Notes under the pieces: generated by a model | What the model saw: the letters and a program-made list of their open reading frames with translations, nothing else | What the model was told of the DNA's origin: nothing | Databases searched by the model: none | Part shown: positions 1 through 64,000 of the stretch, one piece after another | How positions within the stretch are numbered: position 1 is the stretch's first letter | Layout of the letters: each line of letters opens with the position of its first letter | Made by a program: the position numbers and the translations under genes | Assembly (NCBI RefSeq): GCF_014773395.1 | Contig: NZ_JACXAF010000021.1 | Span: forward strand, 1 to 64,000 | DNA length: 64,000 bases | Source: Neiella litorisoli | Lineage (GTDB): Bacteria > Pseudomonadota > Gammaproteobacteria > Enterobacterales > Neiellaceae | Direction: 5' to 3'

Positions 1-52
1 CTTGGCATAGAGTGAATTATTGTGATCAGCAAAAGCAATATGAGTTCAAAAA

Positions 53-80
53 AAATCCCCCGATCTGCATCGAGGGATTT
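53..80 (-). terminator. Intrinsic terminator, best read on minus strand
   Basis: A 12-bp stem (53-64 with 69-80) encloses a 4-base loop. On the minus strand the one imperfect pair is a G-U wobble and the hairpin is followed by a run of U; on the plus strand the same position is a C-A mismatch and the downstream bases are not U-rich. It may still serve a plus-strand gene that ends left of the window. No other feature is recognised before base 232. Confidence 0.6.
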
Positions 81-231
81 GTGTATGAAAGACAGGGCAT
101 TTGCCGGGTTTTTTATTGGCGAACTTTACAATTGTTTACATCAAATTTAGCGCTATTCACACGCCAGTGAATAAGCACATTGATTACAATGCTTTTCTTT
201 CACTTTTCAATCAGGAACTGCCAATACCGCC

Positions 232-1722
232 ATGTGGTTTCACCGCGCTAAGCAAATCGGCTGGATCGTTACCCTAATAGGGGTAGTGAGTTGCTCATCT
301 CATGCGCCTTCTGATCAGCAGTTAATCGAGCAGTCATCACAGCTTGCTCCAGAGCAATGGCAGCAGCCCCATGGTGATGCCGAACAGGCAATCGATTTTG
401 ATTCGCGCTGGGGCATTCGTTTATCGCCGCAAAGTAGTGAATTTCTGCAATTAGCTCTCGACAATAACTATTCAATCGAAATTGCTGTGGCTCGATTGCG
501 ACAGGCCAACGCCGATGTCCAAGCCAGAGAAGCCGCGCTGCTGCCCGAATTCGATATTCGTGCGAGTCAATCCCATCGCCAATATGATGACAATGGCAAC
601 AAGCGATCACGTGATGTTTCAAGCCTTGCCGTGAGTGCCAGTTGGGAGCTGGATTTGTGGCAGCGCTTGGCTGATTTATCTTCTTCTGCCGAGCTCAATG
701 CACGCATCAGCGAGCTTGACTGGCGAGCGTTGCAGCTTTCGATTCAAGGGCAAGTATTGTCTGCTTGGCTTGATGTCATTGAAACCACGCAGCGGCAGGC
801 GCTGATTGAGCGCAACATTGTGGTTCAGCAGCGACGTTTGGCGCTATCGGAGCGGCGCTTGGATCTGGGGTTGGTGACTTCCGTCGATGTTCGTAATGGC
901 CGCAATACGTTGGCGGGCTTGCGGGCTAACTTAGCCAGTTCAAAGATTTCCCTGAAAGCAGATAAGCGTCGATTGCAATTGTTGTTGGCGCAGTATCCAA
1001 ATGGAAACATCGCCGTCAATACTCAATTGCCTGAGCTGCTGCCGTTGCCTGTGCTCAACAGTCCACAATCAATTTTGCTCAATCGGCCCGATATTGAAGC
1101 CGCCGTGTTAGCCGTTCGGGCTGCCGGTTTTGAAGTCGACGCCGCAGAAAAAGCGAAACTGCCGCGAATCTCATTCAATGCCAACTATGGCGCCAGCGAG
1201 GAGCGCTTTGCCGATCTGTTTGATCTCAACCATTGGCTTGGCTCCGTCACCGGGGCCTTAGTGCAGCCGATTTTTTATCGCGGCGAGTTACAAGCGCAAG
1301 TCGAGCGCAAACAGGCGGCGGCAGACATCGCTTTGTCTCGGTTACAGCAAAGCTTGTTACAAGCCTGGCAGGAAATTGAAAACAACCTGACCCAAGAGCA
1401 ATTTTTGGCAGAGCGTCAGGTGTTGCTAACCGAGGCGCTCATTGAGGCACAAGCGGCGGAAGTCAAAACAGAGCAAGATTATGAGTTAGGGCTGGCTACC
1501 AGCTTCGAGCTACTGGCCACTCAACGCAGTAGCATTACCAATGAAAATGCGTTGATCGTTGCCAATATTGCGCGCTTGAAAAATCGAATTTCGTTAATGC
1601 TGGCGATTGGCATCGTCAATGAGCAAGAACTGTTATCTCAGCAAAATACTCGGGCGTTGTCAGCCCCTCAGTCTTCTCATCATGAGGGTGGGCCGGAGTT
1701 AAAGGAACATGTCAGTGGTTAA
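232..1722 (+). CDS. TolC/NodT-type outer-membrane efflux lipoprotein
   Basis: Outer-membrane factor of a tripartite efflux pump, forming the exit duct for substrates handed over by the adaptor and RND pump encoded next. The N-terminus is a lipoprotein signal (hydrophobic segment then VVSC, lipidated Cys at about residue 21). The rest is two repeated OEP-type halves rich in Ala/Gln/Leu helices, roughly residues 65-255 and 270-465, as in NodT/OprM relatives; 496 aa is a normal length. It is the first gene of a three-gene operon and overlaps the next gene by 14 bases. No good Shine-Dalgarno is visible close to the ATG. The family call is firm; the substrate is unknown. Confidence 0.9.
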   Translation: MWFHRAKQIGWIVTLIGVVSCSSHAPSDQQLIEQSSQLAPEQWQQPHGDAEQAIDFDSRWGIRLSPQSSEFLQLALDNNYSIEIAVARLRQANADVQAREAALLPEFDIRASQSHRQYDDNGNKRSRDVSSLAVSASWELDLWQRLADLSSSAELNARISELDWRALQLSIQGQVLSAWLDVIETTQRQALIERNIVVQQRRLALSERRLDLGLVTSVDVRNGRNTLAGLRANLASSKISLKADKRRLQLLLAQYPNGNIAVNTQLPELLPLPVLNSPQSILLNRPDIEAAVLAVRAAGFEVDAAEKAKLPRISFNANYGASEERFADLFDLNHWLGSVTGALVQPIFYRGELQAQVERKQAAADIALSRLQQSLLQAWQEIENNLTQEQFLAERQVLLTEALIEAQAAEVKTEQDYELGLATSFELLATQRSSITNENALIVANIARLKNRISLMLAIGIVNEQELLSQQNTRALSAPQSSHHEGGPELKEHVSG

Positions 1723-3046
1723 TTCTTTCAAATATTCGGTGATCGCCAAACGAGCGCTGTCAGTGGTGGTGATTGCCGTTCTGGTCTATTTGGTTTTGAT
1801 GCTCCTTGATATCAATAAGCCGGTTCCCGAAGCGCGCCAAGGAAAGCCAAAGCGTACCCAAGTGTTTGTGCAAAAAGTAGCGGTTGGCGAGCATGTCATG
1901 CAGGTGGTTGCGCAGGGCGTAGCGACGCCGAAAAGCTCGGTCCAGCTCAAAGCCAGAGTGGAAGGTCAAGTCGTTGCGGTGCACCCGAACTTTGTCAACG
2001 GTGGCCAAGTTCGTCAGGGCGATGTGCTGGTGCAATTGGAGACCAAAGACTACCAGCTCAGTGTTATTCAGGCCAAAGCAAAAGTTGCTCAAGCGGCTGA
2101 AAAATTTACCAAAGCCCATGCCCAAGCGCACAGCGCCCAACGGGAATTGATGGAGTTAGGGCGACATGAGGCATCGGAGCTGGCCCGCGGTATTCCACAA
2201 CTGAACTATGCCGAGGCCGATCTTGAGTCAGCCAAAGCAGCATTGGCTCAAGCCGAGTTGGCGCTGAGCCGGACCCGAATTTTGGCCCCGTTCAACGGCA
2301 TTATTGAGTCGGAGTCGGTCAGCATCGGCCAGTTGGTGAGCCGCAATAGCAATCTGGGCAAAATGTTCGCCAATGATCTCATGGAAGTAGCCCTGTCGCT
2401 GAGTTTGTCAGACATGCAGTTACTGGCCATGCCGTTGAACTATGGCAGTAATTTTACTGAATCTCGCTACGAGGTTGAGCTGTCCAGCCAAATGGGGCCG
2501 CGGCAGGTCAGTTGGCAGGGCAAGGTGGTTCGAAGCTCGGGGCTCATTGATCCTAAAACCCGAACCGTGCAACTCGTGGTTGAGGTGCCTGATCCTTATG
2601 GCCTGAATAACCCAGCAAGCGACCAGCCACCATTACTCGCCGGTTTGTTTGTCAATGCCCTGATCAAAGGGCAGTCGATGGCCGATTTGGCGGTTATTCC
2701 GCGCAAGGCGTTGCGCAATAAAAACAAAATTTGGCTGGCCGATGCCGATAATCGACTGGCGGTCACAGACGTCACCATCATCAGCAAAGATCAGGGCAGG
2801 GCTTGGGTTAAAGGCTTGGCACCTGATAGCCGTGTGATCACCTCTAGCTTGCCGATTGCCACTATCGGGATGCGCTTGAGACCGACCAATGAACAATCCA
2901 TTTCGCCATTGGAGCATCAACTTGCCAGTGAGCAAACCCAGATTGTGCCGAAGAAGCGAGAGCAAAAGGGCAAAGGCGATAAAGCCGTTCGCGCAGCAAA
3001 GCTTGAACGTGAACTACGCAAAGGCAAGCTGGCGGGAGATATTTAA
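1709..3046 (+). CDS. RND efflux periplasmic adaptor (membrane fusion protein)
   Basis: HlyD/AcrA-family adaptor that bridges the inner-membrane RND pump and the outer-membrane factor. One N-terminal membrane segment (about residues 12-32) anchors it. A half-lipoyl motif follows (about 75-112, with the signature GGQVRQGDVLVQLE), then an Ala/Gln/Glu-rich helical hairpin (about 115-180), the second lipoyl half (RILAPFNGIIES) and beta-barrel domains. The start ATG lies inside the end of the preceding gene and has an AAGGA ribosome site. The last 30 residues form an unusually basic Lys/Arg/Glu tail that is not part of the usual fold. Substrate not predictable. Confidence 0.9.
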   Translation: MSVVNSFKYSVIAKRALSVVVIAVLVYLVLMLLDINKPVPEARQGKPKRTQVFVQKVAVGEHVMQVVAQGVATPKSSVQLKARVEGQVVAVHPNFVNGGQVRQGDVLVQLETKDYQLSVIQAKAKVAQAAEKFTKAHAQAHSAQRELMELGRHEASELARGIPQLNYAEADLESAKAALAQAELALSRTRILAPFNGIIESESVSIGQLVSRNSNLGKMFANDLMEVALSLSLSDMQLLAMPLNYGSNFTESRYEVELSSQMGPRQVSWQGKVVRSSGLIDPKTRTVQLVVEVPDPYGLNNPASDQPPLLAGLFVNALIKGQSMADLAVIPRKALRNKNKIWLADADNRLAVTDVTIISKDQGRAWVKGLAPDSRVITSSLPIATIGMRLRPTNEQSISPLEHQLASEQTQIVPKKREQKGKGDKAVRAAKLERELRKGKLAGDI

Positions 3047-3048
3047 CG

Positions 3049-6000
3049 ATGACGTCAGTGCTACGTTGGTGGGTTAAAAATCCTATCGCGGCAAATTTGT
3101 CCATGGTCGCGTTGGTTGTTGCAGGCTTACTGAGTTACTTCTTTGCGGTTGAAAAAGAGCCATTTCCAATGGTTAAACAACCCATTATGGATATTCGCAT
3201 GTCGTGGCCGGGAGCGGGGCCGAAAGACATTGAAGAGCAAATCCTGATTCGTTTCGAGCAAGCCCTGAAAAGCGTTGAAGATGTCAAAAGCATCACCTCG
3301 GTGGCGCGCGAGGGGTCTGCATCGGTGAGGGTTGAAGGTAAAGAGAGTGTTGATAAAAGGCAGTTTGCTGACAGCGTGAGGGAGAAAATCAACGCGGTGA
3401 ACTCGCTTCCGGGGGACGCTGACCGGCCGCGAGTCAGTGAGCGAGTCAATCGCCAAGAAATGATGCGCATTGCCCTGCATGGCAATGCCGACCGACAAAC
3501 GCTCAATCGACTTGCGGTGCAAATCCAAAATGAAATTGCCGCGTTACCGCTAATTTCAACCGTACGGCTTGAAGGCGCGAATAAAGAAGAGGTGTCGATC
3601 GAAATTTCTGAGCAGAAAATGCGCCTCTACAACCTCAGTTTTGATGATATTGCCACAGCCATTCGAAACAGCTCATTAAACTCATCGTCAGGCATGATCC
3701 GCGATGATGCCGGCAGCTTGCAGTTGACCATTCGCAGCCGAGCCGAGCATCAGCAGCAGTTTGAAGACATTGTGCTGCGCCGCTCAGCCAATGGTGCCAC
3801 GCTTTATCTGGGGGATGTCGCTGACGTCAAATACGATGTGCAGGAAGCCCGCAATCGCTCGGTATTCGATGGTGAGCAAGCGGTGTTGATTGAAGTGATG
3901 AACGCCGATTACATGAACATCGTCAAAATGAGCGCCAGCGTCGAGGAATATCTGGCCGAAAAACGGCGACAATTGCCGCCGACACTCAAGCTGACGCTGT
4001 GGGAAAACTGGAACGATTCCTATCAGTCTCGGTTATCGACGATTTTAAATAGCGCTACCTCCGGCTTAATTCTGGTGTTCATTTTATTGATGCTGTTTTT
4101 ACAGCGCACAGTGGCACTTTGGGTTAGTGTTGGTATTGGCGTGGCGTTCGCCGCATCGTTTGCACTGTTGCCGAGCGTCGATGTGTCGTTGAACATGCTG
4201 TCGTTGTTCGCCTTTTTGATGGTGATTGGCATTGTGGTTGATGATGCCATCGTCATCGGCGAGAGCATTCATCTAGCCAACGAGTCGGGCTTAGAAGGCG
4301 ACGAAGCGGCTATCAAAGGAGTCAGCGAGGTCGCCAAGCCCGTATTGTTTGGGGTACTCACGACCATGGTGGTGTTTGCGCCAATGGCTTTTCTGCCAGG
4401 CAGCACCGCCGAGTATACGCGCTCGATTTCCTTAGTGGTGGTGTTGGCACTGGCGTTCTCACTCTTTGAAGCGCTGCTCATTTTGCCATCCCATTTGCGG
4501 CATTTAAAAAGCAAACCAACAGCGGCTCAACCATCCGTATTCAGTCGTCTACAAATGCGGATTGCCAATGGCATGCAGTATGTGGCGAACTTTGTCTATG
4601 GTCGCTTTATTGTCTGGCTGCTGGCCCACAAATATGGCGTTATTACGGCGTTTATCGGGATGTTGCTGATCAGCATGAGCTTGCTCAACAACAACTATGT
4701 GCAGCAGTCATTCATGCCGCAAATCAGCGGCGACAAAATTCGTCTGATGGTGACCTTGCCAGCCAATACCAGCTATGAGCGCACCGAGCAGGTGCTGCAG
4801 CAAATCAACCGCGGCAGCGAGCAACTGATTGACGAGGTTGAGGCCAGCGGCGGCGAATTAGTGGAGCATGTCTACAACCAGGTTTGGGGCACTCGGGTGA
4901 TGAGTGAGCTGAAATTGGTTGGGGCCGAACAGCGCGCCATGACCATTGAGCAGGCATCCGACACTCTTCAAGCTTTAATTGGCGATATTCCCGATGCTGA
5001 GGAAATCGAATTTCGTTCAAGCATGAATACCAGTTCGCCGAAAATCAGCTTCCGGATTCGCTCCAACGATACCGATGCCTTGCGACTGGCGCTGGATGAT
5101 TTAAAACATCATCTGACCAAGTATCAGGGCATTAATCTGGTGCGAGATTCAATGGACAAAGGCAGCACCGAAATGGTGTTCGCATTGAAGCCGGGTGCAG
5201 AGCAACTCGGCATCACCTTGCGCGATGTGTCGAAGCAGGTCAAACAGGCTTATTTTGGTCAGGAAGTCGATCGGCTGGCGACTTGGACCGGTGATGTTCG
5301 GGTCAAAGTGCGCTACTCCAAACAAGAGCGTGAATCGATTGATACCTTGCAGCACATGCGAATTCGTACCAAAGACGGCCGTGAAATTCCGCTATTGAGC
5401 GTGGTTGATGTCAGCGAGCGCCCCGGCGTCCAGCGTATCTACCGACGCGATGGCGAAAAAGTGGCCACGTTACGAGCCGAATACGGTGGTACCGACCAAT
5501 ACAGTGTCAATCGCGATATTCGTGACAACTTCATTCCTGAATGGCAAAAACGTCATCCGGAAGTAAAGTTTGGCTCTGGTGATCGCGGTCAGGAGCGCGA
5601 TGATTTCATTGCCACTGTCATGCGTTTAGAAGGCTTGGCGTTGTTGGTGTCCTACATGCTGATGGCCATCGCATTTCGCTCCTATATGCAACCGCTGCTG
5701 ATTCTATCGGCGGTGCCGTTTGCCTTTATGGGGGCGATTGCTGGCCATTTGCTTCATGGCACTGTGTATTCGATGTTTTCCATGCTGGGCATCTTAGCCG
5801 CTGCAGGAGTGGTGATTAACGATAATTTGGTGTTGGTTGATGCCATCAACCGGCTCCGCGCAAAGGGGCAGAGCGCAGTAGATGCTGTGATTGCCGCCGG
5901 TAAGCTGCGTTTCCGGCCTATTGTGCTGACCTCACTGACGACCTTTATTGGCTTGCTGCCGATGATGTGGGCCAATAGTGTGCAGGCTAAGTTTTTGGTG

Positions 6001-6162
6001 CCTATGGTGGTGTCGCTGGCTTATGGGGTATTGCTTGCCACTGTCATTACCTTGGTTTTTGTTCCTTGCTTGTATGTGGCTAGCTTGGAAGTGCGGGATT
6101 TATGGCGCCAGTTTCAGGCCAGTGACTATTATCCTTTGGGGAATAAAAGCAATGACCTGTAG
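3049..6162 (+). CDS. RND-family efflux permease
   Basis: Proton-driven inner-membrane efflux pump, 1037 aa, the usual size for AcrB relatives. It has an N-terminal membrane helix (about 14-32), a large periplasmic loop, membrane clusters at about 340-480 and 530-550, a second periplasmic loop and a C-terminal cluster at about 860-1020. The TM4 proton-relay acidic pair is present (VVDDAIVIGES, D398-D399). In TM10 the AcrB lysine is missing: the motif reads VVINDNLVLVD, with N924-D925 at that place, as in a separate RND subgroup that uses (I/V)ND(S/N)LVL. A GGAG ribosome site precedes the ATG, two bases after the adaptor gene. Substrate unknown. Confidence 0.92.
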   Translation: MTSVLRWWVKNPIAANLSMVALVVAGLLSYFFAVEKEPFPMVKQPIMDIRMSWPGAGPKDIEEQILIRFEQALKSVEDVKSITSVAREGSASVRVEGKESVDKRQFADSVREKINAVNSLPGDADRPRVSERVNRQEMMRIALHGNADRQTLNRLAVQIQNEIAALPLISTVRLEGANKEEVSIEISEQKMRLYNLSFDDIATAIRNSSLNSSSGMIRDDAGSLQLTIRSRAEHQQQFEDIVLRRSANGATLYLGDVADVKYDVQEARNRSVFDGEQAVLIEVMNADYMNIVKMSASVEEYLAEKRRQLPPTLKLTLWENWNDSYQSRLSTILNSATSGLILVFILLMLFLQRTVALWVSVGIGVAFAASFALLPSVDVSLNMLSLFAFLMVIGIVVDDAIVIGESIHLANESGLEGDEAAIKGVSEVAKPVLFGVLTTMVVFAPMAFLPGSTAEYTRSISLVVVLALAFSLFEALLILPSHLRHLKSKPTAAQPSVFSRLQMRIANGMQYVANFVYGRFIVWLLAHKYGVITAFIGMLLISMSLLNNNYVQQSFMPQISGDKIRLMVTLPANTSYERTEQVLQQINRGSEQLIDEVEASGGELVEHVYNQVWGTRVMSELKLVGAEQRAMTIEQASDTLQALIGDIPDAEEIEFRSSMNTSSPKISFRIRSNDTDALRLALDDLKHHLTKYQGINLVRDSMDKGSTEMVFALKPGAEQLGITLRDVSKQVKQAYFGQEVDRLATWTGDVRVKVRYSKQERESIDTLQHMRIRTKDGREIPLLSVVDVSERPGVQRIYRRDGEKVATLRAEYGGTDQYSVNRDIRDNFIPEWQKRHPEVKFGSGDRGQERDDFIATVMRLEGLALLVSYMLMAIAFRSYMQPLLILSAVPFAFMGAIAGHLLHGTVYSMFSMLGILAAAGVVINDNLVLVDAINRLRAKGQSAVDAVIAAGKLRFRPIVLTSLTTFIGLLPMMWANSVQAKFLVPMVVSLAYGVLLATVITLVFVPCLYVASLEVRDLWRQFQASDYYPLGNKSNDL

Positions 6163-6233
6163 CTCGCCGAAGCGCTGGATTGCTCGGAGTTTGAGCAAAT
6201 TCGAGAAACATTTCAGCATTATTAAAATTAGTG

Positions 6234-6262
6234 TTGACACTAAAAGGCTGGCTGCTTAGAAT
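6234..6262 (+). promoter_or_regulatory. Sigma-70 promoter of the tRNA operon
   Basis: TTGACA (6234-6239), a 17-base spacer and TAGAAT (6257-6262), followed by a GC-rich stretch (GCGCCTCG) typical of a stringently controlled discriminator. The first tRNA starts about 45 bases after the expected transcription start. Confidence 0.85.
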
Positions 6263-6314
6263 GCGCCTCGCTCTTGAGGGCTAGGGTTCATATCCGCTCT
6301 CAAGTCAGCCGTTT

Positions 6315-6390
<76 letters not shown>

Positions 6391-6494
6391 AATTTCGTTT
6401 GCATTGGACTTGTCCGCTGCAAACCATCAACGAGGAATTAGGCGCCTCTCTCAATACGAGAAAAAGTTGATGTAAAACGACACAATTTTCGTGT

Positions 6495-6570
<76 letters not shown>

Positions 6571-6667
6571 CTTTTTCCAGTAGGAAAGCTCTTCGTATCT
6601 GAGCTAAATCGATATGTTTAGGCCTGCGTTTGCTCTGGCAGACGTAAAAAAGGTCGCACTACTGTGT

Positions 6668-6743
<76 letters not shown>

Positions 6744-6838
6744 TTTCCTTTTAGGAAAGTTCTTCGTATCTGAACTGAATCGATGCGTTTAGGCCAGCGT
6801 TTGCTCTGGCAGACGTAAAAAGGTCGCACTACTTGTGT

Positions 6839-6914
<76 letters not shown>

Positions 6915-6923
6915 TTTCTTTCT

Positions 6924-6999
<76 letters not shown>

Positions 7000-7123
7000 A
7001 ATTCTCTATGCGCAATCTTCTTTAGTTTATCTTCTTTGCTCTAAAACACCCGTTTTGTAACACCTATTGCTGTTGGCTTCGTCAGCTCGTGTTGGCATGG
7101 GTTGGTTTTCGATATAGGCAACA

Positions 7124-7151
7124 AAAAACCAGAACCGCGGTTCTGGTTTTT
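7124..7151. terminator. Bidirectional terminator, perfect 28-base palindrome
   Basis: Five A, CCAGAACCG, CGGTTCTGG, five T: a perfect 14+14 palindrome with A and T tracts on either side. It lies between the tRNA operon (plus) and the minus-strand gene ending at 7183 and can end transcription in both directions. Confidence 0.85.
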
Positions 7152-7182
7152 CACTGGGTCGCAGTTGTCGTCATTTATAGTG

Positions 7183-7524
7183 TTAGGCTTGGGGCACGCT
7201 GACCGCCAATTTTTGTGCGATATCGCGAACCTCTACATAACCTTCTTGGCGACTGCGAATATAGTTAGCCGTTCTGTCGGCGCCGGCTTCAGCGGCAAAG
7301 CTGCCAATGTCTTCACCATTACAAACAACATTATTGGCGACTAATTGCATGTCAATGCGGTAGCTAGCCACGGTGCTCTTAAACGTGTGGACGCGATTGC
7401 TTTGACTGCTTAGGCAAATATCGACTAATGCGTTTTCCACATACGGGTCCATCGCTGCTGTTGATGTTGCAACGGATGCCATACCCATGGTCGCCGCAGC
7501 GACTGTCAAACATACCTTGTTCAT
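7183..7524 (-). CDS. DUF3718-like small exported protein, copy A
   Basis: A 113-aa protein of unknown function. The start is the ATG at 7524, which has a GGAGA ribosome site 7 bases upstream and gives a proper signal peptide (MNKVCLTVAAATMGM to about STAA). The mature part begins MDPYVENALVDIC and carries NRV, YRIDMQLVANNVVCNG and a FAAEAGADRTANYI helix. I match this from memory to the DUF3718 family common in Shewanella-like genomes. Two cysteines (DIC and VVCNG) could form a disulfide in the periplasm. A paralogue lies at 10209-10514, beyond the chemoreceptor gene. Function unknown. Confidence 0.75.
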   Translation of the reverse strand: MNKVCLTVAAATMGMASVATSTAAMDPYVENALVDICLSSQSNRVHTFKSTVASYRIDMQLVANNVVCNGEDIGSFAAEAGADRTANYIRSRQEGYVEVRDIAQKLAVSVPQA

Positions 7525-8096
7525 TGTGTGTCTCCAGCTTGTTGGTTGGTTGCTGACACGTCTAGTAAAGTCGAAAACGGCGATTCTGGGTGTTGCCACA
7601 TGTAACATAAAAGCACGGGTATTTAGGGTATATTGCATGCAACTTTGTTAAATGCTCCTATACTCAGCAAGCTAGCGCCGCGCTCTGCTAATTGATAAGC
7701 ATTCTCGCATTTACAAATGGTTACCTAGACTCATGATTGGTTACATTTTGACCAGATAAACCTTGCTATTTGTTGCTGACAATCATTGAATCAGCCTTGA
7801 CATATTCCTCATCAAGCAACTTCTCATCGGTGTGATCTTACGATCGGCTCTGCATCGCCGAACGGTTGATCGCCCAATTTAAACCTTTCATCTGTTAGGG
7901 GTATTAGCCTTATGCTCGATACCCATTCGCCTTTTTTTGCTAGCTTGATGTTGCATCATTGTTAACTACGCCACGCTTTTAATAATTAATGTATGTTGTT
8001 AACAATAAACTTTGTGCCAAGTCTCGGATTAATGACCGTTAGGTGTGGTTTGATATCGCTCTGAGTAGCAAGGCTAGGGCGATATCGGGTAGTTAT
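7525..8096. other. 572-base intergenic region between divergent genes
   Basis: AT-rich spacer between the DUF3718-like gene (minus) and the chemoreceptor gene (plus). A Fur-box-like sequence lies at 7693-7707. I found no convincing sigma-70 or sigma-28 promoter for the chemoreceptor and no RNA gene or coding sequence. Confidence 0.5.
7691..7709. promoter_or_regulatory. Possible Fur box
   Basis: TGATAAG-C-ATTCTCG (7693-7707) matches 11 of 14 positions of the 7-1-7 Fur consensus TGATAAT-N-ATTATCA. It lies about 170 bases upstream of the DUF3718-like start and 390 bases upstream of the chemoreceptor start. One degenerate match in a window this size may be chance. Confidence 0.3.
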
Positions 8097-10148
8097 ATGC
8101 GACATTTTCGATCGTTAAAAATACAAACAAGAATGATCCTCCTGATCCTATTGCCGTTATTGGCAATTGCCGGACTGTCATTGCAGTCGGTGCTGGAATC
8201 TCGGGAACAAATCAATAAGTTACAGCAACTCAATACCGCATTGGACTATGCCGATGTGGCTTATCCATTCATTACGGCTTCATTGCAAGAGTCCTTTTAC
8301 ACGCGGATTTACCTAGATAGTCAGGGAAGTAGCGTTGCCAATGCTAAACAGCAAATGTTGGCGAAGCGGCGCCAAGCTGAGTCAAATCAGCGTAACTTTC
8401 TTCAGTTTATTGAGGACAATCGGAGCACGCTGAGTACGTACCAAGCGTTGATGAATGATATTGAGATCTTTTTGCCACTGATTGAGCGCATGCAGTATGT
8501 GCGGCAATCGGCCGATCAAAAACTACATAAGAATGGCGCATTCAAAAGTAAAGTTGGTGGTGATATTCACACCATGTACTTCTTTAATGAAATGGTGCGT
8601 AAAGTTGCTGATTCGATGAGCCAAGTTGCAGTGGTTGCTGCCCAGCAGGAGCAAGTGTCTCGAATTGCAAATGCTTACACTGATTTAATCGCCATGAACG
8701 TCGAAGCGACGTTCCACAATAGTATGATTGGCCTTGCCAAAGATAATGCCCTCGATATTTATATCTTTGGCGAGATCATGAGCGGTTATCAAAAATACAA
8801 TAAAGCATACGTGCGCTTTTTTAGCTTTGCGACAGCCGAGTCTGCAGCGGCCTTAACTGCCATGATGAACAGTGCCAACCAGAAGCGCTGGGATGATGTT
8901 GCTCTGAAAGCGCGCTCGAACGTCTATCAGACCCAGAATAAGCCGTTGCAAATTGATCCGGGTGTTGATTTGGAGCGCTTAAGCCAAGTTCAGTTTGACG
9001 CCTTTGACGAAGCCATCAGCCAAGTTGTTGATGAATTAATTCGCACGAAGGATCAACTGATTGATGAGGCTGAATCGGTTGCCATTCGCGCCACTGTGCT
9101 GGGAGTCGCCATTCTAGTGGTGGTGGTGTTCTTGTCGACAACGATTGCCAAGAGCATTACCCAACCGCTTTCTGGGCTGGTCCGAGTATTCCGCCAAGTC
9201 GCGCAAGACAAAGACATGACGGTAACTCTGGATACCAGCGGTAAGGATGAGCTGAGCGAACTCAGTCAGGTGTTTGATGAGTTGCTAGGCCGCTTGCGTC
9301 AGGCGCTGGTCAATGTTCAGGAAGAAGCTGACAGCATTCACGACACCAGTGATTCGATGACCATGTTGATGGAGCAATCGGTGGGCTTGTCTGAGCACCA
9401 GTTCAAAGCGACCGAGAGTATTTCGGTGGCGATTAATGAAATGTCCAGCACCATCAATGAAGTTGCGAGCATGGCGTCGCAATCGTCAGAAGCGGTGGAG
9501 CGCGCTCATCAGTCGTCGGTGACCAGCTTTGAAAATGCTCAAGCCAGCCGCGAAATCATGGATAGCTTGACCGTTGAGCTGGGCAATACGCAAGAAGTGA
9601 TGATGCGCTTGGTGAAAGAAACCGAAGCGATCACCGATGTTGCGACCATGATTCAGGGCATTGCTGAACAGACCAATCTATTGGCCTTGAATGCGGCCAT
9701 TGAGGCGGCTCGCGCCGGTGAACAAGGCCGTGGATTTGCGGTGGTGGCTGATGAGGTCAGAAGCCTTGCTTATCGTACTCAAGAATCGACCGAAACGATT
9801 CGCAGCCAGATTGAAAAATTGCAAGCCGAATCAAAGTCCGTGACCGCCAATATGAGCTCGCTACAGCAAGAGAATACTCGTGCGGTGACCATTGTTGAAT
9901 CGAATTCGGCAGCGCTGGAATCGATGAAAGTCGAGCTCGACCAAATCATGGCGCAGTCGATTCAAATTGCCACCGCAACCGAAGAGCAAACCTCGGTGGC
10001 GGAAGAAATCAATGAGCGGGTGACGTCGCTATCGGATGATAGTCGGGGGATTCAAGGTAAAACCGAGGAGACCACACGATCCACTCAGCGCTTGCAGCAA
10101 ACGGCGGCCATGCTGCATCAGCACATTTCGGAATTTCAACTCAAATAA
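8097..10148 (+). CDS. Methyl-accepting chemotaxis protein with NIT-like sensor domain
   Basis: Chemoreceptor that passes a periplasmic signal to CheA/CheW. From the ATG at 8097 it has 683 aa: a first membrane helix (about residues 14-30, [14 protein letters not shown]), a helical periplasmic domain of some 270 residues resembling nitrate/nitrite-sensing NIT domains, a second membrane helix (about 332-350), a HAMP domain and a long cytoplasmic coiled coil. The hairpin tip carries the invariant signalling motif ([18 protein letters not shown]). A GTG at 8043 would add 18 residues before the membrane helix and is less likely. Ligand unknown. A convergent terminator follows, so it is probably transcribed alone. 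Confidence 0.9.
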
Positions 10149-10153
10149 CCAAA

Positions 10154-10186
10154 TAAGGCTCACTGGTTCAAACAGTGAGCCTTATA
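10154..10186. terminator. Hairpin terminator between convergent genes
   Basis: A perfect 13-bp stem (10154-10166 with 10174-10186) around a 7-base loop, between the chemoreceptor gene and the minus-strand DUF3718-like gene. Neither side has a long U run. Confidence 0.6.
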
Positions 10187-10208
10187 TCTATCCATCTACG
10201 ACTGTTAC

Positions 10209-10514
10209 TTAATTCATGGCTAACACTTGGCCACTATCAAGTCGTTGATTGAGGTATTGGGCAATGGTGTCGGAGTTGTGCTCGGCGGCAAACTCGGCAA
10301 TGGGCAAACCGTTGCAAACCACTTTATTGGCAACATCTTCCACTTCTAAACGGTACGCTTTGATGGTTTCACGAAGCGCAGCAACGCGATTACTTGTTGC
10401 CGAATGACAAACATCTTGTAGCGCTTTTTCGACGTAGGGATCCATCGCGGCCTGCACTTGGGAACCGATCACTAAGGTGGTGGTCAGTGCGCTGATAGCA
10501 AGTTTCTTCATCAT
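10209..10514 (-). CDS. DUF3718-like small exported protein, copy B
   Basis: A 101-aa paralogue of the protein at 7183-7524. The ATG at 10514 has GGAGAG 7 bases upstream; a second ATG follows directly. A signal peptide (MMKKLAISALTTTLVIGSQVQA) precedes a mature part starting AMDPYVEKALQDVC, with NRV, YRLEVEDVANKVVCNG and a FAAE helix. The spacing of the two cysteines matches copy A. Both copies start with MDPYVE directly after the signal peptide, suggesting that the mature N-terminus matters. Function unknown. Confidence 0.75.
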   Translation of the reverse strand: MMKKLAISALTTTLVIGSQVQAAMDPYVEKALQDVCHSATSNRVAALRETIKAYRLEVEDVANKVVCNGLPIAEFAAEHNSDTIAQYLNQRLDSGQVLAMN

Positions 10515-10633
10515 GACAATTCTCTCCATAGCTGTTGTTGATTAGCGGCCGCATTGATTTGACAGATCAGGTAAGTGGCCTAGGAAGTTATCCATGGCGC
10601 AGAGTGTAGAGAGAAGAATGTGAGATTGGATGT

Positions 10634-10656
10634 CGACACAATGAGTGAATGTGTCG
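10634..10656. repeat. Inverted repeat CGACACA-N9-TGTGTCG
   Basis: Two 7-base arms (10634-10640 and 10650-10656) about 120 bases upstream of the DUF3718-like copy B start. It could be an operator for that minus-strand gene. No promoter could be placed with confidence in 10515-10779. Confidence 0.4.
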
Positions 10657-10779
10657 GTGAAACATGTGTATGTTGTATGCAATCACTGAAATGGCTGGCT
10701 AAGGCCCGACAATGCTGGATTTAAAGTGATTATTCTAAGTCGCAGAATGTGTTTTTTCGGGCCGGCCATTTATAACTGG

Positions 10780-11403
10780 TTACATTTGAACGTCATTTTT
10801 GCCTTGGTTCGACTTGATATGACGGCGCAACACAGGTTCTATGATGTCAGCGATCAGCGGTTGAGCCGAGGCATTAGGATGCAGCCCATCGGCTTGCATT
10901 AAGTCGGGCTTAATCGCAATTGTTTGCAGAAAAAATGGCAATAATTCAATTTCTTGTTGCTGTGCTATGTCAGTAAACATGGCGGTGAATGCTTGGCTGT
11001 AGCGAGGCCCATAATTGGGTGGGATCATGATTTCGGCCAAAATGACCTCGGCGCCTTGTTGTTCGATTAAGTCAATCATGCGATTAAGGTTGGCTTTACT
11101 GTCAGTAAGACGATAGCCGCGCAGCCCATCATTGGCGCCGAGTTGCAGAAATACCAGCGTCGGTTGATGAGCTTTCAGGGTGGTTGCTAAGCGAGCGAGG
11201 CCGCCTTGGGTGGTTTCGCCACTGACGCTGGCGTTGACCACCTGCCAAGGTTGCTGCTGCCAGCGTTTGGCAACCAGTGACGGCCAGGCTTGTTCAGGCT
11301 CGAGGCCGTAACCGGCACTTAAACTGTCGCCATAAATGAGCACAGTGGCGGCAAATGACGTTGAAGAGAAAAACAACAAACAAGCGAGAAGACTTTTCCA
11401 CAT
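10780..11403 (-). CDS. tesA: Periplasmic multifunctional esterase/lysophospholipase TesA
   Basis: SGNH hydrolase (thioesterase I / protease I / lysophospholipase L1). The chosen ATG at 11403 gives a 207-aa precursor with a signal peptide ([18 protein letters not shown]). The mature part holds all SGNH blocks: GDSLSAGYG with the nucleophilic Ser, the oxyanion Gly in SGET, GANDG, and DGLHPN with the catalytic Asp and His. It is divergent to ybbA-ybbP as in E. coli, and its start codon overlaps the ybbA start by two bases. The shared locus suggests that the esterase works with the ABC transporter. C-terminal extension past the Asp/His block is normal in length. Confidence 0.93.
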   Translation of the reverse strand: MWKSLLACLLFFSSTSFAATVLIYGDSLSAGYGLEPEQAWPSLVAKRWQQQPWQVVNASVSGETTQGGLARLATTLKAHQPTLVFLQLGANDGLRGYRLTDSKANLNRMIDLIEQQGAEVILAEIMIPPNYGPRYSQAFTAMFTDIAQQQEIELLPFFLQTIAIKPDLMQADGLHPNASAQPLIADIIEPVLRRHIKSNQGKNDVQM

Positions 11404-12094
11404 GACGTACCAAACTCCGGAATTCGTATTGCATGCTGACGGCATCAGCAAACAGGTTGCCACTGAGGCACATAAACTCACCATACTTCAACCCACTGAA
11501 TTGAAAGTCAAGTCAGGAACCACCGCCAGTGTGGTTGGTGCGTCGGGGTCGGGGAAGTCAACCTTGTTGAGTTTGTTAGCTGGCCTTGACCGGCCATCGA
11601 GCGGCCAAATGAACCTGCTTGGTCAGCGAATTGATAACCTCGATGAAGATGGCCGAGCGGCCGTACGTGCCGGGCAGGTAGGCTTCGTATTTCAATCCTT
11701 TATGCTACTGCCAGCTTTAACGGCGGTGGAAAACGTGATGCTGCCTGCAGAGCTTAACGGCATGGCTGATGCCAAAGATCGCGCCATGGCATGGCTGGAA
11801 AAAGTCGGTCTGGCTAGCCGAGCGAGTCATAAACCGTCTGAGCTATCAGGCGGCGAGCAGCAACGGGTTGCCATTGCGCGCGCTTTTGTCACCGATCCCA
11901 AGTTGGTGTTTGCCGATGAGCCGACCGGTAATCTAGATAGCCAAACGGGTTTAGCGGTCAACGAATTGTTGTTTAACACCCATGCAGAGCAGCAAACCAC
12001 GCTGATTTTAGTCACCCACGACAACGGCTTAGCGCAGCAGTGTCAGTTTCAATATCGCATGCAAGCTGGCGTGCTGGCGGAGATCACGCCATGA
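11402..12094 (+). CDS. ybbA: ABC transporter ATP-binding protein YbbA
   Basis: ATPase of the LolD/MacB class that powers the YbbP membrane protein. From the ATG at 11402 it has 230 aa. Walker A is GASGSGKS, the Q-loop lies near [12 protein letters not shown], the signature is [14 protein letters not shown] and Walker B is [11 protein letters not shown]. The start is fixed by the CATG at 11401-11404, where tesA begins on the other strand. The stop overlaps the ybbP start (ATGA). Each promoter must lie inside the other gene. Transport of lipids or hydrophobic compounds from the inner membrane is inferred from the family and from tesA next door. Confidence 0.92.
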
Positions 12095-14571
12095 ATGCGC
12101 TGAAAGCAATCTGGCAACACTGGCGCCAAACTGAAACTTGGTTGCTGTTTATCTCGGTGTCGTTGGCGATCTTCGCCTGCTACAGCCTGACGTCTGTGGG
12201 CGTGTTGATGCAGCAATCCTTGATCAAAACCAGCGCCGAGCTAATGGGGGCCGATCGCATTCTCAGTGCGACCCGTCCGGCTCAGCCTGAATGGTTAGCC
12301 AAGGCTGAGTCGCAACAGCTCGATATTAGCGAGCAATGGCTATTCAATTCCATGGTGTTTGCTGGTGAGTCGCTAGATGCGCCGATGCAGCTAGTGTCAA
12401 CCAAGGCTGTCGATGAACACTACCCAGCGAAAGGCGAGCTGAGAGTGCAAACGGCAAGCGGCATGACAGCAACGCTTCCTGAATCTGGCGTTGTTTATGC
12501 CGATCAACGTTTACGTGAATTATTAAGCGTTGAGCTCGGCGATCAAATTGAATTGGGGCAAGCTCAATTTACCCTCAAAGGCTGGATTATCCGAGAGCCT
12601 GACAGTGGCTTGAGCGTATTCGGCAATTTGCCATCGCTACTGATGCGATTAGATGATGTTGACGCGACTGGCATCGTTCAGCCGGGTAGTCGCTTAGCCT
12701 ACCGTTATCTGCTCACCGGCGACGACGAGCAATTATCGGCTTTTGATCAGTGGCTGAAACCGCAATTGCCAGAGATCTATCGTTATCGAGGGGTTAGCGA
12801 TGACGACTTCGCATTGTCCGGTGCGTTAAAGCGCTCCGATACCTTTCTTCGTTTGGCTGGCCTGTTAACCGTACTGCTGACATTGGCGGCGATGGCGGTG
12901 ATTTGTCAGCGCTTCACCGAGCGCCAGCGGCGCGAAGTGGCTTTACTGAAAGCCTTTGGCCAAGCGCGCCGCGATTTGATTGCGCGCTACAGTTTGCTGA
13001 TGATCAGTGTCTTTATCACGGCCATCATTGCAGGCATTGGCGCAGCTCAGGGGTTGCTGGTGATGCTTGCAGAGCAAATCGCAACAGTTATGCCCAACCT
13101 TGAAGTGCAGCTTGTTGCCTCGGCGGCGCTGTTGAGCATTGTTGCCGCTTGTGGTGGCTGCGTTCTGTTTTGCTGGCAGCCGTTTAAACAGCTGCTGGCG
13201 ACCCCCTCAAGTGCACTGATCCAAGGTTATGGCGCGCTGAACTTGAAACCAAGCTGGCTCTGGCGAGTGCTGCAATTGCTGGCGGTATTCGCGCTGCTGC
13301 TGAGCTTTGCCAAAAGCTGGTTGCTGGCGGTGTTGCTGCTGGTGGCTGGGGCGCTCAGCATTGTGCTGGTTGCTCTTGCAAGCTTGGCGCTGATCGCGGC
13401 GCTCAGCCGGTTGTCGCAAGGGCAAAAACTGAGCTGGCGATTAGCCGTTCGCAATGTGCAACGGCGAATGACAGAAAACCGTTTATTGTTGGCTGGTTTT
13501 ACCTTGGCCAGCCTGATGGTGATGAGTATTTACTATGTGCGTGGTGATTTAATTGACCAGTGGCGCAACCAGATGCCCGAAGGGGCGGCGAATCGCTTTG
13601 CCCTTAATATTCAGCAGCATCAGGTTGCGGGCTTTAATGACTGGTTAAGCCAACAAGGGATCGGCACCAGCTATATGTATCCGATCGTGCGGGGGCGGCT
13701 GGACGCGATTAATGGTGAGCCGATTCAGCAACTGGTTAGCAAAGACGATGAAATTGCCCGCCGCAGTATTCGCCGTGAGTTGAGTCTGACCATGCGCGCC
13801 GATTTACCCGAAGGGAATGAAATCGAGCAGGGCACCTTTTTAACAGGCAAGGGCGAAGTTTCTGTTGAAAGCCGCTTGGCTGAGCGGTTGGATATCGAAA
13901 TGGGCGATGTGCTGACGTTTGATATCGCAGGTGTTGCTGCCTCGGCAACGGTGACCAGCCTGCGGCAAGTGGACTGGAATAGCATGCGACCCAACTTTTA
14001 TATGATCCTTTCGGACGATGTATTGGCGCCATTTGCGGCCAGTTATCTGGCCAGCTTTCATCTGGCTGAGCGACAAAAATCGCTGGCGGCCGATCTGATT
14101 CGGGCTTTTCCGAATGTCACCCTGATTGACGTCGATGAAGCCATTGCTCGGGTTGAATCGATTTTAAAACAGTCCTCGATGGCGATGACGGTGGTGTTAG
14201 TTTTGGTGACCGCTGCGGCTGGACTATTGCTGATTGCTCAGGTGCGGGCGGGTATGGATGCCCGTCAACAGGAGCTGATCACCATGCAAACCCTTGGAGC
14301 GGGGCGTGCGGTATTGATTCGAAGTACTTTGTTTGAATTTTTGGTGCTGGGATTGATCGCCGGTGGCGTTGCGGTGATCGCCAGTGAAATGCTGCTCGCA
14401 GGTGTGTTTGTGCTGTTATTTAAGCTTTCCGCTCAACCACACTTTAGCTTGTGGCTATTGGGACCAGGATTTGCCGCAGGGATCATTACCACCATTGGCT
14501 GGCTGCAGTGTCGACGGATGCTGCGAGAAGGCGCGCTCAGCCGCTTACGACAGCAGATCAGCGGCGGCTAA
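12091..14571 (+). CDS. ybbP: ABC transporter permease YbbP (FtsX family)
   Basis: Large inner-membrane partner of YbbA, 826 aa from the ATG at 12091 (GGAG upstream, 4-base overlap with ybbA). An N-terminal membrane helix is followed by a periplasmic MacB-like domain (about residues 45-245), an FtsX membrane cluster (about 250-430), a second periplasmic domain (about 470-680) and a C-terminal FtsX cluster ending near residue 810. Such ABC proteins act as mechanotransmitters or lipid extractors rather than as classical channels. The length is close to the roughly 800 aa of E. coli YbbP. A hairpin follows the stop. Confidence 0.9.
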   Translation: MNALKAIWQHWRQTETWLLFISVSLAIFACYSLTSVGVLMQQSLIKTSAELMGADRILSATRPAQPEWLAKAESQQLDISEQWLFNSMVFAGESLDAPMQLVSTKAVDEHYPAKGELRVQTASGMTATLPESGVVYADQRLRELLSVELGDQIELGQAQFTLKGWIIREPDSGLSVFGNLPSLLMRLDDVDATGIVQPGSRLAYRYLLTGDDEQLSAFDQWLKPQLPEIYRYRGVSDDDFALSGALKRSDTFLRLAGLLTVLLTLAAMAVICQRFTERQRREVALLKAFGQARRDLIARYSLLMISVFITAIIAGIGAAQGLLVMLAEQIATVMPNLEVQLVASAALLSIVAACGGCVLFCWQPFKQLLATPSSALIQGYGALNLKPSWLWRVLQLLAVFALLLSFAKSWLLAVLLLVAGALSIVLVALASLALIAALSRLSQGQKLSWRLAVRNVQRRMTENRLLLAGFTLASLMVMSIYYVRGDLIDQWRNQMPEGAANRFALNIQQHQVAGFNDWLSQQGIGTSYMYPIVRGRLDAINGEPIQQLVSKDDEIARRSIRRELSLTMRADLPEGNEIEQGTFLTGKGEVSVESRLAERLDIEMGDVLTFDIAGVAASATVTSLRQVDWNSMRPNFYMILSDDVLAPFAASYLASFHLAERQKSLAADLIRAFPNVTLIDVDEAIARVESILKQSSMAMTVVLVLVTAAAGLLLIAQVRAGMDARQQELITMQTLGAGRAVLIRSTLFEFLVLGLIAGGVAVIASEMLLAGVFVLLFKLSAQPHFSLWLLGPGFAAGIITTIGWLQCRRMLREGALSRLRQQISGG

Positions 14572-14578
14572 GCGGATA

Positions 14579-14609
14579 CAGCACTTGGTGACCACAGAGC
14601 CAAGTGCTG
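14579..14609 (+). terminator. Hairpin after ybbP, probable terminator
   Basis: A 10-bp stem, CAGCACTTGG with CCAAGTGCTG, and an 11-base loop, followed by a short pyrimidine run (CTTCTTC). The weak U tract makes this a moderate call. Confidence 0.5.
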
Positions 14610-14685
14610 CTTCTTCAAATGGGATCACATTATTCTGATCGGGCTTGCTCTACTATTGCGCTCAAATTCTCAAGAAAGCGCTTAC

Positions 14686-15744
14686 ATGATGAAATTAATT
14701 GCTAGTTTAAGTTTTGCTTCAGTTTTATTGCTCGCTGGTTGTGGCATGACTTCGGAAGCTGATCAGAAGTCGTCAGCAACTCCAGCCCAAGACAATCAGC
14801 CACAGCAGGTGTTTAACCCGACGATTGATGGTCAATGGATTGGCTTGGGTATTTCCTATGGTTCTTATCGAGATGGCGAGAGCCCCCATAAAGCCAGTGT
14901 CAGCAGCGAAGCTGACATTCTCGAAGACTTGACGATTTTGACGGCCAAGGGCACAAAATCATGGCATCTGATCCGTATGTATGGTGCCGATCCAGCAAGC
15001 GAACAAGTGTTGCGGGTGATTAAAAAACATCAGCTGCCGGTGCGAGTAATGCAAGGTGCTTGGTTATCTGGTCATCAAACTGAACAAAAAAATCAAGAAC
15101 AAATCGATGAAGTGATCCGGCTTGCCAACGAGTACCCCGAGATCATCGTGGCGGTAAATGCTGGCAATGAAATTTTTGTCGATTGGTCATGGCATAAGTT
15201 CGGCCAGCAAGATTATGACCAGTACATTGGCTGGATCCACCAAATCAAGCAGGCGGTTAATGTGCCCGTGACATTAGCGGATGACTATAATTTCTGGAAC
15301 AAGCCTTGGAGTCAGGCAATTGCCGCGGAGTTGGATTTCATTGTCCTGCACGCTTATGCCATGTGGAACTCGCAGACGTTGGACAATGCAGTCAGTTGGA
15401 CGGCCAACATCTATGATGATATTCAGGCTCGCTACCCTGATAAGCAAATCGTGCTGGGCGAATCGGGTTGGGCGACTAGTTCAATTTCGAGCAATGGCGA
15501 TGAGCGTTTAATCATCGGAGAGGCCAGCGAACGGGCGCAAGCGGTCTTTTTGCAAGAGTACACTGCTTGGCTAGAGCAGCGTCAAATCGCCTCGTTTCTG
15601 TTTGAAGCATTTGATGAAAAATGGAAGGGTGGTGAGGACAAACCCGATGGCATCGCGGAGAAAAACTGGGGCATCTTCCGCTCTGACCGAACCCCTAAAC
15701 AAGCGGTGGCCGCTTATTTCCCAACACTAGCCGAACGCGATTAG
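14686..15744 (+). CDS. GH17-like glycoside hydrolase lipoprotein
   Basis: Predicted envelope-anchored beta-1,3-glucanase-like enzyme, 352 aa. It has a lipoprotein signal (LLLAGC, Cys at about residue 19) and a TIM-barrel domain. The sequence shows the GH17 landmarks: an Asn-Glu pair in NAGNEIFV (acid/base Glu at about residue 162) and GESGWATS (nucleophile Glu at about 259). Tyr/Trp-rich patches such as FWNKPW and LHAYAMW would line the glucan cleft. ATG codons at 14686 and 14689 are both possible starts. It ends in a 4-base convergent overlap with yfcH. Substrate preference is inferred from the family; other 1,3- or 1,6-glucans are possible. Confidence 0.75.
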   Translation: MMKLIASLSFASVLLLAGCGMTSEADQKSSATPAQDNQPQQVFNPTIDGQWIGLGISYGSYRDGESPHKASVSSEADILEDLTILTAKGTKSWHLIRMYGADPASEQVLRVIKKHQLPVRVMQGAWLSGHQTEQKNQEQIDEVIRLANEYPEIIVAVNAGNEIFVDWSWHKFGQQDYDQYIGWIHQIKQAVNVPVTLADDYNFWNKPWSQAIAAELDFIVLHAYAMWNSQTLDNAVSWTANIYDDIQARYPDKQIVLGESGWATSSISSNGDERLIIGEASERAQAVFLQEYTAWLEQRQIASFLFEAFDEKWKGGEDKPDGIAEKNWGIFRSDRTPKQAVAAYFPTLAERD

Positions 15745-16646
15745 TGGCGTAGTAAATCCTCCAGCGCGTCAGTTAAATCAGCAAATTGAAATTGAAAGCC
15801 AGCGTCGAGTAATCGCGTTGGCTTTACTTGTTGCCCAGTGAGTAGCAAGTTGGCCATTTCGCCAAAAGCCAACTTGAGAACAAATGCTGGGGTAAAAAAC
15901 AAATGGGGGCGATGGAGCGTCGCTGCCAATTGGCTGCTGAACTGGCGATTGCTGACCGGATTGGGCGCGGTGGCGTTGTAGATACCACTGGCCTCATTAT
16001 TGTTGAGCAGAAACAGCAGTAAATTGACCATATCGTCGATGTGGATCCAACTCATAAATTGCTGACCCGATCCCATTGGGCCGCCAAGCCCCAACCGATA
16101 AGCGGGGAGCATTTTTTTCAAAGCGCCGAAACCGGGTGCCAATACAATACCAGTGCGGACGATGCAGACTCGAGTGTGCTGGCTGACGCGATTGGCGCGT
16201 TGCTCCCACTCAGCACAAACCTGATGAGCAAAATCGTCGGTCAGAGTGTGCTGGTCAATGTCGCTTGACTCGTCAATTGGTCGTTGCTGTTGATCGCCAT
16301 AAAAGCCGATGGCAGAGCCACTGATGAATACTGGCGGATTGGTGCATGTGGCAATCGCGCTGGCGAGCTGTTCGGTTAATTGCCAGCGGCTATCGCAGAT
16401 CTTACGTTTTTGCTGTGGACTCCAGCGCTTATCGGCAATGGGCTCGCCGGCAAGGTTGATGACCGCATCATAGTGCTCGAATTCACCACTCTCTGGTAAC
16501 GCTTGAAGTGCCGTTACTCTCGCTCCGAATAGTTGTTTGGCGTGTTCAGGGCGGCGGCTAAGCACGGTGATCTGGCTGTCTTGGGGTAGCTTAGCAATCA
16601 GATGTTGGCCAATAAATCCGGTACCGCCTGTCACTAAAATACGCAT
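15741..16646 (-). CDS. yfcH: SDR-family epimerase YfcH (TIGR01777 type)
   Basis: Short-chain dehydrogenase/reductase-like protein of 301 aa. It starts with the NAD(P)-binding motif TGGTGFIGQHL and carries INLAGEPIADKRW and GSAIGFYGD, both hallmarks of the YfcH/SulA-like epimerase group, then a C-terminal domain with the usual NRQFSSQLA segment. The reaction is not known for this family. It lies directly downstream of folX (27 bases), the same neighbour as in E. coli, so co-transcription with folX is likely. Confidence 0.88.
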   Translation of the reverse strand: MRILVTGGTGFIGQHLIAKLPQDSQITVLSRRPEHAKQLFGARVTALQALPESGEFEHYDAVINLAGEPIADKRWSPQQKRKICDSRWQLTEQLASAIATCTNPPVFISGSAIGFYGDQQQRPIDESSDIDQHTLTDDFAHQVCAEWEQRANRVSQHTRVCIVRTGIVLAPGFGALKKMLPAYRLGLGGPMGSGQQFMSWIHIDDMVNLLLFLLNNNEASGIYNATAPNPVSNRQFSSQLAATLHRPHLFFTPAFVLKLAFGEMANLLLTGQQVKPTRLLDAGFQFQFADLTDALEDLLRH

Positions 16647-16673
16647 GGTTTGCTACCCCCGCTGGTGGTTATG

Positions 16674-17042
16674 TTATTTGGGCTTGTGATAACTCAAGCT
16701 CATCGAAACGGAATCGGCAAATCGCAGCGCATGGGGCTTGTCGATTTCCACCGATGCGCTCTCCACCCAAGCATGCTCGGTGGCGATGGCTAGGACATCG
16801 GCGGTCAATTTTTCCAGCAACGAAAACCGGTTTGATTCAATCAAGGCAATGATTTTCTTGGTAATGGTGCGATAGTTGAGGGCATCATCCATGTTGTCTG
16901 ATTCGGTTGCATTGTCTGCTGGGTAGTTGATGGTGACGTTCACAACCACGTCTTGTTTGTTTTCAATTTCTTCTTGTTTGATGCCGATGTAGGTACGAAG
17001 TCGAAGATTTTTAATCCGAATGGTGGCAATGGCGCCCTGCAT
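16674..17042 (-). CDS. folX: Dihydroneopterin triphosphate 2'-epimerase FolX
   Basis: Pterin enzyme of 122 aa that epimerises dihydroneopterin triphosphate to the monapterin form. It matches E. coli FolX almost throughout as I recall it: [48 protein letters not shown], and [16 protein letters not shown]. This favours FolX over the paralogous FolB aldolase, which lacks the LRTYIGIK opening. It is followed by yfcH, as in E. coli. Confidence 0.93.
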
Positions 17043-17105
17043 AGTTAGTCCTTAGTGTGTGCTGGATCGTGATTAGACGAGAAGATTGAGCGGCCTCAAC
17101 CAATG

Positions 17106-17351
17106 CTATTGATCCAGCTTGTTAATGGTTTTGCGCAACTCATATCCTTCATCCGTTACGATTTTTTCCAGCACTTGGATCCGTTGCTGCAAACTGGCGA
17201 TGGTGGTTTGCTCGATTTCGGTGAGTTTTGCTTCGAGCTCTTTGAGCTTTGGCGCGTCTTTAAAGCGCATCTGCTTCTCGATTAGGCGCAAGATGCCGCC
17301 GCCAAAGACCACGGTGACAACAATCAAAAACGCAAGAGTAGTACCAGACAT
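17106..17351 (-). CDS. PspB-like membrane coiled-coil protein
   Basis: An 81-aa protein starting at the ATG at 17351 (AGGGAAG ribosome site). An N-terminal membrane helix (TLAFLIVVTVVFGGGIL) is followed by a charged coiled coil and RIQVLEKIVTDEGYELRKTI, which resembles the C-terminus of PspB (phage-shock/envelope-stress membrane protein). No pspA or pspC is nearby, and folX lies 63 bases downstream, possibly in the same transcript. A role in envelope stress is inferred only from this likeness. Confidence 0.6.
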   Translation of the reverse strand: MSGTTLAFLIVVTVVFGGGILRLIEKQMRFKDAPKLKELEAKLTEIEQTTIASLQQRIQVLEKIVTDEGYELRKTINKLDQ

Positions 17352-17448
17352 AATTTCTTCCCTGAGCAGTTTTATGATGGATTGGCATAACCTATCAAAT
17401 GACAGCCGCAGATGCATAGTTTGTTTGCTCGCTAACACTTGATGACGG

Positions 17449-17477
17449 TTGGGTAGAGAAACATCCATAGGTATACT
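17449..17477 (+). promoter_or_regulatory. Possible promoter for the lipoprotein/ggt pair
   Basis: TTGGGT (17449-17454), a 17-base spacer and TATACT (17472-17477), about 48 bases before the lipoprotein start codon. The -10 is good and the -35 modest. Confidence 0.45.
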
Positions 17478-17524
17478 GAGTCGACATCACCTTGTTGCCG
17501 CCAGTGGCTAAATCAGGACCCTTT

Positions 17525-18163
17525 ATGAATCCATTCAATGCTTTTCAGTCAGCTTGGCAACATGCCAAAACGCTGTCATTCGTTGTTGTTATTAGCGCTC
17601 TTGTTGGTTGCTCAGAGCCAGAAACATTGACCAATCTATCCGTTGAATTTCCCAAATCAGAACAGATGGTGATTGAGGTTGTGTCATCCCAGAACAGCTA
17701 TCAGTTTGAGTTGCCAGCGAGTGTATTAGGCGACCGCGATGAACTGGCTAAGTCGTTGGCTCCGCTACCCCGGGAGTTACGCTTAGAGGTGATCGAAATG
17801 CTTGAAGGCATTGAGCCGCCACCACCAGAGCCAATTTCGCCAAGTCTCAGTCGCAGTGTCGATGCGCTCGACCATTTGCTGAAATCACTCGGTGAAGATT
17901 TGTCGGATTTGCAGCAAGAATTGCAGCAGCATGGCGATGAATACCAACGCAAGCTCGAACAAAATATGGGAGAGCTAAGCGACGATGCCGCTGCTATGGC
18001 TGCTGAAGCCGAACAACAGGCGCAGGGCTTTTTAGCCAAAATGCAGCATCAATATGTGGAGCACATTGCCAGCTTGATTGAATCGGGTGAGTTGTCGGAG
18101 CAAGAGATCGCGCGTCTTGAGCAAGCCATTATTGCTCATCATAAAAAAGCCAAGCAGCAATAA
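17525..18163 (+). CDS. Hypothetical coiled-coil lipoprotein
   Basis: A 212-aa protein I do not recognise. The ATG at 17525 has AGGA upstream and gives a lipoprotein signal ending LVGC (Cys at about residue 29). A beta-rich part (residues 35-90) is followed by a Pro-rich linker (EPPPPEPISP), then a long Glu/Gln-rich coiled coil (about 115-205). It sits 8 bases before ggt in the same direction, so it is probably co-transcribed with the periplasmic transpeptidase. The Pro linker plus coiled coil suggests a structural or tethering role at the envelope, but nothing more can be said. Confidence 0.7.
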   Translation: MNPFNAFQSAWQHAKTLSFVVVISALVGCSEPETLTNLSVEFPKSEQMVIEVVSSQNSYQFELPASVLGDRDELAKSLAPLPRELRLEVIEMLEGIEPPPPEPISPSLSRSVDALDHLLKSLGEDLSDLQQELQQHGDEYQRKLEQNMGELSDDAAAMAAEAEQQAQGFLAKMQHQYVEHIASLIESGELSEQEIARLEQAIIAHHKKAKQQ

Positions 18164-18171
18164 GGCGATTG

Positions 18172-19986
18172 ATGTTAATGAATAAGCCGTTGCTTCAAGT
18201 TTGGCCGAAAACGCCAGTTAAAATATCGTTCAGGACATCACGTAACACCATGATCAATGCTCTGTTTGGGCTGCTGTTACTCATGGTGCCGAGCGTTTAC
18301 GCCGACACCATTCTTGATCCGGAAGTCACCACCGCTGTCAGTCAACATCAGGCGGTATTTGCCAATCAGGCCATGGTGGTGACCGCCAATCCCCATGCTT
18401 CCAAAGCGGCGCTGGCAATGCTCGAAGAAGGCGGCTCAGCGGTTGATGCAGCGATTGCGGCTCAGTTTGTATTGACGCTGGTGGAGCCCCAGTCAAGCGG
18501 CATTGGTGGTGGCGCATTCATGTTATTGTTCGATCAGCAGCAACAGCAACTGCTTAGCTTTGATGGCCGCGAAACGGCTCCAGCCGCTGCCAAAGCCGAT
18601 CGATTTTTAGCAGCCGACGGCACTCCAAAACGCTGGATTGACGCGCTCGTCGGCGGCCAGTCGGTTGGTGTACCGGGCGTTGTTGCAATGATGGCCAAAG
18701 CCCATCAACGCAGCGGCAAGCTGCCGTGGTCGCGACTGATAGAGCCGGCGATCGCGCTGGCTGAACATGGTTTTGAGGTCTCGCCGCGCCTCGCTGGCTT
18801 ACTGGCAAAACGTTACAACCCTGGTTTGACCAAATTGGAGCCTGCCGCCAGCTATTTCTACCCCGGCGGTGAACCACTCAAAAACGGCCAGTTATTGAAA
18901 AATCCTGACTTGGCCGCGACCCTGAAAACCATTGCCGCTGAAGGCTCGCAGGCTTTTTATCATGGCAAATTGGCCGAGCAGTTAGTCGCGGCGGTGCGTC
19001 AAGCAGCGATTAACCCTGGCGATCTGACAACCGCTGATTTGGCAAGTTATGAAGCCAAATATCGAGCGCCATTGTGTACCGGTTATCATCAATATCAAGT
19101 GTGCTCGATGGCGCCACCAAGCTCCGGTGGTTTCGCAGTTGCTCAATTAATGAAGTTGATTGAGCAGCACGACATGAGTGCGTTTGCTTCTGGCGACGTT
19201 GCTGCGGTGCATCAGTTTGCTCAGGCATCGCGCTTGGCATTTGCCGATCGTAATCGCTATATCGGCGATCCAGACTTTGTCAAAGTGCCCATCGCTGAGC
19301 TGTTGGCTGAGCGCTACATTGGCAAGCGGCGCGCTCTGATTCAGCCAGATCAAGACATGGGCAAGGCGCAAGCGGGTCATGTTATCAGCGCGCCGCGTGC
19401 GGCTGGCGTCTCACCGGAATTACCCAGCACCTCGCACCTGAGCATTGTTGATGCGCAGGGCAATGCCGTGTCGATGACCACGAGTATTGAAATGGCGTTT
19501 GGTTCGGGGTTGATGGTCAATGGCTTTTTGCTCAACAATCAGCTGACCGACTTTTCATTTGCGCCAACAAAAGACGGTGCGCTGGTGTCAAACGCGGTGG
19601 CTGCTGGTAAACGGCCGCGCAGCTCGATGGCACCGGTGATGGTGTTTGACAAGGCGGGTAAGCTGGATATGGTGCTTGGCTCGCCTGGCGGCAGCCGCAT
19701 TATCAATTATGTTGCTCAGACTTTAATTGCCGTGCTCGATAGCAAGGTAGATATTCAACAGGCGATTAATCTGCCGAAAGTGACTCATCGAAACGATTAT
19801 CTGGCGTTGGAAAAGGGCGCTTGGTCAGCGCAAACCGTTTCGCAACTGCAAGCAATGGGTTATGAATTGCAGCAGCGCGACTTGAATTCTGGTTTGCACG
19901 GTATTCAACGGGTTGAAAAGGGCTGGCTTGGCGGCGCTGATCCGCGCCGCGAAGGATTGGCCTTGGGATTGTCTAACAGCCCCTAG
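18172..19986 (+). CDS. ggt: Gamma-glutamyltransferase
   Basis: Periplasmic Ntn hydrolase that cleaves glutathione and other gamma-glutamyl compounds, 604 aa. The ATG at 18172 has AAGG 6 bases upstream and gives a long signal sequence (hydrophobic core INALFGLLLLMVPSVYA); an ATG at 18250 would leave an uncharged signal. Landmarks are GGSAVDAAIAAQF, SSGIGGGAFMLL, DGRETAP and the autocleavage/nucleophile site TSHLSIVD with Thr at about residue 420, which becomes the N-terminus of the small subunit. MNGF/SSMAP segments (VNGFLLNNQ, RPRSSMAPVMV) follow. The stop overlaps the convergent lipoprotein gene by 4 bases. Confidence 0.93.
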   Translation: MLMNKPLLQVWPKTPVKISFRTSRNTMINALFGLLLLMVPSVYADTILDPEVTTAVSQHQAVFANQAMVVTANPHASKAALAMLEEGGSAVDAAIAAQFVLTLVEPQSSGIGGGAFMLLFDQQQQQLLSFDGRETAPAAAKADRFLAADGTPKRWIDALVGGQSVGVPGVVAMMAKAHQRSGKLPWSRLIEPAIALAEHGFEVSPRLAGLLAKRYNPGLTKLEPAASYFYPGGEPLKNGQLLKNPDLAATLKTIAAEGSQAFYHGKLAEQLVAAVRQAAINPGDLTTADLASYEAKYRAPLCTGYHQYQVCSMAPPSSGGFAVAQLMKLIEQHDMSAFASGDVAAVHQFAQASRLAFADRNRYIGDPDFVKVPIAELLAERYIGKRRALIQPDQDMGKAQAGHVISAPRAAGVSPELPSTSHLSIVDAQGNAVSMTTSIEMAFGSGLMVNGFLLNNQLTDFSFAPTKDGALVSNAVAAGKRPRSSMAPVMVFDKAGKLDMVLGSPGGSRIINYVAQTLIAVLDSKVDIQQAINLPKVTHRNDYLALEKGAWSAQTVSQLQAMGYELQQRDLNSGLHGIQRVEKGWLGGADPRREGLALGLSNSP

Positions 19987-20417
19987 CCATTGGTAGCGAA
20001 TGGGTCGGCATCGATTTTGTCGACCACCCAAGAGTCGGCAAATTGCTGCGACAAATGAACGACACGGACGTCCATAATGGTGCTGCGACCGACTTTTGAG
20101 GTGAAGTGAAGCTCAACCCAAACGTCTTGATCTAAACGGCGAAAGAAGTCAGCACTACTGTTTTTCACTTCAATTTCTGGATTAACCATTTCCATGCCAA
20201 CCACATGGCGTTTGATGGCTTCCATGTTGCGGTAATGTTCGAGCAATTCCGCTAGTTTGGGGCCTGATAATTTCTTTGCTTTTTCCAAGTCTGCTTCAAC
20301 ATAGATGGCGCTGAAAAATGCCACCGCGACATCCTCAGGATCTTGTTGCGGTTTCTTGTCCTGACAACCCACCAAGGCCAGAACTGCTAATGTAAAAGTG
20401 ACGACTCGAAGCCACAT
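19983..20417 (-). CDS. Small lipoprotein of unknown function, possibly NTF2-like
   Basis: A 144-aa protein with a lipoprotein signal (LALVGC, Cys at about residue 18). The mature part starts with an acidic Gln/Asp segment, then two helices (AVAFFSAIYVEADLEKAKKL and an HYRNMEAIKR region) and a beta-rich end (DVWVELHFTSKVGRS, WVVDKID). The helix-helix-curved-sheet order resembles small NTF2/DUF4878-type lipoproteins, but this is only by eye. It is divergent to the nuclease gene at 20631. Confidence 0.65.
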   Translation of the reverse strand: MWLRVVTFTLAVLALVGCQDKKPQQDPEDVAVAFFSAIYVEADLEKAKKLSGPKLAELLEHYRNMEAIKRHVVGMEMVNPEIEVKNSSADFFRRLDQDVWVELHFTSKVGRSTIMDVRVVHLSQQFADSWVVDKIDADPFATNG

Positions 20418-20576
20418 GGAATTATTCTCATTGGGAATTAGATGGCAAAACCATACCCAGCCACTGGGCGTATTTCAATAGTAGTTTATTTGGCAACTGA
20501 CGATCGCCTGACAACACTAATTATTGCTTGCGGGGGGCGACAGGCAAGCGCAGTTAAATATCGAGATGGATTGGAT

Positions 20577-20598
20577 TTATACAGTGTTTATACAGTAT
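20577..20598 (+). repeat. Tandem 11-base repeat with LexA-half-site likeness
   Basis: TTTATACAGTG (20577-20587) is followed directly by TTTATACAGTA (20588-20598), 33 bases before the nuclease start. TATACAG is the half-site of the gammaproteobacterial SOS box (CTGTATAT-N-ATACAG), but here it is repeated directly instead of inverted. Confidence 0.6.
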
Positions 20599-20630
20599 TC
20601 TTTGCGCAGGGCTCACCGTAACGAGATATC

Positions 20631-22043
20631 ATGGCAAGTTCGGACTTAGTTTTTGTCGATTTAGAAACCACAGGTGGTGTTGCACAACGAGATCGGATCA
20701 CTGAAATTGCCGTGATCCGCATCGCCAATGGCGAAGAAGTCTGTCGCTGGTCGTCTTTGGTGAACCCACAACAGCCGCTGACGCCGTTTATTCAGCGCTT
20801 AACGGGGTTAACTGATCAGATGCTAGCCGATGCGCCGACTTTCGCTGAACTGGCAGATGAGATCGAGCAGCAACTGGCGGATGCGGTGTTTGTTGCACAC
20901 AATGCTCGCTTTGATTACGGCTTTTTGAAAAACGAGTTCCGGCGGATTGATCGGGCTTGGCATGCTCGCAATTTGTGTACTGTGAAATTGTCTCGGGCGA
21001 TGTATCCGGAGCATCGCAAGCATGGTCTCGATCAGTTGATTGCGCGCCATAATTTGTCGTGCTCGGCGCGTCACCGAGCGATGGGCGATGCCGAAGCCAC
21101 GCTGATGTTCTATCAACACTTAATCGCCGAATTTGGCGCCGAGCGGATTTCCGAGCAAGTCGAAAAACTCATCCTGCGGCCGACGATTCCGCCAAATCTG
21201 CCACCAGACATCTTTGATAGCCTGCCCACTAGCCCTGGTGTTTATCGATTTTGGGGTGAGCAAGGTGCGCTGCTGTACGTCGGTAAAAGCGTCAATATTT
21301 ATCAGCGCGTGACCAGTCATTTCCAAGACGACCATCGGCTACATAAATCACAGCAATTGTCACAACAGATCTTTGATATTGATTACACCCAGACCGCCGG
21401 AGATTTAGGTGCGCAACTGCTTGAATTGCAGCAAATCAAAACCCTCAAACCGATTCACAACCGCCGCAGCCGCGCAGCCAAAGAGTTAAAAACGATTCGC
21501 TTGCAAACCAATCAGCATGGTTATTTGTCGGCGTCGATTGAGCACCATATCGATATGAGTGATTTGCCAGCCCATTACGGTTTATTTAAAACCAAGAAAG
21601 AAGCGGAAAAAGCGCTCAATGGCTTGGTCAAAAGTTATCAACTTTGCCCTGCCTTGTGTGGTCTTGAGCAAAGCCAAGGCGCTTGCTTTAAAGCGCAGTT
21701 AGGGCAGTGCAAAGGCGCTTGTCAGCAACAAGAACAAGTTCTTGCTTACAACACCCGGGTAACACTGGCGATGCAAGGATTAAAGCTTAAGAGTTGGCCT
21801 TGGGATGGCCCCATCGGTATTCGCGAACACGATAGTTTTAGCGATATTCGTCAGTTTCATGTGATTTGGCAATGGTGCCATTTGGTCACCTTGAATGATG
21901 AGCAGGCGTTTTACCAATGGCTGCCAGAGCAGGCGCCTGAGCCGTCATTTGATCGCGATTGTTATCAGTTGTTGCAACGCTATTTGTTCGGCGGCAAAAC
22001 GACGCCGGATGTAGTGGTGCTGCCCAGTTGGCCAGCTCAATAG
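20631..22043 (+). CDS. Exonuclease (DEDDh) / GIY-YIG endonuclease fusion (Cho/UvrC-like)
   Basis: A 470-aa two-part nuclease. Residues 1-175 form a DnaQ-like 3'-5' exonuclease with all motifs: VDLETTGG (D10, E12), HNARFDYGFL and HRAMGDAEAT. Residues about 195-290 form a GIY-YIG domain of the UvrC/Cho type (PGVYRFWGEQGALLYVGKS), followed by an UvrC-like region containing a Cys-rich patch (CPALCGLEQ, CFKAQLGQCKGAC) similar to that of Cho. This arrangement is known in scattered bacteria and is thought to act in excision repair. An odd direct repeat in the promoter region hints at SOS control. A small hairpin (22032-22051) overlaps the stop. Confidence 0.88.
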   Translation: MASSDLVFVDLETTGGVAQRDRITEIAVIRIANGEEVCRWSSLVNPQQPLTPFIQRLTGLTDQMLADAPTFAELADEIEQQLADAVFVAHNARFDYGFLKNEFRRIDRAWHARNLCTVKLSRAMYPEHRKHGLDQLIARHNLSCSARHRAMGDAEATLMFYQHLIAEFGAERISEQVEKLILRPTIPPNLPPDIFDSLPTSPGVYRFWGEQGALLYVGKSVNIYQRVTSHFQDDHRLHKSQQLSQQIFDIDYTQTAGDLGAQLLELQQIKTLKPIHNRRSRAAKELKTIRLQTNQHGYLSASIEHHIDMSDLPAHYGLFKTKKEAEKALNGLVKSYQLCPALCGLEQSQGACFKAQLGQCKGACQQQEQVLAYNTRVTLAMQGLKLKSWPWDGPIGIREHDSFSDIRQFHVIWQWCHLVTLNDEQAFYQWLPEQAPEPSFDRDCYQLLQRYLFGGKTTPDVVVLPSWPAQ

Positions 22044-22058
22044 CGAGCTGGATTGGTC

Positions 22059-25000
22059 TTACTCAATGAAGAATGAATAATACAAGTCAGCTGAGTTTTC
22101 GATTCCAGACACTGTTTCGACCCACAGTTGGTTGAGGAGGTAGAATCGCACCGTGACCTCGTTAATGGGTTCGAATACGCCCATGCCGTATTTCAAGAAT
22201 AATCGTTCACCAACGTAGCCACTAATGGTGACTTGGGTTTCATCGCCTTCGCCTTCGGTATCCAATGATACTTGCTGGATACCGGTAATTTGCTCCATCG
22301 AATTGGTGATCCCCAGCGAGGAAGCGGCGGTAACGCCCAGTGCAGTGGCCGCCGCCATGGTGCTATTGCTATCATCTGAATCCAAGCCGCGACCGCGAAT
22401 GATGTAGGACAGCACTTCTTGCTGTTGCATCGCCGGATCGGAGTAAAACGCGATAATCGGCTGTTTCACTGTGCCGGTGGCGTGGATCCCAGCAATGACA
22501 TCGGCGGATTTGATTTCGCGCGCTGCTCGAATATTTAATGCTGCTAATTCGGGTGGGCCGTTAAAGTGAACCGCCGAGCCCGATTGTACGTCCAGCCGCT
22601 GACCATAAGCACGATAGCGACCATTGGTTAACTCAATTGGGCCATATAGCTGCACCGGCACATTGGGCTGCTTAATCACTTCCAATTGGCCTCCAATACG
22701 GCCAATAAAGCCCAATGCATTGACTCGAATATCATCCCCAAGCGCGATATTGATTTTGGCGTTGAGGTTAGCGTCGGCGCGGCTTTGGGGATCAATTTGA
22801 TCAATAAACACTTGATCGTCACTGACCGCAATGCCGGTATCGGGCAGACTGCGGAATACAATCTCGGCCTTGGGAACGGCGATGGTGCCGGTCAGCGCAG
22901 GAGTACCGTAGGCAAAATCGAAGCGGAGGTCTGGAGTTAACACCAAGCTGGATTCCGGTGGCAACAGTACCGCCAGCTTGTCGCCAGTAAAACGCGATGT
23001 CAGGGTGAACTGATCACGCCAATTGGCAGCTGCGGTCAGCGAGGCGGCATTTTTGCCAAGGTGAAACTGACTATTGAGATTGGCTTGCTGCTGATTGAAT
23101 TGTAATGACAGATTGAGCCTGTCGATTGGCGTCGGGTTGGACAGCAGCACAATTTCGCCGTCATTGAGGTTAAATTCGCCTTCAATCAGTGGATCGCTGA
23201 GGGTACCGGCGATGCTTGCCTGACCATTTAAAAAGCCTTTTACGCGCTCGATATCAGGAAGCAATGACTTGAAATGGCCTAACTCAAAGGATGACACCGA
23301 CAGCTGACCGGCAAGGGCCGTATCGTCATGCTGAACACTGCCATGAAACGATAAGTTGGCGCCATGGCCAGTGTGCAGTTCTAATTTGACCTTGGCTTGC
23401 CGATCATCGATTGCTCCAGAAATATCTAATTGACCGATGTCGACTTGCTGCTGATCGCTGTCGACCTGACTATGAAAGGCCATGGTCAAATCTTGGGAAG
23501 TCAACTGGAACTCGGCATTGGGGCGTTGTTCTGGCCGCCAATGCGCGTCGAGCTCGCCTTTCAAATGACCCGATACTTGATAGTCCTGATGGAGTAGCTG
23601 GCGAGTTAAATCGTGGCCTGAAATATCAATCGACAACTCGGCATGGCCGGTTTGCCCCAGTGTTGCTGGTTGGCGCAGGCAAACCGAGCTGTCGCGCGCT
23701 TGCCAGCAGTGCTTGCCGATATCAAATTGTTGCTGGGCAAGGCCAAAGTGCAGATCGACAGGCTGATCGAGCCGCCAGTGACCGGCTGTGGTGACAAAAT
23801 CCGCGGCTTGTAACTGAGCGGTCCAGCTTTGCTCGGCCTCGGACCAGCCGCCTTGCAATTCGACGTGCGGGATGAAATCGCCCGCGCCACTGAGTTTGAG
23901 TTGATGATGACTGAGATCGCCAGCGCTGGTTAGGGTGATTTGCTCGCTTTCAAGGTGACCGAGTTCGGTATCGCGCATCGCCAACTCAAACTGATGCTGA
24001 TGATTGCTCAGCGGCCGGTAACTTGCTGCAATGGTCGCCGATTCAGCTTGGATTGATTGGTCATAACCAAACCGCTCTAGCTGACCTTTGATGGCAATGT
24101 GCGGATCATCGTAGCGACCGTTGATCTCAATATCGCTGTTGATGGTGCCGACGGCCCCCTCTAGCCAACGGTTGAGCTGCTTGCCAAGTAGTTTCCCTGT
24201 GACTTGCCATTGTTCATCGACTCTGCCTGATAACTGCAATTGCGAGCCCGCGATTTCGATTGAGACATCATCGGCATAGCCTTGCAATTTGTTGTTGACG
24301 CTCAGCTTACCTTGCAGCGAGACCGGCATGTCGAGGTAATCGCCGTTGATATTAATGGGCGTGAAATCAAGCTGCCATTGGTGCTCATGCCAACGACCTG
24401 AATGCTTAATATCGCCAGAGATCACCGGCGTGTCCGGCAATTGCCATTGCGGTAGTCGCAGTTGCTCAAAGTTGCCATTGAGCAGCCAGCTTAATCCTTG
24501 GCGGTAATCAAGGGTGGCGTCTCCAGACAAGCTACCTTGATGGAGCAGATCGGTGATTTGTAAATTCGCCAACGTCAGTTGCTGATCGCCATGCTGGCCT
24601 GATGCAGTGATCTGAACCTTGATCGGCAGTTGCTCAAACTCGGTGTCGATCTGGCCCTGAATTTCAAACTCTTGCTGATGACGATTACCCTGAGCACTGG
24701 CCGAAACCGTTTGGTATTGCAATACCTCGGTAAGCTCATCGGGCATGATCATCTGTTTGCCAGCCAAACTTAGGTGGAATGGCATATCAGGGTTGGCCAG
24801 CGCAACATCGCCATTAATTTGCCAGAACAAGCGTTGCTGCTCACTGGCTGCCAACACTAGATTTTCTAAATCGCCATCGATTGTTGCTTGCCAGCGACTG
24901 CCTTTAAGATTGGCAAACAGTGGTGCTTGTTGTGGCTCCAGTGTCACATCCAATTGCATGGGGTAGGGGTGAGCAAGCTGGGCATCGCCGTGCAACTCGA

Positions 25001-25793
25001 CAACGCCATAGGGCTGATGCTCAAAGCCAATTCGCTCAATCTGGACATCAATAAATTGCCAGTTGGCATCGATAAAAATATTGCTGAAAGATTCGCTTAA
25101 CCAGTCTTGATAAGCAAAGGTGAATTGCTCGGCAACGGCGTTATTGACCAATAGTTTGAGTGGGATCCGGGTGTCATCGAGCTGACTGAACGGCCACGCT
25201 GAGCTGGCAGCCTGAGCTGTTTCCGTTTGAGCCGGCGCTGACTCGTCCGCATCGACATGCACCAGGCCATCCTTGAAATGGGCGCGGCGGACATCAATCC
25301 GATCGTCTTGCAGGTAAACCGAAGCGGCACCTTGGGTCCATTGAATGACAATGTCATCAACGATGACTTTGCCTTGGGCCACCGCAGCACTGCGGACATC
25401 GATAGTAAATGGCAGCGCCAATGTGTATGGCTCATCGTCAGATTCAGCAGATTCGCTATCGGTCTCCGTTTCAGTGATTAGGATTAACGAAAAGTCGCGG
25501 GCGTTGGCATCGTGAATGCACAAACTATGGGTCAATGTGCACCAAGGGTTCCATGCCACTTCGATATCGCTGGCGCTGATTGTTAGGTCATCAAGCTCAA
25601 GAGAAAATTTTGCCAGCGCAAGGCGGTTATTGAGGCGACCCGATTTATAGTCCATTTCGAGACCGGGCACCATGCCATCAACGGTTTGAATTAACAGGCG
25701 ACTACCAAATTCGGTAGCGACCAGAATGGCCACCAGCAACAGTAAGCCAATGGGCAGGTACACCAACCAACGCAGCAGATTGCTGAACTTCAT
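22059..25793 (-). CDS. tamB: Translocation and assembly module protein TamB
   Basis: Large inner-membrane-anchored periplasmic protein (1244 aa from the ATG at 25793) that works with TamA and is linked to outer-membrane assembly and phospholipid transport. One N-terminal membrane helix (LVYLPIGLLLLVAILVA) is followed by a very long beta-helical, repetitive AsmA-like region and the C-terminal DUF490/TamB domain (about residues 900-1244) with IRGRGLDSDDS, TNSMEQITGI and a terminal Phe-Glu-rich strand (LYYSFFIE). The start overlaps the tamA stop (ATGA), so translation is coupled. The length is close to the 1259 aa of E. coli TamB. Confidence 0.93.
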   Translation of the reverse strand: MKFSNLLRWLVYLPIGLLLLVAILVATEFGSRLLIQTVDGMVPGLEMDYKSGRLNNRLALAKFSLELDDLTISASDIEVAWNPWCTLTHSLCIHDANARDFSLILITETETDSESAESDDEPYTLALPFTIDVRSAAVAQGKVIVDDIVIQWTQGAASVYLQDDRIDVRRAHFKDGLVHVDADESAPAQTETAQAASSAWPFSQLDDTRIPLKLLVNNAVAEQFTFAYQDWLSESFSNIFIDANWQFIDVQIERIGFEHQPYGVVELHGDAQLAHPYPMQLDVTLEPQQAPLFANLKGSRWQATIDGDLENLVLAASEQQRLFWQINGDVALANPDMPFHLSLAGKQMIMPDELTEVLQYQTVSASAQGNRHQQEFEIQGQIDTEFEQLPIKVQITASGQHGDQQLTLANLQITDLLHQGSLSGDATLDYRQGLSWLLNGNFEQLRLPQWQLPDTPVISGDIKHSGRWHEHQWQLDFTPININGDYLDMPVSLQGKLSVNNKLQGYADDVSIEIAGSQLQLSGRVDEQWQVTGKLLGKQLNRWLEGAVGTINSDIEINGRYDDPHIAIKGQLERFGYDQSIQAESATIAASYRPLSNHQHQFELAMRDTELGHLESEQITLTSAGDLSHHQLKLSGAGDFIPHVELQGGWSEAEQSWTAQLQAADFVTTAGHWRLDQPVDLHFGLAQQQFDIGKHCWQARDSSVCLRQPATLGQTGHAELSIDISGHDLTRQLLHQDYQVSGHLKGELDAHWRPEQRPNAEFQLTSQDLTMAFHSQVDSDQQQVDIGQLDISGAIDDRQAKVKLELHTGHGANLSFHGSVQHDDTALAGQLSVSSFELGHFKSLLPDIERVKGFLNGQASIAGTLSDPLIEGEFNLNDGEIVLLSNPTPIDRLNLSLQFNQQQANLNSQFHLGKNAASLTAAANWRDQFTLTSRFTGDKLAVLLPPESSLVLTPDLRFDFAYGTPALTGTIAVPKAEIVFRSLPDTGIAVSDDQVFIDQIDPQSRADANLNAKINIALGDDIRVNALGFIGRIGGQLEVIKQPNVPVQLYGPIELTNGRYRAYGQRLDVQSGSAVHFNGPPELAALNIRAAREIKSADVIAGIHATGTVKQPIIAFYSDPAMQQQEVLSYIIRGRGLDSDDSNSTMAAATALGVTAASSLGITNSMEQITGIQQVSLDTEGEGDETQVTISGYVGERLFLKYGMGVFEPINEVTVRFYLLNQLWVETVSGIENSADLYYSFFIE

Positions 25794-27541
25794 AGCTCTG
25801 CTCCGATGTTGATGTGCAAACGCCACTGTGGATTGGTTTTGCTAATGCTTCTGGCAACATCGAGCTTGACTGGGCCCACAATCGACAGCCAGTGAATGCC
25901 GCCACCAACGGAGTAGGCCCAATCAACCGTTTCTTCCAAATCGTCAAAAGCGTTACCGCCATCGGTAAAGGCCGCTACTCGCCAGCTGTCGTTAAGATAA
26001 TATTGGTATTCAAGGCTCGCGGTGGCCATGTAGCGGCCGCCAATGGTGAGTTTTTTCTGATTGCCTTCTTCGTCGGTGTAATTAATTTTTGGCCCCAGTG
26101 ATTGATAGCCGAAGCCACGAATGCTCTCGTCACCACCGGCATAAAAGCGCAGTGACGGTGGCACATCACTCAGATCTTTATCTTCGAAATAGCTGGCGCC
26201 GAGATTCGTACGGGCGACGACGCGGTGGTTTTCGGCAAATCGATCGAGCCATTTGAGTTGGGCGACAAACCGGGCAATGTTAGCGTCGGAGCGCAGTTTC
26301 TCCGATGCCACTTCCAATAAGTAATACTGGCGAAAACCGGCTTCTGGATCGACCGGATTGCCCTGACGTTTGGTGTTTGACCAAGTGACGCCTGGCATAA
26401 TGAATTGGCTTTTCTGGCTGTCTTCAAGAATATCCCAGCGCTCATCTAGGTGGCGTACGTAATATTGCCGGATCCAGCCATCGTGAATGGTTTTTCTGCC
26501 GATCCGAGCGTGGCGAAGCTCACTCTCAATGTCGGCATACTCATTGCTTTCAAGGCCCAGACCAAATTGCAGAATATCGTTATTGGGATTGCTGAGTGGA
26601 ATGTTGTACAGAAACCGAGCATAGGGGTTAACATCAGAGTATTCGATTTTAGTCTCTTGCGAGTGCCCCCAATGGTTAATTTGTGGAGTGCGCCAGGTGA
26701 ATGAAACCCGCTGTTTGGTATCCGTCGCATAGCCAACACCCACATTAAAGCTATGGCTTTTCGCTGGGATTAAGTCGATGAGTACCGGCACTTCGCCATC
26801 TTGCCGCTGATCAACCAAAGGCAGTACTTTGACCGCACTAAAATAGCCACTGCGAACTAATGCGCGGTTTAAACGGGTGACGCGGTTGATGTTATACGGG
26901 TCGCCTGATTTGAAATTCAGCATCGACTGCAGCAGCTCAGGTTCAAGATCGGAACCTTCAAAGCGAATGTCACCAAATCGATAACGATGGCCGCTTTTAA
27001 AGTGCAGCACGGCGTTGGCGAGGTGGCGTTTACGGTCTATCTCCAGTCGAGCGGTGACCATGGCTGCATCAAAAAAGCCCAGCTGCAAGGCTTGACCCAT
27101 TAACTGGCTTTTGGTTTGGTCATAGTGGCTGTGAATGACGCGCTCACCTTGTATTAACCCCTCGAGCAAGGCAATGCCCTGAAATTCTTCCAATTGAGTG
27201 GCATCGCCAACAATCTGAATATCGATTTGATTCCATTTGGTGGCTGGGCCCGGATCCACTTGAATGGATAATTTCCACGGTTCACTTTGTTTATCAAGGG
27301 TGAGATCGATAACGGGCGAATAAAAGCCCAACGCAGCCAGCGCTTTTTCGGTGGCAGATTCGGCGTTGAAGACAAAACTTGCGCGGTGTTGCTCGGTATC
27401 CGGCAGTTGACCGAGGTGGGCGGTAATATTATCTCTTTGTTCTTTTGTTGGCGTATCAATCACTAAGGACAAATTGGCTGCTTGAACAGGCAGGGCAAGC
27501 CAAAAGCTGGCGAACACAAGAAGTAAACGTCGAAACTGCAC
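25790..27541 (-). CDS. tamA: Outer-membrane assembly protein TamA (Omp85 family)
   Basis: BamA-like outer-membrane partner of TamB. A GTG start at 27541 gives 583 aa with a clean signal peptide (MQFRRLLLVFASFWLALPVQA); a TTG at 27580 would put 13 extra residues before it. Three POTRA domains (about residues 25-260) precede a 16-strand barrel (about 265-583). The barrel carries the lid motif SIRGFGYQSLGP near residue 470 and ends in LHINIGAEL. The order tamA-tamB with overlapping codons is the standard operon. A long inverted repeat lies just upstream. Confidence 0.92.
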   Translation of the reverse strand: MQFRRLLLVFASFWLALPVQAANLSLVIDTPTKEQRDNITAHLGQLPDTEQHRASFVFNAESATEKALAALGFYSPVIDLTLDKQSEPWKLSIQVDPGPATKWNQIDIQIVGDATQLEEFQGIALLEGLIQGERVIHSHYDQTKSQLMGQALQLGFFDAAMVTARLEIDRKRHLANAVLHFKSGHRYRFGDIRFEGSDLEPELLQSMLNFKSGDPYNINRVTRLNRALVRSGYFSAVKVLPLVDQRQDGEVPVLIDLIPAKSHSFNVGVGYATDTKQRVSFTWRTPQINHWGHSQETKIEYSDVNPYARFLYNIPLSNPNNDILQFGLGLESNEYADIESELRHARIGRKTIHDGWIRQYYVRHLDERWDILEDSQKSQFIMPGVTWSNTKRQGNPVDPEAGFRQYYLLEVASEKLRSDANIARFVAQLKWLDRFAENHRVVARTNLGASYFEDKDLSDVPPSLRFYAGGDESIRGFGYQSLGPKINYTDEEGNQKKLTIGGRYMATASLEYQYYLNDSWRVAAFTDGGNAFDDLEETVDWAYSVGGGIHWLSIVGPVKLDVARSISKTNPQWRLHINIGAEL

Positions 27542-27583
27542 GGTGATTCCGAATCCAATGGGTTGCGACCAGTATATCAACCC

Positions 27584-27657
27584 ATATCCACATTTGCCTT
27601 GTTCGCGTGATGAAAAAATCAGCGCTGAGTTTGCGCTGACAAGGCAAATGTCGATAT
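27584..27657. repeat. Long inverted repeat between tamA and yfcE
   Basis: Arms of 19 bases (27584-27602 and 27639-27657) match with one mismatch; the inner 13 bases (ACATTTGCCTTGT / ACAAGGCAAATGT) are perfect. The 36-base centre contains a small hairpin (AGCGC/GCGCT). It sits in the divergent promoter region, so it may be an operator pair or a folded RNA. Confidence 0.7.
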
Positions 27658-27711
27658 CGATATGGTATATGATGCCCGGCGTTGAAATCTGTCCGATGAA
27701 AGGCCAATCTC

Positions 27712-28257
27712 ATGCTCATTATTTCCGATATCCATGGCTCTATTACTGCGCTGGATAAGGCCCTTGCTTACAAAGCTTCGCTCGGAGCTAGGCAAATCAT
27801 CTTACTGGGAGATTTGCTTAATCATGGCCCAAGAAATCCAATTCCTGACGGTTATCAGGCAGCGGCGGTAGCAGCAAGGCTCAACCAATATGCCGACTGC
27901 ATTGTGGCGGTTCGCGGCAATTGCGATAGCGAAGTGGACCAGATGCTGTGCGATTTTCCATTATTGGCTGAATACAACTGGCTTATTATCAACGGCAAGC
28001 GTCTGTGTTTGAGTCATGGCCACACCTATAATCCTGAGCAGTTACCGCCGTTAGCGGCTGGTGAAGGCTTTGTATTTGGCCATACTCATCTGCCATTGGC
28101 TGAGCATCAGGACGGCGTCCTGCTGTTTAACCCAGGCTCAATCACCATACCCAAAGGCGGTCATCCAGCGAGTTTGGGCCATTATGACGGGAAATCGTTT
28201 CGTGTCATTGAGCTGGATTCAGGTGAGGTATTGAAATCATGTCGATGGCCAGCATGA
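27712..28257 (+). CDS. yfcE: Metallophosphodiesterase YfcE
   Basis: Calcineurin-like phosphodiesterase of 181 aa. The five metal-ligand blocks are all present: SDIHGS, LGDLLNHGPRN, VRGNCDSEVDQM, LSHGH, and FGHTHLP, followed by FNPGSITIPKGG. Long stretches match E. coli YfcE (for example GNCDSEVDQML), so the name is secure. The natural substrate is unknown; the E. coli enzyme is manganese-dependent and active on artificial phosphodiesters. It is divergent to tamA. Confidence 0.93.
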   Translation: MLIISDIHGSITALDKALAYKASLGARQIILLGDLLNHGPRNPIPDGYQAAAVAARLNQYADCIVAVRGNCDSEVDQMLCDFPLLAEYNWLIINGKRLCLSHGHTYNPEQLPPLAAGEGFVFGHTHLPLAEHQDGVLLFNPGSITIPKGGHPASLGHYDGKSFRVIELDSGEVLKSCRWPA

Positions 28258-28282
28258 ACGAGATGATGGCGGCTGACAATGG

Positions 28283-28314
28283 TTCAGTTTCGGTTAAGTT
28301 AACTGTCATAAGAT
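28283..28314 (+). promoter_or_regulatory. PhoP-box-like promoter 1 (no downstream ORF)
   Basis: TTCAG (28283-28287), N6 (TTTCGG), TTAAG (28294-28298), 10 bases, TAAGAT (28309-28314). It has the same spacing as the promoters before oprH and phoP. No coding sequence follows; a terminator lies about 104 bases beyond the -10. Confidence 0.65.
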
Positions 28315-28320
28315 GTAATC

Positions 28321-28441
28321 ACTGTTTTCACAGAGCCATCAAATTTGCAGGTTTGATTCGCTTAGAAACGCAGTAATCCCTCCCCTTCGAATAGTAGAAT
28401 TGGACTTATTTTTAGTCAGCCCGGCAATAGCCGGGCTTTTT
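28321..28441 (+). ncRNA. Candidate PhoP-activated small RNA
   Basis: Predicted transcript of about 120 nt from promoter 1 (start near 28321) to the intrinsic terminator (28418-28440). There is no ATG or likely reading frame. Foldable parts are CTGT/ACAG at the 5' end, ATCAAA/TTTGAT at 28338-28357 and GACT/AGTC before the terminator. Between them is an open C-rich stretch (CCCTCCCC, 28378-28385) complementary to Shine-Dalgarno sequences, and an AU-rich segment (TTATTTTT) that could bind Hfq. The alternative is a yfcE 3' untranslated region. Confidence 0.5.
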
Positions 28442-28447
28442 GTTTTT
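28418..28447 (+). terminator. Intrinsic terminator
   Basis: AGCCCGGC (28418-28425), loop AATA, GCCGGGCT (28430-28437), then a long T tract interrupted by one G. Very strong. It lies 160 bases after yfcE and ends the candidate small RNA. Confidence 0.92.
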
Positions 28448-28492
28448 GTACTGTTTTTCAATCTGTTAATTGTTTGTTTGGGCAGTTTCTTA

Positions 28493-28524
28493 TTCAGTTT
28501 CGGTTCAGCATTGGTTGATAGCTT
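28493..28524 (+). promoter_or_regulatory. PhoP-box-like promoter 2 (oprH)
   Basis: TTCAG (28493-28497), N6 (TTTCGG), TTCAG (28504-28508), 10 bases, TAGCTT (28519-28524). Transcription would start near 28531, leaving a 31-base leader to the oprH-like ATG with an AAGGA ribosome site. Confidence 0.68.
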
Positions 28525-28561
28525 AGCGGCGCGTTAACAAAACTCCTCGAAAGGAATAATT

Positions 28562-29155
28562 ATGAATAAGAAAACTCTATTGGCTTTAGTTCCAGCGTCT
28601 TTGCTCACCGCTCCTGTGCTTGCCAACGATTCAACCAATGACTGGTTTGTCGGTGGTGCCATCAATAAGCAAATGTCTAAAAGTGAACAAACACCGGGCG
28701 CTGTACCAGCCGATACATCTTCGTTTGATCAAAAGGATCGAGACTGGGGTTATGAAGTAAAAGCGGGTCGTTATTTTGGCGACAATGACCAGCATCGGAC
28801 CACGATGACTTACACCGAAGCTGATGGTGGCAGTAAAACCGGTGATTACAAACAGAAAAACATTTTGGCGTCGTACGACTACATGTACAGCCTGACTGAT
28901 GACAACAAATGGCGAGCATTTGGTGGTGTCACCGCCGGTATGGCCAATACCCGTTACACCGGTGCTGGCAGCTCCAATGATTTTGTCTATGGTGCTCAGG
29001 CGGGTCTGAACTATCGTATCAATCAAAGTTGGGAAACAGAGATTGGCTATCGTTATCTGAAACAAGACTATTCCGGCACCAATGCCAATACCGGTGAAAA
29101 TTTTGAATTAGACCGGACCGAGCAGGTATTCATGGGCGTCAACTACCGTTTCTAA
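28562..29155 (+). CDS. oprH: OprH-like eight-stranded outer-membrane barrel protein
   Basis: Small outer-membrane porin-like protein of 197 aa with a signal peptide (MNKKTLLALVPASLLTAPVLA). The mature part is a run of amphipathic strands, with KQKNILASYDYMY, YGAQAGLNY, EIGYRYLK and a terminal GVNYRF ending in Phe. I recall matching segments in Pseudomonas OprH (QNLLGSYD, GYRYL, LGANYKF). In Pseudomonas, OprH is induced by low magnesium, binds lipopolysaccharide and is encoded just before phoPQ, which is exactly the layout here. Its own PhoP-box-like promoter supports that role. Barrel call is firm; the OprH name is somewhat less so. Confidence 0.78.
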   Translation: MNKKTLLALVPASLLTAPVLANDSTNDWFVGGAINKQMSKSEQTPGAVPADTSSFDQKDRDWGYEVKAGRYFGDNDQHRTTMTYTEADGGSKTGDYKQKNILASYDYMYSLTDDNKWRAFGGVTAGMANTRYTGAGSSNDFVYGAQAGLNYRINQSWETEIGYRYLKQDYSGTNANTGENFELDRTEQVFMGVNYRF

Positions 29156-29577
29156 GCCTATCACTTAATACTCTCTTGTTCTGTTGAGCCGGTTGATGCC
29201 AATCAACCCGGTTCAACCGTGTCGATTCGCATGGATGCGAGCGGGCGCTCATTTCTCCTCATATTCTCACCAAATCGCTAGTTTTATGGATGTGCCATGC
29301 GGCACTATAAGCGGCTTGCGACTGCACCTAAAGCTTGCTCTCTAAGTCTCCGAATTGCTGAAAAAAAGTTCAGTTTCTGTTCAGTCTGAATCGCTAATAT
29401 GGTTCGAGTTAAGTTAGCCAACTAACGGCTCATTGCAATGGCTTATTGCGACGTTTCGACCAACAGGCTCAAGACACCAGCTGCCGGAGGTTGCCTTTTA
29501 AGCTAACCTTGTCAATGACGCAATTCTGCTGATTGACCTGCTGCAGTCGCCGCTGTAACACAAAAGGTTTATAGAAC
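29156..29577. other. Region between oprH and phoP with hairpin and phoP leader
   Basis: A 15-bp imperfect hairpin (29183-29217, GTTGAGCCGG... with ...CCGGTTCAAC) follows oprH but has no U tract. PhoP-box-like promoter 3 is at 29369-29400. The phoP leader would be about 170 bases and contains a 22-codon frame at 29438-29506 without a clear ribosome site. The part at 29220-29368 shows nothing recognisable. Confidence 0.5.
29369..29400 (+). promoter_or_regulatory. PhoP-box-like promoter 3 (phoP autoregulation)
   Basis: TTCAG (29369-29373), N6 (TTTCTG), TTCAG (29380-29384), 10 bases, TAATAT (29395-29400). The repeat takes the place of the -35 element, as in PhoP-activated enteric promoters. It is the likely autoregulated promoter of phoPQ. 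Confidence 0.72.
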
Positions 29578-30246
29578 ATGCTCATACTGGTAGTAGAAGA
29601 CGATCCAATTTTAAATCACCATCTGACTGTGCAATTGCAGGACGCTGGCAATCAGGTCTATGCCGTGACCACGGTCAAAGATGCATTGTTTTTCGCCGAG
29701 CAGTACCCGATCGAGTTAGCGATTGTCGATTTGGGTTTACCCGATGGCGACGGCATTCAATTGATCAAAAAATTCCGCGCTCAAGAGCGCCCGTTCCCTG
29801 TTCTGATTTTAACTGCTCGCGCCAATTGGCAAGACAAAGTTGATGGCCTCAATGCTGGCGCCGATGACTATTTAGTGAAGCCATTCGAAGTGCCGGAGTT
29901 ACTGGCGCGACTGAACGCTTTGGTGCGCCGCAGTGCTGGTTATGTAAAAGCAGAAGTAAATTGTGCTGGCTTTACGTTAAACTTGTTAACCAAAGAGGTT
30001 TCGGTCGACGGTAACGTACTGGAGTTGACTGCATTCGAATATCAAATTTTGGAGTATTTTGTTCGTCATCCTGAACAAGTGGTATCCAAGCAACGCTTGA
30101 TTGATACCCTGTATCGAGACGGAGATGGCGACTCCAATACCATTGAGGTATTGATTAGTCGATTGCGTAAAAAGCTTGCCAATGTGTTACCTGAAGTCCC
30201 TATCAGTACCATTCGTGGTCAAGGATATCGGTTAATAAATACATGA
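29578..30246 (+). CDS. phoP: Response regulator PhoP (OmpR family)
   Basis: DNA-binding response regulator of 222 aa. The receiver domain (1-115) has the acidic pocket EDD at 7-9, phosphoacceptor D51 in IVDLGLPDGDG, LTAR and the conserved KPF. The winged-helix domain (about 128-222) shows LTAFEYQILEYFVR, VVSKQRLIDTLY, EVLISRLRKK and TIRGQGY. The blocks LTAFEY and RGQGY, as well as WQDKV and GADDY, match E. coli PhoP closely. It is co-translated with phoQ (ATGA overlap) and preceded by an oprH-like gene and PhoP-box-like repeats. Confidence 0.9.
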   Translation: MLILVVEDDPILNHHLTVQLQDAGNQVYAVTTVKDALFFAEQYPIELAIVDLGLPDGDGIQLIKKFRAQERPFPVLILTARANWQDKVDGLNAGADDYLVKPFEVPELLARLNALVRRSAGYVKAEVNCAGFTLNLLTKEVSVDGNVLELTAFEYQILEYFVRHPEQVVSKQRLIDTLYRDGDGDSNTIEVLISRLRKKLANVLPEVPISTIRGQGYRLINT

Positions 30247-31592
30247 AAACAAATGGATCTTTGTGGTTTCGAAACTTTCTCGTTTCGATGCTGATCATCA
30301 CTGCCGTGACGTTAGCGCTGGCCAACGTTTACTACAACGACAAGCAACAAAGTTTGGAGTTGGAGTACGGTAGCGACCTGCTTGAGCGCTTGCCGATGGT
30401 GATTGAAACCATGGTGACTCAAGGCGTTTCTTTTGAAAACACGGTTTCAGAGAAAATGCCGCTGCAAGGCTATATGGGCGCCTTATGTGATGATTATGGC
30501 GAAGTGATTTGGAAGTCTGTGCAGGCCAAAGCCTTCGAATTGAACGCACTTTGCCAACAAGTTCAGGGTAAAAGTAGTAGCGCCTTGACCATTCCGGTGC
30601 GAGTTGATGACAACAAATTGTTCTTCGCCCATGTCCTATCGGGCACTTTTAACGGCATCCGCGGTGACTTTGTCGCGCTGCGTGATGGCCAGGCTTACGA
30701 GCAATGGCGCGCCGAATCGGTGGAAAAAGCCCTGATCACCGTGATCTTGTTTTTGGTCGCCGCCGGAGTCGCCTTGTACATGACGTTTCGTTGGGCAATG
30801 CGGCCGCTAAAAACGCTGGAAACCGAGCTTCAGCAAGTCTCTGAGCAGAAACAAGTCACCCTTAACGAATCCTATCCTTATGAGTTAAAGCCTGTAGTGA
30901 CGGCCCTGAACAGTGTGATGGGCGAAAATATTCATCGCTCGCAACGTTATCGCCATAGCTTGAATGACTTGGCTCATAGCTTAAAAACGCGTCTCGCTGC
31001 GATGAATGTGGTATGTCAGGAAAATTCAATTGCGCCACATGTTCAAACTGAGCTGCTTAGCAACTTGAGTCAGATGAACGCGATGGTGCAATATCAGCTG
31101 AAACGCGGTTTGACCGGCCAGCAGGCATTAAATAAGCAATCGACCCCCTTACTTGAGATTGTCGATAACCTCCATCAGTTACTCGACAAAATATACGCGG
31201 ACAAGAAGATCGAGCTGGATAAGCGCATTTCCAAAGATGACGAGATCCCCATGGGGCGTGACGATCTGATGGAAGTGATGGGTAACTTGCTGGAAAACGG
31301 CTTCCGTTATGCCATCTCCAAATTACGCATCAGTCAGTTACCCTTGGCCAATGGTGGCGTCCAACTGCGAATTGAAGACGATGGCCCGGGTGTGACCGAA
31401 TCGCGCCGCGAGCAAGTGTTCCAGCGCGGCGTCCGATTAGATGAGAAACCAACAGGGCAGGGCATCGGGTTAGCCGTTTGTGCCGATATTGTTGAAAGCT
31501 ACCGCGGCGAAATTCGGATTGAAGATTCTGAGCTTGAAGGTGCCTGCTTTGTTATCGAGCTACCACCGGTCGAAGGCTGGTGGGATCAATAA
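30243..31592 (+). CDS. phoQ: Sensor histidine kinase PhoQ-like
   Basis: Membrane sensor kinase of 449 aa that would phosphorylate PhoP. Two membrane helices (about 13-28 and 160-180) flank a periplasmic sensor of about 130 residues; in PhoQ this domain senses magnesium, antimicrobial peptides and acidity. HAMP follows. The H-box is LAHSLKTRLA with phosphoacceptor H245; PhoQ and most kinases have Pro where Arg250 is found here. The ATPase domain has N (GNLLENGFRY), G1 (EDDGPGV) and G2 (GQGIGLAV). The periplasmic part is less acidic-clustered than in E. coli PhoQ, so the signal may differ. Confidence 0.87.
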   Translation: MKTNGSLWFRNFLVSMLIITAVTLALANVYYNDKQQSLELEYGSDLLERLPMVIETMVTQGVSFENTVSEKMPLQGYMGALCDDYGEVIWKSVQAKAFELNALCQQVQGKSSSALTIPVRVDDNKLFFAHVLSGTFNGIRGDFVALRDGQAYEQWRAESVEKALITVILFLVAAGVALYMTFRWAMRPLKTLETELQQVSEQKQVTLNESYPYELKPVVTALNSVMGENIHRSQRYRHSLNDLAHSLKTRLAAMNVVCQENSIAPHVQTELLSNLSQMNAMVQYQLKRGLTGQQALNKQSTPLLEIVDNLHQLLDKIYADKKIELDKRISKDDEIPMGRDDLMEVMGNLLENGFRYAISKLRISQLPLANGGVQLRIEDDGPGVTESRREQVFQRGVRLDEKPTGQGIGLAVCADIVESYRGEIRIEDSELEGACFVIELPPVEGWWDQ

Positions 31593-31608
31593 CACCAAAC
31601 CAACCTGA

Positions 31609-32535
<927 letters not shown>

Positions 32536-32564
32536 GCTTTATTAGTTAACTTAATTTTAAATTT

Positions 32565-32586
32565 CGGCCCGAATGGGCCGTTTTTT
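32565..32586 (+). terminator. Intrinsic terminator of dapB
   Basis: CGGCCC (32565-32570), loop GAAT, GGGCCG (32575-32580), followed by TTTTTT. It starts 30 bases after the dapB stop. Confidence 0.88.
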
Positions 32587-32620
32587 ATTTGAAAGCTTCG
32601 TTTATTGAAGTTTTTTAAAA

Positions 32621-32655
32621 TTGCCGTGGACGGCAAACAGTTTTTGCTCTAGAAT
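32621..32655 (+). promoter_or_regulatory. carAB promoter with palindromic operator over the -35
   Basis: TGGACG (32627-32632), 17 bases, TAGAAT (32650-32655). A perfect dyad TTGCCGT-GG-ACGGCAA (32621-32636) covers the -35 element, so a dimeric repressor could block RNA polymerase here. The dyad does not match the ArgR or PurR consensus that I know for E. coli carAB. Confidence 0.55.
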
Positions 32656-32689
32656 GCGTTCAATTTGCCAGCACAAAGGCAAAGAGGGA

Positions 32690-32729
32690 TAGATAGAAGT
32701 GTCATAAGGCGTTCTGCCGCTTCTATCTA
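32690..32729 (+). other. Hairpin in the carA leader
   Basis: TAGATAGAAG (32690-32699) pairs with CTTCTATCTA (32720-32729) in the untranslated leader, ending 37 bases before the start codon. No U tract follows, so it is not a classical terminator. A smaller hairpin (TTTGCC/GGCAAA) precedes it. Confidence 0.5.
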
Positions 32730-32765
32730 CGACATGAACAGCTGACCACAACTGTGGAGGTTATC

Positions 32766-33893
32766 TTGGCTAAAGCTGCCCTCTTGGTACTCGAAGACGG
32801 TACTATTTTCCGCGGCACATCTATTGGTGCAGACGGCATGGCAACCGGTGAAGTTGTCTTTAATACTTCAATGACCGGTTATCAGGAAATTTTAACTGAT
32901 CCATCATACGCTCGCCAAATCGTCACCTTAACTTATCCTCATATCGGTAACACTGGTACCAACTCAGAAGATGAAGAATCATCTGAAGTTTGGGCCAAGG
33001 GCTTGGTGATCCGTGATTTGCCAATTATTGCCAGTAACTTCCGAAGTGAACAAACTCTTAGCGAATACCTGAGCGCCCGTAACGTGGTGGGTATTTGTGA
33101 CATCGATACTCGCAAATTAACTCGTATTTTGCGTGAGAAAGGTGCTCAAGCTGGTTGTATTGTGGCAGCGGATAGCTTCGATGAAGCAGCAGCATTAGCT
33201 GAAGCCAAAGGTTTCCCAGGCCTTAAAGGCATGGATTTGGCAAAAGAAGTGACCACCGAGAAAGTCTATTCATGGACTGACAGTACGTGGCAATTAGGTG
33301 AAGGTCACGGCAAGCTAGAAAACGAAGCTTTTCACGTCGTAGCCTACGATTTCGGTGCAAAAAGCAATATTTTGCGTATGTTGGTTGAACGCGGTTGCCG
33401 ACTCACGGTTGTTCCTGCGCAAACCCCTGCCGATGAAGTGCTGGCTCTCAATCCCGATGGCATCTTTTTGTCAAACGGCCCTGGCGACCCAGAGCCATGT
33501 GATTATGCCATCGCAGCGATTAAGACTTTCTTAGAAACCGACATCCCAGTGTTTGGTATTTGTTTGGGCCACCAATTGCTGGCGCTGGCAAGTGGTGCGA
33601 AGACGGTGAAGATGAAGTTTGGTCACCATGGTGCCAACCATCCGGTAAAAGATCTGGAACGCAACGTGGTCATGATTACTTCGCAAAACCATGGTTTCGC
33701 AGTGGATGAAGAAACCCTGCCTGATAACCTTAAAGCCACGCATGTGTCTTTGTTCGACGGTTCATTGCAAGGCATTCACCGCACCGACAAACCTGCATTC
33801 AGCTTCCAGGGCCACCCTGAAGCGAGTCCAGGACCGCACGATGCGGCGCCATTATTTGACCACTTTATTGAACTAATGCAGGCCCGCGCCTAA
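32766..33893 (+). CDS. carA: Carbamoyl-phosphate synthase small subunit CarA
   Basis: Glutamine amidotransferase subunit that feeds ammonia to CarB for arginine and pyrimidine synthesis, 375 aa. The TTG at 32766 is chosen because GTGGAGG lies 5 bases upstream and the protein then begins [12 protein letters not shown], as in other CarA proteins; a GTG at 32754 overlaps this ribosome site. The N-terminal CPSase domain is followed by a class I amidotransferase domain with the nucleophile in GICLGHQLL (about C266) and the His/Glu pair in [11 protein letters not shown]. Its promoter and leader carry unusual dyads. carB follows at 21 bases. Confidence 0.95.
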
Positions 33894-33914
33894 AACCGAG
33901 CGAGACAACGAGAC

Positions 33915-36900
33915 ATGCCAAAACGTACGGATATTAAAAGTATTCTGATTTTGGGCGCCGGCCCAATTGTGATTGGTCAAGCTTGTGAGTTTGACTATTC
34001 CGGTGCTCAGGCCTGTAAAGCCCTTCGCGAAGAGGGCTATCGAGTTATTTTGGTTAACTCGAACCCTGCAACTATTATGACTGACCCAGAAATGGCCGAT
34101 GCCACATACATCGAGCCAATTCAGTGGGAAGTGGTTGCCAAGATTATTGAAAAGGAAAAACCAGATGCAGTGCTGCCGACTATGGGCGGCCAGACTGCAT
34201 TGAACTGTGCCTTAGATCTCGACCGTCACGGTGTACTTGAGAAGTATGGTGTGACCATGATTGGCGCAACTGCTGATGCCATCGATAAAGCAGAAGACCG
34301 TGACCGCTTTGATAAAGCAATGAAATCAATCGGTCTGGAAACGCCACGTGCAGAAACTGCCCACAGCATGGAAGAAGCTCACGACGTGCTATCACGCATC
34401 GGCTTCCCATGTATTATTCGCCCGTCATTCACCATGGGCGGCACTGGTGGTGGTATCGCATATAACGTTGAAGAGTTTGAAGAAATCTGTACTCGCGGTT
34501 TGGACTTGAGCCCAACCAACGAGCTGTTGATTGACGAATCGTTAATTGGCTGGAAAGAGTACGAGATGGAAGTTGTTCGCGATAAAGCCGACAACTGTAT
34601 CATCGTCTGCTCGATTGAAAACTTCGACCCAATGGGCATTCACACCGGTGACTCAATCACCGTTGCTCCGGCTCAAACGCTGACCGACAAAGAATATCAA
34701 ATCATGCGGAATGCCTCGATGGCTGTTCTGCGTGAAATCGGCGTCGAAACCGGTGGTTCAAACGTCCAGTTTGGTGTCAACCCAGATGATGGCCGTATGG
34801 TGATCATTGAGATGAACCCGCGCGTGAGCCGTTCATCTGCATTGGCGTCAAAAGCAACTGGTTTCCCGATTGCAAAAATCGCTGCCAAGCTGGCGGTGGG
34901 TTACACCTTAGATGAGTTGGCTAACGATATTACGGGTGGTGCAACGCCTGCGTCATTCGAGCCAGCTATCGACTACGTTGTGACTAAAATCCCTCGCTTT
35001 AACTTTGAGAAGTTTGCCGGTGCCAATGACCGTCTGACCACTCAGATGAAGTCCGTCGGTGAGGTAATGGCCATTGGTCGTAACCAACAAGAATCGCTGC
35101 AAAAAGCACTGCGTGGTTTAGAAGTCGGCGCTACCGGCTTCGACCCAATTGTAGCGTTGGACGATCCAGAAGCTAAAACCACCCTGACGTACGAATTGAA
35201 AGAAGCCGGCGCTGAGCGTATCTGGTATATCGCCGATGCCTTCCGTCATGGCTTCACCGTTGATGACGTGTTCAACCTGACGAAGGTTGATCGCTGGTAC
35301 CTCGTACAAATCAACGAATTGGTTGAGCTTGAAACTCGCGTTGCTGAAGCTGGCCTGTCTGGCTTGGATGCTGATTTGCTGCGTTTGCTGAAGCGTAAAG
35401 GTTTTGCTGATGCGCGCTTGGCTGCATTGCTGGGTGTGTCGGAAAAAGAAGTGCGCAAGCTGCGTAAGAAAGAAGGTATCCAACCGGTTTATAAGCGCGT
35501 CGATACCTGTGCTGCTGAGTTTGCTACTAGCACGGCGTACATGTACTCAAGCTATGACGAAGAGTGTGAGTCACAGCCTTCGGATAAAGATAAGATCATG
35601 GTCTTGGGCGGTGGTCCAAACCGTATCGGTCAGGGCATTGAGTTCGACTACTGCTGTGTTCACGCGGCCTTGGCAATGCGTGAAGACGGTTACGAAACCA
35701 TCATGGTTAACTGTAACCCAGAGACAGTTTCGACGGACTACGACACTTCGGATCGCTTGTACTTCGAGCCAGTAACACTCGAAGACGTGCTTGAAATTGT
35801 TCGCGTTGAACAACCCAAAGGGGTGATTGTTCAATACGGTGGTCAAACGCCACTGAAACTAGCTCGTGCCCTTGAAGCTGCAGGCGTGCCAATTATTGGT
35901 ACTAGCCCAGATGCGATTGACCGTGCCGAAGACCGCGAGCGCTTCCAGCAAGCGGTTGAGCGTTTAGGCCTAAAACAGCCAGAAAACGCCACGGTAACGA
36001 ATTTGGAAGATGCGGTCCGTGAAGCCGAACGCATCACCTATCCATTGGTTGTTCGCCCGTCGTATGTACTGGGTGGCCGTGCCATGGAAATCGTGTCTGA
36101 TGAGCAAGATTTGCGCCGTTACTTCAACGAAGCGGTGTCTGTATCGAATGAATCGCCAGTGCTGCTGGATCGCTTCTTGGACGATGCCATTGAAGTTGAT
36201 ATCGATGCCATTTGTGATGGCGAGCAAGTCGTTATCGGCGGCATTATGGAGCACATTGAGCAAGCCGGTGTTCACTCCGGTGACTCAGCTTGTTCGTTGC
36301 CGCCATACACTCTGAGTTCGGAAATCCAAGCGGTTCTACGCGATCAAGTCTCGAAGCTGGCTTTTGAGCTGGGCGTGATTGGTTTGATGAACACTCAGTT
36401 CGCCATTAAAGACAACGAAGTTTACCTGATTGAGGTGAACCCGCGTGCAGCCCGTACGGTGCCATTTGTATCAAAAGCAACGGGTGTTGCCTTGGCGAAA
36501 GTGGCGGCCCGTGTGATGGCTGGCAAATCACTGGCAGAGCAAGGTTTCCAAGAAGAAATTATTCCGCCGTATTATTCGGTCAAAGAAGTGGTACTGCCGT
36601 TTAACAAGTTCTTGGGCGTTGACCCGATTCTTGGCCCTGAAATGCGCTCAACCGGTGAGGTCATGGGCGTTGGTGAAACCTTTGCCGAAGCCTACGCCAA
36701 AGCGCAGTTGGGTTCGATTAAAGATGTGCCAAAACAAGGCCGTGCCTTGTTGTCGGTCCGTCCAGGCGATAAGAAACGCGTTGTTGAGCTAGCGAAGCAA
36801 TTGGTCGAGTTAGGCTATGAGCTAGATGCTACCCACGGCACTGCGGTGGTACTGGGTGAAGCGGGCATCAATTGCCGCTTGGTCAACAAAGTCCACGAAG

Positions 36901-37130
36901 GCCGTCCGCATATTCTAGACCGCATTAAGAATGGTGAGTACTCCTACATCGTCAACACCACCCAAGGGCGTCAGGCGATTGAGGACTCAAAAGTGTTGCG
37001 TCGCGGTGCATTGCAGCACAAGGTCAACTACACCACAACGCTAAACGGTGCATTTGCAACTTGTATGGCCCACAGTGCTGATCCAAGTGCCATTGTTCGC
37101 TCTGTTCAGGAGCTGCACGAGCAGATCTGA
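33915..37130 (+). CDS. carB: Carbamoyl-phosphate synthase large subunit CarB
   Basis: ATP-dependent synthase subunit of 1071 aa, the normal length. Two homologous ATP-grasp halves (about 1-400 and 555-935) are separated by the oligomerisation domain; an MGS-like allosteric domain (about 935-1071) ends the protein. Typical segments are [19 protein letters not shown] and [18 protein letters not shown] at the start of each half, [11 protein letters not shown] and [18 protein letters not shown]. The stop is followed by a strong terminator. Confidence 0.97.
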
Positions 37131-37190
37131 GCAGTTGCGGATGATTTGATTGCCGATTCAGTATAGAATCGGCCAATCGGCTGAAAAAAG

Positions 37191-37225
37191 CCGCCTCTTT
37201 TCATATGGTAAGAGGCGGTTTTTTT
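37191..37225 (+). terminator. Intrinsic terminator of carAB
   Basis: CCGCCTCTT (37191-37199) pairs with AAGAGGCGG (37210-37218), then seven T. Confidence 0.93.
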
Positions 37226-37286
37226 GTCTCTATTTTATGAATCAGAATACGGCTCGGATTGGCCGTAGAGTGTGGTATTTGAAGAT

Positions 37287-37760
37287 ATGAAAATTCCAAT
37301 GACTGTGCAGGGCGCGGATAGTTTGCGTGAAGAGCTGGACTACCTAAAAGGCACCCGTCGCCCCCAAATTATTGAAGCGATCGCCGAAGCTCGTGAACAC
37401 GGTGATTTGAAAGAAAATGCTGAGTATCATGCCGCTCGTGAGCAGCAAGGCTTCTGTGAAGGGCGAATTCAGGAAATTGAAGCAAAATTGTCAAACGCGC
37501 AAATCATTGATGTCAGCAAGATGGAAGCAACGGGCAAAGTCATTTTCGGCGCCACGGTGGTTTTGCTGAATATCGATACTGATGCCGAAGTCACCTATCG
37601 CATCGTGGGTGATGATGAGGCGGATTTGAAAAAGAATCTGATTTCAATTAACAGCCCGATTGCTCGTGGTTTGATTGGTAAATCCGAAGGTGATGAAGTG
37701 ACAGTCAAAACACCGGGCGGCGATGTTGAATTCGAAATTCTCGAAGTGAAGTATGTCTAA
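37287..37760 (+). CDS. greA: Transcript cleavage factor GreA
   Basis: Elongation factor of 157 aa that rescues backtracked RNA polymerase. From the ATG at 37287 it begins [17 protein letters not shown]. The N-terminal coiled coil carries the tip residues in [17 protein letters not shown], which reach into the polymerase channel. The C-terminal FKBP-like domain has RIVGDDEAD and [10 protein letters not shown]. It is almost identical to E. coli GreA in these blocks. It lies downstream of the carB terminator and is convergent with yhbY. Confidence 0.97.
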
Positions 37761-37790
37761 CGACACAGATTCACTTTTGCTTACAAATGA

Positions 37791-37816
37791 AAAACCCGGC
37801 AATCGCCGGGTTTTTT
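37791..37816. terminator. Bidirectional terminator between greA and yhbY
   Basis: AAAACCCGGC (37791-37800), loop AATC, GCCGGGTTTT (37805-37814), with A and T tracts on the two sides. It can serve both convergent genes. Confidence 0.92.
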
Positions 37817-37849
37817 GTATGCTGACGCCAATGTAAGCTAGTCGTCGCG

Positions 37850-38149
37850 TTAGCCTTTTGGTAACGAGAACTTTGACTCGTCTTGGTCTTGCAGAAAGAA
37901 GATCGCAACTTTGCCAATTATTTGTACCAACAGGGCACCTGATTCGCGGCAAATGGCGTCGCAAATTAGCTGGCGCTCAGCTTTGTCTTCACCGAGAACT
38001 TTCACTTTAATGAGTTCATGGTGCGCCAGCGCTAAATCGATTTCTGCCATGACGCCTTCGGTCAGGCCGTTGTTGCCGAGCATGACCACAGGCTTGAGCG
38101 AGTGAGCCTCGGACTTAAGGTATTGTTTTTGCTTATTGCTAAGTTGCAT
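37850..38149 (-). CDS. yhbY: CRM-domain RNA-binding protein YhbY
   Basis: A 99-aa ribosome-associated protein made of one CRM domain, implicated in large-subunit assembly. It shows LSNKQKQYLKSEAHSLKPVVMLGNNGLTEGV and the helix EIDLALAHHELIKVKV, with the conserved GxxG-type loop in the first block. It lies between greA and rlmE and is divergent to rlmE, as in E. coli. Confidence 0.94.
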   Translation of the reverse strand: MQLSNKQKQYLKSEAHSLKPVVMLGNNGLTEGVMAEIDLALAHHELIKVKVLGEDKAERQLICDAICRESGALLVQIIGKVAIFFLQDQDESKFSLPKG

Positions 38150-38238
38150 GAATCTGCTTTCTTCGCTGTTAGGGACTTGAATTCTGCTAAGTTTACCCCC
38201 ATCTGCCTGACTTAGCCTACAACAAACTAAAAATTGTC

Positions 38239-38871
38239 ATGTCGAATAAGAAACGTAGCGCCAGTAGCAAGCGTTGGTTAAAAGAACATTTTGACGATAA
38301 ATACGTCAAAGAAGCGCAAAAGCTAGGGTTACGCTCACGAGCTGTGTTTAAGCTGGATGAAATTCAGCAACGAGACAAAGTGATTCGCCGTGGTGATACC
38401 GTTGTCGATCTGGGCGCCGCTCCTGGTGGTTGGTCACAATTTTGTGTTGAACAAATTGGCGATAGTGGCCGCGTTATTGCGTGCGATATTCTCGATATGG
38501 ACCCGATTGCTGGCGTCGAATTCCTGAAAGGCGATTTTCGCGAGGAAGCCGTGCTATCGGCATTGCTCAATCGAGTTGGCGATGACATGGTCGATGTGGT
38601 GCTGTCAGATATGGCACCGAATATGTCTGGCAACCCCAGTGTTGATCAGCCGCGACGCATGTATTTAGTTGAGCTAGCGTTGGATATGTGCCACCAAGTA
38701 TTGGCCGCCAACGGCAATTTTATCGTTAAAGTTTTCCAAGGTGAGGGCTTTGATGAATTTCTAGCGGAGGTTCGCCGGTCATTTAAATCGGTGAAAATTC
38801 GTAAACCTGATTCGTCCCGGTCACGTTCAAGAGAAGTGTTCATGGTGGCGACAGGATATAAACTGCGGTAA
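38239..38871 (+). CDS. rlmE: 23S rRNA 2'-O-methyltransferase RlmE (FtsJ/RrmJ)
   Basis: SAM-dependent enzyme of 210 aa that methylates U2552 of 23S rRNA. The Rossmann fold shows [13 protein letters not shown] (SAM site), [21 protein letters not shown] and [11 protein letters not shown]. The catalytic K-D-K-E residues fall at K38-region RSRAVFKL, the D of LSDMAP, the K of VKVFQ and the E of SREVFMV. ftsH follows 63 bases later, the usual pair. No clear ribosome site is visible. Confidence 0.95.
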
Positions 38872-38934
38872 TCTCTAGTCCTTAGGCCTAAATGAAAGCC
38901 GTAATAAACAAGTAGCTGAGAGAGGAAGACTCCT

Positions 38935-40869
38935 TTGAGTGATATGGTGAAAAATTTAATTCTCTGGTTAGTCATCGCCGTGGTGCTGATGTCCGTGTTC
39001 CAGAGTTTTTCGCCCAGCGAATCCACATCGGGACAGTTGGATTACACTGCATTTGTGCAGGACGTTCGACGCGGTGATATTCGCGAAGTGACGATTGACG
39101 GTCAAACCATCACCGGTAGCAAGCGCAACGGTGAAGCGTTCGAAACGGTGATGCCGTTTTATGACGATGACTTGCTAAACGACCTGATCAAACAAGATGT
39201 ACGTGCATTCGGCAAAAAGCCAGAAGAGCCGAGCTTCATCTCTCAGATCTTTATTTCTTGGTTCCCAATGCTACTGCTGATTGGCGTGTGGATTTTCTTC
39301 ATGCGTCAAATGCAAGGCGGTGGCGGTAAGGGCGCAATGTCGTTTGGTAAGAGCAAAGCGCGCCTCATGAGCGAAGACCAAATCAAAACCACCTTCGCTG
39401 ATGTCGCCGGTGTTGATGAAGCGAAAGAAGAAGTATCAGAGCTGGTTGATTACCTAAAAGATCCGTCTAAGTTCCAACGCCTCGGCGGTAAAATTCCGAA
39501 AGGTATTTTGATGGTTGGCCAGCCGGGTACGGGTAAAACCTTATTAGCCCGTGCCATTGCTGGCGAAGCTAAGGTGCCATTCTTTACCATTTCTGGTTCT
39601 GACTTCGTTGAAATGTTTGTTGGTGTTGGTGCCTCGCGTGTGCGTGACATGTTTGAGCAAGCGAAAAAAGCGGCACCTTGTATTGTTTTCATCGATGAGA
39701 TCGATGCCGTTGGTCGCCAACGTGGCGCAGGCCTCGGCGGTGGTCACGACGAGCGTGAACAAACCCTAAACCAAATGCTGGTTGAGATGGACGGCTTTGA
39801 AGGCAACGAAGGGATTATTGTCATCGCCGCCACTAACCGCCCTGACGTACTCGACCCAGCGTTGCTGCGTCCTGGTCGATTCGACCGTCAGGTTGTTGTT
39901 GGCTTGCCCGATGTCCGTGGCCGTGAGCAAATCCTTAAAGTTCACATGCGTAAAGTGCCAATTGCTGATGACGTTGAAGCATCTGTGATTGCTCGTGGTA
40001 CCCCGGGTTTCTCTGGTGCGGACTTGTCGAACTTGGTGAACGAAGCGGCGCTGTTTGCTGCTCGTGGCAACCGCCGTAAAGTAAGCATGGAAGAGTTTGA
40101 GAAAGCCAAAGACAAGATCATGATGGGCGCTGAGCGCAAGTCGATGGTCATGACCGAAGATGAAAAAGCGATGACGGCCTATCACGAAGCCGGCCACGCC
40201 ATTGTTGGTCGCTTGGTACCTGAGCATGATCCGGTTTACAAAGTGTCGATCATTCCTCGTGGCCGCGCATTGGGTGTCACTATGTACTTGCCAGAGCAAG
40301 ACCGAGTGAGCCACTCCAAGCAGCATTTGGAAAGCATGGTATCGAGCTTATTTGGTGGTCGAATTGCCGAGGCGATTATCTACGGTAACGATAAAGTGAC
40401 CACCGGAGCCTCAAACGACATCGAACGCGCAACCGATATTGCTCGCAAGATGGTGACCCAGTGGGGCTTGTCTGAGAAGATGGGGCCAATGCTGTACGCT
40501 GAAGAAGAAGGTGAAGTGTTCTTGGGCCGCACGGCCGCTAAAGTCAAGCACATGTCCGATGAAACCGCCCGCGCGATTGACGAGGAAATCAAATTATTGA
40601 TTGATCGTAACTACCAGCGCTCGGAGCAGATCCTGAAGGATAACCTTGATATCTTGCATGCGATGAAAGATGCGTTGATGAAGTATGAAACCATCGATGC
40701 GAAACAAATTGATGATTTGATGGCTCGCCGCGAAGTCCGTCCGCCAGCGGATTGGAGCAACAACGACTCGGCAGGCTCCGATTCGAGTGGTAATTCTGAC
40801 ACCAAATTAGATGTCAATGAACCACAAGAGCCAAAAGCCGATGGCGCTGAAGACGCCGAAGCAAAATAA
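38935..40869 (+). CDS. ftsH: ATP-dependent zinc metalloprotease FtsH
   Basis: Membrane AAA+ protease of 644 aa that degrades membrane proteins and regulators such as LpxC. The TTG at 38935 is chosen because AGAGAGGAAG lies just upstream and the protein then starts [13 protein letters not shown], as in E. coli. Two membrane helices (about 6-24 and 103-121) flank a short periplasmic domain. Walker A is GQPGTGKT (K201), Walker [10 protein letters not shown], then the SRH region, and the zinc site is HEAGH (H417, E418, H421). The C-terminal tail is acidic and Ser-rich. A strong terminator follows. Confidence 0.97.
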
Positions 40870-40890
40870 TCTATACTAATAACACATTGA

Positions 40891-40915
40891 AAAAGCCCCG
40901 CTTGCGGGGCTTTTT
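40891..40915 (+). terminator. Intrinsic terminator of rlmE-ftsH
   Basis: AAAAGCCCCG (40891-40900), loop CTTG, CGGGGCTTTT (40905-40914), then T. Confidence 0.93.
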
Positions 40916-40939
40916 ATTAGCGTTGAGATTTGTCACTGA

Positions 40940-41752
40940 ATGACCATTGATTTATGCCAACCCCAGATCATGGGGATCCTGAATGTCACTCCTGATTCTT
41001 TTTCCGATGGCGGCTCGTTTAATACGCTGGATGCGGCGCTGTTTCAAACAGAGCAGATGATTAAGGATGGCGCTGACATCATCGATATTGGCGGTGAATC
41101 GACTCGTCCCGGTGCCGACGCGGTAGCTGAGGTAGAGGAATTAGACCGAGTTGTTCCGGTAATTGAAGCCATTCGAAGCCGTTTCGATATTGCGATTTCC
41201 GTTGATACTATCAAAGCCCGCGTCATGACCGAAGCGGTCAACGCCGGCGCCAACATGATCAATGATGTCCGTGCGTTGCAGGAGCCTGGCGCTTTAGCGG
41301 CGGCGGTTGCGGCCAAGGTGCCTGTGTGTTTGATGCACATGCAAGGTAGCCCGCGGACCATGCAGCAACAGCCACAATATCAACAGGTAGAGACAGATGT
41401 CGCTGAGTTCCTGCAACAGCGCGCTCAAGCTTGTATTGCAGTGGGGATCCCTGCAGAGCACATTGTCCTCGATCCCGGCTTTGGTTTTGGTAAAACCCTA
41501 GAGCACAACCTGCGGTTATTGGCCCATGTCGATGAGTTGGTGGCCTTGGGCTATCCTGTGCTGATCGGTTTATCGCGCAAATCCATGTTCGGTAAGTTAC
41601 TGAACCGTGACGTAAATGAAAGACTGGCGGCCAGCTTGGCTGGCATGATGATCAGTTTGAACCAAGGGGCACATATTTTCCGTGTCCATGATGTAAAAGA
41701 AGCAGCTGATAGCCTGCGATTGTGGCAGGCCGTCAAGGAGCAAAAAGCATGA
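40940..41752 (+). CDS. folP: Dihydropteroate synthase FolP
   Basis: Folate-pathway TIM-barrel enzyme (270 aa) that joins p-aminobenzoate to the pterin; the sulfonamide target. Landmarks are [52 protein letters not shown] and GLSRKSM. It overlaps the glmM start by 4 bases (ATGA), the conserved folP-glmM pair. Confidence 0.96.
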
Positions 41753-43089
41753 GCGAACGTAAGTATTTTGGCACCGACGGGATCCGCGGTCGGGTTGGCG
41801 AAGGCGCCATCACCCCAGATTTCGTCCTGAAATTAGGCTGGGCAGCCGGCCGAGTCTTGTCCAAGCAAGGCACCAAAAACGTCCTGATTGGCAAAGACAC
41901 TCGTATTTCGAATTACATGCTCGAAGCCGCATTGGAAGCGGGACTTGCCGCAGCGGGATTAAAAGCCAACCTAATGGGGCCAATGCCAACGCCAGCCGTT
42001 GCCTATTTGACCCGAACATTTCGAGCCGAAGCCGGTATCGTGTTGAGTGCTTCTCACAACCCTTACTACGACAATGGCATTAAGTTTTTCTCTGCCCAAG
42101 GTACCAAGCTGGATGATGACTTGGAGTTGGCAATCGAAGCCGAGCTGAACAAACCGCTGACTTGTGTCGATAACGCATCTTTGGGTAAAGCGGTTCGCAT
42201 CGAAGATGCCGCTGGCCGCTATATTGAATTTTGTAAAAGTACCGTGCCCCACTACATGAATTTGCAGGGCATGAAAATTGTCGTCGATTGTGCCAACGGC
42301 GCAACCTACGACATCGCGCCAGCGGTGTTCCGAGAACTGGGAGCCGAAGTGGTTGCTATTGGTGTCAAACCAAACGGTACTAATATCAATGACAAGTGTG
42401 GTGCCACTGATACCCAGCTATTGGTCGATACGGTATTGGCAGAGCAGGCCGACGTTGGTATTGCATTGGATGGTGATGGTGATCGCTGCATTATGGTCGA
42501 TCACACCGGTCAAGTACTCGATGGCGACCAATTACTTTTCATCATTGCGCGCGATGCCATGCGTCAAGGCCGTTTAAAAGGTGGTGTTGTTGGTACGCAA
42601 ATGACCAACTTGGGTATGGAATTGGCGTTGGGGATTTTGGGCATTCCATTTGCTCGCTCAAAAGTCGGCGATCGTTACGTCATGGAAATGCTCCAAGAGA
42701 AGGGGTGGTTCTTCGGAGGCGAAGGCTCTGGACATATTATTTGCCTTGATCGCACCTCAACCGGCGATGGCATTGTTGCCGCGCTGCAAGTGTTGACTGC
42801 ATCCATCCATTCCGAGCTGTCATTGCATGAATTGGCTCGTGGTATGGAAAAATTCCCGCAGGTTCTCATTAATATTCGCTTCAAAGAGGGCAGCGATCCG
42901 TTGTCAGACGAGCGGGTACAACAAGCCGTTGCTGATGTTGAAGAAAAGTTAGGGCGAACCGGTCGAGTGCTGTTGCGCAAATCGGGTACTGAGCCGCTCG
43001 TTCGGGTCATGGTCGAAGGTGACAACCAAGAATTGGTGCAAAGCAGCGCAGAAGCCATTGCTGAACAAGTGAAACTGGCTAGCGAATAA
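41749..43089 (+). CDS. glmM: Phosphoglucosamine mutase GlmM
   Basis: Converts glucosamine-6-phosphate to glucosamine-1-phosphate for UDP-GlcNAc, 446 aa from the ATG at 41749 (AAGGAG upstream). Four-domain phosphohexomutase: [13 protein letters not shown], the phosphoserine loop VLSASHNP with S102, the metal loop ALDGDGDRC, the sugar loop GGEGSGH and the phosphate-binding [12 protein letters not shown]. It supplies the same amino-sugar pool that the galU/ugd cluster draws on through UDP-sugars. Confidence 0.96.
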
Positions 43090-43129
43090 CCGCTTAACCT
43101 GCTGTCGAGAGAAAACAAGGAAAATGAAC

Positions 43130-43158
43130 TTGTAACTTGGCAGCAGGTTCGCTAATAT
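43130..43158 (+). promoter_or_regulatory. Possible secG promoter
   Basis: TTGTAA (43130-43135), 17 bases, TAATAT (43153-43158), 71 bases before the secG start. Confidence 0.45.
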
Positions 43159-43228
43159 CTCGCCCGCCCTGATGATGGTGGGCATAAATACGAGACAAAT
43201 CAGCGCAGAATGCGCTCGAGAGTGACGA

Positions 43229-43561
43229 ATGTACGAACTAATTATCATTGTTTATCTGCTGGTGGCTTTGGCCATTATTGGCTTGGTGCTGATTCAGCAA
43301 GGTAAAGGCGCAGACATGGGTGCTTCTTTTGGCGCGGGTGCTTCTGCAAGCCTGTTTGGTTCTGGCGGCTCTGGCAACTTCCTGACTCGTACCACCGGTA
43401 TTTTGGCAACCATCTTTTTTGTACTTAGCCTGATCATTGGTAACCTCACCAATAATCGCGTTAAGCAAGGTCAGGAATGGGAAAACCTGACTGATGCGGC
43501 TCCTGTTGTTATTGAGCAGGACGTACCAGCATCTGCGCCGGAATCAGATATTCCGCAATAA
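43229..43561 (+). CDS. secG: Preprotein translocase subunit SecG
   Basis: Small subunit of the SecYEG channel (110 aa). Two membrane helices (about 2-21 and 54-73) are joined by the conserved loop LIQQGKGADMGASFGAGAS...LFGSGGSGNFL. The tail is acidic and variable. tRNA-Leu begins 8 bases after the stop, so tRNA and mRNA share a transcript, as in E. coli. Confidence 0.95.
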   Translation: MYELIIIVYLLVALAIIGLVLIQQGKGADMGASFGAGASASLFGSGGSGNFLTRTTGILATIFFVLSLIIGNLTNNRVKQGQEWENLTDAAPVVIEQDVPASAPESDIPQ

Positions 43562-43569
43562 AATTCTTC

Positions 43570-43655
43570 GCCGAGGTGGTGGAATTGGTAGACACGCTAT
43601 CTTGAGGGGGTAGTGTCCTATGGACGTGCGGGTTCAAGTCCCGCTCTCGGCACCA
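43570..43655 (+). tRNA. tRNA-Leu (anticodon GAG)
   Basis: An 86-nt class II tRNA with long variable arm and encoded CCA. The acceptor stem is GCCGAGG/CTCGGC-like. The anticodon loop TTGAGGG gives GAG. It corresponds to leuU of E. coli, also placed after secG. Confidence 0.96.
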
Positions 43656-43718
43656 ATTAAGTACGGATTGTTGGCTTGAATCTCACGGTTCAACTCAGTA
43701 CAATTCGTTCCCGAATGA

Positions 43719-43795
<77 letters not shown>

Positions 43796-43818
43796 AATTT
43801 GAGCTTTGAAACATTTGG

Positions 43819-43856
43819 ATGAAGAGTCAGTTATGAGCCAAGGCTCAGCTCTTCAT
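43819..43856 (+). other. Double hairpin in the rimP leader
   Basis: ATGAAGAG (43819-43826) pairs with CTCTTCAT (43849-43856), with an inner stem GAGCC/GGCTC. Further small stems follow (GCGGA/TCCGC and TCAAGG/CCTTGA, 43862-43918). These suggest a structured leader between tRNA-fMet and rimP. Confidence 0.5.
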
Positions 43857-43932
43857 AAGCTCCGCGGAATACATTAATCCGCACCACCTCCAGTCAAGGG
43901 CAGCGTCCTTGAAGGAAAGGGTAAAGCAGCTT

Positions 43933-43958
43933 AAGCCCCGGGTGACTTGGGGCTTTTT
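43933..43958 (+). terminator. First terminator in the rimP leader
   Basis: AAGCCCC (43933-43939), 9-base loop, GGGGCTT, then T5. It would end the tRNA transcript unless read through. Confidence 0.85.
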
Positions 43959-44004
43959 GCTATGTGAGTCTCGGTTAATTTTTGTACTCCGGGACTTGTT
44001 GACT

Positions 44005-44025
44005 GGGGCCTTGTGCCCTTTTTTT
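44005..44025 (+). terminator. Second, weaker terminator just before rimP
   Basis: A short stem (GGGC/GCCC) followed directly by seven T, 15 bases before the rimP start. It is shorter than a normal terminator and probably leaky; this position suggests an attenuator for the nusA operon. Confidence 0.6.
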
Positions 44026-44040
44026 GTTTCCGGGAGATAT

Positions 44041-44496
44041 ATGGCTACACTGGAATCTCGACTCACAGACATGCTGACACCAGCAGTTGAAGCCTTAGGC
44101 TACGAGCTGTGGGGGTTGGAGTTTGTTCGAGCGGGTAAGCATTCGACATTACGTTTGTTCATCGACAGCCCAGACGGCATTACCGTTGATGATTGTGCCG
44201 AAGCAAGTCGGCAGGCTAGTGCGGTGTTGGATGTCGAAGATCCAATCAGCTCTGAGTACAACTTGGAGGTATCGTCTCCGGGATTAGAGCGGCCATTATA
44301 CAAAACCCAGCATTATGAAATGTACCTTGGCCATGAGATTGCGGTGAAGACCCGCATGCCTCAGTTTGGCCAACGTAAATTCCAAGGGATCCTTAAAGCA
44401 GTCGATAACGGCATGGCCGTTGTTGAAACTGCTAAACACGAAGTTGAGCTGATGATCGACAATATCGAAAAAGCTCATCTGGTTGCTAAGTTTTAG
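44041..44496 (+). CDS. rimP: Ribosome maturation factor RimP
   Basis: A 151-aa protein needed for 30S subunit maturation. The ATG at 44041 has GGGAG upstream. It begins ATLESRLTDMLTPAVEALGYELWG and shows the family block VSSPGLERPL, followed by a small Sm-like C-terminal domain. First protein gene of the nusA-infB operon. Confidence 0.95.
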   Translation: MATLESRLTDMLTPAVEALGYELWGLEFVRAGKHSTLRLFIDSPDGITVDDCAEASRQASAVLDVEDPISSEYNLEVSSPGLERPLYKTQHYEMYLGHEIAVKTRMPQFGQRKFQGILKAVDNGMAVVETAKHEVELMIDNIEKAHLVAKF

Positions 44497-44524
44497 TCGG
44501 CGTAGTTAGGAAGAGGTCTAATAA

Positions 44525-46030
44525 ATGAACAACAAAGAAATTCTGCAAGTCGTCGATGCAGTTTCTAACGAAAAAGCAGTGCCGCGAGAGAAGATTTTTC
44601 AGGCGCTTGAATCGGCCCTAGCTACTGCGACAAAGAAAAAGAACGAAACTGATATTGATGTTCGCATCGACATCGACCGTAAAACCGGTGATTTCGAAAC
44701 ATTTCGTCGCTGGTTGGTGATCGCCGATGACCAGCCTTCTGAATTCCCAACCAAAGAGTACTCGTTGGAAGTTGCTCGTTTGCTGTGGGAAAACGAAGAG
44801 TTGCAAGAAGGCGATTACGTCGAAGAACAAATTGAATCAATCGTTTTTGACCGCATCACCACTCAGACCGCCAAACAGGTTATCGTCCAAAAGGTACGTG
44901 AAGCTGAGCGTCAGCAAGTTGTTGAGCAGTTTGCAGACCAAGAAGGCGACTTGATCACTGGTGTGGTTAAAAAAGTGAATCGCGATAGCGTGATTTTGGA
45001 CTTGGGCAACAACGCCGAAGCCATCATGTACCGCGAAGATATGCTGCCACGGGAGTCATTCCGCCCAGGCGATCGGGTTCGTGGTTTGTTGTACGCAGTG
45101 CGTCCAGAAGCGCGCGGCGCGCAATTGTTTGTTTCTCGTACCAAGCCGGAAATGTTGATTGAGCTATTCCGCGTCGAAGTACCGGAAATTGGCGAAGAAA
45201 TGATTGAGATCTTGGGCGCAGCGCGCGATCCAGGTAGTCGTGCCAAAATCGCCGTGAAGACCAACGATCGTCGTATCGATCCGGTTGGCGCTTGTGTTGG
45301 TATGCGCGGCTCACGGGTACAAGCTGTATCCGGCGAATTGGGCGGTGAGCGCATTGACATCGTATTGTGGGATGACAATGTCGCCCAGTACGTGATCAAC
45401 GCCATGGCGCCAGCTGATGTTGCGGCCATCATCGTTGATGAGGACGCCAACTCGATTGATATTGCGGTAGAAGCTTCTAATTTGGCGCAAGCCATTGGTC
45501 GTAATGGTCAAAACGTTCGCCTTGCCAGTCAATTGACTGAGTGGGAGCTGAATGTAATGACCCAAGACGACATGAATGCCAAGCACCAAGCTGAATCTCA
45601 GAAGTTCATCGAAGCACTGATGAATGATCTGGATATTGATGAAGAGTTTGCTGGTGTGCTGGTTGATGAGGGCTTTAATACCCTCGAAGAAATTGCCTTC
45701 GTTCCTGTCAATGAGCTGCTTGAAATTGATGGATTCGACGAGGATATCGTTGAAGAGTTGCGCGAACGCGCCAAAGCAGCCATTACCACCAAAGCGCTAG
45801 CTAATGAAGAGTCATTAGAAAATGCTGAACCTGCAGAGGACCTTCTTGCATTAGAAGGCTTGGATCGCCAGGTCGCATTCCGCTTAGCCGCGAAAGGTGT
45901 GGTGACTCTGGAAGATCTAGCCGAGCAAGGTGTTGATGATATTTCAGAAATTGAAGGTTTAAATGAGACTTCTGCCGGTGAACTGATCATGGCTGCTCGC
46001 CAGATTTGTTGGTTCAGTGACGAAGCCTAA
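44525..46030 (+). CDS. nusA: Transcription termination/antitermination factor NusA
   Basis: RNA polymerase-binding factor of 501 aa. The N-terminal domain (1-125) is followed by S1 (about 135-200), KH1 and KH2 (about 205-345, with [10 protein letters not shown] and [11 protein letters not shown]) and two acidic C-terminal repeats (about 365-420 and 440-495, [11 protein letters not shown] and [11 protein letters not shown]). The presence of both repeats marks the long gammaproteobacterial form. NusA may act on the leaky terminators in its own leader. Confidence 0.96.
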
Positions 46031-46060
46031 AGAAAGAAATTAACGGGAGAACAGCGAAGC

Positions 46061-48742
46061 ATGGCAGAAGTAAGCATTAATAAGCTCGCGACCGATGTGG
46101 GTACCAATGTTGAACGTTTGATTGCTCAATTTAAAGAAGCGGGCATCAGCAAAAAAGCGGACGACATGGTCACAGAAGATGAAAAGCAAACCTTGTTGGC
46201 TCATTTGAATAAGCAACACGGTGGCGAAGGTGACGCGGAACCCAAGCGTATGACGCTGCGCCGCACCAAGAAAAGTACCTTGCAGGTGACAAGCTCCGAA
46301 GGTCGTAACAAACAGGTTCAAGTCGAAGTGCGTAAAAAGCGCACTTATGTCAAACGTGATCCGGCTGCTGAACAAGCTCGCTTGGAAGCCGAGCAGCAAG
46401 CTCAGCGCGAAGCGGAAGAAAAAGCTCGCCTAGAAGCGGAAGCCAAGGCAGCGGCAGAAGCGAAGGCTAAGGCTGAAGCTCAAGCTAAGGCAGAAGCAGA
46501 AGCGAAAACCAAAGCAGAAGAAGAGGAGCGTCGTAAAGAAGCCGCTCGTCAAGCTGCGTTAGCAAACGAAACGCCTGAAGCCAAAGCAAAGCGTGAAGAA
46601 GAAGAGCGCGTGCGCGAAGAAGCGCGCAAAGAAGCTGAAGAAATCAAGGCGAAGCAAGAAGCTGAAGCGGCCCGCAAGGCTGAAGAAGAAGCTGCTCGTC
46701 AGGCTGAAGAAGCTCGTAAGTTAGCTGAAGAAAACGCGGCTCGTTGGGCTGAGCAAGAGGCCAAACAGAAAGAAGCTGAAAATGCCGATGTGCATTTAAC
46801 AAGCTCTCGCTATGCCCAGGAAGCGGAAGACGAGCAAGATCGCTCAGAAGAAACTCGTCGTCGCCGTCCGAAGAAACGCAAAGGTGTGGACAACGATAAC
46901 GCTGGTGGTCGTCGCGGCCGTCGCGGTGGTCGCGGCAACAAAGGCGGTTCAGCATTGCAGCAAGGCTTCAATAAGCCAGCTCAACCAGTGGAACGCGATG
47001 TCCGTATCGGCGAGACCATTACCGTCGGCGAACTTGCTCAGAAAATGGCGGTGAAAGGTGGTGAAGTCATTAAGTCCATGATGAAAATGGGTGTGATGGC
47101 GACGATCAACCAAGTTATCGACCAAGAAACAGCACAATTAGTCGCTGAAGAAATGGGCCACAAGGTGGTTCTGGTTAAAGAAAATCAGCTCGAAGTAAAC
47201 GTATTGGCAGAAGCCGAGGCGCAAGGTGACAAAACGTCTCGTGCGCCGGTTGTGACCATCATGGGCCACGTTGACCACGGTAAAACCTCGCTACTCGATT
47301 ACATTCGTAAAGCGAAAGTTGCCGACGGCGAAGCGGGCGGTATTACCCAGCACATCGGTGCATATCACGTCGAAACTGACAACGGTATGGTCACGTTCTT
47401 GGATACTCCTGGTCACGCCGCGTTTACGGCCATGCGTGCCCGTGGTGCTAAGTCGACTGACATCGTGGTGTTGGTTGTGGCGGCCGATGATGGCGTGATG
47501 CCACAGACCATTGAAGCGATTCAGCACGCTCGTGCTGCCGAAGTGCCGCTGGTTGTTGCTGTTAACAAGATTGATAAAGAAGAAGCCGATCCTGATCGCG
47601 TTAAGAATGAGTTGGCTCAGCACGATGTGATCCCAGAAGACTGGGGCGGTGATGTCCAGTTTGTTCACGTCTCAGCAAAAGCGGGTACGGGTGTTGACGA
47701 ACTGCTCGAAAGTATCTTGCTGTGTGCTGAAGTACTTGAGCTTGAAGCGGTACCGACCGGCATGGCCAGCGGTATTGTGATTGAATCGCGTCTTGATAAA
47801 GGTCGTGGTCCGGTTGCATCGATTCTGGTGCAACAAGGTCAATTGAACAAAGGCGACATCGTGCTTTGTGGTCTCGAATATGGCCGTGTTCGTGCCATGC
47901 GAGACGAGAACGGTAAAGAGATTGAATCAGCTGGTCCATCGATTCCTGTTGAGATTCTTGGTCTGTCTGGTGTGCCATCTGCAGGTGACGAAGCGACAGC
48001 TGTTAAGGATGAGCGTAAGGCTCGTGAAGTTGCACTTTATCGTCAAGGCAAGTTCCGTGATGTGAAACTGGCACGTCAGCAGAAAGCTAAGCTGGAGAAC
48101 ATGTTCGCCAACATGACCGAAGGTGATGTGTCTGAGCTGAATATTGTTCTGAAAGCAGACGTTCAAGGCTCTCTCGAAGCTATTACTGATGCCTTGTTGA
48201 AGCTGTCTACCGATGAAGTGAAAGTGAAGATCATTGGTACCGGTGTTGGTGGTATTACCGAAACCGACGCTAGCTTGGCTGCGGCATCTAATGCCATTGT
48301 ACTTGGCTTTAACGTTCGTGCTGATGCGACTGCGCGTCGTTTGCTTGAAGCGGAAAGTGTTGATTTACGTTACTACAGCGTGATTTACGATTTGATTGAT
48401 GAAGTCAAGCAAGCCATGTCAGGTATGCTGGCTCCTGAGTTCAAACAAGAAATCATCGGCTTGGCCGAAGTTCGTGACGTCTTTAAATCGCCTAAACTGG
48501 GTGCAATCGCCGGTTGTATGGTGACCGAAGGCACCGTCAAGCGTTCTGCACCGATTCGCGTTCTGCGTGAAAACGTAGTGATTTACGAAGGTGAATTGGA
48601 ATCCTTGCGTCGCTTTAAAGACGATGTTCAGGACGTCCGCAACGGTATGGAATGTGGTATCGGCGTGAAGAACTACAACGATGTTCGCGTTGGCGACCAG
48701 ATTGAAGTTTACGAAACGGTGGAAGTGGCGCGTACGCTGTAA
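46061..48742 (+). CDS. infB: Translation initiation factor IF-2
   Basis: GTPase of 893 aa that places fMet-tRNA on the 30S subunit. An IF2_N domain (1-55) is followed by a long Ala/Glu/Lys-rich charged region (about 100-240) and a basic Arg/Gly patch ([12 protein letters not shown]), then a second IF2_N (about 315-370). The G domain (about 393-560) has [18 protein letters not shown] and NKID. Domains III and IV follow. Internal starts that give shorter IF-2 forms in E. coli could exist here, but none was identified. A hairpin separates it from rbfA. Confidence 0.97.
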
Positions 48743-48779
48743 TCGCCCTTCACAATCGTTTCAAACCAAGTATTACAGT

Positions 48780-48801
48780 GGGGGCTTAGGCCCCCGCTTT
48801 T
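48780..48801 (+). terminator. Weak hairpin terminator between infB and rbfA
   Basis: GGGGGC (48780-48785), loop TTAG, GCCCCC (48790-48795), then GCTTTT. The short U tract suggests partial termination within the operon. Confidence 0.5.
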
Positions 48802-48820
48802 GTCTTGAGAGGTTTTATTT

Positions 48821-49234
48821 ATGGCAAAGGCTTTTAAACGCACAGATCGCGTATCACAGCAGGTTAAAAAATCCATTGCGATGATTCTGCAGCGCGAGAT
48901 CAAAGATCCCCGCATTGGCATGGTGACGGTTTCTGATGTCGAAGTATCACGCGATCTTGCCTACGCCAAAGTTTATGTGACCTTCTTATTTGATGATGAT
49001 GAAGCCATCAAAACCGGTATGAAGGCATTGAAAGAGGCTGCTGGTTATATCCGCAGCTTACTGGGCTCAGAAGTGAAAATGCGACTGACGCCGGAACTAC
49101 AATTCATCTACGATAACTCGTTAGTCGAAGGCATGCGCCTGTCCAACGTGGTGTCATCGGCGGTCAAAGAAGATGCTCGCAAACGTGGCGACAACACTGA
49201 TGATGATGCACCTGCTGGGGACAGCAAGGAGTAA
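48821..49234 (+). CDS. rbfA: Ribosome-binding factor A
   Basis: Small KH-like protein (137 aa) that acts late in 30S assembly and cold adaptation. It starts [21 protein letters not shown]; typical blocks are [22 protein letters not shown] and [14 protein letters not shown]-like ([14 protein letters not shown]). The stop overlaps the truB start by one base (TAATG). Confidence 0.96.
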
Positions 49235-50181
49235 TGGCCAAACGCAGAAAAGGTCGTCCGATCGATGGCGTCATCTTGGTCGACAAGCCAACCGGAATGA
49301 GCAGTAACGGTGTCATGATCAAAGTCCGCGGTATGTTTGCGGCGCAAAAAGCCGGTCATACCGGCGCGCTTGATCCGCTGGCCACTGGCATGTTGCCTAT
49401 TTGCTTGGGTGAAGCGACCAAATTCAGCCAGTTTTTACTGGATGCCGATAAAAAATATCGTGTCGTTGCTCGTTTGGGGCAGCGCACGACGACGTCTGAC
49501 GCAGACGGTGAGTTAGTTTCAGAAAAGCCGGTTTCGGTCACTGAGGCAGACGTTGAAAAAGCGTTAGTGCAATTTCGTGGTGATATAAAGCAAGTGCCAA
49601 CGATGTTCTCGGCCCTCAAGCATGAAGGTAAGCCGTTATATCATTACGCCCGTCAAGGCATTCACATTGACCGCCCAGCGCGGCCGATTCATGTGTTTTC
49701 GTTTGAAATAGTGGCATTGAATGATGTCTGGCTGACCATGGACGTGCATTGCTCGAAAGGCACTTACGTTCGTACCCTGGTTGATGATTTAGGCGAAGTA
49801 CTTGGCTGCGGGGCCCATGTTGCTGAGCTGCGCCGGACTCATGTTGCTCACTACCCAACAGAGCAAATGATGACGCTGGAACAATTGCAGGCATTGCGTG
49901 ATAAGGCTGATGATGCTGAATTGCCAGCGGGTGAATTCTTAGATCAACAGTTGCTGCCGATGGATTCGCCGGTTGTTGCTTTGCCTGAAATTGAGCTCGA
50001 TCCGCAAAGCTGTGACTTTGTTCGACAGGGCCGCACGGTGCAGGTTGGATTTACCGCCCCGCAGGGCCAAGTTCGGATTAAATCACAGAGTGGCGAATTT
50101 CTCGGCGTTGGTGATGTGTCCGATGAAGGTCAGTTGGCGCCAAAGCGTTTAGTGGTGCCTGTTAGCGCTCGCCAGCAATAA
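49234..50181 (+). CDS. truB: tRNA pseudouridine-55 synthase TruB
   Basis: Makes pseudouridine 55 in the T-arm of tRNAs, 315 aa. It has GVILVDKPTGMSS, the catalytic loop GHTGALDPLATG with D47, and a C-terminal PUA domain (about 245-315). Start codon coupled to rbfA. Confidence 0.96.
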   Translation: MAKRRKGRPIDGVILVDKPTGMSSNGVMIKVRGMFAAQKAGHTGALDPLATGMLPICLGEATKFSQFLLDADKKYRVVARLGQRTTTSDADGELVSEKPVSVTEADVEKALVQFRGDIKQVPTMFSALKHEGKPLYHYARQGIHIDRPARPIHVFSFEIVALNDVWLTMDVHCSKGTYVRTLVDDLGEVLGCGAHVAELRRTHVAHYPTEQMMTLEQLQALRDKADDAELPAGEFLDQQLLPMDSPVVALPEIELDPQSCDFVRQGRTVQVGFTAPQGQVRIKSQSGEFLGVGDVSDEGQLAPKRLVVPVSARQQ

Positions 50182-50206
50182 CTTTGTTGATGTGGGCGGG
50201 TATTGC

Positions 50207-50235
50207 TTGCTGTTTGCTAACTTAGTCGGTAATAT
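50207..50235 (+). promoter_or_regulatory. Possible rpsO promoter
   Basis: TTGCTG (50207-50212), 17 bases, TAATAT (50230-50235), 65 bases before the rpsO start. In E. coli rpsO also has its own promoter. Confidence 0.45.
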
Positions 50236-50247
50236 ACGCGCCCTCTG

Positions 50248-50276
50248 CCAGCCGCTGAATTAGTGATCGGCGCTGG
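50248..50276 (+). other. Hairpin in the rpsO leader
   Basis: CCAGC (50248-50252) pairs with GCTGG (50272-50276), extended by a bulged CG/CG pair, then TTTTATA. It lies just before the AGGAG ribosome site. S15 is known to repress its own mRNA through a leader structure in E. coli, so this may be the equivalent site. Confidence 0.4.
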
Positions 50277-50300
50277 TTTTATACATTTTAGGAGACTGAT

Positions 50301-50570
50301 ATGTCACTAACTACTGAAAAGAAAGCAGCGATTGTTGCTGAATTCGCTCAAGGCGAAGGCGATACGGGTTCACCAGAAGTGCAAGTTGCATTGTTGACTG
50401 CTCAAATCAACCACTTGCAAGGTCACTTCAAAACTCACATCCACGATCACCACAGCCGTCGTGGTTTGCTGCGCATGGTAAGCCAGCGTCGTAAACTGCT
50501 TGACTACCTGAAGCGCAAAAACCAAGAGCGCTATCAGAGCCTGATCGAAAAATTGGGTCTGCGTCGCTAA
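50301..50570 (+). CDS. rpsO: 30S ribosomal protein S15
   Basis: Primary 16S rRNA-binding protein, 89 aa, the usual length. It shows [42 protein letters not shown] and [29 protein letters not shown] lies upstream. A strong terminator follows and pnp has its own leader. Confidence 0.98.
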
Positions 50571-50583
50571 GCAAAGATTCAAC

Positions 50584-50611
50584 AAAAAGGGGCTATTTCA
50601 GCCCCTTTTTT
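50584..50611 (+). terminator. Intrinsic terminator of rpsO
   Basis: AAAAAGGGGCT (50584-50594), loop ATTTC, AGCCCCTTTTT (50600-50610), then T. Confidence 0.95.
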
Positions 50612-50778
50612 AATGCCTCATTTCTACTTTTATTGCCTTCCGTAAACTTCTGCCTACACCAGCTTCACAGCGCGTACCAAATAATTGCCCGAAAGCTAGG
50701 CAATTGGGAGGATTCCAGTATACTTATGCGGCGAAAATTGAAAGTAAAAATCTGAAAAGACAAACAGGAATATAAATC

Positions 50779-52917
50779 GTGAAGCCGATTGTAAAAACAT
50801 TCCAGTACGGTCAACACACAGTGACCCTGGAAACCGGCGTGATTGCACGTCAAGCCACCGCTGCCGTTCTGGCAACCATGGATGACACATCAGTTTTGGT
50901 CTCAGTTGTTGGTAAAAAAGAAGCCAACCCAGGACAAGACTTTTTCCCTCTGACAGTAAACTACCAAGAAAAAGCATATGCAGCCGGTAAGATCCCAGGC
51001 GGCTTTTTCAAGCGTGAAGGCCGTCCAAGCGAAGGCGAGACCTTAATTGCTCGTTTGGTAGACCGCCCGATCCGTCCATTATTCCCAGAAGGGTTTTTGA
51101 ACGAAGTTCAGGTGATTGCCACTGTCGTATCGTTAAACCCTGAAGTGCCAGCTGACATCGTCACCATGCTGGGCACCTCAGCTGCATTATCAATCTCAGG
51201 CATTCCATTCAACGGCCCAATTGGCGCTGCGCGTGTGGGTTATGTTGATAACAGCTTTGTATTGAATCCGCTGTTGTCTGAGTTGCCTAACTCCAAGCTA
51301 GACTTGGTTGTTGCCGGTACAGAATCAGCCGTATTGATGGTTGAATCTGAAGCAGAAGTATTGCCAGAAGAAGTGATGCTAGAAGCTGTGGTTTATGGCC
51401 ATGAGCAACTGCAAACCGCAATCAACGCCATTAAAGAATTGAAAGCCGAAGTTGCTACTCCTGAGTGGGACTGGGTTGCTCCAGAGAAAAACGTTTCTCT
51501 GTATGACCAAGTAAAAGCTGCTTCTGAAGCGCAATTTGTTGAAGCGTACCAAATTACTGAAAAAGCTGAGCGTTACACCAAAGTTGGTGAAATCAAGAAA
51601 GCTGTTACTGCACAATTGACCGAAGCTGACGAAGAATTGGATGCCGGTGAAATCGGTGACATCCTTTACTCAATTGAAAAGAACGTTGTTCGTCAACGTA
51701 TCATCGCTGGTGAGCCTCGCATTGATGGCCGTGACCCAGAAATGGTTCGTGCCTTGAATGTTGCGACTGGCGTCTTGTCGCGCACTCACGGCTCGTCTTT
51801 GTTCACCCGTGGTGAAACTCAGGCTTTGGTTACTTGTACCTTGGGTACCAAGCGCGATGCGCAAATTCTGGACGAGTTGTCAGGTGAGCGTACTGACAAG
51901 TTCTTGTTCCACTACAACTTCCCTCCGTACTGTGTTGGCGAAACTGGCTTTATCGGCTCGCCTAAGCGTCGTGAAATTGGTCATGGTCGCTTGGCAAAAC
52001 GTGGCGTTGCCGCGGTGATGCCAGATGAAGACGAATTCCCATACACAGTTCGCATCGTGTCTGAAATTACTGAATCGAACGGTTCTAGCTCGATGGCGTC
52101 TGTATGTGGCTCTTCATTGGCTCTGATGGATGCCGGTGTACCGGTTAAAGCATCGGTTGCTGGTATTGCCATGGGCTTGGTGAAAGAAGGCGATGACTTC
52201 GTGGTTCTGTCTGACATTCTGGGTGATGAAGATCACTTGGGTGACATGGACTTTAAAGTTGCCGGTACCAGCGAAGGTGTGACTGCCTTGCAGATGGACA
52301 TCAAGATCGAAGGTATCACCAAAGAGATCATGCAAATTGCATTGCGCCAAGCACGCGGTGCTCGTTTGCATATCTTGAGCGTGATGGATGAGGCCATTGG
52401 CACTCACCGTGAAGAAGTTTCCGACTTCGCTCCACGTATTCACACCATCAAGATCAACCCTGAGAAGATTAAAGATGTGATTGGTAAGGGTGGTGCAACC
52501 ATTCGTGCGATCACTGAAGAAACGGGTTGTAGCATTGATATTCAAGACGACGGCACGATCAATGTTGCTGCGGTTGATGGCTTAGCTGCCAAAGCTGCTC
52601 TGAAGCGCATTGAAGAAATCACTGCTGAAATCGAAGTGGGTACCATTTATAACGGCCGCGTAACTCGCATCGTTGATTTCGGTGCTTTCGTTGAAATTCT
52701 GCCGGGTAAAGAAGGTCTGGTACACATTTCTCAAATTGCCGAAAAACGCATTGAGAAAGTAACTGACTACCTTGAAAACGGCCAGCAAGTCGATGTTAAA
52801 GTACTTGAAATTGACCGTCAGGGCCGTGTGCGCTTGAGCATTAAAGAAGCCAAGCCTGCTGAGCCTAAAGCAGCAGAGCCGGCAGCAGCGGTAGCCGAGC
52901 AACCAGAAGCTGAATAA
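50779..52917 (+). CDS. pnp: Polyribonucleotide nucleotidyltransferase (PNPase)
   Basis: Phosphorolytic 3'-5' exoribonuclease of 712 aa. A GTG start at 50779 has AGGAA upstream and gives the expected [20 protein letters not shown]. Two RNase PH halves (about 5-220 and 315-540) are separated by a helical domain. Then come a KH domain (about 550-610, [12 protein letters not shown]) and an S1 domain (about 620-690, [15 protein letters not shown]). The C-terminal tail is Ala/Glu-rich, where PNPase docks on RNase E in relatives. A TATACT -10-like element lies at about 50718-50723, without a clear -35. Confidence 0.97.
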
Positions 52918-52969
52918 TTCAGTTAAAGGCCAATATTTTTTGGCCTCTGATTTGTAATTCCGCAATAAT

Positions 52970-52996
52970 AGGCCAATCCCTCGATTGGCCTTTTTT
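52970..52996 (+). terminator. Intrinsic terminator of pnp
   Basis: AGGCCAAT (52970-52977), loop CCCTCG, ATTGGCCT (52984-52991), in a run of six T (52991-52996). It lies only 17 bases before the nlpI start. Confidence 0.88.
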
Positions 52997-53012
52997 AATT
53001 CAGGCAGAAAAT

Positions 53013-53900
53013 ATGTCTTATTTGAAGTGGTTACTGCTGGCAACTGTGGCAGTAATTAGCGGTTGTGCCAGTACCGCCAAGCAACCGACCCAAGCCCATG
53101 AAATGCTATTAGCGGTGCCGCGACAGCCCAGTATTGAGCAACAAGCCGCGATTGCCAAGCTGACTGAAATTATTAGCTTGTCCGACGTTGATGATGGCCG
53201 CTTAGCACATTTGTTTTATGACCGCGGCGTGCGCTATGACTCTCTTGGTTTAAAAGCATTGGCTCATCTCGATTTTAGCCGCGCACTTCGGATGAAAGCC
53301 GATTTTGCCGACGCCTACAATTTTGTTGGCATTCATTACACTCAAGGCGAGCAGTTTGTTGAGGCTTTTGAAGCTTTTGGTTCTGCAATCGAGTTGAACC
53401 CTGAGCACAAATATGCCCTGCTTAACCGTGGTATTGCGCGCTATTATGCTGGACGAAGCGCCTTAGCGGTTGAAGATTTAACTGAGTTTTACCTTCGTCA
53501 GGAGTCTGATCCCTATCGGGTTTTGTGGCTCTACATGGCCGAATACGAGGTTGATCCGTTAGCCGCGAACGCCAACCTTATTCGCCATCGTGCGCAGCTA
53601 TCGGATGATGACTGGGCAACCAACTTAGTTGATTTGTTTTTGCAGCGTATTTCCGTCAATGATTTTATGCGCACCTTGCCGGTTGGCATTGGCAGTGAAG
53701 AGGCGTATGCCGAGCGCCTTTGCGAAGCCTATTTCTATCTCGGTAAATTGGCCGCACATACCGATGAGTCAATCTATGCCGGTAATTTCTTCCGCTTGGC
53801 GTTAGCAACCAATGTCTATGATTTTGTTGAGCATCGTTATGCCATGCTGGAACTTAAGCGGTTGTCGCAAGAGAAGTTACAAGAGCCTGCCGCCGGTTGA
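53013..53900 (+). CDS. nlpI: Lipoprotein NlpI
   Basis: Outer-membrane TPR lipoprotein (295 aa) that in E. coli is an adaptor for peptidoglycan hydrolases and the Prc protease. The signal ends VISGC (Cys at about residue 18). TPR-like helices cover about residues 60-165 (LAHLFYDRGVRYDSLGL, ADAYNFVGIHYTQGEQF, KYALLNRGIARYYAGR). It follows pnp as in E. coli. A GC hairpin without U tract overlaps its stop. Confidence 0.93.
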   Translation: MSYLKWLLLATVAVISGCASTAKQPTQAHEMLLAVPRQPSIEQQAAIAKLTEIISLSDVDDGRLAHLFYDRGVRYDSLGLKALAHLDFSRALRMKADFADAYNFVGIHYTQGEQFVEAFEAFGSAIELNPEHKYALLNRGIARYYAGRSALAVEDLTEFYLRQESDPYRVLWLYMAEYEVDPLAANANLIRHRAQLSDDDWATNLVDLFLQRISVNDFMRTLPVGIGSEEAYAERLCEAYFYLGKLAAHTDESIYAGNFFRLALATNVYDFVEHRYAMLELKRLSQEKLQEPAAG

Positions 53901-53919
53901 CGGCAGGTAATCAACAAGC

Positions 53920-54219
53920 TTATAGACTCAGATAAGCTCTGTTTTTGTCCAGCAAGGCTTCACCGATACCGGTGACCATGGTCAATTCTTCGAGTGAGCG
54001 AAATGGTCCGTGCTGTTGACGGTAATCGACAATAGCTTGGGCTTTAACCAAACCAATGCCACTCAGGCGATCAGCAATGGTTTCGGCATCGGCATGGTTG
54101 ATATTGACGGCTGGCAACTGTTGTTGGTAGTCACTGCTGGTGTCAATGTCGTTCGATAGGGTTGGTGAGCTTAGCCACAAGGCCGCGCTCGCAATGGTTA
54201 CTGCGATTAATTTTTTCAT
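53920..54219 (-). CDS. ComEA/YbaV-like exported helix-hairpin-helix protein
   Basis: A 99-aa protein from the ATG at 54219 (AAGGAC upstream) with a signal peptide (MKKLIAVTIASAALWLSSPTLS). The mature part holds two helix-hairpin-helix motifs (VNINHADAETIADRLSGIGLVKAQAIVDYR and LEELTMVTGIGEALLDKN), here given as family landmarks. Such proteins bind DNA without sequence specificity; relatives take part in DNA uptake. No other competence gene is visible nearby, so a role in transformation is only possible. Confidence 0.85.
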   Translation of the reverse strand: MKKLIAVTIASAALWLSSPTLSNDIDTSSDYQQQLPAVNINHADAETIADRLSGIGLVKAQAIVDYRQQHGPFRSLEELTMVTGIGEALLDKNRAYLSL

Positions 54220-54485
54220 GGTGCTTGTCCTTAAGCATTTCATTAAATTGTCATCCATGCGTCGTTTGCACGACACAAATTTAACTTAGACGCAAAAGCC
54301 GAGTCCGGCAAATTTATCCATATATCACCGAAAATCGACTAATGTCGGGGCTTAACCTTGCCTTGAAATCAGTGTAACCTAGCTCCAGCAAGTATTGACG
54401 TACGGTGATCGCGCTGTCGATTGGGACCAATAAGCCAGTTGATGGGCGGACAATGAAAGACCGCAAGTAAGGAAAGGATATCAAG

Positions 54486-55382
54486 ATGCAAATCAGGAAA
54501 GCTGTAATCCCTGTCGCCGGCCTCGGCACCCGAATGCTCCCCGCTACCAAAGCAATCCCCAAAGAAATGTTACCTGTTGTCGATCGTCCGCTGATCCAAT
54601 ACGTGGTCGAAGAGTGCATCAAAGCCGGGATCAAAGAAATCGTGCTGGTGACCCATTCCAGTAAAAACTCCATCGAAAACCACTTCGATACCAGCTTTGA
54701 ACTGGAAGCAACCCTAGAAAAGCGGGTAAAGCGTCAGTTGCTCGACGAGGTGCAGAAGATTTGTCCACCAGATGTCACCATCATGCACGTTCGCCAGGGC
54801 ACGGCTCTTGGCTTGGGCCACGCGATTTTGTGTGCTAAGCCGCTGGTTGGCGAAACGCCATTTGCCGTCGTGCTACCGGATGTACTCATCGACAAGTACG
54901 ATGCTGATCCGAAAAAAGACAACCTAGCTGAAATGACCCGCTTGTTCGAAGAAACCGGCGCGAGTCAAATCATGGTGGAAGCCGTTCCCCATGAAAGTAT
55001 TGGCAGTTACGGCGTGGTTGATCTGGGTGGCTATGACTTGAAACCAGGTGAATCGGTCAAAATGATCGGAACGGTGGAAAAGCCGGATCCAGATGACGCA
55101 CCGTCCAACTTAGCCGTTGTCGGCCGCTATGTGTTGAGCGCTGAGTGCTGGGACTTACTGGAATACACACCGCCGGGCGCCGGTGGTGAAATTCAGCTTA
55201 CCGATGCCATTGCCTCCTTGATGAAGGTTGAGCCGGTAAACGCCTATTACATGAAAGGGCGTAGCCACGATTGTGGTAGTAAGCTGGGTTATATGCAGGC
55301 CAATATGGAATATGGCATCCGCCATCATGATATCGGCGAATCGTTCGCGAGCTTTGTCAAAGACTTTGCCGCTAAATTGTAA
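54486..55382 (+). CDS. galU: UTP-glucose-1-phosphate uridylyltransferase GalU
   Basis: Makes UDP-glucose from UTP and glucose-1-phosphate, 298 aa. The nucleotidyltransferase start is [25 protein letters not shown], with [24 protein letters not shown] and [12 protein letters not shown] further on. AAGGAAAGG precedes the ATG. First gene of a cluster (galU-galE-ugd-epimerase) for UDP-sugars used in surface polysaccharides. No promoter could be placed with confidence in 54220-54485. Confidence 0.96.
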
Positions 55383-55398
55383 TTAGAGAGCCATTAAC

Positions 55399-56415
55399 AT
55401 GGACGTATTGGTCACAGGTGGCGCCGGATATATCGGTAGCCACACCCTGATCGCATTAATCGAGGCCGGTCACCGGCCTATCGTCGTCGACAACTTATGC
55501 AACTCAAGTGCAACATCGTTGCAGCGGGTTCAGCAAATTACGGGTGCTGATGAGATTCCATTCCATCAGGTTGATATTCGCGACCGAGCCGCCCTTGATG
55601 CGGTGTTTGCGCAGTACCAAATTGCTTCAGTGATTCACTTCGCTGGTCTTAAAGCTGTCGGCGAATCAACACAAATCCCACTGGATTATTATCAAAACAA
55701 CGTCGCAGGCACTTTAACATTGTGCCAAGCGATGCAGCAGGCTGGCGTGAAACGCCTCGTATTCAGCTCGTCGGCAACCGTCTACGGTGATCCTGCGTCG
55801 GTGCCAATTTTAGAAAGTTTTCCCACATCGGCGACCAACCCTTATGGTCGCTCGAAATTAATGGTTGAGGAAATCCTCAGCGACTTCGCCAAATCCGATC
55901 CGAGTTGGGATATCGCATTGCTGCGTTACTTCAATCCAGTTGGCGCTCACAAGAGTGGCCTGATCGGCGAAGATCCTTCAGGTATTCCGAACAATCTAAC
56001 GCCTTATATCACCCAGGTTGCAGTCGGTAAATTACAACAGCTTAGTGTCTTTGGTGATGATTACGCCACCAAAGATGGCACCGGCGTACGCGACTACATC
56101 CACGTGGTTGATCTTGCGGAAGGTCATGTCAAAGCACTCGATAAACTTAGTACTTCGCCGGGGTTAGTGATTTATAACTTAGGCACAGGTAACGGTTACT
56201 CGGTGCTTGAAGTGATTGCTGCATTTGCCAAAGCATGTGGCGTAGCTATCCCATACCAAGTGGTTGCAAGACGGCCGGGAGATATTGCCGAGTGTTATGC
56301 CGAGCCGTCATTGGCCGCGGCTGAGCTTGGTTGGCAGGCAAAACGAGAGTTAGCCGAAATGGCAGAAGATGCATGGCGCTGGCAGTCGAATAACCCGAAT
56401 GGTTATAGCGACTAG
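55399..56415 (+). CDS. galE: UDP-glucose 4-epimerase GalE
   Basis: Interconverts UDP-glucose and UDP-galactose, 338 aa, NAD-dependent SDR. It has [23 protein letters not shown] (catalytic Ser), NPYGRSKLM (YxxxK) and RYFNPVGAH. It begins 16 bases after galU in the same operon. Confidence 0.95.
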
Positions 56416-56465
56416 CTAGTCACAGCTGAACCAGATTATAAATTTTATAAAGTGAGCGATTGAAT

Positions 56466-57803
56466 ATGAAAGTCACCGTTTTTGGAATTGGTTATGTCGG
56501 CCTGGTACAGGCTGCGGTTATGGCCGACTTCGGTCATGAAGTCATGTGTGTCGATGTTGACCAAAACAAAGTCGACAACCTCAAGAAGGGCATTATTCCA
56601 ATTTATGAGCCGGGTTTGACGCCCCTGGTTGAGACCAATTACAAAGAAGGTCGATTGCACTTCACTACCGATGCCAAAGAAGGGGTGCAGTTTGGTGAAT
56701 TGCAATTTATTGCTGTTGGCACACCGCCTGATGAAGATGGCTCTGCGGACTTAAAATATGTTTTGGCCGTTGCTCGCACGATTGCCGAGCACATGAATGG
56801 CTATAAAGTGGTGCTCGACAAGAGTACTGTTCCAGTTGGTACTGCAGACAAAGTTAAAGCCGCAATTGCTGAGGTGTTGGAGCAACGCGGCGTGACTCAT
56901 GATTACGCGGTAGTTTCAAATCCTGAGTTCTTGAAAGAAGGTGCTGCAGTGAATGACTGCATGCGACCTGATCGCATCGTCATCGGCACCGATGATGACA
57001 ATGCCCGTCAGTTGATCCGCGAACTTTATGCACCGTTTAACCGCAACCATGACCGGATGATCTTCATGGATGTTCGTTCAGCTGAGCTGACCAAATATGC
57101 CGCTAACTGTATGCTGGCGACCAAAATCAGCTTTATGAATGAAATGTCGAACCTAGCGGAGCGCTTGGGTGCTGATATCGAAAAAGTCCGTCAAGGCATC
57201 GGCTCTGATCCGCGCATTGGCTACCACTTCATTTATCCTGGCTGCGGCTATGGTGGTTCTTGTTTCCCGAAAGATGTTCAGGCTCTTGTTCGCACCGCTG
57301 ATTCAATTGGTTATGAGTCAACTCTGCTTAAAGCTGTCGAAAACGTTAACTACGCCCAGAAAGAAGTGTTGTTCAAACGCTTGAATGAATACTACAAAGG
57401 CGACTTAGCGGGTAAAACAGTGGCGGTTTGGGGGTTGTCTTTCAAACCAAACACCGACGATATGCGCGAAGCATCAAGTCGTGTGTTGATGGAATCGCTA
57501 TGGCAGGCCGGTGCTAAAGTCCGAGCCTTTGACCCAGAAGCGATGGAAGAAGTGCAGCGCATCTACGGCACCCGTGACGACTTGGAGCTTGTCGGCACCA
57601 AGGACGCCGCGCTGAAAGGTGCTGATTGTTTGGTGATTTGTACTGAGTGGAAGGTATTCCGCGCAGCCAACTTCGATGACATCAAAGAGCAACTCACTGA
57701 CCCTGTGATTTTCGATGGTCGTAACCTATACGAACCAGAGCAAGTGAAGCGCTATGGCTTGTCTTACTACGCCATGGGGCGCGGTGACAGCATTACCGCA
57801 TAA
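56466..57803 (+). CDS. ugd: UDP-glucose 6-dehydrogenase
   Basis: Oxidises UDP-glucose to UDP-glucuronate, 445 aa from the ATG at 56466. The N-terminal NAD domain is [18 protein letters not shown]; the catalytic cysteine is in [13 protein letters not shown] (about C266); the C-terminal domain has [17 protein letters not shown]. Its product is the substrate of the epimerase encoded next. Confidence 0.95.
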
Positions 57804-57816
57804 GGTAGCTTAGTTG

Positions 57817-58815
57817 ATGAAAGTACTGGTGACCGGAGCTGCCGGCTTTATTGGTTTTTACGTTAGTAAACGCTTGATTGCCGACGGCCATCAAGTGGTG
57901 GGCATTGATAATATCAATTCCTACTATGATGTTGGTCTCAAACATGCTCGATTGGCACAATTGGAATCCCTCGCTGGATTTGAGTTTATCGAGCTTGATT
58001 TGGCCGACCGGCCGGCGATGGCGCAGCTATTTGCCGATCACCGCTTTCAGCGCGTGATCCATCTGGCGGCGCAGGCGGGAGTTCGCCATTCGCTCAATGC
58101 GCCTTTTGACTACGTTGATTCCAATATGACGGGCATGATGACAATCCTCGAAGGTTGTCGTCACCATGGTGTTGAACACTTGGTTTACGCTTCTTCCAGT
58201 TCAGTATACGGCATGAACGAAACCATGCCGTTTACGACTTCCGACAACGTTGATCACCCCGTCTCGCTTTATGCCGCGAGTAAAAAAGCCAATGAGCTGA
58301 TGGCCCATAGCTATTCACATTTGTACGGTTTACCAACAACTGGGCTGCGCTTCTTTACTGTTTATGGTCCTTGGGGCCGCCCTGATATGGCGTATTTTTT
58401 GTTCACTAAAGCCATGTTGGCCGGCGATCCGATTAAGGTCTTTAACTTCGGCAAGATGCGGCGCGATTTCACCTACATCGATGATATTGTCGAGGGTGTG
58501 GTGCGGGTGATGGACAAATTGCCTGAGCCAAATCCAAACTGGCGTAGTGACGATCCATCAACCAGTAAAGCGCCATATAAGGTATATAACATTGGTAATA
58601 ACAATCCGGTTGAGCTCGGTTACTTTATTGAAACGCTGGAGCGCTGCTTAGGGATTGAAGCCAATAAGCTGATGATGCCAATGCAACCGGGGGATGTGGT
58701 TGCCACCGCGGCAAACATTGACGACCTAGTTGAAGATGTCGGCTTTTCTCCGGCAACATCAGTGGAGCAAGGGCTTGAGTCTTTTGTTCGCTGGTACAAA
58801 AGTTACTATCGTTAA
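57817..58815 (+). CDS. UDP-glucuronate 4-epimerase-like SDR protein
   Basis: NAD-dependent sugar epimerase of 332 aa from the ATG at 57817. It shows VTGAAGFIGFYVSKRL, GIDNINSYYDVGLKHARL (a hallmark of the UDP-glucuronate 4-epimerase group), YASSSSVYGMN, YAASKKANE, and RFFTVYGPWGRPDMA. It would convert UDP-glucuronate to UDP-galacturonate. Placement directly after ugd agrees with that. It is the last gene of the UDP-sugar cluster; no glycosyltransferase is in the window. Confidence 0.88.
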   Translation: MKVLVTGAAGFIGFYVSKRLIADGHQVVGIDNINSYYDVGLKHARLAQLESLAGFEFIELDLADRPAMAQLFADHRFQRVIHLAAQAGVRHSLNAPFDYVDSNMTGMMTILEGCRHHGVEHLVYASSSSVYGMNETMPFTTSDNVDHPVSLYAASKKANELMAHSYSHLYGLPTTGLRFFTVYGPWGRPDMAYFLFTKAMLAGDPIKVFNFGKMRRDFTYIDDIVEGVVRVMDKLPEPNPNWRSDDPSTSKAPYKVYNIGNNNPVELGYFIETLERCLGIEANKLMMPMQPGDVVATAANIDDLVEDVGFSPATSVEQGLESFVRWYKSYYR

Positions 58816-58994
58816 TCGCTCAGCCAATCAACATGTCGCTTGATTGGCTGCTGTTCTTTTCACACCACTGCTTCCTGCAGTAGCTCACTAAAAATCTTCC
58901 TGTAGTTCACAAACACAAACAATCGTGATTGCTTTATTTTTGCATACTGTTAACAATTGTCTGGTTTTGTATTACATGGGAGCGGGCAAGGGAA

Positions 58995-60341
58995 ATGGCG
59001 GCACAAAAGCTGAAGTGGACCGAAAAGCTAGGTTATGGGCTGGGTGATTCAGCATTTAATTTTGTTTGGATGACCTTTATCTATTTTCAGGTGTACTTTT
59101 ACACCGATGTGTTCGGTTTGTCGGCCGCTGCGGTCGGCAGTTTATTATTGCTGACTCGTATTTGGGATACGGTGAATGATCCGGTGATGGGGGCTATCGC
59201 TGATCGCACTGAGACCCGTTGGGGCAAATTCCGCCCCTATTTGTTATTTGGCGCTATTCCCTTGGGGATAACTGCCACGCTGGCGTTGAGTACTCCAGAT
59301 TTATCGGACTCGGGCAAGCTGATTTATGCCTATGCCACCTACTTTGCCGTGGGTATGTTATTCACCGCCATGAACATCCCGTATGCGTCAATGATGAGTG
59401 TCATGACCAGTGACCCAAAAGAGCGAGCCTCGCTGGCAACTTGGCGCTTTGCTGGCGCATTTGTCACCGGTATTGTGGTACTCCACTTTACGATGGATTT
59501 GGTTGGCTGGTTAGGCGGTGGTGATGACGCGTTGGGCTTCCAGCGAACCATGGCGGTTTATTCGTTGATTCTTGTGCTACTCATGTTTGCCACCGTGGCA
59601 TTGACCAAAGAGCGAATTCGCCCAAAAGCTGCCAGTCACAGCCACTTTATTGGTGACTTGACGGGCATCGTGCGTTCCCGACCATTTCTAATCTTGTTTG
59701 CTGTGGCGATGTTTTCATTGGGCTACATCGCCATTCGCAATGCCATTACCATGCATTACTTCAAGTATGTGCTGTTCGATGAGCAAGGAGCGAAGTGGTT
59801 TTTAGTTGGTGGCGCCATTTTTTGTCTGATTGGTGCCTTAGCGACGCCTTGGCTGATCCGCTGCTTCGACAAGAAGTATGTCTATATCGCCATTACCATT
59901 GCCAATGCGGTGCTGATGGCGTTGATCTACTTCTGTGATGGCGATGATTTGACATGGATTTATGTCATCCATTTCGCCAGTCAATTACTGTCTGGTCCGC
60001 CGGCACCAATTATTTTTGCTATGTATGCGGATTTGGTTGACTACCAAGAGCATAAAACAGGGATCCGCAGCTCTGGGCTAGTCTTTGCCGGTGCCTCATT
60101 CTCACAAAAAATGGGCTGGGCGATTGGCGGCGCAGCGACGGGATTTTTATTGGCCGCATTTGGTTTTGAGGCCAATATCCAGCAAACAGAGTCGACCCGC
60201 CATGGCATCCTAATGATGTTCACACTGATCCCTGCTTTACTGGCATTACTGGCCGCATATGCCATGAGTCGATACACATTGACCGAGCAACGGGTGGCCC
60301 AAATTCAGAGCGAACTGAGCGAATCGCCTGGCTCAGTGTAA
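58995..60341 (+). CDS. GPH-family sugar:cation symporter
   Basis: Membrane transporter of 448 aa with about twelve helices, of the glycoside-pentoside-hexuronide symporter family (MelB relatives). The start ATG at 58995 gives MAAQKLKWTEKLGYGLGDSAFNFVWM, the family opening. RIWDTVNDPVMGAIADRTETRWGKFRPYLLFG is the cation/sugar-site block in helices 2-3. The substrate is unknown; hexuronide or glycoside is possible given the uronate genes upstream. Gene spacing of about 180 bases suggests a separate promoter. Confidence 0.85.
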   Translation: MAAQKLKWTEKLGYGLGDSAFNFVWMTFIYFQVYFYTDVFGLSAAAVGSLLLLTRIWDTVNDPVMGAIADRTETRWGKFRPYLLFGAIPLGITATLALSTPDLSDSGKLIYAYATYFAVGMLFTAMNIPYASMMSVMTSDPKERASLATWRFAGAFVTGIVVLHFTMDLVGWLGGGDDALGFQRTMAVYSLILVLLMFATVALTKERIRPKAASHSHFIGDLTGIVRSRPFLILFAVAMFSLGYIAIRNAITMHYFKYVLFDEQGAKWFLVGGAIFCLIGALATPWLIRCFDKKYVYIAITIANAVLMALIYFCDGDDLTWIYVIHFASQLLSGPPAPIIFAMYADLVDYQEHKTGIRSSGLVFAGASFSQKMGWAIGGAATGFLLAAFGFEANIQQTESTRHGILMMFTLIPALLALLAAYAMSRYTLTEQRVAQIQSELSESPGSV

Positions 60342-60379
60342 CTTGGGGAGCTACTGCAGTTTTACTGCTAAAAATGAAG

Positions 60380-60409
60380 CTTCGGTCAGCGCAGTTGCCC
60401 TGACCGAAG
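60380..60409. terminator. Hairpin between convergent symporter and DUF885 genes
   Basis: CTTCGGTCAG (60380-60389) pairs with CTGACCGAAG (60400-60409). The minus-strand side has a short U-rich stretch some bases further on. It may serve both genes. Confidence 0.55.
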
Positions 60410-60426
60410 TGGCCGAGAAAAGTGAG

Positions 60427-62241
60427 TTATGAGGCGAGGGTTTGCTCGATGTAGTCGTCGATGATGGTTTCGAGAATACTCAGCGGCACCGCACCATTTT
60501 TCAGCACTGCATCGTGGAAGTCGCGCAGATCGAATTTGTCACCCAACGCGGCTTTGGCTTTCTCGCGTAGCTCAAGGATTTTGATCATGCCTACTTTGTA
60601 GGATGTCGCTTGCCCTGGCATGACAATGTAGCGCTCAATTTCTGCGATGACGTCAGACTCGGCCATGCCGGTATTTGCCAACATATAGGCAATGGCTTCT
60701 TCACGCGTCCAGCGTTTGGCATGAATGCCAGTATCGACCACAAGGCGCACCGCGCGGAACAGTTCAGCAACCAATCGACCAACATTGTCATACGGGTCTT
60801 TCTGGAAACCGAGCTCCCATGCTAATTGTTCGGAATACAGCGCCCAGCCTTCTATATAGGCCGTGAATGGTGCCATTTTGCGAATGAAGGGTAAGCCTTC
60901 TAACTCCATCGCAATGGCAATCTGGAAATGGTGGCCGGGGATACCTTCGTGATAGGCCAGAGTACGCATACCGAATTTCGGCGTTGCTTTGATATCGTAC
61001 AGGTTGGCGAAAAAGCGCCCAGGTCGGCTGCCATCCATTGACGGCGGCTGATAGTAAGCGCCTGGCGCCGTTTTCTCTTTGAATTCAGGAATGCGCACGA
61101 CTTCGAGGCCTGCTTTCGGGCGAATACGAAAAGCATCTTCAAGACCGGCGTTGATTTCATCAATGATCACTTGGTAGTCGACCAGAATCTGGGCGCGACC
61201 TTCATCCCTGTCGTCGTAATAAAACTCAGCCCGATCCGACAAGTCCGCCATCGCCGCGGTGAAGCCAACAGCGGTGTCCATGCCTTCGGCCGCTAGAATA
61301 GTCAGAATTTCAGATTGAATTCGATCCACTTCGGATAAACCGAGCTGGTGCAACTGCTCAGCAGTGTAGTCAGTGGTGGTAAAGAAGCGCAGCGCCTGAT
61401 CGTAGGCAGCAAGACCATTTGGCAGACGCCATAAACCATCGTCAGTGTTCGACTGTGGTTTTACTTTGACAAAATAATCAATCAGTTGTTGATAAGCTGG
61501 GTAGACGCTATCGCCGATACGTTGTTCTGCTTGGGCGAGGAAATCGGCTTTTTGCTCAGCGGGCATGGCATCAATGGCGTTGAGTTTGGTTTCGAACGAT
61601 TGGTACAGAATGTTCTCTTTGATCGGGGTGTCGATAAAGCCGTTCATTTCTGTCAAAACTCGATCGATCACAAAGGTTGGCGGTAAGATACCGCGCTCGG
61701 TGCGGCGCTCAAGGCCTGCGATCACTTGCTCAAACTTGACACCAACAGCCGATAAGCGCGCCAGATAGTGCTCGGCGTCCACTTCATCGTTGACTTGATG
61801 CGATGCTTGCATAAAGCTGGGATAACCATTTTGCACCCCAAATAGCTGATTCACTGGATAGTCGTGGTAACGAAATTCTTCACCTTCGAGTACCGCATTA
61901 AGCAAGTAAAGGGCAATGTCGTAGCTCAGCTGTTGTTCTTTATCCAAGCCTTCATAACTGGTGAGGGTGCCATGCAATTCATGCATTTTGGCCAGTAGTT
62001 CATCTGTTTTTTCTGGGCTGGCATCATCCAACTTGGCGTTGTGACCTTTAATGCCAATCCCTTCTAAAAAGCCCAGTTGAGTTAATCCCTCTGGACTGTC
62101 GAGGGCAATTTTCAGCGCTTCGCGATCCAGAAAAATGCGGAAAGACAATGGCTTTTCGGCATACCATTCGTGGGCGGCAAAACTGCCTCCTAGCACTAAA
62201 ACGGCCAGTATCAGGCCGCCAATCCATTTTAACACCTTCAT
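60427..62241 (-). CDS. DUF885-family envelope metallopeptidase-like protein
   Basis: A 604-aa protein with an N-terminal hydrophobic segment (IGGLILAVLVLGGSFAAHEW), an anchor or uncleaved signal. The large helical domain is DUF885, distantly related to M32 carboxypeptidases: a zinc-site-like YHEGIPGHHFQ (H431, E432, H437) and a downstream YIEGWALYSEQL that supplies the third ligand. A peptidase active at the periplasmic face of the membrane is inferred; the substrate is unknown. AGGA precedes the ATG. Confidence 0.85.
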   Translation of the reverse strand: MKVLKWIGGLILAVLVLGGSFAAHEWYAEKPLSFRIFLDREALKIALDSPEGLTQLGFLEGIGIKGHNAKLDDASPEKTDELLAKMHELHGTLTSYEGLDKEQQLSYDIALYLLNAVLEGEEFRYHDYPVNQLFGVQNGYPSFMQASHQVNDEVDAEHYLARLSAVGVKFEQVIAGLERRTERGILPPTFVIDRVLTEMNGFIDTPIKENILYQSFETKLNAIDAMPAEQKADFLAQAEQRIGDSVYPAYQQLIDYFVKVKPQSNTDDGLWRLPNGLAAYDQALRFFTTTDYTAEQLHQLGLSEVDRIQSEILTILAAEGMDTAVGFTAAMADLSDRAEFYYDDRDEGRAQILVDYQVIIDEINAGLEDAFRIRPKAGLEVVRIPEFKEKTAPGAYYQPPSMDGSRPGRFFANLYDIKATPKFGMRTLAYHEGIPGHHFQIAIAMELEGLPFIRKMAPFTAYIEGWALYSEQLAWELGFQKDPYDNVGRLVAELFRAVRLVVDTGIHAKRWTREEAIAYMLANTGMAESDVIAEIERYIVMPGQATSYKVGMIKILELREKAKAALGDKFDLRDFHDAVLKNGAVPLSILETIIDDYIEQTLAS

Positions 62242-62435
62242 TTATTTTCGATCCTGTCGGTTATTGCTCAGCAATAGGGAGCTGCTGACAGCTTCCATGC
62301 TGGGTCATTAGAGTAGTTATGGGGGGACGATTAGAGTAATTGCACGGTCCCAGCAGAACCCTAACAGCACCAACTAAAATGTAAATCCTCCGTTGTCGGG
62401 CAATTGTAAGTGTTTGTGAATCGCCCAAAGCGGAT

Positions 62436-62451
62436 TGTCACAAAGCCGACA
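62436..62451 (+). promoter_or_regulatory. Possible NifA upstream activator sequence
   Basis: TGT (62436-62438), N10, ACA (62449-62451), the NifA consensus. It lies about 250 bases upstream of the -24/-12-like element, somewhat far. One match in 500 bases is not rare by chance. Confidence 0.25.
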
Positions 62452-62572
62452 AATCTTGCTACGGATGTGATCTATGTCGCACTAATCTTGCCGTGGCTAT
62501 TTTTGAAAATCCTTTTAAAACAATTGGATAAATATTTCTTTAAAGGGTCTCATATTTGCACCTATCCCACTG

Positions 62573-62720
62573 ACGGTGGTCGGCACAAATTGTGTTGTCC
62601 AGATCAAGTACAGCGATGTCAGACAATGATTGGATCTCCTGTGTTCTAGGTTCCCACGTTGTTCTAATCATTGCGCTGCTCACTGACACGATTGGATTTG
62701 TGAGTGCAGCTGACCACCGT
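62573..62720 (+). repeat. Nested inverted repeats ending in a T run
   Basis: Outer arms are ACGGTGGTC (62573-62581) and GACCACCGT (62712-62720), the latter followed by TTTTTT. Inner arms are CAATGATT (62624-62631) and AATCATTG (62666-62673). The whole could fold as one long-stem RNA with a terminator-like end 30 bases before nifU. Confidence 0.45.
62693..62708 (+). promoter_or_regulatory. Weak sigma-54-like -24/-12 element
   Basis: TGG (62693-62695), then GC at 62706-62707 gives the invariant GG-N10-GC spacing, with GTGCA for TTGCA at -12. The -24 block is otherwise poor. Start would fall near 62719. Confidence 0.25.
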
Positions 62721-62757
62721 TTTTTTCTTCGACTAAACAGAATACGTGGGCCAGCTT

Positions 62758-63645
62758 ATGTGGGATTATTCAGAAAAAGTTAAAGACCATTTCTTCTCAC
62801 CGCGCAACGCCAAAGCCGTTGAACAGGCCAATGCAACCGGCGATGTCGGCTCCATTAGCTGCGGCGATGCATTGCGTTTAACTCTCAAAGTCGACCCTCA
62901 AACCGAGGTAATTGAACAAGCAGGATTCCAAACATTCGGTTGTGGCAGCGCCATTGCGTCGTCTTCCGCACTAACCGAAATCATTATCGGCAAGACCCTT
63001 GATCAGGCGTTAACGCTAACCAACCAAGACATTGCTGATTATCTCGATGGCTTACCGCCAGAAAAAATGCACTGCTCAGTAATGGGCATGGAAGCACTGC
63101 ATGCGGCTATTGCTGATTACCGTGGCGAAACCATCGAAGATGATCACGAAGAAGGCGAGCTGATTTGCAAGTGCTTTGCCATTGACGATGAGTTAATTAA
63201 GCGGGTGGTCAGCCAAAACCAATTATCGACGCTAGAAGAAGTGATTCACTACACCAAGGCGGGCGGCGCATGTGCCGCATGCCATGAAAAAATTGAGTGG
63301 GTGCTCGAAGAATGCGTGGCCGATTATCAAAGTGCGGGCTCGGTTGAAATTGCCACTTCGCCAGCATCGATTGTTGAACGCATTCATCGAATTGAAGCGG
63401 TATTGAACGACGTCAGGCCGCAGTTACAAGCCGACGGTGGCGACGTTCAGCTGTCAGATGTTGAAGACGACATGGTCTTTCTTGCGCTGACCGGGGCTTG
63501 CTCTGGCTGCGGTTTGTCAGGCGCGACGCTGGCTATGATCGAACAAAAGCTCAGTGAAGCACTGGGCGAGCCAATCACTGTGTATCCGGTCGGAAGTTCG
63601 GCGCTCAGCAAAGCGCCACTGAAAGTTGTTGGAGGTGACCAATGA
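62758..63645 (+). CDS. nifU: NifU, iron-sulfur cluster scaffold
   Basis: Three-domain scaffold for Fe-S cluster assembly, 295 aa from the ATG at 62758. The IscU-like domain has C35 (SISCGD), C62 ([10 protein letters not shown]) and C106 (MHCSVMG). The central [2Fe-2S] domain has C137, C139, C172 and C175 (ICKC, ACAAC). The C-terminal Nfu domain has CSGC (C248, C251). The first seven cysteine positions equal those recalled for Azotobacter NifU, so this is the true nif type, not IscU. The stop overlaps the nifS start by 4 bases. Confidence 0.95.
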
Positions 63646-64000
63646 ATCCAGCCAAATGTTGCAATGGCAGTAAAACCTGCGAACCCGCGTATTTGGATAA
63701 CAACGCAACGACTCAAGTGGACGAGCAAGTCGTCGCCGCGATGTTGCCATTTTTAACCGAACACTATGGCAACCCATCGTCCATTCACAAATTTGGCGAT
63801 CCGGTTGGCAAAGCGATCGAAGTTGCCCGCACTCAGGTACAACAACTGATTGGTGCCGAACATGCCACCGAGGTGATTTTCACCTCTTGCGCCACAGAGG
63901 CAACCAGCACCGCAATCTTATCGGCGGTCGAGGCATTTCCTGAGCGCAAAGAAATCATTACCTCGGTGGTTGAACATCCGGCCACCTTGCAGTTGTGTGA
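63642..64000 (+). CDS. nifS: NifS cysteine desulfurase (5' part, runs off the window)
   Basis: PLP enzyme that supplies sulfur to NifU; 119 codons are visible. GGAGG precedes the ATG. After an unusual Cys-rich N-terminus ([16 protein letters not shown]) it reads [47 protein letters not shown], and [11 protein letters not shown]. The TSC(A/G)TE motif in place of the IscS TSGATE form, plus the neighbouring nifU, identifies nif-type NifS. The N-terminal extension of about 15 residues, with CC and C, is odd and could be a metal-binding tail. The PLP lysine and catalytic loop lie beyond the window. Confidence 0.93.

Follow-up and report, generated by a model that had tools for sequence, protein, structure and literature searches.

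We consider it likely that the intergenic region between yfcE and oprH in Neiella litorisoli encodes an independently transcribed small RNA of the PhoP regulon, which probably acts in trans by pairing through its linker. The region lies in a window of 64,000 nt (positions 1 to 64,000 of contig NZ_JACXAF010000021.1), and all positions given here refer to this window. A first-pass annotation had described a PhoP-box-like promoter followed by a strong terminator without an open reading frame (ORF) in between, had proposed a PhoP-driven small RNA and had called for its conservation in relatives to be examined. The observation was confirmed and a PhoP-driven small RNA is supported: a box with a TAAGAT hexamer, no plausible ORF and a strong terminator are present, the box resembles that of Pseudomonas aeruginosa with the spacing known from Salmonella, and the three Neiella species have conserved the box, its spacing, the predicted 5' end, the hairpin and the terminator.

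Organization of the locus

The gene order in Neiella is yfcE, small RNA, oprH, phoP, phoQ and dapB, with the small RNA gene located between yfcE and oprH in all three Neiella genomes examined (N. litorisoli, N. marina J221 and N. holothuriorum; Table 1). The PhoP and PhoQ homologues score under the curated NCBIfam cut-offs (336 and 497 bits, respectively), and the regulator finds its closest structure in the PDB in 2pkx, a receiver domain of E. coli PhoP. The oprH-like protein has no match in NCBIfam and is named oprH because of its fold (a beta-barrel domain), its box and the gene order. A family member of another genus (G004), which lacks the small RNA, was used for comparison. Two Paraferrimonas loci carry a tandem pair of oprH-like genes preceding phoP (L036:2444-3817 and L031:2508-3800), and in P. 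haliotis (L036) the second of these genes lies downstream of an exact PhoP-box pattern at 3167. A scan of viral contigs with OprH gave no matches and was uninformative.

Table 1. Features of the yfcE-phoQ region, with positions in the window
Feature	Position	Strand	Remarks
yfcE-family phosphodiesterase gene, upstream of the small RNA	27712..28257	+	NCBIfam PRK09453 and yfcE, both above cut-off
PhoP box of the small RNA, GGTTCA-N5-GGTTAA	28281..28297	+	half-sites GGTTCA 28281-28286 and GGTTAA 28292-28297
-10 hexamer of the small RNA, TAAGAT	28309..28314	+	11 nt 3' of the box
Predicted small RNA	28321..28447	+	predicted 5' end 28321 +/-1; predicted 3' end about 28443-28447; 123-127 nt
5' domain, outer stem CUGU...GCAG around a covarying 8-bp hairpin (28338-28357)	28322..28373	+	loop UGCA; closing U-G pair constant
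Mostly open linker AAUCCCUCCCCUUCGAAUA... plus U-rich AUUUUU adjoining the terminator	28375..28417	+	accessibility; conservation
Intrinsic terminator, tail UUUUUGUUUUU	28418..28447	+	8-bp stem 28418-28437
Separate PhoP box and -10 (TAGCTT) of oprH	28492..28524	+	
oprH-like outer-membrane beta-barrel gene	28562..29155	+	Pfam PF13505; 66% identical in G004
PhoP box and -10 (TAATAT) of phoP	29368..29400	+	
phoP and phoQ homologues	29578..31592	+	NCBIfam best matches PhoP (239 bits) and PhoQ (183 bits, residues 177-437)

A PhoP-type promoter precedes the predicted small RNA

The box of the small RNA matches the P. aeruginosa PhoP box consensus GTTCAGNNNNNRTTCAG, as given in two reports (PMC3156716, PMC7916210), save for an A instead of a C in the second half (GTTAAG). 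At 28283-28298 it is 94% identical to the oprH box (28493-28508), which lies 210 nt downstream, and its equivalent in N. holothuriorum reads GATTCAGTTTGAGTTCAG. The distance to the -10 hexamer agrees with the architecture I promoters of Salmonella, which are described as having a PhoP box that overlaps the place of the -35 hexamer, at a distance of 12 nt or, in yrbL, 11 nt (PMC3335776). Judged by its letters, the box thus stands at an activating distance from the -10 hexamer. The spacing is equal at the small RNA, oprH and phoP in all three Neiella, and the three N. holothuriorum promoters hold it despite altered letters. A sigma-70 consensus scan made no promoter call at the start of the small RNA and found no -35 hexamer, as expected for an activator-dependent promoter in which the PhoP box substitutes for the -35; between 27000 and 30000, sigma-70 promoters were found at chance level (four versus 4.2 expected).

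A search pattern (GTTCAGN5GTTMAGN10TANNNT) with at most two mismatches hits exactly three sites on both strands of the window, namely 28282, 28492 (oprH) and 29368 (phoP), although these matches are not independent since these are the boxes from which the pattern was derived. When at most one mismatch is allowed, the N. litorisoli genome contains nine matches versus two for the reversed control; three of the nine belong to this locus and the other six are independent. Under the same threshold N. holothuriorum, J221 and G004 have eight, seven and six matches (reversed pattern: two, one and none, respectively). The family genomes G005, G003 and G006 have no pattern match (reversed controls one, none and none) and no relative of the phoP of the window that reaches E 1e-60.

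We scanned the 420 nt downstream of 30 pattern sites in four genomes and found a terminator before the next gene solely at the three copies of the small RNA; two further terminator calls fall inside the ORF that comes next, and at a few sites no gene is clearly recognizable. In other genera 50 phoP loci were scanned (L017-L065 and L066), of which 11 contain a box-like site with at most two mismatches. No PhoP-driven RNA was found at these 50 loci: all 11 sites precede an ORF of at least 184 aa, and both terminator calls lie inside the ORF after the box. Taken together, we strongly infer that the predicted small RNA is under PhoP control.

Predicted transcript and fold

The plus strand between 28321 and 28450 contains no ATG and no GTG. 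Five TTG codons are present, two of which open closed frames of three and seven codons, while the frame from 28400 crosses the terminator (45 aa) and the last two lie at or in the tail. No ORF of at least 50 aa touches 28258-28561. By sequence only, the element therefore reads as a discrete noncoding transcript with its own terminator. The latter has a predicted stability of -16.6 kcal/mol (-14.4 kcal/mol in the N. holothuriorum version) and is followed by TTTTTGTTTTT.

The predicted fold of 28321-28447 reaches -36.1 kcal/mol (z -3.58), which was equaled by none of 200 shuffles. Without the terminator the z-score is -1.35 (18 of 200 shuffles as good) and in N. holothuriorum -1.25 (26 of 200). 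Stability was rejected as proof of the 5' fold because the fold without terminator is ordinary, and covariation was used in its place. RNAalifold returns the same helices and adds a 4-bp hairpin (GACU/AGUC) that would expose AUUUUU in its loop directly before the terminator.

A 5' stem-loop, a mostly open linker, a U-rich box and a U-tailed terminator make up the anatomy of Hfq-dependent trans-acting small RNAs, and an Hfq gene was found in all four genomes tested. By this anatomy, the linker is likely the seed region and AUUUUU the contact for Hfq.

Conservation and covariation

The small RNA is identical to its N. marina J221 counterpart at 126 of 127 positions (body 96/97; 28377-28417 41/41; terminator and tail 30/30). 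The lone difference is at 28334, where G replaces A and an A-U pair of the predicted fold becomes G-U. For the surrounding sequences we counted 38/40 identities in the promoter, 9/26 in the gap between yfcE and the box, 397/546 (73%) in the yfcE CDS, 35/42 in the spacer behind the terminator, 510/594 in the oprH CDS and 135/219 in the gap between oprH and phoP. As a background, 127-nt test windows (step 10, n = 364) were taken outside ORFs of at least 100 aa and compared with J221; those with at least 126 identities correspond to tRNAs, the S15 leader with its 89-aa ORF, a region upstream of carA and the small RNA. Coding windows have a mean of 103/127 identities and three out of 1048 reach 126.

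The region upstream of carA (32561-32717) is noncoding and lies 5' of a CDS starting at 32754 (Pfam CPSase_sm_chain). Four test windows in this region match J221 at 126 or more of 127 positions, a conservation like that of tRNAs, and the region is perhaps a regulated carAB promoter or leader.

N. holothuriorum is more informative for structure, with 59 of 98 positions of the RNA body identical, while UUCGAAUA and AUUUUU are invariant across the three Neiella species. Four out of eight pairs of the hairpin at 28338-28357 are doubly compensated (U-A to G-C, C-G to U-A, A-U to G-C and U-G to G-C) and none is broken. The terminator contains one double compensatory change (G-C to A-U). Over the whole named structure, 5 of 20 pairs are doubly changed and 60 of 60 cells are paired, in what is in effect a comparison of two sequences, as N. 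litorisoli and J221 differ at one base, and with a structure taken from the folds of these same sequences. Either value is reached by 2 of 500 shuffles, and the count of further pair types by 46 of 500. Sliding the partners by one to three columns leaves 27-48% paired and no double changes. The comparison demonstrates conservation of the element, of its predicted structure and of its putative promoter, and supports a separate, structured and probably Hfq-binding small RNA of the PhoP regulon.

Distribution of the small RNA

A covariance model of the small RNA gives strong matches in the three Neiella alone (E 4e-29, 7e-29 and 3e-25). Among seven genomes of the family no clear homologue was found in the four that are not Neiella (next best E 0.077), nor was one found beyond Neiella among 295 genomes of the order, the family included, under stricter filters (next best 0.001). 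In total, 51 of these 295 genomes, the three Neiella included, have some model match at E<=0.1; the weak matches outside Neiella (L104-L122) are expected by chance at this number of genomes. Apart from the Neiella locus, a DNA search of 59 genomes picked up nothing but short matches over the terminator, in four genomes.

No Rfam 15 family reaches its gathering score on the small RNA. The best sub-threshold family, Trp_leader (27.5 bits versus a gathering score of 41), was rejected, as no leader peptide with Trp codons occurs among the frames of the window sequence; its score is probably driven by the terminator. Among the literature matches listed, no title or abstract opening reports this RNA or any Neiella small RNA.

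A separate gene versus a part of the neighboring transcripts

Given its position, the element might instead be a PhoP-driven 5' leader or attenuator of oprH, that is, a long leader with a signal-controlled terminator in the manner of the mgtA leader. It is in sense orientation, immediately 5' of oprH, and has an intrinsic terminator at its end, an organization that is identical in the three Neiella, and like an mgtA-type leader it would place a PhoP promoter and an RNA leader 5' of a PhoP-regulated envelope gene (PMC3335776). In Neiella, however, the downstream gene has its own PhoP-box promoter past the terminator, and G004 has an oprH gene with a box (one base further from the -10) yet without the small RNA. 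In addition, no antiterminator was found: upstream pairing of the 5' arm of the terminator is weak, with three pairs in N. litorisoli (-4.3 kcal/mol) and five in N. holothuriorum (-4.6 kcal/mol), and the terminator persists in the fold of the read-through transcript. We regard a leader of oprH as unlikely.

The element could also be the end of the yfcE transcript, perhaps a small RNA processed from its 3' UTR, with the box being a coincidence. Both are on the same strand, the small RNA begins 63 nt 3' of the yfcE stop and the terminator probably ends yfcE transcription too. On the other hand, the genus has retained the box, its spacing and the -10 although the gap between yfcE and the box has diverged (9/26 and 5/23 identical), and yfcE itself is much less conserved than the small RNA. 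In G005, the contig that carries yfcE (contig 1) gave no model match at E<=10; G004 has neither the small RNA nor, at E 1e-15, a yfcE gene in its genome. An origin as a yfcE 3' UTR is thus very unlikely. Because oprH has its own box, because of the pattern in G004 and because no antiterminator was seen, an oprH leader or a yfcE end is less likely than a separate gene.

Candidate targets

The first-pass annotation had suggested that an open CCCTCCCC can mask Shine-Dalgarno sites, and that the small RNA can pair with the oprH ribosome-binding region and so might put an incoherent feed-forward brake on oprH. The predicted ensemble agrees for AATCCC, which is unpaired, and for the open CC, but the TCC in between is partly paired and the final TTC mostly paired. 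The pairing also exists in letters, CCCCTTCGAATAGTA with AACTCCTCGAAAGGA (-10.1 kcal/mol), over the oprH Shine-Dalgarno region in N. litorisoli and J221; yet it is no better than chance, as oprH ranks 10th among 40 genes of the window, equally good pairing arises in 247 of 300 column shuffles, and N. holothuriorum has no such complementary stretch upstream of its oprH. A brake on oprH therefore appears highly improbable. In the same control, 114 of 300 shuffles are as good for phoP and 233 of 300 for nptA. None of the candidates (oprH, phoP, nptA, an operon with a SprA-related gene and other PhoP-box genes) stands out against the controls run, with 35 ortholog pairs as the background for pairing and the other PhoP-box genes scored without shuffle control.

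The most suggestive target is the operon that encodes an 83-aa protein (MNSIHQSG...), for which Pfam has no match, together with a SprA-related protein (PF12118 in L099, the locus tested). It has a PhoP-box-like promoter in N. litorisoli, J221, N. holothuriorum and G004 (L099, L094, L080 and L091, respectively) and is a likely member of the PhoP regulon. The small RNA would repress it by pairing over the Shine-Dalgarno site. The same site (-19 to -4) is predicted to pair in an overlapping register in N. litorisoli, J221 and N. holothuriorum (-13.9, -13.9 and -13.3 kcal/mol), the raw energy sum would rank second beside the 35 ortholog pairs, and G004 has the gene and a box but neither the small RNA nor the complementary stretch. 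Against this, 56 of 300 column shuffles reach the energy sum (42 of these use a single site in both species), the C-rich linker suits any strong Shine-Dalgarno sequence, and with accessibility included the operon would rank seventh beside the 35 pairs. Repression of this operon is quite unlikely on balance, and we treat it as a lead, not as a result.

Two other genes were observed behind PhoP-box-like promoters. The first, just 3' of such a promoter in N. holothuriorum, J221 and G004, encodes a Na+/Pi cotransporter (PF02690 in L072, the copy tested; L082 and L079 look alike), which recalls the magnesium/phosphate link described for MgrR and PitA. The second is located behind one in N. litorisoli and J221 (L089 and L090) and encodes a 117-aa protein whose start resembles a signal sequence and for which Pfam gave no match when L089 was tested.

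Comparison with known PhoP-controlled RNAs

MgrR and PinT are the PhoP-induced small RNAs of enteric bacteria that are named in a review (PMC11825808). MgrR of E. coli is reported to depend on PhoP/PhoQ, to belong to Hfq class II and to regulate eptB and ygdQ (PMC6239178). According to that description, the Neiella RNA would resemble it as a PhoP-controlled small RNA of Hfq-type anatomy that probably tunes envelope genes. They differ in that MgrR is annotated as 98 nt long and is located between mgtT and dgcZ; its synteny (mgtS/mgtT, dgcZ) is not shared here, where yfcE and oprH are the neighbors. The lack of likeness to MgrR noted in the first-pass annotation was confirmed, since a search of the E. 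coli mgrR region (NC_000913 1619500-1626500) with the covariance model under default filters gave nothing at E<=10. On comparative evidence the small RNA is real and would join the class of PhoP-controlled small RNAs, without being homologous to MgrR as far as tested.

PinT of Salmonella is described as PhoP-activated with negative feedback through ugtL (PMC12838224), and as a PhoP-activated small RNA it may serve as a model for feedback on the PhoP regulon. It is 80 nt long (PMC12721325), whereas the Neiella RNA comes from a non-enteric genus and is encoded within the oprH-phoPQ locus; the two are set side by side here by description. Box (GTTCAG-N5-RTTCAG) and gene order are shared with P. 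aeruginosa, where oprH-phoP-phoQ is reported to form a single operon whose oprH promoter is bound by PhoP (PMC7916210); in Neiella, by contrast, there is a box for phoP itself, and oprH is preceded by the predicted small RNA gene. PhoP of P. aeruginosa is also reported to repress the small RNA rsmZ (PMC3156716), opposite in sign to the activation proposed here. A small RNA of P. putida whose over-expression raised oprH and phoP, according to its report (PMC7324555), was dismissed as a counterpart as it belongs to a different locus (PP_5401/PP_5402).

Proposed model

In the model that we favor, that of a separate small RNA gene, PhoP bound to its box (28281-28297) would take over the role of a -35 hexamer and recruit RNA polymerase to TAAGAT. 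Transcription would begin near 28321 and end at the terminator near 28443-28447. The RNA would then fold into a 5' stem-loop domain, a mostly open linker and the terminator, with the U-rich stretch beside the terminator available for Hfq. The linker (AAUCCCUCCCCUUCGAAUA) would most likely base-pair in trans with mRNAs of envelope or magnesium-response genes at their ribosome-binding sites, and such pairing would lower translation of the targets while PhoP is active. For Hfq binding, base pairing and repression we reason from the anatomy of the RNA only.

A possible, rather tentative extension is that the small RNA originated in Neiella, within the oprH-phoPQ locus itself, and acts back on the PhoP regulon at the post-transcriptional level, for instance at the SprA-related operon, as an independent counterpart of MgrR and PinT. 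Small RNAs supply transcriptional activators with a repressing arm, and, if this extension is true, PhoPQ repeatedly recruits unrelated small RNAs as such an arm. An unrelated PhoP-box small RNA beside phoPQ in a marine genus would suggest that the arm has been re-invented lineage by lineage, and Neiella, with three related genomes and one locus, would offer a compact system for experimental target finding.
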